A stretch of DNA of 22,098 bases from Candidatus Eiseniibacteriota bacterium (GTDB taxonomy: Bacteria > Arandabacterota > Arandabacteria > JAGLYR01): NCBI GenBank assembly GCA_023132135.1, contig JAGLYR010000058.1:1-22098 (forward strand), in the 5' to 3' direction. Within the stretch, counting starts at the first letter, position 1. Each line of letters starts with the position of its first letter. The notes under the pieces were generated by a model. The model searched no databases and was not told the origin of the DNA. It saw only the letters and a program-made list of their open reading frames with translations. The position numbers and the translations under genes were made by a program. Of the stretch, positions 1 through 22,098 are shown piece by piece.

Positions 1-2
1 GT

Positions 3-49
3 CGATTTCGACCGGAGGCGTAGCCACGCTCCGCCAAGGATCGAAATCG
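3..49. repeat. Imperfect inverted repeat / hairpin after rplS
   Basis: A 9-bp perfect outer stem (cgatttcga at 3-11 pairing with tcgaaatcg at 41-49) encloses a second stem (cggag at 13-17 with ctccg at 29-33, continued by cgt at 19-21 with acg at 26-28, one bulged g) around the loop agcc. It lies about 65 bases beyond the rplS stop. It could be a transcription-terminating or RNA-stabilising hairpin, or a dispersed intergenic repeat. No T-run is visible on the minus strand, because the window ends there, so a standard intrinsic terminator cannot be claimed. The rest of 1-113 holds only the 30-bp repeat described separately. Confidence 0.5.
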
Positions 50-87
50 GCACCGCAACGCAGTCCAGACACATCCTGCGCCCCTCG

Positions 88-117
88 CAGCAGGGATTCA
101 TGAATAATCCAGGCTAG
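88..117 (+). repeat. 30-bp dispersed repeat, copy 1 (over rplS stop)
   Basis: This 30-bp stretch runs from cagcaggg to aggctag and matches 17125-17154 at 29 of 30 positions, in the same orientation. It contains the 10-bp palindrome attcatgaat (96-105) and the inverted arms ggatt (94-98) and aatcc (106-110). The final ctag supplies the TAG stop codon of rplS on the minus strand, so the gene ends inside the element. Flanking bases outside the 30 bp do not match the other copy, so this is a discrete unit. A mobile-element end or a conserved regulatory site are both possible; its nature is not known from the sequence. Confidence 0.8.
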
Positions 118-458
118 TTGCGCCGTTCTTTGACCTGCGCGGCTTTGCCCTTGCGGTCCCTGAGGTAGTAGAGTCTCGCGCGGCGGGTTCGTCCCCTCCG
201 CAGTACCTCGATCTGCGACACGTTCGGCGAGCGCAGCGCAAAAATCCGCTCCACGCCAATCCCTCCGGTAACCCTCCGCACCGTGAAGGTTTCCCGGACT
301 CCGGCTCCTTTGCGCTGGATCACGATTCCCTGAAACGCCTGGAGTCTCTGTTTCTCACCCTCCACAATGCGCACCTGTACACGCACCGTGTCCCCTGGCT
401 TGAATTCCGTGACATTCCTGTCGGAGTTCCTCGCCTCGACGGAGTCGAGCAATCCCAT
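114..458 (-). CDS. rplS: 50S ribosomal protein L19
   Basis: Ribosomal protein L19 sits at the 30S-50S interface. The 114-residue product is close to the usual L19 length and shows the family pattern: an N-terminal segment with FKPGDTVRV, then the basic core containing FQGIVIQRKG, ETFTVRRV, GVERIF and SPNVSQIEVLRRG, and an RRARLYYLRDRKGK tail. The ATG at 458 is chosen because it starts the canonical GLLDSVEAR segment and is preceded by a GGGGGAA ribosome-binding site; a longer reading would run into trmD without homology. It is the last gene of ffh-rpsP-khpA-rimM-trmD-rplS and begins about 31 bases after trmD ends. Its TAG stop lies in the 30-bp repeat at 88-117. No rnhB follows inside the window. 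Confidence 0.97.
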   Translation of the reverse strand: MGLLDSVEARNSDRNVTEFKPGDTVRVQVRIVEGEKQRLQAFQGIVIQRKGAGVRETFTVRRVTGGIGVERIFALRSPNVSQIEVLRRGRTRRARLYYLRDRKGKAAQVKERRN

Positions 459-489
459 GATTTCCCCCTGTGTCAGCGGTTTGCCTGCA

Positions 490-1257
490 TCATGCAGGCC
501 GGTTGTTGTTTTCAGCAGCATCTTTGGCCCGAATCTCCGCCAGCAGGCGTTGATCCTCTTCCGACAAGCGGGCCTCCTCCAGCAAATCCGGCCTCCTCCT
601 CAAGGTCCGGCGGAGTGCCTCACGCCGCCGCCAAAGCCGAATCTCTTCGTGATGTCCAGAAAGCAGCACTTCGGGAACAGCGCGTCCCCGGAACTCCGCA
701 GGTCGAGTGTAATGGGGACTGCCGAGAATTATGTCATGAAATGAGTCCGATTCAACAGATTCGAAATTCCCCACAACACCCGGCAGCAACCGAACCACTG
801 AGTCGATGATAGCCATCACGGGAACTTCTCCCCCCGAAAAGACGTAGTCCCCGGTAGACACCTCGTCTGTAATCCAGCCTTCAATAACGCGTTCGTCAAT
901 CCCCTTGTACCTGCCTGCAACGAAGATCAGATGAGAAGCCAGGGCGAACTCCTTGGCCGTCTCCTGTTTGTACGGGGTCCCCTGGGCACTCGTAAGGACA
1001 ACCCTGGCGCCGCCTTCGCTCTGCCCCTCTCCCAGCAGCTGCTCGATGGCTTTCACGATGGGCTCCGGCTTCATCACCATCCCTGCGCCACCACCAAAGG
1101 GATAGTCATCCACGTTCTGGCGCTTGCCGTCGGCAAAAGCACGGAGGGGATGGAGCCGGATGTCCACCAACCCCCTCTCCACAGCCGAGCCGAGGATGCT
1201 CTGCGACAGAAACCCCTGGAAGATCTCGGGGAAGATCGTGATCACGTCGATCCGCAT
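490..1257 (-). CDS. trmD: tRNA (guanine37-N1)-methyltransferase TrmD
   Basis: TrmD methylates N1 of G37 in tRNAs using S-adenosylmethionine, which prevents +1 frameshifting. The 255-residue protein begins MRIDVITIFPEIF and has the SPOUT trefoil-knot signatures: GGGAGMVMKPEP (about residues 55-66), AGRYKGIDERV (about 114-124), YVFSGGEVPVMAIID (about 138-152) and RLLPGVVGN. The ESDSF segment near residue 169 carries the catalytic-site aspartate region, and LGSPHYTRPAEFRG marks the C-terminal tRNA-binding part. The ATG at 1257 is preceded by a purine-rich GGGGGCGGGAGG stretch. It follows rimM by 11 bases and precedes rplS, the standard order for this operon. Assignment is firm. Confidence 0.98.
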   Translation of the reverse strand: MRIDVITIFPEIFQGFLSQSILGSAVERGLVDIRLHPLRAFADGKRQNVDDYPFGGGAGMVMKPEPIVKAIEQLLGEGQSEGGARVVLTSAQGTPYKQETAKEFALASHLIFVAGRYKGIDERVIEGWITDEVSTGDYVFSGGEVPVMAIIDSVVRLLPGVVGNFESVESDSFHDIILGSPHYTRPAEFRGRAVPEVLLSGHHEEIRLWRRREALRRTLRRRPDLLEEARLSEEDQRLLAEIRAKDAAENNNRPA

Positions 1258-1268
1258 CCTCCCGCCCC

Positions 1269-1784
1269 CTACTCCAGAAGTCCCTCAAGGAGGTGGACAA
1301 CCATGCGCCCGTTCGCAAGGTCGATTTTCTTGACCACCTCCTCGGTGGCGGGCAGCAGTACTTCCCGGCGCTCGTCCCGCACCAGGTACACATCGTGCGC
1401 GGGCAGATCCAGAACTTCCTCCAGAACACCCAGACGATCACCCGACTCCGTCACCACCTCCAGACCCTCGAGCTCGTACGTGTAGTACTGTCCAGGCCCG
1501 AGATCCGGTATCTCGCTTTCAGGAACCTGGAGCTCATACCCGACGAGATCCTCTGCACCGGACCGGTCCCCCACGCCTGTGAATCTCACAATGACCGTGC
1601 GCCCGTGGATCCGGACAGACTCGAGCTCCAGCACCCGGGACGAGGCATTCCCCTTCACGGCCGTCACTCGCCCTACGTGCTCAAGCACATCCACAGATCC
1701 ACCGGAGAGGTTGACGCGAACCTCTCCCTTTAAACCCTGAGGCTTCGTGATTTCTCCCAGCGTCACCGTCCGCCCGCGAGCCAT
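1269..1784 (-). CDS. rimM: 16S rRNA processing protein RimM
   Basis: RimM is a 30S maturation factor that binds S19 and helps assemble the 30S head. The 171-residue product has the N-terminal RimM barrel signature (VTLGEITKPQGLKGEVRV, residues 7-24) and a C-terminal PRC-barrel domain containing AHDVYLVR and VLLPATEEVVKKIDL. The ATG at 1784 is preceded by GTGGAGATGCCGGA, giving a GGAG ribosome-binding site at a normal distance. It starts about 21 bases after the khpA stop and ends 11 bases before trmD. Length and domain order are normal, with nothing odd seen. Confidence 0.96.
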   Translation of the reverse strand: MARGRTVTLGEITKPQGLKGEVRVNLSGGSVDVLEHVGRVTAVKGNASSRVLELESVRIHGRTVIVRFTGVGDRSGAEDLVGYELQVPESEIPDLGPGQYYTYELEGLEVVTESGDRLGVLEEVLDLPAHDVYLVRDERREVLLPATEEVVKKIDLANGRMVVHLLEGLLE

Positions 1785-1805
1785 TCCGGCATCTCCACCC
1801 AGGGG

Positions 1806-2036
1806 TTACTCGACGATTTCCAGAACGACGCGTTTCCCGGTTCTGGACGCGGCAGCGCTCAGGACAGTCCGGATAGAACGGGCCGTGCGCCCCTGCCGGC
1901 CGATTACCCTGCCCCGGTCCTCAGGAGAAACGCGCAGCTGGTACACCGTTGTCTGGTCGCGTTTGGTCTTCTCCACGGAAACCTGATCCGGCGCTTCCAC
2001 AAGCGAAACCGCTATGTATTCGATGAGGTCCTTCAT
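1806..2036 (-). CDS. khpA: KH-domain RNA-binding protein KhpA (YlqC)
   Basis: This small KH-domain protein belongs to the KhpA/YlqC family, whose Firmicutes members pair with KhpB/Jag and act on RNA and cell elongation. The 76-residue product begins MKDLIEYIAVSLVE, the typical family start, and carries the KH core GRVIGRQGRTARSIR with the GRQG loop at residues 46-49. A longer reading upstream overlaps rpsP and lacks homology, so the ATG at 2036 is preferred. Position between rpsP and rimM is the standard context and supports a ribosome-linked role. No khpB/jag partner is in the window. Confidence 0.93.
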   Translation of the reverse strand: MKDLIEYIAVSLVEAPDQVSVEKTKRDQTTVYQLRVSPEDRGRVIGRQGRTARSIRTVLSAAASRTGKRVVLEIVE

Positions 2037-2052
2037 TCCCGACTGCTCCACG

Positions 2053-2352
2053 CTAGCCCTCCGAACCGAGCAGGGGTGGCACTGGTTCCTGAACAGCAAC
2101 CGCTTCTTCCTGCGGAAGCGACTCAGCCTTTTTCATCAGCGACTTCACGGAATCCGAGAGCTGTGCGCCCTTCTCTATCCATGACCGGACACGGTCCTGA
2201 GAAATCCGGATAGTGGAAGGTGTTGTCAGAGGATCGTAGAAACCTACGGTCTCGATCACCCTGCCGTCCCGGCGAGTCCTGGCATCCATGACAACAACCC
2301 GGTAGCACGGGCGGTTTGTCTTCCCGCCCCGCTTCAACCTAATTCTGACCAC
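2053..2352 (-). CDS. rpsP: 30S ribosomal protein S16
   Basis: S16 is an early-binding 30S assembly protein. The 99-residue product starts VRIRLKRGGKTNRPCYRVVV and contains the family segments ARTRRDGRVIETVGFYDP and DRVRSWIEKGAQLSDSV. It is somewhat longer than the roughly 80-residue norm, with a 15-20 residue tail rich in E, P and V. The start is GTG at 2352, supported by an unusually strong ribosome-binding site (see 2360-2370). It begins 15 bases after ffh ends. The tail may be lineage-specific; nothing suggests damage. Confidence 0.97.
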   Translation of the reverse strand: MVRIRLKRGGKTNRPCYRVVVMDARTRRDGRVIETVGFYDPLTTPSTIRISQDRVRSWIEKGAQLSDSVKSLMKKAESLPQEEAVAVQEPVPPLLGSEG

Positions 2353-2359
2353 GCAACGT

Positions 2360-2370
2360 TCACCTCCTTA
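2360..2370 (-). promoter_or_regulatory. Near-perfect Shine-Dalgarno of rpsP, overlapping ffh stop
   Basis: On the minus strand this reads TAAGGAGGTGA, complementary over its length to the usual 16S rRNA 3' end (ACCUCCUUA core). The TAA is the stop codon of ffh, so ffh termination and rpsP initiation signals are fused. The spacing to the GTG start at 2352 is about 7-10 bases. It decides the rpsP start and suggests strong initiation despite the GTG. Confidence 0.85.
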
Positions 2371-3684
2371 GCCGAGTGACATCGGCATGCGAAACGGGCC
2401 CCTCTTTCTCATAGTTTTCATCAGTTTCTGTACCTGTTCGAATTCCTTCAGTAGCCGATTGACATCCTTCACTTGTGTCCCGCTGCCTCGGGAGATTCGT
2501 TTCCTCCTCGATCCATCGATGATCCGCGGAATTCTGCGCTCCTCAGGGGTCATGGAATTGATCATCGCCTCTATGGCCGTCAGCCTGCCCTCCTCGGCCT
2601 CCAACCCCTTGACCCGTCCCATCCCCGGGATCATCTGGGCCAGATCGTCAAGTGATCCCAACTTCTTGACCTGCCGGAGCTGATCACGGAAATCCTCCAG
2701 GGTAAAACTCGCCTCCCGGATCTTCCGCTCCATCTTCTCGGTCTGCTTGCGGTCGAAGACCTCCTGAGCCTTCTCGGCCAAGGTCAGCACATCGCCCATT
2801 CCGAGGATGCGGGATGCCATCCTATCGGGATGGAAAGGTTCCAGCTGGTCGACCTTCTCCCCCACAGACACGAACTTGATGGGCTTGCCGCTGACCGCCC
2901 GCACCGACAGTGCAGCTCCCCCCCGCGCATCTCCATCCAGCTTGGTCAGCACCACTCCGTCGATCCCGAGATCGTCAGCAAACGAGCGCGCCACCCTCGC
3001 CGCATCCTGCCCACTCATCCCGTCGACCACCAGCAGGGTCTCCTGGGGAGCAATCGCGTCGCGGGTCTTCCGGAGCTCTTCCATGAGCTCCCCATCCACA
3101 TGGAGACGACCGCGGGAATCAACAATCACCACAGGGAAATTCAGGCGTCGTGCTTCCCTGACCCCTTCCGCTGCAACTTCAACCGGATCGGCGCCACTCC
3201 CCTTCTCAAAGACCCTGACATCAATCTCACTACCCAGGATCTTCAGCTGTTCCACAGCAGCGGGCCTTGCGGTATCTCCAGCCACAAGCAGGGGCTGCTG
3301 GCCGGATTTCTGAAATCGCCTGGCCAGCTTGGCGGCGAAAGTCGTCTTGCCACTTCCCTGCAGACCCACCAGCAGAATCACGGTGGGGGCTGAACGGGAA
3401 CGCGAGATGTCCGTGAATGCGGACCCCATCAGGCGGACGAGCTCCTCGTGGACAATCCTCACCACCTGCTGCCCGGGCCTTAGGTTTCCAAGAACCTCCT
3501 GTCCGACCGACCGCTCCTTGACCACCTGGATGAAATCCTTGGCCACCTTGTAGTGGACATCGGCCTCCAGAAGCGACCGGCGAATCTCCCTGAGCCCGCT
3601 CTCGATGTTCTTCTCCGAGAGCTTCCCGCGACCGAGAAGACCCTTGAAGGAGCGGTTCAGCTTCTCACCCAGATCCTCAAACAT
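2368..3684 (-). CDS. ffh: Signal recognition particle protein Ffh
   Basis: Ffh is the SRP54 GTPase that binds 4.5S/6S RNA and signal sequences and delivers ribosomes to FtsY. The 438-residue protein has the N domain (about 1-95), the G domain with P-loop GLQGSGKTT (107-115), GDTARPAA (136-143), G4 motif TKLD (247-250) and GKPIKFVSVGEK, and the methionine-containing M domain (about 315-438) with GSRRKRISRGSG for RNA binding. The G3 motif reads DSRGR (189-193) instead of the near-universal DTAGR, and DGMSGQD replaces the usual DAMTGQD. Length and all other motifs are normal, so it is probably functional. ATG at 3684 heads the operon behind the candidate promoter at 3737-3765. No SRP RNA gene was recognised here. 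Confidence 0.96.
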   Translation of the reverse strand: MFEDLGEKLNRSFKGLLGRGKLSEKNIESGLREIRRSLLEADVHYKVAKDFIQVVKERSVGQEVLGNLRPGQQVVRIVHEELVRLMGSAFTDISRSRSAPTVILLVGLQGSGKTTFAAKLARRFQKSGQQPLLVAGDTARPAAVEQLKILGSEIDVRVFEKGSGADPVEVAAEGVREARRLNFPVVIVDSRGRLHVDGELMEELRKTRDAIAPQETLLVVDGMSGQDAARVARSFADDLGIDGVVLTKLDGDARGGAALSVRAVSGKPIKFVSVGEKVDQLEPFHPDRMASRILGMGDVLTLAEKAQEVFDRKQTEKMERKIREASFTLEDFRDQLRQVKKLGSLDDLAQMIPGMGRVKGLEAEEGRLTAIEAMINSMTPEERRIPRIIDGSRRKRISRGSGTQVKDVNRLLKEFEQVQKLMKTMRKRGPFRMPMSLG

Positions 3685-3736
3685 GCATCCCGCCCACCAG
3701 AGGGACTGTATCCATTCTCCCCGCTACAAACTCACA

Positions 3737-3765
3737 ATGCTAGCACTTCAACTACACCGGCGCAA
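3737..3765 (-). promoter_or_regulatory. Candidate promoter of ffh-rpsP-khpA-rimM-trmD-rplS
   Basis: On the minus strand a -35 box TTGCGC (3760-3765) is separated by exactly 17 bases from a -10 box TAGCAT (3737-3742) preceded by TGC, an extended -10 arrangement. Predicted initiation near 3730 leaves a leader of about 46 bases before the ffh ATG at 3684. The architecture matches the candidates before yebC and the EF-G gene. An alternative, TTGTGA (3732-3737), 17 bases, TGGATA (3709-3714), is weaker and would leave a very short leader. Confidence 0.5.
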
Positions 3766-3783
3766 CCAAAATCCTTGCGGAAT

Positions 3784-3810
3784 CCGACCCGGTCATTCCC
3801 GGGTTGTCGG
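3784..3810 (-). terminator. Hairpin between rpe and ffh, possible terminator
   Basis: An inverted repeat with outer arms ccga/tcgg and inner arms cccgg/ccggg around a loop of about six bases lies 30-60 bases beyond the rpe stop and just upstream of the ffh promoter candidate. The position suits termination of the queA-to-rpe transcript. Only a short TTTT run appears downstream on the minus strand, about a dozen bases later, so it is not a textbook intrinsic terminator. The rest of 3685-3842 holds the ffh promoter and leader. Confidence 0.35.
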
Positions 3811-3842
3811 GAATCCCGTGCGGGAGGGCCGGCAGGAATACA

Positions 3843-4508
3843 TCAATCACCCAGGCCCGCTGCGTCCTGCAGCCGCCGCACAGCCCCCTCGATGTCGTCC
3901 CCGCCAAACACGGCCGACCCGGCCACCAGGAGGTCGGCGCCTTTCGAAACAGCGAGCGGCACGGTGTCCTTATGAATACCCCCATCGACCATGATCAGGT
4001 ACCGCAGGCTCTTCTCCTCCCGGAGGGTCCGCGCCTGCTCGATCTTGGGCAGCATCTCCTCCATGAATCCCTGCCCGCCGAACCCGGGTTCGACCGTCAT
4101 GATCACCAGGAGGTCGACCTGGTCCAGGATTGACTCGACCTTGTCCAGGCCGGTCTTGGGCTTGACCACAACCCCTGCCTTCGCGCCCGATTTCTTCACC
4201 AGCCGAACGGCTTCCCCCGGATCGCCGTCGGCTTCGACATGGAAGGAAATGTAGTCGGCCCCAGCCTTCGCAAACTCGGGGATGTACGAGATAGGATCCG
4301 TGATCATGAGATGGGCTTCCACCAGAAGGTGGGTGAGCTTCCGCACCGCAGAGACAATGATAGGCCCGAAGGTGATGTTGGGAACGAAATGTCCGTCCAT
4401 CACATCGACGGACACCATGTCCACCCCGGCTCGCTCCACGGCCCTCAAGCTCTGTTCCAGACGGGAGAAGTCCGCGGACAGCAATGATGGCACGATCACG
4501 GTTGGCAC
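3843..4508 (-). CDS. rpe: Ribulose-phosphate 3-epimerase
   Basis: Rpe interconverts ribulose-5-phosphate and xylulose-5-phosphate in the pentose phosphate pathway. The 221-residue TIM barrel has the family motifs PSLLSADFSRL (7-17), VDVMDGHFVPNITFGP (34-49), EAHLMI (64-69), MTVEPGFGGQ, MVDGGI and VAGSAVF. Asp35, His66 and the Asp of VDGG match the metal ligands. The first ligand, normally His in the pattern H-x-D-V-M-D-G, is Ser33 here (codon TCC, 4410-4412), which is unexpected. The ATG at 4508 starts the canonical segment. It is the last gene after rsmB and the PASTA gene, its usual neighbourhood in Firmicutes-type clusters. Family assignment is firm; normal activity is less certain. Confidence 0.94.
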   Translation of the reverse strand: MPTVIVPSLLSADFSRLEQSLRAVERAGVDMVSVDVMDGHFVPNITFGPIIVSAVRKLTHLLVEAHLMITDPISYIPEFAKAGADYISFHVEADGDPGEAVRLVKKSGAKAGVVVKPKTGLDKVESILDQVDLLVIMTVEPGFGGQGFMEEMLPKIEQARTLREEKSLRYLIMVDGGIHKDTVPLAVSKGADLLVAGSAVFGGDDIEGAVRRLQDAAGLGD

Positions 4509-4562
4509 TCCTTCCAGTATGACACTGCAACGGAATCCGCGGATTCCATTCGGGCAGGCCGG

Positions 4563-5297
4563 CTACCTTACCCCGACAACCAGATTCACCGTGTCGCCCG
4601 CCGTCACCATGTGGCCGCCGGGCGGCCGGTGCCTCAGTACGCGCAAGGGTCCAACTTCGCCGTGCGGGCTGAACTGCCTCGACCGAAAAACGTGAGCACC
4701 CAGCGTCTCAAGGTAGATGCGAGCCTGGTCAGCATCTGTGCCTTCGAGATCCGGCATCATGAAGCGGAGCGGCGGTGCTCCCAAACTCACCAGAAGGTCC
4801 ACGCGGCTTCCCCTCTCCAGAACCATCTCCGGAGGGGGACTGCTCGTGATCACAGAACCTTTTCCAACCCGCCTCGAAGTGCACTCAGCTATCTCCGCTG
4901 CCTCCAGCCCTGCCGCATCCAGCATGACAATTGCCTGGCGCGCGGATTGCCCCGCCAGCCCCGGCACTTCAACCGTCTCCGTCCCACCACTCACGATCAC
5001 AGAGATCTTTCGGCCTTGCTTGACGCTCCGAGCCGCCGGAGGATTCTGCTCCAGGACAAACCCGGGCGGGACACTTGCACTGAAGCGCTCGCCGACCTTG
5101 TGGATTCTGAGGTTCGCTTCCCCCGCCACTCTTTTCGCCCTATCCAGTCCCAGCCCCACCAGCTGCGGAACCGCTATTTCCTCTCCATGCCCAACCGAGT
5201 AGGCCATGACGAAGTTGAAGACCACCACCCCCCCTGCAAAGGAGAGCCCTGCCACTACAACTACCAGAACCAGCCAGAGCGATCCCGAGCGACTCAT
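4563..5297 (-). CDS. Membrane-anchored protein with three PASTA domains, no kinase
   Basis: PASTA domains bind peptidoglycan fragments or beta-lactams in Ser/Thr kinases and some penicillin-binding proteins. This 244-residue protein has a short basic N-terminus, one membrane segment (about residues 7-33, LWLVLVVVVAGLSFAGGVVV) and three PASTA units (about 40-104, 107-172 and 176-243), each with the VPxLxG-type start and a conserved turn (for example PPGFVLEQNPPA). There is no kinase or transpeptidase domain, so a single-pass protein with extracytoplasmic PASTA repeats is expected. The ATG at 5297 overlaps the rsmB stop as ATGA, implying translational coupling. Its place between rsmB and rpe is where Firmicutes carry prkC, whose C-terminus is a membrane segment plus PASTA repeats. 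A peptidoglycan-sensing role is inference. Confidence 0.88.
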   Translation of the reverse strand: MSRSGSLWLVLVVVVAGLSFAGGVVVFNFVMAYSVGHGEEIAVPQLVGLGLDRAKRVAGEANLRIHKVGERFSASVPPGFVLEQNPPAARSVKQGRKISVIVSGGTETVEVPGLAGQSARQAIVMLDAAGLEAAEIAECTSRRVGKGSVITSSPPPEMVLERGSRVDLLVSLGAPPLRFMMPDLEGTDADQARIYLETLGAHVFRSRQFSPHGEVGPLRVLRHRPPGGHMVTAGDTVNLVVGVR

Positions 5298-6715
5298 TGT
5301 CCGACTCCCCGACCCGCCTTCCTTAACCTCGCCGCGAATATCCCGTCCATCCCGTGATGGTGGGGAAACGTCTGCAGAAAACCGCCCCCATCCACCACCG
5401 TCCCCGGCAACCACCCTCCGGCGTTCTCCAGCCGGAAGCCCGCGTGTTCGCTCATGAATCGGTGAACCACGTCCTCCCCTTCTTCCGGCTCCAGACTACA
5501 TACACTGTATACAAGCCAGCCACCCTCTTTGACAAGGGAAGATGCAGCCGCCAGCATCCTCGACTGGAGTCGGGCCAACCGCGGGATGTCCGCCTCCTCA
5601 CGCCGCCACCGGGCATCGGACCGCCGGGCCAGCACCCCCGTCCCCGAGCACGGAGCATCCAGCAGTACCACATCCGAGGGTTGGACGCACACGACCGTGA
5701 CATCCGCTCGCAGGGCAAACACCGACTCTACTCCCAGCCTCCGGCAGTTGTCCCGCAGTCTGCGCAACCGCCACATGGCCCGATCCACTGCAACGACCAG
5801 ACCGTCATCCCTCATCTGCTCGACCAGGTGAGAGGTTTTTCCCCCAACGCCCGAGCACAAATCGACAACCCGATTTCCGGGGCTCGGCCCCGCCAGGAGA
5901 CCCACGAGCGAAGAGCTCTCATCCTGAACCTGGAACCATCCGTCGTCGAACCCGGGGAGGTCCTGGACGCAGGACGGAGCGCCGGACAGGTAGAGGACCC
6001 CCGGGTTCGCCTCTCCCTGCCTTGTCTCGACCCCACCTCGGAGCAGCCGCTCCCGCAACTCTTCCGGCGAGGCCCTCAGCCGGTTGACGCGAATCACGAT
6101 CTCCGGAATCTGGTTGCCTGCGGACGCCAGAACGCGAGCTTCGTTTTCGCCGAACCGACGGATCCAACGCCGGATCAGCCAGTCCGGGTGGGAAGTCTCC
6201 ACACCAATAGCGGTCACCGGGTCGTCCCGGGGAACCACTGGAATTCGTTTCCCGGCCCTCAGAAAGCTCCGAAGGACTGCGTTGACGAGCCCTGCCGTTC
6301 CCCGGTGACCATGAATGAAGGCCAAGGACACATGGTCGTTCACCACAGCCCTGTCGGGGATCCGGTCGAGGTAGAGCAGCTGGTAGACGGCCAGTCGCAA
6401 CGTGTTTCGAATGGGAGACGGGAGATCCTCGACGGGTCTCGACGTGTAGTGCCCAATGACCCAATCCAGATACCGCCGGAGGCGGATGCTCCCCTGAACC
6501 AGATGGGTAAGGAGAGCGCGGTCGCGCGTCTCCAGGGTTGCCCCGGCCAGGCATTGGTCCAGAGCCCGTTCGAGGGGGATGTCCCGCTCGACTTCGCAAA
6601 GGATCTGGAGAGCCAGGCTCCGGGCTATGCTGGGATTTCCACCTCCCACGCGATTTTCCGCAGCTGGACGTTTTTCCCGTTCACCCTTCCCGGGTCGAGG
6701 GCGGCTTTTCCTCAC
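5294..6715 (-). CDS. rsmB: 16S rRNA (cytosine967-C5)-methyltransferase RsmB
   Basis: RsmB (Sun/Fmu) methylates C967 of 16S rRNA. Residues about 28-160 form the NusB-like RNA-binding domain (ARSLALQIL, RDRALLTHLVQGSIRLR, NAVLRSFLR). The methyltransferase domain follows, with HPDWLIRRW, FQVQDESSSLV, SAM-binding VVDLCSGVGGKT (283-294), motif IV DAPCSGTG (353-360) and motif VI YSVCSLEPEE (403-412). Cys356 and Cys406 match the release and catalytic cysteines. The GTG at 6715 gives 473 residues and has a good GAGAGGGGA ribosome-binding site, but overlaps fmt by 35 bases; a GTG at 6649 beyond the fmt stop is the alternative. The N-terminal 25 residues are very basic and outside the conserved domain. 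It is coupled to the PASTA gene through ATGA. Confidence 0.94.
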   Translation of the reverse strand: MRKSRPRPGKGEREKRPAAENRVGGGNPSIARSLALQILCEVERDIPLERALDQCLAGATLETRDRALLTHLVQGSIRLRRYLDWVIGHYTSRPVEDLPSPIRNTLRLAVYQLLYLDRIPDRAVVNDHVSLAFIHGHRGTAGLVNAVLRSFLRAGKRIPVVPRDDPVTAIGVETSHPDWLIRRWIRRFGENEARVLASAGNQIPEIVIRVNRLRASPEELRERLLRGGVETRQGEANPGVLYLSGAPSCVQDLPGFDDGWFQVQDESSSLVGLLAGPSPGNRVVDLCSGVGGKTSHLVEQMRDDGLVVAVDRAMWRLRRLRDNCRRLGVESVFALRADVTVVCVQPSDVVLLDAPCSGTGVLARRSDARWRREEADIPRLARLQSRMLAAASSLVKEGGWLVYSVCSLEPEEGEDVVHRFMSEHAGFRLENAGGWLPGTVVDGGGFLQTFPHHHGMDGIFAARLRKAGRGVGQ

Positions 6716-7640
6716 CCCAGCGTTCCCCTCTCTCCACCCGGTACCCCCTCGCAAACGCACCTGCGGGGATCCGCCGTTTGCCCGGAGTCTGCACCTCCGT
6801 GACCAGCACCGAGCCCTTCCCACACCCCACGACAATTCCCTCAGGCCGGACATCCAGCACCTCACCCGAAGTGCGGAATCCTGTTTCCTCCCAGATCTTC
6901 GAGCGCCAGAGGAGAAGCGGCAGACCCGCGCGCTGGGTGGCGGCTCCCGGCCACGGATTGGTCCCCATGATTATGCCGTGAACTCTCCGGGCCGCGGCCC
7001 TCCAGTCGATCCGGCCATCCGTCTTCTGGAGTCTTGGAGCCAGAGTCGCCTGGGAATCGTCCTGGGCAATCCTTGCAGCCCGGCCCTCCATCACGAGTCC
7101 GACGGCTCGCACCAGAAGCTCGGCTCCGCGGCAGGCCAGACGCCGGCCGAGCTCACCGGCTGTCTCGTTCTCGTGGATCTCGGCCTTCTCCTGGAAAATG
7201 ATGTCCCCCGCATCCATCTCCTCGTTGAGGAAAAAGGTGGTAAGGCCCGTGTACTTGTCCCCATTGATAATGGACCAGTTGATGGGAGCAGCGCCCCGTA
7301 GCCGGGGCAACAGCGAGGGGTGAAGATTGATGCATCCCTTTTCGAAAAGGGCCAGCGCCGCCGGCTTGAGAATCTGACCGTAGGCGACCACAACCAGGAG
7401 ATCGGGTTTCAGAGGACGTAGCACATCGAGAAACTCGGGAGACGAGAACCTCCGGGGTTGCTCGACCCGGAGGCCCAGCCGCAGAGCCTCCTCCTTGACC
7501 GCCGGGGACTCGATACGGCGGCCTCTGCCCCTCGGCCGGTCGGGCTGAGTTACCACGGCCGCCGGGGACAACCCTGCCCTCTGGAGTTCGCGCAGGGAGG
7601 GAACGGCGAATTCCGGAGACCCTGCGAAGAGGATGCTCAC
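6681..7640 (-). CDS. fmt: Methionyl-tRNA formyltransferase
   Basis: Fmt formylates initiator Met-tRNA using 10-formyltetrahydrofolate. The 319-residue protein starts SILFAGSPEFAVPSL and carries the formyl-transfer motif INLHPSLLPRLRGAAPI (104-120; Asn105 and His107) and EMDAGDII (141-148, catalytic Asp146), followed by the C-terminal tRNA-binding domain from about residue 205, with VHGIIMGTNPWPGA. The start is GTG at 7640; the stop codon of def (TAG at 7650-7652) sits in the weak TAGGT ribosome-binding region. It follows def by nine bases, the classic def-fmt pair, and its last 35 bases may overlap rsmB. Length is normal. Confidence 0.97.
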   Translation of the reverse strand: MSILFAGSPEFAVPSLRELQRAGLSPAAVVTQPDRPRGRGRRIESPAVKEEALRLGLRVEQPRRFSSPEFLDVLRPLKPDLLVVVAYGQILKPAALALFEKGCINLHPSLLPRLRGAAPINWSIINGDKYTGLTTFFLNEEMDAGDIIFQEKAEIHENETAGELGRRLACRGAELLVRAVGLVMEGRAARIAQDDSQATLAPRLQKTDGRIDWRAAARRVHGIIMGTNPWPGAATQRAGLPLLLWRSKIWEETGFRTSGEVLDVRPEGIVVGCGKGSVLVTEVQTPGKRRIPAGAFARGYRVERGERWGEEKPPSTREG

Positions 7641-7649
7641 GTCTCGGAC

Positions 7650-8159
7650 CTACTCTCTGTCCTTCAGTTCCCGCTGGATTCTCTTCAGCACAAACTGGCG
7701 TTTGAGGGGTGAGAGTCGATCCACGTAGAGCACACCCTTCAAGTGATCTACCTCGTGCTGGAAGACGCGGGCCAGGAAGTCCTGGGCCTCTATGCGCATC
7801 TCGTTCCCGTCAAGATCCTGTCCGGTCAAGACGCAGTGCTCGGATCGCTTCACGTTCTCCGAGAACCCGGGCACACTGAGACATCCTTCTTCGCCCATTA
7901 TGGAGCCTTTCAGGCGGCTCAGAACGGGATTGACGATGGCCACAGACTCAGCCTCTTCCCAATCCTCTCTGGAGGGGACGACGACGAGAGACACCGACTC
8001 GCCCACTTGGGGCGCGGCCAATCCAATGCCCCTGTACACGCGCATGGTCTCGATCATCGACTCGGCCAACCGGATGATCTCGTCGCCGATATTCTCGATC
8101 TTCCGCGATTCTTCCCGGAGAACCGGATCTCCGATCGTTCTGATTCTGAGCACAGCCAT
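7650..8159 (-). CDS. def: Peptide deformylase
   Basis: Def removes the N-formyl group from nascent proteins and is a metalloenzyme. The 169-residue product has all three family motifs: GIGLAAPQVG (45-54), EEGCLSVPG (90-98, metal ligand Cys93) and FQHEVDHLKG (133-142, ligands His135 and His139 and catalytic Glu136). The ATG at 8159 is used; an adjacent in-frame GTG at 8162 would add one residue. The nearest purine-rich site (AAGGG) is about 15 bases upstream, longer than usual. It follows yajC by about 31 bases and precedes fmt. The C-terminal helix region (LKRQFVLKRIQREL) is of normal length. Confidence 0.97.
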   Translation of the reverse strand: MAVLRIRTIGDPVLREESRKIENIGDEIIRLAESMIETMRVYRGIGLAAPQVGESVSLVVVPSREDWEEAESVAIVNPVLSRLKGSIMGEEGCLSVPGFSENVKRSEHCVLTGQDLDGNEMRIEAQDFLARVFQHEVDHLKGVLYVDRLSPLKRQFVLKRIQRELKDRE

Positions 8160-8190
8160 CACACAAAACCAAACCCTTCATCAATCCGGG

Positions 8191-8511
8191 CTAGCCCTCG
8201 CCCTTTTCCAATCTCCGGGCCACAGCCGACTTGAGCAACTCAACCTTCACATCGTCGGCAATCTTGATGACAACGCGGTCATCCTTCAGACCCACGACGC
8301 TTCCAAACATTCCACCAGATGTCAGGATGCGATCCCCTTTGGTAATCTCGGACAGCATCTTCTGATGAACTTTCTGCTCCCGCTGCTTCGGCCGGATGAG
8401 CAGGAAGTAGAAAATCACCAGAATGGCCAGAATGGGCAGCATCTGAATGATGGCGCTCGGTCGTTGCTGTGCCTCTTGAGCGAGAACCCACATTACTACG
8501 GCAGCCTGCAT
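8191..8511 (-). CDS. yajC: Preprotein translocase accessory subunit YajC
   Basis: YajC is a small inner-membrane partner of SecDF and the SecYEG translocon. The 106-residue protein has one membrane segment (about residues 22-40, QMLPILAILVIFYFLLIRP) followed by the family motif RPKQREQKVHQKML and a cytoplasmic beta-rich domain containing GDRILTSGGMFGSVVGL. The ATG at 8511 has a strong ribosome-binding site (AAGGAGAG, about 7 bases away). It sits directly after tgt, the usual queA-tgt-yajC order. The secD and secF genes that commonly come next are absent; def follows instead. Confidence 0.96.
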   Translation of the reverse strand: MQAAVVMWVLAQEAQQRPSAIIQMLPILAILVIFYFLLIRPKQREQKVHQKMLSEITKGDRILTSGGMFGSVVGLKDDRVVIKIADDVKVELLKSAVARRLEKGEG

Positions 8512-8553
8512 GCGATCTCTCCTTTTCCGTGAGAACTGTTCATTGACACTCCC

Positions 8554-9714
8554 TCATGATTCCCCATTCCATCCCCCCTCATATGTCTCAAGGAACTCAC
8601 GTCGCCAACTATAGAACCTATTCTCCAGAATCGCCAACCGCATTTTTTGCATGAGCCACTGGTAAAAGAAAATGCTGTGGAGCGTGGCCAGGCGCGGACC
8701 CAGGATTTCCCCGGTCTGGAAGAGATGCCGTAGATACGCGCGGGAGAATGTCCGACACGTCGAGCATTCACACTTCGGATCGATGGGATCGAGGTCCGCC
8801 TGGTACTCAGCGTTCTTTACCACCAGTTTCCCCCGTCGCGTGAACACGGTTCCGTTCCGGGCGTTCCGGGTCGGCATTACGCAATCGAACATGTCGATCC
8901 CGTGAGAGACTCCCGCCACCAGATCATCCGGGAAACCGACCCCCATGAGGTACCGCGGCTTCTCCTCAGGCAAGTATTCCAAACTGACGTCGACCATGTC
9001 CTCCATCGCCGACTTGGGTTCCCCAACCGAGAGTCCGCCCACTGCGTAGCCGGGGAAATCCATTCCGGCCAGTTCTTGTGCGCACCGCGCTCGGAGATCC
9101 GGGAATGTACTCCCCTGCACAATCCCGAAGAGAGCCTGCGGTCGGCCGGCCTCCGTTGGTCCCGACTTGAGATCCCGAAAGGTCTGCAGACACCGCCTCG
9201 CCCAATTGAGGGTCCGCTCCGTTGCCGCCTCGGCGTAGACATGGGTACAGGGATAGGCCGCACACTGATCCAGGAGCATGATCACATCCGCGCCCAGGTC
9301 CACCTCCAGCCGGATCACGCTCTCCGGTGTAAACATATGCCTCGACCCATCCAGATGCGAGCGGAATTCAACTCCATCGTCGCTGATCCGGTTCAGGTCC
9401 GCCATGCTGAAGACCTGAAATCCCCCGCTGTCGGTGAGGATGGAACCATCCCAACTCATGAAACGGTGAAGCCCGCCCGCTTCTCGCACCACCGTCGCCC
9501 CGGGCCGCAGATACAGGTGATAGGCGTTGGCCAGAATCATGGACACGCCACAGGTCCGGAGATCGTCCGGGGACAGGGTCTTCACCGTCGCCTGCGTCCC
9601 AACGGGCATGAACGCCGGCGTTTCCACGATGCCGTGCGGCGTGTGCAGCTTCCCGGCCCTCGCGCCTGTGCGCTCGTCGGTAGCTTCGATCTCGAATCGG
9701 ATGGCAGGTGCCAC
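8554..9714 (-). CDS. tgt: tRNA-guanine transglycosylase
   Basis: Tgt exchanges G34 for preQ1 in GUN-anticodon tRNAs, the step before QueA. The 386-residue protein has TDSGGFQVFSM (94-104, general-acid region Asp95), FGIVQGS (197-203), GGLSVGE (226-232), GIDMFDCVMPTRNARNG (272-288, nucleophile Asp277) and the zinc site Cys315, Cys317, Cys320, His346. The substrate-pocket segment reads LLDQCAAYP (147-155), where FDECTPYP-like sequences are usual: Asp149 is kept but the next Glu is Gln. The start is GTG at 9714 with TAGGAG upstream, which includes the queA TAG stop. It lies between queA and yajC. Confidence 0.96.
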   Translation of the reverse strand: MAPAIRFEIEATDERTGARAGKLHTPHGIVETPAFMPVGTQATVKTLSPDDLRTCGVSMILANAYHLYLRPGATVVREAGGLHRFMSWDGSILTDSGGFQVFSMADLNRISDDGVEFRSHLDGSRHMFTPESVIRLEVDLGADVIMLLDQCAAYPCTHVYAEAATERTLNWARRCLQTFRDLKSGPTEAGRPQALFGIVQGSTFPDLRARCAQELAGMDFPGYAVGGLSVGEPKSAMEDMVDVSLEYLPEEKPRYLMGVGFPDDLVAGVSHGIDMFDCVMPTRNARNGTVFTRRGKLVVKNAEYQADLDPIDPKCECSTCRTFSRAYLRHLFQTGEILGPRLATLHSIFFYQWLMQKMRLAILENRFYSWRREFLETYEGGWNGES

Positions 9715-9726
9715 GCCCTGTCGCTC

Positions 9727-10785
9727 CTACAGGATCAACATCGCATCCCCGTAGCTCAGAAACCGGTAGTCCCTCTCCAAGGCCTCGTGATAGGCATTCA
9801 TGATCAACGCCCGCCCTGCGAACGCTGACACCAGAAGAAGAAGCGTAGATCGGGGCTGGTGGAAATTGGTGACCAGGGCATCGACGACGCGGAATTCGAA
9901 AGGAGGATAGATGTATTGTTCGGTCCATCCGCGCGCAGGCCCAAGCATCTCCGCGCCGTTCCATCGAGCGGCCGATTCCAGTGCCCGCGTTGTTGTCGTC
10001 CCGACTGCGACAACCCGTCCTCCTCTTTCCCTGCAATCCCTGACCTCATCGACAACCGATGCGCCAACCTCGAAATACTCAGCCTCCATCGTGTGCCGCG
10101 TGACATCACTGTTCGTGATGGGCCGGAAAGTACCGAGCCCCGTGTGAAGGACGACTTTCGCCACCCCAATCCCCTTCGCCGAAAGGGACTCCAGATGGGC
10201 CTCCGTGAAATGCAGCGCCGCAGTGGGCGCAGCGACAGCTCCCGGCTGCGTGGCGAAGACGGTCTGGTACCGGTTCCGGTCCTCCGGCACAGGATCACGG
10301 CGGATGTAGGGCGGTAGCGGCACCTGGCCCACGACATCAAGTGCTGCTTCAAGCGACTCGCCAAGTGTTGTGTCCAACAAGAACTTACCGTGCCCAAGCC
10401 ACCGCTCCACTCTCGCCCGGACACCCTCCCCCAGATTGATCTCTACGCCGCTGCGGACCCGACGCTGGGGCTTGACCAAAGCTTCCCACTTCCCCTCTCC
10501 GACCTTCCTCAGGACGAACACCTCCAGATTCGCCCCCGTCTCCATCTTCTCTCCGGAAAGGCGCGCGGGGATGACCCTCGTTTCGTTGAGGGACAGCAAA
10601 TCCCCCGGGCGAAGGTACGAGTCCAGACCCGGGAAATGGCGGTGCTCGATTTGTCCCGATGTCCGGTGGACTACCAGGAGTCTCGAGCCTTCCCGACTCG
10701 CGGCAGGATGCTGCGCAATCCGTTCCTTTGGGAGCGGATAGTCGTAGTCTTCGAGCCTCAGGCTTTCCAATCGGGATGCGGGCAT
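9727..10785 (-). CDS. queA: S-adenosylmethionine:tRNA ribosyltransferase-isomerase
   Basis: QueA transfers and isomerises the ribosyl moiety of S-adenosylmethionine onto preQ1-tRNA to give epoxyqueuosine. The 352-residue protein contains the family signatures DYDYPLPKERIAQHP near the N-terminus, LSLNETRVIPARL, PLPPYIRRDP, DRNRYQTVFATQPGAVAAP followed by TAALHFT, VVLHTGLGTFRPI, and the C-terminal TNFHQPRSTLLLLVSAFAG and LSYGDAMLIL. The ATG at 10785 has only a weak ribosome-binding site. It is the first gene after the terminator behind ruvB, and so probably has its own promoter (weak candidate at 10829-10856) and leads the tgt-yajC-def-fmt-rsmB-PASTA-rpe transcript. No preQ1 synthesis genes or preQ1 riboswitch were recognised. 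Confidence 0.97.
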   Translation of the reverse strand: MPASRLESLRLEDYDYPLPKERIAQHPAASREGSRLLVVHRTSGQIEHRHFPGLDSYLRPGDLLSLNETRVIPARLSGEKMETGANLEVFVLRKVGEGKWEALVKPQRRVRSGVEINLGEGVRARVERWLGHGKFLLDTTLGESLEAALDVVGQVPLPPYIRRDPVPEDRNRYQTVFATQPGAVAAPTAALHFTEAHLESLSAKGIGVAKVVLHTGLGTFRPITNSDVTRHTMEAEYFEVGASVVDEVRDCRERGGRVVAVGTTTTRALESAARWNGAEMLGPARGWTEQYIYPPFEFRVVDALVTNFHQPRSTLLLLVSAFAGRALIMNAYHEALERDYRFLSYGDAMLIL

Positions 10786-10828
10786 GGGTTACTACCGTCG
10801 AAAGACAAGATTGAGAACTACAGTGAGT

Positions 10829-10856
10829 ACGATACTGACCGGAACGCGGGCGGCAA
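10829..10856 (-). promoter_or_regulatory. Weak candidate promoter for queA
   Basis: On the minus strand TTGCCG (10851-10856) is followed after 16 bases by TATCGT (10829-10834), four of six matches to each sigma70 box. It lies just beyond the ruvB terminator and about 44 bases before the queA ATG, where a promoter is expected. It lacks the TGC-TAG extended -10 seen at the other three candidates. Confidence 0.3.
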
Positions 10857-10860
10857 GGGG

Positions 10861-10896
10861 AAAAAAACGTGGATACCCGGTACGCTGCACGTTTTT
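10861..10896 (-). terminator. Intrinsic terminator after ruvB (possibly bidirectional)
   Basis: Perfect arms aaaaacgtg and cacgttttt (10888-10896 and 10863-10871) flank a 16-base loop, so the minus-strand transcript ends with a stem followed by a run of T residues. The structure begins at the ruvB stop codon. The A-tract/T-tract symmetry means it could also act on plus-strand transcription. It separates the yebC/ruvCAB transcript from queA. Confidence 0.75.
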
Positions 10897-11933
10897 CATC
10901 TTGACCCGGGCTGGAACAGATTTCTCTGCGTCTCATCCCTCTTCGCATTCAGATGTTCGTATGCCAATTGCGTCGCTTCTCTCCCCCTGGCGGTTCTCTG
11001 AACGTACCCCTCCTGGACAAGATAGGGTTCGTGGACTTCCTCGATGGTCTCGGCCTCTTCGCCCACGGCCATGGCCAAGGTGTTGAGGCCCACCGGGCCT
11101 CCGTCGAACTTCTCTATGATGGCCCTGAGGATGGACATGTCCATGATGTCGAGGCCCTTCTCATCGACATCCAGAAGATTAAGGGCGGAACCGGCCACAT
11201 CTCGCGTGATCCGGCCATCTGCCTTGACCTCCGCAAAATCCCGGACCCTTCGGAGAAGGCGATTCGCAATTCGGGGGGTTCCTCGGGAACGACGGGCGAT
11301 CTCCCCGGCTCCTTCTTCATCAATCTGCACACCCAGAATACCCGCAGAACGCAGGACAATGGTGTACAGATCCTCGGGTTTGTAGAACCCCAGGCGCGCG
11401 TGCACACCAAACCGGGCCCGGAGGGGCGATGTGATCATTCCCGCACGGGTAGTCGCTCCGATCAGGGTGAAGTGCTGAAGGGACAGCTTGACCGACCGCG
11501 CGCTCGGACCACGGTCGATCATGATATCCAGCTGATACTCCTCCATAGCCGGGTAGAGATACTCTTCGATGACGTGGCTCAACCGGTGGATCTCATCGAT
11601 AAACAGGACCGAACGGTGCCCGAGGTTCGTGAGCATGCCTGCCAGGTCCGCCGGTCGCTCCAGCACCGGTCCCGATGAGGAGGTGATGTCCACACCCAGT
11701 TCCCGGGCCAGAATGTGGGCCAGCGTAGTCTTGCCCAGCCCCGGAGGTCCGGCCAGAAGAACGTGATCCAGAGCCTCGTTGCGCTTCATGGCCGCCTGGA
11801 TGAAAACCTTCAGGTTCTCCTTGACCTTGTGCTGGCCCACGAACTCATTCAGAAGCTGAGGTCGCAACGTTCGGTCTAACTCGATTTCCTCTTCACGAAG
11901 ATGCGGATCTGTGACTCGGGTGCGCGACGTCAT
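10896..11933 (-). CDS. ruvB: Holliday junction branch-migration ATPase RuvB
   Basis: RuvB is the hexameric AAA+ motor that drives Holliday-junction branch migration with RuvA. The 345-residue protein has Walker [10 protein letters not shown] (62-70), Walker [10 protein letters not shown] (110-118, DEIH at 113-116), the sensor region [23 protein letters not shown], sensor-2 region [13 protein letters not shown], and the winged-helix C-terminus with [10 protein letters not shown] and [16 protein letters not shown]. The ATG at 11933 overlaps the ruvA stop as ATGA. The final 25 residues are less conserved. An intrinsic terminator follows at once. Confidence 0.98.
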
Positions 11934-12577
11934 TTTCCAACCTCGGCCTCGGTTTCTTCCGTCTTTCCACCTGCCGGTCTTGCCGCGGATCCGGAGAGGA
12001 CCAACCTCACAACATCCTCCAGTCCGATGTGTTCCCCGGCATCCTGCAGGACCTTCGCCGCGGAGCGGTAGGCATCCGAGCGCCGGAGCCCGAGAGCCTC
12101 CAGAGCCTCTACGGCGCCACTGAGCTTGTTCCCACCCGTACCAACCGCTCCTCCCAGGCTCAATTCCGGCAGCCCTTCGGAGAGTGGCCCCTTGAGCTCC
12201 ACAACAATCCTCTGGGCCGTCTTTCGTCCCACTCCAGGGATGCAGATCAGAGAGGCCACATCCCCGCTCAGGATCGCTGTCTGCAGCACATCGGTGTTCA
12301 TCCCGGAGAGAATGCCCAGAGCGGACCTGGGACCAATCCCGGAGACACCAAGGAGCATCCGGAAAAGCCGCCGTTCTTTTTCCTCTGCGAATCCATATAG
12401 ATCGAGCGCGTCCTCGCGGATGTGGAAATGCGTCAGCAACTCGGCTTCGTCCCCAACACCGCCAAGTCGATCAAAGAGACCGACCGGCGTGTGTACGAGG
12501 ATACCGACCCCCGCGACGTCGATCACCAGATAGGATGGACCCTTGTCCAGAATCTTGCCTTTGATACGCCAGATCAA
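11930..12577 (-). CDS. ruvA: Holliday junction DNA-binding protein RuvA
   Basis: RuvA forms the tetramer that binds Holliday junctions and recruits RuvB. The start chosen is TTG at 12577, giving 215 residues beginning with the canonical IWRIKGKIL segment. It overlaps the ruvC stop as TTGA and has a GAGGT ribosome-binding site seven bases upstream; longer readings enter ruvC. The N-terminal OB-fold (about 1-65) contains GVGILVHTP. Two helix-hairpin-helix motifs follow ([14 protein letters not shown] and [18 protein letters not shown]), and then a C-terminal RuvB-binding domain (about 155-200, [17 protein letters not shown]). The last 15 residues are an acidic, non-conserved tail. Confidence 0.96.
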
Positions 12578-13062
12578 GTCAGACCTCGTGCCCTTTCCAG
12601 ATTCAATCGCTGCGAATGACAAATCGCGGCGGCCAGAGCATCCGCCTCATCCGTGGTAGGAAGCTCCGCCAGCCCAAGCAGGTTCTTGACCATGAACTGG
12701 ACCTGCTCCTTGGCCGCTGCCCCGTTCCCCACCACCGCCTTCTTGATTTCCGCGGGGGAATACTCGACGATCTTCTTTCCTGCCTGGGCCGAGACCAGAA
12801 GGAGAGCACCCCGGACGTGGGCAATCTTGAAGGACGACCTCACGTTCTTGGCGGTGAACACGTCCTCGATGACCACTACGTCGGGTTGCTCCCGATCGAG
12901 AAGTTCTGCCAAGCCCTCGGCGATTTGCCTCAGCCGATCGGGGAATTCACGCTCCCGGGGGCGAATCCTGCCGCTGGTGACAAAGAAGACTTTGCGGGTA
13001 TCGACCTCCACAACGCCGTACCCCGTGACTACCGAACCCGGGTCGAGCCCCAGGATCTTCAT
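12574..13062 (-). CDS. ruvC: Crossover junction endodeoxyribonuclease RuvC
   Basis: RuvC resolves Holliday junctions by paired nicks. The 162-residue protein keeps the four catalytic acids at the same positions as in E. coli: Asp7 (GLDPGS), Glu66 (VIEDVF), Asp138 and Asp141 (TTDEADALA). It also has the basic AAAKEQVQFMV segment. The ATG at 13062 starts the canonical MKILGLDPG; the ribosome-binding site (GGTGAG) is weak and close. It begins 73 bases after yebC and is translationally coupled to ruvA. The 73 bases before it show no promoter that I trust, so cotranscription with yebC is likely. Confidence 0.97.
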   Translation of the reverse strand: MKILGLDPGSVVTGYGVVEVDTRKVFFVTSGRIRPREREFPDRLRQIAEGLAELLDREQPDVVVIEDVFTAKNVRSSFKIAHVRGALLLVSAQAGKKIVEYSPAEIKKAVVGNGAAAKEQVQFMVKNLLGLAELPTTDEADALAAAICHSQRLNLERARGLT

Positions 13063-13135
13063 CTCACCAACGCCCCCGTCGCTGTGACGTTGTGATCCCT
13101 GTCCACTCCTGCTTGCGCGGACCTGGCTATTCAGG

Positions 13136-13885
13136 TTATGACATCAAGCGTTCCATCAGTTCGAGAGGCGCGTCGAAGTTGGAAAACACATGCTGGACAT
13201 CATCGTGCTCTTCAATGACCCCGATCAGCTTGAGTAGCCGGCCGGCCTCTTTGTTTTCCGGAGTCACCGTGTTCTGGGGAACTTTCGCCAACGTGGCCTC
13301 GGCGTAGTCGATGCCTTTCTCCTTCAGACCATTCCGGATGGTCTCGAAGAACTCCGGCGCCGAGCTCACCTCGTAGAAGCTCTCCTCGGTTCGCACATCG
13401 TCCGCTCCAAGATCCAGGACAGTATCCATCAGGGTTTCTTCATCCACCTTGTCCTTGTCGACTGTGAGGAGGCCCCTCTGCTCGAACATCCAGGCCACGC
13501 ACCCGGCTTCCCCCAACCGCCCGCCGTTCTTGGTGAGAACATGTCGAAGCTCCGCGGTGGTCCGGTTCCGGTTGTCGGTCAGAACTTCGATGAGCAGAGC
13601 CACGCCGCCGGGACCGTATCCTTCGTAGATTGCCTCTTCATAGTCCACGCCCGGCAGCTCGCCGGTTCCTTTCTTGATCGCCTTGTCAATGTTCGCTTGG
13701 GGCATGTTGCTGTCTTTGGCTATCTGCACGGCCGATCTCAGACGTACGTTTGAGTTGATGTCGCCCCCGCCCTCCCTGGCGGCCACCGTCAGTTCCCGGA
13801 TCAGCTTGGTGAAGATCTTGCCCCTCTGGGTATCCAGCTTCTCCTTCTTGCGCCGGATGGTGTTCCATTTCGAATGACCGGACAT
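13136..13885 (-). CDS. yebC: YebC/PmpR/TACO1 family protein
   Basis: YebC-family proteins are annotated as transcriptional regulators, and some family members act on translation of proline-rich or stalling sequences. The 249-residue product starts MSGHSKWNTIRRKKEKLD, a family hallmark, and shows RGKIFTKLIREL, NMPQANIDKAIKKGTGE, YEGYGPGGVALLIEVLTDNRNRT (in two conserved halves) and GGRLGEAGCVAWMFE. The ATG at 13885 follows AAGGGG and AGGAG sites; readings from further upstream lack homology. Its position ahead of ruvC-ruvA-ruvB is a widespread arrangement. A candidate promoter lies at 13944-13972. Confidence 0.96.
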   Translation of the reverse strand: MSGHSKWNTIRRKKEKLDTQRGKIFTKLIRELTVAAREGGGDINSNVRLRSAVQIAKDSNMPQANIDKAIKKGTGELPGVDYEEAIYEGYGPGGVALLIEVLTDNRNRTTAELRHVLTKNGGRLGEAGCVAWMFEQRGLLTVDKDKVDEETLMDTVLDLGADDVRTEESFYEVSSAPEFFETIRNGLKEKGIDYAEATLAKVPQNTVTPENKEAGRLLKLIGVIEEHDDVQHVFSNFDAPLELMERLMS

Positions 13886-13943
13886 CCCCTTAGATCTCCT
13901 GTGTTCCAAGTGAATGAGTACCCTGCCACTACACCGATTGGCC

Positions 13944-13972
13944 AGACTAGCACACGTGATCGGACGCCGCAA
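13944..13972 (-). promoter_or_regulatory. Candidate promoter of yebC-ruvCAB
   Basis: On the minus strand TTGCGG (13967-13972) is separated by 17 bases from TAGTCT (13944-13949), which is preceded by TGC. Predicted initiation near 13937 leaves a leader of about 52 bases. The layout matches the candidates before ffh and the EF-G gene. It lies in the only non-coding stretch between the TIM-barrel gene and yebC. Confidence 0.5.
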
Positions 13973-13985
13973 GAGAAACCGCAGA

Positions 13986-14921
13986 TCACGCAGACCAGGC
14001 GCCAGTCCTTCCCAGTCCCTTCGCTTCCAGGAATTCGCGGCCTCTCACCACGTCATCTTCGGTGACCCGCGAGTGCAACTCCATTACTGTAAGCAGTTCT
14101 GGGGTCCACCAAGGCAAGATGGTATCGAAATCGAACTCCCCTGTTCCCGGGGCAATGTGGTCGTCGGGACCAATCATGTCATGAATGTGCATGCCGATCA
14201 GGCGACCGCGCGCTTTCTCGAGGTGATCGGTGTGATTTCGCAGGCCAATGAGGCTGTTGACTTCGGCGTGGCCAACGTCATGCCAATAGCCGACGACGCC
14301 GGGATCCGTTTCCGACAGGAACAGCTCCAGTTCCTCGGGCGAGGGAATCTGGCTGTAGTAGTACCGGTTCTCGAGCCCCAGCCGCAGGTCCAGGTCCGCC
14401 GCGACCGGCTGTAGATCAAGGATGCTCTTCAACACTTGCCCTGCGTATGCTTCACCTGCAAGTTGGCGCTCCTTCTTCAGCGCGCGCCTCAGTCGATCCG
14501 CCTCCGCTGAGTCTCCACTGCCCTTTCTCACGATATCGATAAGGCACCCCGGCGCTGTTTTCAGAGGAACAGTGCCCAGGTGAAGGACCACGGCTTCTGC
14601 GCCGACATCCTTCGCAATCCGCAGGGACCGCGTGGTCTTCGCAACCGCCACTCTCCTCTCGTCTTCATCCAGAGCAGACAGGAGAAACCGGTCCCCCCCA
14701 TCCGGTCCCGTCCCCTCACCGCGGATGAACGGGACATAGTTGTGGACTGAAACCACTCGAATATCCCCGACATCCACAGCCCTCATGACGTCTGCAAGCT
14801 GCACCTGGTTCAGCCTGTACTCGATCTCAATCGCTTCGAATCCAAGACCGCGAAACAGAGCGATGAGCTCTCGTCCGGTTGCGCACTGCTTTGAACGCCA
14901 GGATGTGGAAAGTGCAATCAC
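13986..14921 (-). CDS. Sugar isomerase/AP endonuclease-like TIM barrel protein
   Basis: This belongs to the xylose-isomerase-like TIM barrel family (AP_endonuc_2 type). From the GTG at 14921 (311 residues) the product begins IALSTSW and has beta-strand motifs in order: AIEIEY (30-35), VSVHNYVPF (58-66), VVLHLGT (111-117), LGLENRYY (181-188), GYWHDVGHAE (211-220), GMHIHDM (243-249), APGTGEFDF (257-265) and MELHS (280-284). Glu184, Asp215, His218, His247 and Glu281 fit a divalent metal site. An upstream GTG at 14960 would add 13 residues; neither start has a clear ribosome-binding site. It lies between the EF-G gene and yebC with no pathway partners, so the substrate cannot be named. Sugar or sugar-phosphate isomerase/epimerase is more likely than endonuclease IV. 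Confidence 0.82.
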   Translation of the reverse strand: MIALSTSWRSKQCATGRELIALFRGLGFEAIEIEYRLNQVQLADVMRAVDVGDIRVVSVHNYVPFIRGEGTGPDGGDRFLLSALDEDERRVAVAKTTRSLRIAKDVGAEAVVLHLGTVPLKTAPGCLIDIVRKGSGDSAEADRLRRALKKERQLAGEAYAGQVLKSILDLQPVAADLDLRLGLENRYYYSQIPSPEELELFLSETDPGVVGYWHDVGHAEVNSLIGLRNHTDHLEKARGRLIGMHIHDMIGPDDHIAPGTGEFDFDTILPWWTPELLTVMELHSRVTEDDVVRGREFLEAKGLGRTGAWSA

Positions 14922-15010
14922 TAGTGAGGAATCTCGCGAGTGGGATGAACAGGTAACCACTGGGAGGTCGCTGTCGGGCGGGGCTTCGCGTCATGCCTTT
15001 CGTCCCGCTC

Positions 15011-17098
15011 CTATTCGGCCTCCCGCTCCGCCTGAGCCTCTTCCTTTACCTTCTCCGCCAATTCCTTTGGGAGCTCTTCGTAGTGGGAAAACTCCTGCTC
15101 GTGGACTCCGCGGCCCTGGGTCATGGAACGAAGATGCGTGGAGTAGCGGTAGAGCTCGGCCAGCGGGACCGTGGCGCGCACCACCTGGAAATTGCCCTCG
15201 GCATCCATGCCCTGGATCTTGCCGCGCCGGCTGCTAAGGTCGCCCATCACGTCTCCCATGTAGTCCTCCGGAACCCGTACCTTGATCCGGTAGATCGGCT
15301 CCAGGAGGTACGGCTGCGCCTCCAGGAAACCTTTCCGGAAAGCCATGGAACCGGCCACCTTGAAGGAGTTCTCCGAGGAATCCACGTTGTGATAGGAACC
15401 ATCGTCCAGTATGACCTTGAGATCCACGACGGGGCGGTTGGCCAGGGGTCCCGACTTCAAGGGTTCGGCGATCCCCTTTTCGACCGCCGGGATGAACTTG
15501 CCGGGTACCGAGCCGCCGACGATGGCATTCACGAATTCGTAGCCTTCTCCGCGCGCCTGGGGTTCCAGCTTGAGCCAGACATCTCCGTACTGGCCCCTTC
15601 CCCCTGTCTGTTTCTTGTACTTGCCCTGAACACGCGCTGTGCCCTTGATGGTCTCACGATAGGGGATCTTGGGCTTTACCAATTCCACCTGGACACCGAA
15701 ACGTTCCTTCAGCCGCTTGGTCAGCACCTCCAGGTGGAGCTCGCCCAGGCCGGCGATGATGGTCTGGTGCAGAGCCGCATCCACCGTCAAGGAGAAAGTG
15801 GGATCTTCTTCCCTCAGTCGGGCCATTCCACCGGCAATCTTGTCTTCTTCACCTTTGGTGACCGCCCGGATGGCCGTCTCCATGACAGGTTTCGGGAAAT
15901 TGATTTCCGGCAAAAGGACGGGGAACTTCTGCTCACCAAGGGTATCGCCCGTCGCCGTATTCTTGAGCTTCACAGCAGCGCCGAAGTCACCGGCTACCAC
16001 TCGCGCAACTTCCTTCCTTTCCTTCCCGGCCACAGCATGGATCTGACCCGTCTTCTCGGAGGCGTCTTTCGTGTGGTTGTAGATTTCCGTCCCCGCCCCG
16101 AGCGTTCCCGAGTAGACCCGGAAAAGAGAGAGCTCGCCGACATGAGGTTCCGAGACCGTCTTGAACACAAAAGCGGCCAGCGGTCCGGAGGGCAAAGGCT
16201 CCAGCTCGGTCTTCTCCTCCGTACCCGGCTTGTTCCCCACCACGGTTCCCCGGTCCACCGGCGACGGAAGCAGTTGAGCGATTCCATCCATGACCTGCTT
16301 CACACCCCGATTGACCAACCCCGCGGCACAGTACACGGGGAACAGGGTCCGCCCGATCACGGCTCCGCGCATTCCAGAGGCAACGTCCTCATCGGACAGT
16401 TCCCCCGTCTCGAGGTACTTTTCCAACAGCGCATCATCGGACTCCGCCACCCGGTCGTAGATCTGGCTGCGGTACTCCTCCACCCGGGCGGCGTACTCCT
16501 CGGGCACGGCCTCTTCTGTCATGGAACCGTCGTCCTTGTCCCCGTAGCGGTAGGCCTTGCCGGCCAGGACATCAATGACGCCCACGAAGTTCTCCGCCCG
16601 ACCCCAGGGAATGCAGACGGCCACAGCCTGCGGTGAAATCCGGCTCCGGAAGCTCTCGAGGGCGGCATCGAAGTCCGCCTGTTCCTTGTCCATCCGGGAA
16701 ATCACGACAATGGCCGGTTGACCATTCTCGTCAATCTGCTGCCAGTTGAGATCGGTCCCCACTTCCACTCCGCCGTCACCGCGCACCAGGACAACGGCTG
16801 CATCCGCCACACGGATTCCGGCCCGAGTGTCACCGTAGAAGTCGCTGTATCCGGGAGTATCGATCAGGTTCAGTTTGCAGCCGTTCCACTCCATGTGGGT
16901 CAGCGTGAGGTTGATCGTGACCTTCCGCTCGATCTCGTCGGGTGCATAGTCCAAGAGGGAGCTGCCATCGTCGACCTTGCCGACTCGATTCGTCATGCCG
17001 GCGTTGAAGAGCATAGCATCCATCAGCGAGGTCTTACCCACGCCGCTATGCCCGAGCACGACAGCGTTTCTGATATCCTTGGGTTCATATTCCTTCAA
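15011..17098 (-). CDS. EF-G-like translational GTPase (EF-G2/FusA2 type)
   Basis: This 695-residue protein has the five-domain EF-G layout: GTPase domain (about 1-290) with P-loop GHSGVGKTS (16-24), DTPGYSDF (80-87), domain II, domains III-V with GGRGQYGDV in domain IV and DGSYHNVDSSENSFKVAGSMA near the tip. DTPGY in place of DTPGH, the divergent P-loop and the domain IV sequence place it with the EF-G2-like paralogues, not with canonical FusA. The G4 motif is SRMD (134-137) instead of NKMD, which could weaken guanine recognition. The start is TTG at 17098, supported by GAAGGAGGA nine bases upstream. A canonical fusA is expected elsewhere. The C-terminal 25 residues are a charged E/K/A tail. 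It may act in elongation, recycling or stress; its role is unproven. Confidence 0.92.
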   Translation of the reverse strand: MKEYEPKDIRNAVVLGHSGVGKTSLMDAMLFNAGMTNRVGKVDDGSSLLDYAPDEIERKVTINLTLTHMEWNGCKLNLIDTPGYSDFYGDTRAGIRVADAAVVLVRGDGGVEVGTDLNWQQIDENGQPAIVVISRMDKEQADFDAALESFRSRISPQAVAVCIPWGRAENFVGVIDVLAGKAYRYGDKDDGSMTEEAVPEEYAARVEEYRSQIYDRVAESDDALLEKYLETGELSDEDVASGMRGAVIGRTLFPVYCAAGLVNRGVKQVMDGIAQLLPSPVDRGTVVGNKPGTEEKTELEPLPSGPLAAFVFKTVSEPHVGELSLFRVYSGTLGAGTEIYNHTKDASEKTGQIHAVAGKERKEVARVVAGDFGAAVKLKNTATGDTLGEQKFPVLLPEINFPKPVMETAIRAVTKGEEDKIAGGMARLREEDPTFSLTVDAALHQTIIAGLGELHLEVLTKRLKERFGVQVELVKPKIPYRETIKGTARVQGKYKKQTGGRGQYGDVWLKLEPQARGEGYEFVNAIVGGSVPGKFIPAVEKGIAEPLKSGPLANRPVVDLKVILDDGSYHNVDSSENSFKVAGSMAFRKGFLEAQPYLLEPIYRIKVRVPEDYMGDVMGDLSSRRGKIQGMDAEGNFQVVRATVPLAELYRYSTHLRSMTQGRGVHEQEFSHYEELPKELAEKVKEEAQAEREAE

Positions 17099-17124
17099 GA
17101 CACAAGTCCTCCTTCACCAGTCAA

Positions 17125-17154
17125 CAGCAGGGATTCATGAATAATTCAGGCTAG
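17125..17154 (+). repeat. 30-bp dispersed repeat, copy 2 (divergent intergenic region)
   Basis: This copy differs from 88-117 at one position (t for c at 17146), and flanking sequence does not match. The palindrome attcatgaat is at 17133-17142. The change turns the ggatt/aatcc arm pair into ggatt/aattc, which still pairs through a G-U wobble in plus-strand RNA but not in minus-strand RNA. On the minus strand its end forms the -10 box (TAGCCT) of the candidate EF-G promoter, and the palindrome would lie at the transcription start. Together with the promoter it fills most of the 161-base gap between the two divergent genes. Confidence 0.8.
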
Positions 17155-17176
17155 CAGACCGGAAATGAGGTGTCAA
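17148..17176 (-). promoter_or_regulatory. Candidate promoter of the EF-G2 gene
   Basis: On the minus strand a perfect -35 box TTGACA (17171-17176) stands 17 bases from TAGCCT (17148-17153), preceded by TGC as an extended -10. Predicted initiation near 17141 leaves a 43-base leader with a strong ribosome-binding site before the TTG start at 17098. The -10 box falls within the 30-bp repeat, so the repeat contributes to the promoter or overlies an operator. Confidence 0.6.
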
Positions 17177-17259
17177 TAGCGTTCTCGACAACGTTTCTGT
17201 TGCCTTCCTCAGCCGGATGTAGTGAATTCAGTCAGGACACCCAACATGGAAACCGCTCT

Positions 17260-18837
17260 ATGATTACGACAGACCGTGGACTTCCCAAGCTCCGGTATGT
17301 GATCCTGGTTTCCGCAGTTCTGGTGGTCCTCGCCCACTGGCTGCAGGACACAACGGGACTGAGCCTCGGAGACGAGGGTTACCTCTGGTATGGGACTCTT
17401 CGCACAGCGGAGGGGGATGTTCCAATCCGGGATTTTCGCTCCTACGATCCGGGGAGGTACTACTGGTGCGCAGCATTCTCGCATCTCTTCGGAGACGGAC
17501 TTCTCGGACTCCGAAGAAGCTCGGCCGTCTTTCAGCTCCTTGGACTCCTCTGTGGTCTTCTTGCCCTGACGCGCGTCATCCGGAACCCATTCCTCCTGGC
17601 CTCGTGCGGGATTTGTATGACCCTGTGGATGCAACCCGTGTACAAGCTGTTCGAACCTGCGGTCGCGATGATGGCCATCTGGTTTGGCGTGAGGTTGCTG
17701 GAGAAACCCTCCAAGGCGCACCTTCTCGTTGCCGGTATCTTCGTGGGACTGGCCGCCTTTGTGGGGCGAAACCTGGGACTCTATTGCTTCCTCGCTTTCG
17801 CCTGCATCATTCTCTACCTTCGCTTCAAGATGCACACCCTGCCGTTGTGGAGATCCGTCTGGATCTGGACAGTAGGGATTGTGGTCGGCTACTCGCCACA
17901 GCTGGCCATGATTGTTTTCATCCCGGGATACGCATCGAGCTTCATCGACTCAGTAGTGTTTCTCCACGCCAGAGGCGGCGCGAATCTTGGCCTGCCGGTG
18001 CCATGGCCGTGGAGCGCAAGTCTGTCGAGCTCAGGCCTGAGCATCGTCACGGAATTGTCTCTGGGGGTGAGCTTCCTTCTGTTTCCGATCTTTCTGGGGG
18101 GCTCGGTGGCCTACCTTCTTCTCGCCCCAAGGCACCGAATTGCAGAAAGGCACCTGCTCGTGGCATGTTTGTTCGTAGGGCTTTTCTACTCTCACCATGC
18201 CTTCTCCCGCGCTGAGCTCTACCACCTCAGCGGTGCGATTCATCCAGTTCTCATGGGACTGATGGCGGCGGCGTTCATTCCGGGAAAGCAATACCGGCGG
18301 GCAATCCTGCCGGCGGTGCTCATCGCTGCTACGTTACCTTCGGCCACCGGTGGAATATCTGTCCTCCAAAGACTGCGCTTGCCTGAGAAGAAATTCGTCC
18401 TTGCCGACATACGGGGCGATTCGGTCTGGATCTCCCGGCGTAAGGCGCACCTGCTGAACAGTACCCAAGACCTTGTCAAGGAACGGGTCTCGGCGGAGGA
18501 GAGCATTCTCATTGCTCCACACGAGACGGTCCTCTACCCCATGCTGGGGCGCAAAGCGCCCATCTGGGACCCCTACCTCCTGTGGCCCCACACGGAGAAA
18601 AAGCAGGTCGAGATGATCGCGGATCTTGAGAAGAACAACACGCAGTGGGCCCTGGTCTTTTTCGGCGCCGTGGACAACACAGACGATCGCAGTCTCCGGA
18701 AAGCACAGCCTTTACTCTGGGCCTACCTGGCGCGTGAATTCGAACCTGTACCCGTGAGCGGCTTCACTCCCGATACGTCCTTGATGCGCCGGAAGGATTC
18801 GCAGGGATCAGAGACCAAACCGGAGTTGCCCCAATGA
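17260..18837 (+). CDS. Polytopic membrane protein, GT-C glycosyltransferase-like
   Basis: The 525-residue product has an N-terminal membrane segment (about 12-27), a first extracytoplasmic loop with the acidic motif LSLGDEGYLWYG (35-46) and VPIRDFRSYDPGRYYW (54-69), about ten more hydrophobic segments to residue 360, and a soluble C-terminal part of about 150 residues. An Asp/Glu pair in the first loop after TM1 is typical of GT-C enzymes, which use polyprenyl-phosphate sugars. The family resemblance is by topology and motif only. The ATG at 17260 is chosen because it starts just before TM1; a GTG at 17170 would add a 30-residue non-hydrophobic extension overlapping the promoter region. It leads a four-gene operon, with an ATGA overlap to the next gene. 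Donor and acceptor cannot be named. Confidence 0.75.
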   Translation: MITTDRGLPKLRYVILVSAVLVVLAHWLQDTTGLSLGDEGYLWYGTLRTAEGDVPIRDFRSYDPGRYYWCAAFSHLFGDGLLGLRRSSAVFQLLGLLCGLLALTRVIRNPFLLASCGICMTLWMQPVYKLFEPAVAMMAIWFGVRLLEKPSKAHLLVAGIFVGLAAFVGRNLGLYCFLAFACIILYLRFKMHTLPLWRSVWIWTVGIVVGYSPQLAMIVFIPGYASSFIDSVVFLHARGGANLGLPVPWPWSASLSSSGLSIVTELSLGVSFLLFPIFLGGSVAYLLLAPRHRIAERHLLVACLFVGLFYSHHAFSRAELYHLSGAIHPVLMGLMAAAFIPGKQYRRAILPAVLIAATLPSATGGISVLQRLRLPEKKFVLADIRGDSVWISRRKAHLLNSTQDLVKERVSAEESILIAPHETVLYPMLGRKAPIWDPYLLWPHTEKKQVEMIADLEKNNTQWALVFFGAVDNTDDRSLRKAQPLLWAYLAREFEPVPVSGFTPDTSLMRRKDSQGSETKPELPQ

Positions 18838-19835
18838 CGGATGAGAGAAGCGATCCTAACCGCAAGAAGATCATCGGCATGCTGAAGCTGTGCGTCAGCG
18901 CCGTCCTGCTGCTCATTGTCTGGCGCAGCGCTGCATCCGGGGGAGATCTCGTCGAGACCTTGCGCGGGGCGAACCCCCTGCTGTTGGTTGTCGCTGCAGC
19001 GACTTTCGCCGCGGGGCAGGCGGTCGCGGCACTCCGGCTCCACTACATCCTGCTCAGACTCCGGCGCCGCGTGGGTTTCCCTACCGTCCTGAGAGCTCAT
19101 TTCATCGGCATCTGGTTCAATCAGCTGCTGCCCACGGGATTCGGCGGCGACATCGTGAAACTCCTTGTGCTTCGCCGGCCCGGCGACACTCTTCGTTTCA
19201 CGCGAGCTGTTCTCCTTGGGCGGGCTTTCGGACTAACCGCGCTGCTCCTCGCTGCCATCCTCCTGGTGCCTTTCTACGGTACCGTATTGACCAGAACCCG
19301 CCCCTTCCATGCCATCGCCCTGGTATCCCTGGCCGGTCTTGCGGGCCTCGGAATCGGGGTTATCGTGGCCGGGAACCGGAATCTCACAGGGAAACTCGCC
19401 CGGCCACTCAAGTTCATCTTCCTTCTTCTCCAGGACATGAGACGTTTTGCGCGGGGACGCCCGTTCGTAGAGCAAGTGGTAACTTCGGGCCTGGTGGTCC
19501 TCTCGGTTGTTGCCTGCTTCGTGATTCTCGGTTGGGCTCTGGGACGCCCGATTGGATTCGCCACCTGCCTGGTCATCGTACCGCCCATCATTGTTTCCAT
19601 GCACCTGCCGCTGTCCTACGGCGGTTGGGGTATCCGGGAGGTGGGAGCCGTAGCACTTCTTCCTTTCGGGGGCATACCGCCCGATATCGCGTTTCTCATG
19701 TCGCTGTTGTACGGACTGGTTATCCTGGTATCCGGCCTCGCGGGTCTGGTTCTCTGGCACATGCCCGGCTCACGCCGTCTCACTCGCGGGGGAAACCCCG
19801 TGAGGGACAAACCATCCACAGAGGACGCAGCGTAG
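18834..19835 (+). CDS. LPG_synthase_TM (AglD/YbhN, UPF0104) family membrane protein
   Basis: The 333-residue integral membrane protein resembles the transmembrane domain of lysylphosphatidylglycerol synthase (MprF) and stand-alone AglD/YbhN proteins. It has 7-8 hydrophobic segments, with the conserved FNQLLPTGFGGDIVKLL (about residues 94-110) and PLSYGGWGIREVGAVALLP in the last third, both hallmarks of the family. No cytoplasmic aminoacyl-transfer domain is present, so lysyl transfer is not implied. Related proteins are discussed as lipid flippases or polyprenol-glycan processing factors. The ATG at 18834 overlaps the preceding stop as ATGA. The next gene starts 37 bases after its end. Coupling to a GT-C-like protein and an oxidoreductase suggests lipid-linked glycan handling, which is inference. 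Confidence 0.87.
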   Translation: MTDERSDPNRKKIIGMLKLCVSAVLLLIVWRSAASGGDLVETLRGANPLLLVVAAATFAAGQAVAALRLHYILLRLRRRVGFPTVLRAHFIGIWFNQLLPTGFGGDIVKLLVLRRPGDTLRFTRAVLLGRAFGLTALLLAAILLVPFYGTVLTRTRPFHAIALVSLAGLAGLGIGVIVAGNRNLTGKLARPLKFIFLLLQDMRRFARGRPFVEQVVTSGLVVLSVVACFVILGWALGRPIGFATCLVIVPPIIVSMHLPLSYGGWGIREVGAVALLPFGGIPPDIAFLMSLLYGLVILVSGLAGLVLWHMPGSRRLTRGGNPVRDKPSTEDAA

Positions 19836-19872
19836 GTCGGAGAACCTGTGCACATTTCAAACCGGGGGAGAC

Positions 19873-21156
19873 ATGAGTCCATATGAGGAAAACGGCAATG
19901 TTCTGATCCTGGGCGGAGGCTACGCGGGACTCGCAGCGGCCTATCGACTCGGGCGGCACGGCATCCCCAGCACGCTCATCGAGGCTCAGCCCAAGGTGGG
20001 TGGGCTGGCCGCGTGCTCCACCATTGACGGAGTCGCTGTCGAGCATTTCTACCACCACATCAAACCGGAAGACGGACACGTGATCAGCCTGATCGAGGAA
20101 TTGGGCCTGGGTTACGGCCTCCATTGGGCCGACACGCGGATGGGATTCTACATCGATGGCAGCTTTCACCCTTTCAGCACACCCATGGACCTGCTCCGCT
20201 TCTCCCCCCTATCGCTTATGGACCGCTTTCGGTTTGCATGGGGTGTGTTCAAGGCCAAGCGGACAGAGGGAAAGACGCTCGAGGGCATGAACGCTGAGGA
20301 GTGGGTAGTTCGCGAATGGGGCCGCAGTGTCTATGAGCGCATCATGCGCCCGATGCTTATGAATAAGTTCGGCATTCCACCGGCGTGGATATCCGCCGGC
20401 TTCCTGCAAGGGCGGATCAAGGGGCTTTCGTCTGCGAAATCGAGCGCACGGGGAGGCGAGCAGCTCGCATACCTCCGTGGGAGCCTCCAGACCCTCACCG
20501 ACCGGCTGGAGGAGGAAATCCGGAACACCTGTCACATCAGGGTCAGTACACCGATCGAACGGATCGATACCTCCCCGGACGGCTTTCATGTGCACAGTGG
20601 CGACGAGGAGTTCACGGCCCCGTTCGTAGTGAACACACTCCCGCTCACGGTGTTCGAGAGCATTCGAAAGAACTTCGAGTTCCGCACCTCCATTCAGTAC
20701 CAGGCTGTGGCGTGCGGGGTGTTCTCCATCGAGGAGGAACTGACCCCTCTCTACTGGATCAACATCCTTGACGATGACGTTACGTTTCGCGTATTCGTGA
20801 ACCAATCGAGAATGGATGAGTATTCTCATCCGATCGTCTATTGCGCGAACTACCTGCGGGCGGACGATCCTCTCTTTCGAAGACCCGATGACGAGATCCT
20901 CGATCTCTATATCGGGAGCATGAAGAAGATGTTTGGACGAGTGACGCTTCGCGAGGGACGGCTCTTCCGTTCCCGGCATGCCACGCCTGTGTTCGACCGG
21001 GATTTCGCTGCCAGGACAGCCAACCTGGATGACTGCGTGCCGGGCATGGTCTTCGCAGGGAACATCAAGGTCTACCCTTACAGCCGCACCGTCAGCAGCG
21101 TCATCGGCACCGGCTTTGCCGCCGCTGATCGCATCCTCGAAGGGAGTCGACCATGA
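19873..21156 (+). CDS. FAD-dependent oxidoreductase, amine-oxidase/PPOX-like fold
   Basis: This 427-residue protein has an N-terminal FAD-binding Rossmann motif (VLILGGGYAGLAAAYRLG, glycines 14-16 and 19), Glu37 for the adenine ribose, and the second-nucleotide segment PKVGGLAA. A conserved block follows: HFYHHI, GFYIDGSFHPFSTPMDLLRF and SLMDRFRFAWGV. The C-terminus has the FAD-closing motif MVFAGN...TGFAAADRIL. This matches COG1232-like oxidoreductases often found with glycosyltransferases, not haem synthesis. The ATG at 19873 has a GGGGGAGA ribosome-binding site. It overlaps the next gene as ATGA. No membrane segment is seen, so it is cytoplasmic or peripheral. The substrate is unknown: a polyprenyl, sterol-like or sugar-linked compound are all possible. 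Confidence 0.85.
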   Translation: MSPYEENGNVLILGGGYAGLAAAYRLGRHGIPSTLIEAQPKVGGLAACSTIDGVAVEHFYHHIKPEDGHVISLIEELGLGYGLHWADTRMGFYIDGSFHPFSTPMDLLRFSPLSLMDRFRFAWGVFKAKRTEGKTLEGMNAEEWVVREWGRSVYERIMRPMLMNKFGIPPAWISAGFLQGRIKGLSSAKSSARGGEQLAYLRGSLQTLTDRLEEEIRNTCHIRVSTPIERIDTSPDGFHVHSGDEEFTAPFVVNTLPLTVFESIRKNFEFRTSIQYQAVACGVFSIEEELTPLYWINILDDDVTFRVFVNQSRMDEYSHPIVYCANYLRADDPLFRRPDDEILDLYIGSMKKMFGRVTLREGRLFRSRHATPVFDRDFAARTANLDDCVPGMVFAGNIKVYPYSRTVSSVIGTGFAAADRILEGSRP

Positions 21157-22031
21157 GACAACCGATGGTTCCGATCCTGATCCTCATCGTGCTGGCTGCC
21201 CTGTCTTGCCAGGAACGTGAATCTACCTCACAGGGCCCCGCTGAGGGAACGGTCTCATCCGCCGACGGCCTGGGAATCCATTACCGCACCAGGGGGAGCG
21301 GCGAGCCGGCGCTGGTCTTTGTTCATGGATGGTCCTGTGACGGTAGCTACTGGACCGCCCAGTGGGATCATTTTACAGCGAATCACCAGGTGGTCACCAT
21401 CGATCTGGGCGGCCACGGACAGTCGGGCCTGGGCCGTGGACGTTGGAGCATGGTCGCATTCGGCGCCGATGTGCGCGCCGTGGTGGAGAAGCTGGACCTC
21501 GACGATGTTGTTCTCATCGGCCACTCTATGGGCGGCGCCATTATCGTGGAGGCAACCCTCGGGATGCCGGGGCGCGTGCGCGGGCTCGTGGGCGTGGACA
21601 ACTTCCAGACACCGTACCTGGATATGACCCCGCAGCAGATTGAGGATTTCGTAAGCCGGATGCAGGTGAACTTCGTCACGAATACCGAAGATTGGGTCAG
21701 GAGTATGTTCCCGCCCGGGGCAGACCCCCTCATGGTGGACAAAGTCGCCAAGGACATGGCGTCCGCACCGCCGGAAGTCGCGACCAGCGCCCTGCGCGAA
21801 TTGCTCATCTGGTACAGCACGCAGGCTCCCGCGGCGCTCGAGAAGCTGAGGGTCCCGCTCCAGTGCATCAGCTCCGACAAGCACCCGACTGATGTCGAAG
21901 GGATCTCTGCGATCGTGGACAGGTACGAGCTGCGTCTCATGCCCGGCCACGGCCATTTTCTCATGCTCGAGGATCCAGCGACCTTCAACTCCCTCTTGGA
22001 GGACGCTCTCGACTGCCTCGCCACCAAGTAG
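21153..22031 (+). CDS. Secreted alpha/beta hydrolase, probable lipoprotein
   Basis: The 292-residue protein begins with a signal peptide whose hydrophobic core (about 6-18, VPILILIVLAALS) ends at Cys19 in the lipobox-like AALSC, so anchoring as a lipoprotein is likely. The alpha/beta hydrolase fold follows: oxyanion segment LVFVHGWSCDGSYW (54-67), IDLGGHGQSG (83-92), nucleophile elbow GHSMGG (123-128, Ser125), probable acid Asp242 in ISSDKHPTD, and catalytic His268 in PGHGHF. The ATG at 21153 overlaps the preceding stop as ATGA. It closes the four-gene operon, so its substrate may be an ester or lipid made by the upstream proteins. The family is too broad to assign a substrate. Confidence 0.88.
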   Translation: MRQPMVPILILIVLAALSCQERESTSQGPAEGTVSSADGLGIHYRTRGSGEPALVFVHGWSCDGSYWTAQWDHFTANHQVVTIDLGGHGQSGLGRGRWSMVAFGADVRAVVEKLDLDDVVLIGHSMGGAIIVEATLGMPGRVRGLVGVDNFQTPYLDMTPQQIEDFVSRMQVNFVTNTEDWVRSMFPPGADPLMVDKVAKDMASAPPEVATSALRELLIWYSTQAPAALEKLRVPLQCISSDKHPTDVEGISAIVDRYELRLMPGHGHFLMLEDPATFNSLLEDALDCLATK

Positions 22032-22047
22032 CCTGCATTTCTCACCA

Positions 22048-22079
22048 GGTTTCTGCTACGGGGCCTGGCCCAAGAAACC
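22048..22079 (+). terminator. Hairpin after the operon, possible terminator
   Basis: Seven-base arms ggtttct (22048-22054) and agaaacc (22073-22079) enclose an inner palindrome gggcctggccc (22061-22071), 16 bases after the hydrolase stop codon. The position suits termination of the plus-strand operon. No T-run follows, so Rho-independent action is unproven. Confidence 0.4.
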
Positions 22080-22098
22080 GTTCGTCCTGAGCCCGTCG
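22078..22098 (+). repeat. Left half of a dispersed palindromic repeat, cut by window end
   Basis: The last 21 bases, ending in ttcgtcctgagcccgtcg, match from memory the left half of a palindromic intergenic repeat seen in many unrelated bacterial genomes, whose right half would read gaaggacgaa or similar. Only half is present, so the palindrome cannot be confirmed here. The remaining 22032-22077 holds the hairpin above and nothing coding. Confidence 0.45.

Follow-up and report, generated by a model that had tools for sequence, protein, structure and literature searches.

Three-component glycosylation systems that use polyprenyl-phosphate-sugars have been described (PMC11127046, PMC7389260), and PF03706 proteins have been predicted to serve as flippases in glycosylation systems (PMC5898192). 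Surface glycans often bear unusual sugars of unexplained synthesis. Here, we describe a locus in which an apparent GT-C-type transferase gene and a gene for a putative PF03706-type flippase are followed by a flavoenzyme gene. The window (the whole stretch of DNA analyzed, 22,098 nucleotides) is one entire contig of a Candidatus Eiseniibacteriota bacterium. The original prediction had read four ORFs at 17260-22031 as a tightly coupled envelope operon; all four are present, on the same strand, and the features are as follows.

17099..17259, no strand: divergent intergenic region between the EF-G gene and the operon, presumed from its coordinates to hold the promoter
17260..18837, plus strand: gene 1, apparent divergent GT-C-type membrane glycosyltransferase (525 aa), by profile and motif
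18834..19835, plus strand: gene 2, YbhN/AglD2/UPF0104-type putative lipid or lipid-linked-sugar flippase (333 aa), by PF03706
19873..21156, plus strand: gene 3, PRK07233-family FAD oxidoreductase (427 aa, no transmembrane segment), by NF005560
21153..22031, plus strand: gene 4, lipoprotein-type alpha/beta hydrolase (292 aa), by PF12697/PF00561
22032..22098, no strand: the 67 bases beyond gene 4, to the contig end

Both the tight coupling and the divergence from the housekeeping block were borne out. Genes 1 and 2, like genes 3 and 4, overlap at an ATGA, and a gap of 37 bases separates genes 2 and 3; the operon diverges from the minus-strand EF-G gene at 15011-17098 and from a run of ordinary housekeeping genes. 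Shine-Dalgarno-like purine runs lie upstream of genes 2, 3 and 4, and gene 1 has an alternative start at GTG 17170. The G+C content of genes 1-4 by codon position (0.60-0.67, 0.44-0.47 and 0.71-0.78) agrees with that of the adjoining EF-G gene, which indicates that the four are genuine coding genes. Since the contig ends 67 bases past gene 4, further genes of the operon after 22031 may be missing.

The families named earlier for genes 2, 3 and 4 agree with their profile scores. The gene 2 protein, with about 7-8 transmembrane segments, matches PF03706 (LPG_synthase_TM; E 1.1e-24, 87.8 bits versus a gathering cutoff of 33.4). We regard it as a putative flippase, a role that is itself a prediction where polyprenyl-phosphate-sugars and YbhN are concerned in the literature found. 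Gene 3, by its score, is a PRK07233 (COG1232-like) FAD enzyme: it reaches 350.7 bits against NF005560/PRK07233, whose curated cutoff is 252, with residues 9-423 aligned on 2-430 of 435. It sits on a long branch of the family, and none of the relatives found exceeds 36% identity to it. A single-protein search of genome contigs with gene 3 gave no match, and a narrow gene 3 family alignment used as a profile yielded 80 loci. Gene 4 matches PF12697 (E 7e-23) and PF00561; its N-terminal hydrophobic stretch ends in a lipobox-like LAALSC, and GHSMGG forms the nucleophile elbow. Its relatives, at 40-47% identity, come from other phyla, and three of them (L250, L253, L254) likewise begin with lipobox-like signals. 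These relatives stand alone, none adjoining a GT-C, YbhN or PRK07233 gene, and gene 4 is absent from relatives of the same class. Gene 4 appears to be an addition in this lineage.

Gene 1 had been predicted to be GT-C-like, and profile and motif evidence supports the prediction. The protein has 8 or more predicted transmembrane segments and no Pfam or NCBIfam match of its own, with no PMT_2 match at E≤1; two homologues (L089 and L092) match PMT_2 weakly, at 24.1 and 19.3 bits versus a gathering cutoff of 26.1. Aligned by hhalign to the Chloroflexota PMT_2 GT-Cs encoded ahead of YbhN-PRK07233, the gene 1 family gave a probability of 97.2% (E 4.7e-11, 154 columns). In the family alignment, the first outer loop after TM1 carries an acidic motif in which E39 and D58 are invariant and D38 is near-invariant. 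The structure model, built from six sequences, had a mean pLDDT of 45.9, too low for a fold comparison, and a profile of the gene 1 family drew chance matches only from the PDB. Judged by profile and motif, gene 1 looks like a divergent GT-C-type membrane glycosyltransferase.

The exact four-gene set had no second case in the genomes compared, so in the neighborhood search it was the pairs and the trio, and not the whole set, that were found co-located elsewhere. A gene 2 homologue lies directly behind a gene 1 homologue in the class relatives G003, G004 and G007, where the two are ATGA-coupled, and in G372, where they are adjacent. In class relatives, what follows that pair is a YfhO-type GT-C or another large membrane protein and not a flavoenzyme; consequently, gene 3 is not needed for the pair. 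Around PRK07233 genes, YbhN occupied position -1 in 17/101 loci versus 3/652 at offsets 4-9 (Fisher p 3e-13; neighbor p values are indicative only, as the loci are related to one another). A DPM1-like GT2 stood at +1 in 14/101 versus 8/652, and large multi-TM proteins at ±1 in 29/202 versus 19/652, at the same control offsets; all matches to the gene 1 profile (6/6) lay at ±1. GT2-YbhN fusion proteins exist, and they pulled an initial YbhN profile into GT2; the YbhN neighborhood counts come from a profile rebuilt free of GT2 sequences.

Three Chloroflexota loci (L107, L112 and L114) show GT-C(PMT_2), YbhN and PRK07233 in the same order as the window. Each pair recurs and the trio occurs in window order, which supports the earlier grouping of a GT-C-type enzyme with a putative flippase of YbhN/AglD type and a COG1232-like flavoenzyme. 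Related arrangements are a single archaeal run of PRK07233, GT-C, GT2, YbhN and DUF2298 (L151) and a run of GT-C, PRK07233, YbhN and DUF2298 (L106). In a Clostridiaceae locus (L144), PRK07233 is flanked by GtrA and GT2 beside a PMT/PMT_4TMC GT-C, which places it within a classical three-component set. In the same GtrA/GT-C/GT2 layout of Clostridiaceae, Thermoclostridium caenicola DSM 19027 (L155) carries a relative of gene 3 that is preceded by a large membrane protein and followed by a gene of GT2 size. On the gene 3 tree, YbhN adjacency requires at least 7 changes. In 43/105 PRK07233 loci there is no GT-C, YbhN or GT2 within three genes, and in 13 archaeal loci PRK07233 is paired with a CcmF/ResB-like protein. 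Against an HMM of the PRK07233-adjacent YbhNs, gene 2 scored 29.7 bits, whereas YbhNs from this genome and class that do not adjoin PRK07233 reached 68-81. A common orthologous ancestry of the window trio and the Chloroflexota trio was rejected on this ground. By sequence, gene 2 is closer to YbhNs that do not adjoin PRK07233 and is not an orthologue of those that do; thus, the YbhN-PRK07233 association arose more than once.

On balance, we think it somewhat probable that genes 1-3 form a three-component-type extracytoplasmic glycosylation module joined by a donor-modifying flavoenzyme, with gene 4 as a lineage addition. In the cytoplasm, a DPM1/GtrB-like GT2 from another part of the genome would make the polyprenyl-phosphate-sugar. 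The gene 3 flavoenzyme, an additional and recurrent component, would alter this donor ahead of its passage across the membrane; redox chemistry on the sugar (giving a keto-sugar, an epimer or a ring form) is the likeliest means, acting either on the lipid-linked donor or on the nucleotide precursor. The YbhN-type gene 2 protein would then carry the polyprenyl-phosphate-sugar across the membrane, the GT-C enzyme would pass the sugar to an outer acceptor (a glycan, a lipid or a protein), and the lipid-anchored outer hydrolase may trim or deacylate the product. The gene families, their coupling and the repeated occurrence of the pairs and the trio are observed; we infer the direction of flow, the substrates and all the chemical steps, and the same holds for the original wording that a compound is built and oxidized inside. 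The proposal of a complete four-gene pathway was not supported: a polyprenyl-phosphate-sugar synthase (GT2) is absent from the operon up to the contig end, gene 4 has solitary nearest relatives and is missing from class relatives, and the gene 1-2 pair in class relatives leads into other membrane proteins. The genome holds 14 GT2 matches elsewhere, the best of which, DPM1-like, is 65% identical to the GT2 of the GT-C/YbhN cluster in G003.

The gene 3 model (pLDDT 92.8) has the amine-oxidase/PPOX/phytoene-desaturase/UGM type of fold, with VIA-align Z scores of 35.7 for PPOX, 35.6 for phytoene desaturase (5mog) and 32.8 for UDP-galactopyranose mutase (UGM) 4dsg; it is also near MAO, and its sequence matches UGM 1i8t in part. 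DprE1 has an FAD-enzyme fold different from the gene 3 type, and its absence from the Foldseek and VIA matches listed for the model does not exclude a DprE1-type fold. The presence of 5mog among the best full-length solved relatives would fit an enzyme that desaturates, reduces or dehydroxylates the isoprenoid chain of the carrier, tuning the carrier lipid for flippase and GT-C, as would the rank of HpnE hydroxysqualene dehydroxylase as the next-best named NCBIfam family (79.6 bits over the full length, below its curated cutoff of 283). We hold this to be very unlikely: the fold is equally near PPOX, MAO, UGM and phytoene desaturase, so that it does not choose a substrate class, and certain conserved residues would be a better match for a polar substrate, or one carrying phosphate, than for a plain polyene. 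In an alignment of 47 sequences these are the invariant polar residues E57, YHH60-62, K165, E196 and Y200 and the near-invariant N297 and R405; the protein also has GxGxxG plus an acidic residue (G14, G16, G19, E37) and W295.

Gene 3 might instead work at the inner leaflet, modifying the head group of a glycolipid or phospholipid, with YbhN flipping the finished lipid and gene 1 glycosylating it outside. YbhN/AglD2 proteins are indeed the predicted flippases of the hexSDF and gpgSDF glycolipid operons (PMC12713373, PMC10128005), and several Chloroflexota and FCPU426 loci have YbhN-PRK07233 with no GT-C within three genes. We judge such a lipid cassette improbable, however, as none of the four genes matches a GT4-type synthase or deacetylase and PRK07233 is often adjoined by a GT-C or a polyprenyl-phosphate-sugar synthase-like GT2. 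Chance could also have brought together a widespread GT-C/YbhN pair, a flavoenzyme gene that is mobile, and a gene for a lipoprotein, with genes 1-3 co-transcribed but serving separate processes. The uniqueness of the set in our data, a gene 2 subfamily unlike the PRK07233-adjacent YbhNs, the solitary gene 4 relatives and the distance of gene 3 from its neighbors on the tree all speak for this, but the starts overlap at this locus, and in bacteria and archaea alike, across several phyla, PRK07233 is co-located repeatedly with YbhN or GtrA plus GT-C, which is not expected from chance joining. We therefore rate it as quite unlikely.

The PRK07233 flavoenzyme family lies time and again between a flippase gene and a GT-C or GT2 gene, and this recurring position across unrelated phyla points to an unassigned enzymatic step on lipid-linked sugars. 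A bolder generalization, which we offer tentatively and think doubtful as it stands, is that PRK07233 flavoenzymes are a widespread and as yet undescribed fourth component of three-component systems in bacteria and archaea, epimerizing, oxidizing or ring-converting the polyprenyl-phosphate-linked sugar before YbhN/GtrA flips it to the GT-C. Open-licence papers searched for PRK07233 gave no match, and those searched for flippase/GT-C operons with an FAD oxidoreductase do not describe the association, which is weak evidence of novelty. Cultured hosts such as T. caenicola make the lipid-linked-sugar step testable.

Among described systems, HexSDF/GpgSDF (PMC10128005, PMC12713373) resemble the locus in coupling a YbhN/AglD2 putative flippase to a cytosolic modifying enzyme, but they use a cytosolic GT and a deacetylase where the locus has a GT-C and a flavoenzyme, and their product is a membrane glycolipid. 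The mycobacterial DprE1/DprE2-Rv3789-Emb/Aft arabinan pathway, as outlined in PMC11127046, offers a functional analogy (redox change of a polyprenyl-phosphate-sugar, flippase, GT-C), whereas a DprE2-like SDR is missing from the operon studied here. Archaeal arCOG00899 (UPF0104/PF03706)-GT-C-AglD neighborhoods likewise place PF03706 beside a PMT/STT3-like GT-C, and also a GT2; unlike at our locus, a PRK07233 partner is not mentioned in the available portion of that source (PMC5898192). Gene 3 itself belongs by curated score, if on a long branch, to the uncharacterized NF005560/PRK07233 (COG1232-like) FAD enzymes. Three-component systems (GtrA/GtrB/Gtr; CsbB-type GT2/GtcA/YfhO; GT136 of Citrobacter, PMC11127046) share with the locus an operon that joins a GT-C to a small membrane protein of putative flippase function, and a GT2 also adjoins homologous sets. 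The locus differs in that candidate donor-synthase GT2s lie elsewhere in the genome and not in the operon up to the contig end, in that its flippase candidate is PF03706 (YbhN) rather than GtrA, MATE or SMR, and in its additional PRK07233 flavoenzyme and lipoprotein hydrolase.

Gene prediction bore out the original placement of four coupled genes divergent from a housekeeping block:

15011-17098, minus strand, EF-G gene, divergent from the four-gene block
17260-18837, plus strand, gene 1, GT-C-type (multi-TM glycosyltransferase) candidate
18834-19835, plus strand, gene 2, YbhN-like putative flippase
19873-21156, plus strand, gene 3, PRK07233 flavoenzyme
21153-22031, plus strand, gene 4, hydrolase

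Genes 1-4 are co-directional. The gene 1/2 and gene 3/4 junctions are ATGA overlaps, and 37 bases separate genes 2 and 3. Purine-rich ribosome-binding sites precede genes 2, 3 and 4, and G+C per codon position in all four genes agrees with that in the EF-G gene. Because the contig, which the window covers entirely (C300; genome G000, 3.4 Mb in 345 contigs), ends 67 bases past gene 4, the operon may be longer. Across the divergence lies a housekeeping run (rplS, trmD, ffh, rsmB, fmt, tgt, queA, ruvB and a yebC-type gene), within which a 324 aa ORF (13986-14960, minus strand) had no NCBIfam match at 1e-10. Since subfamily model PRK12740.1-5 outscored the general EF-G model (910 vs 697 bits), the EF-G gene may be a second, EF-G2-like paralogue.

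Gene 3 belongs to the PRK07233 family (350.7 bits vs a cutoff of 252) and encodes a soluble protein with a nucleotide-binding GxGxxG motif. YHH60-62, K165, E196, Y200, Y294-W295, Y323 and Y327 were invariant across the 47 aligned sequences. The confident structure model (pLDDT 92.8) has the amine-oxidase/PPOX/phytoene-desaturase/UGM fold; since no clear favourite emerged (Z of 35.7 for PPOX, 35.6 for phytoene desaturase, 34.5 for MAO-A and 32.8 for UGM), the fold does not single out a substrate. No paper found in the open-licence literature names PRK07233.

Gene 2 encodes a PF03706 protein (E 1.1e-24) with about 7-8 TM segments. This family has been predicted to comprise glycosylation-pathway flippases, and its archaeal genes adjoin PMT/STT3-like and AglD-like genes (PMC5898192). 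In the gpgSDF operon, too, the predicted flippase is a PF03706 protein, and an analogy drawn in the same paper extends this to hexSDF (PMC12713373).

Gene 1 had no match in Pfam or NCBIfam, PMT_2 included, and its structure model was unusable (pLDDT 46). In an alignment with eleven homologues from its own genome, class and other phyla (18-23% identity), Glu39 was invariant and Asp38 nearly so, directly after TM1; Asp58 was also invariant, and Pro64-Gly65, Arg85 and His322 were conserved. Two homologues matched PMT_2 weakly, under its cutoff. Gene 1 likely encodes a GT-C-type enzyme, because its family profile matched that of the PMT_2-positive enzymes upstream of YbhN-PRK07233 in Chloroflexota; the match spans the first outer loop together with the helices after it, at 97.2% probability and E 4.7e-11. 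Further GT-C clusters (YfhO, TMEM260-like, gene 1 paralogues) occur on contigs C113 (L090), C29 (L091), C335 (L088) and C44 (L089) of the same genome, two of them with YbhN genes.

The complete four-gene set was found nowhere else in 386 sampled genomes and 80 named loci; its parts did recur. The gene 1-YbhN pair overlaps by 4 bases in three of the only seven class relatives available (G003, G004, G007) and is adjacent in G372, from another phylum; further large membrane proteins follow there (YfhO by Pfam in G003), not a flavoenzyme. At 17 of 101 loci the gene immediately before PRK07233 codes for YbhN, whereas at offsets 4-9 YbhN fills only 3 of 652 positions; p values are indicative only, because the loci were chosen by peptide patterns and are mutually related. 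The 17 loci span Chloroflexota, Calditrichota, Bacillota, FCPU426, Pseudomonadota and Auribacterota, and the order GT-C(PMT_2), YbhN, PRK07233 occurs in L107, L112 and L114. All six gene-1-profile matches in 111 neighbourhoods directly adjoin PRK07233; two of the loci concerned, both archaeal, contain YbhN and DUF2298 as well. In Clostridiaceae, PRK07233 is flanked by GtrA, another flippase candidate, and a GT2, with a PMT GT-C alongside. The Pfam tally counted at least four loci positive for GtrA; individual checks covered GtrA in two loci and the complete set in L144. Apart from PRK07233, the sets at L119, L144, L150, L155 and L175 (Clostridiaceae, Thermoclostridium) are those of a classical three-component glycosylation system. 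YbhN domains also occur within longer proteins near PRK07233 at L101, L116 and L125; the 882 aa L125 protein is a fusion to a GT2 domain that would let a single polypeptide both make the donor and, presumably, flip it.

YbhN adjacency requires at least 7 changes on the gene 3 tree. We ruled out that genes 1-3 are a vertical copy of the Chloroflexota trio: against a profile of PRK07233-adjacent YbhNs, gene 2 scored 29.7 bits, and YbhNs of its own genome and class away from PRK07233 scored far higher (68-81 bits); the window trio was therefore not kept vertically, and the combination arose more than once.

Several observations fit the pathway less well. No GT-C, YbhN or GT2 partner occurred within three genes at 43 of 105 PRK07233 loci. 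Thirteen archaeal PRK07233 genes (L103:1011-3400 and 12 other ANME-2/Methanosarcinales loci), forming a clade, instead immediately follow the gene for a CcmF_C/ResB-like membrane protein of ~350 aa, which hints at a different substrate in these archaea. None of the four genes is a polyprenyl-P-sugar synthase; elsewhere the genome has 14 GT2 matches, one of which shares 65% identity with the GT2 from the GT-C/YbhN cluster of a class relative. The gene 4 product is an alpha/beta hydrolase whose N-terminus is of the lipoprotein type. Its relatives (40-47% identity) were found in other phyla and none in the class, and none of six of their neighbourhoods had a GT-C, YbhN or PRK07233 gene alongside; gene 4's only tie to the unit is the ATGA overlap, in one genome.

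The proposed four-gene pathway is thus supported in part: pairs and the trio of genes 1-3 recur, but the operon, as far as the contig reaches, has no donor synthase and the relatives of gene 4 stand apart. Of the readings considered, the observed families and co-location most favour a module for extracytoplasmic glycosylation of the three-component type, joined by a flavoenzyme and a lineage-specific outer hydrolase; its transport, chemistry and acceptor we infer. The gene 3 product would alter a lipid-linked sugar, or the nucleotide precursor of that sugar, in the cytoplasm. The interest lies in a recurring flavoenzyme without assigned role in an otherwise known kind of module. Three-component systems comprise a donor synthase, a flippase and a GT-C enzyme (PMC11127046, PMC7389260). 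The set's likeness to DprE1/DprE2 of mycobacterial arabinan synthesis is one of logic, not of family.
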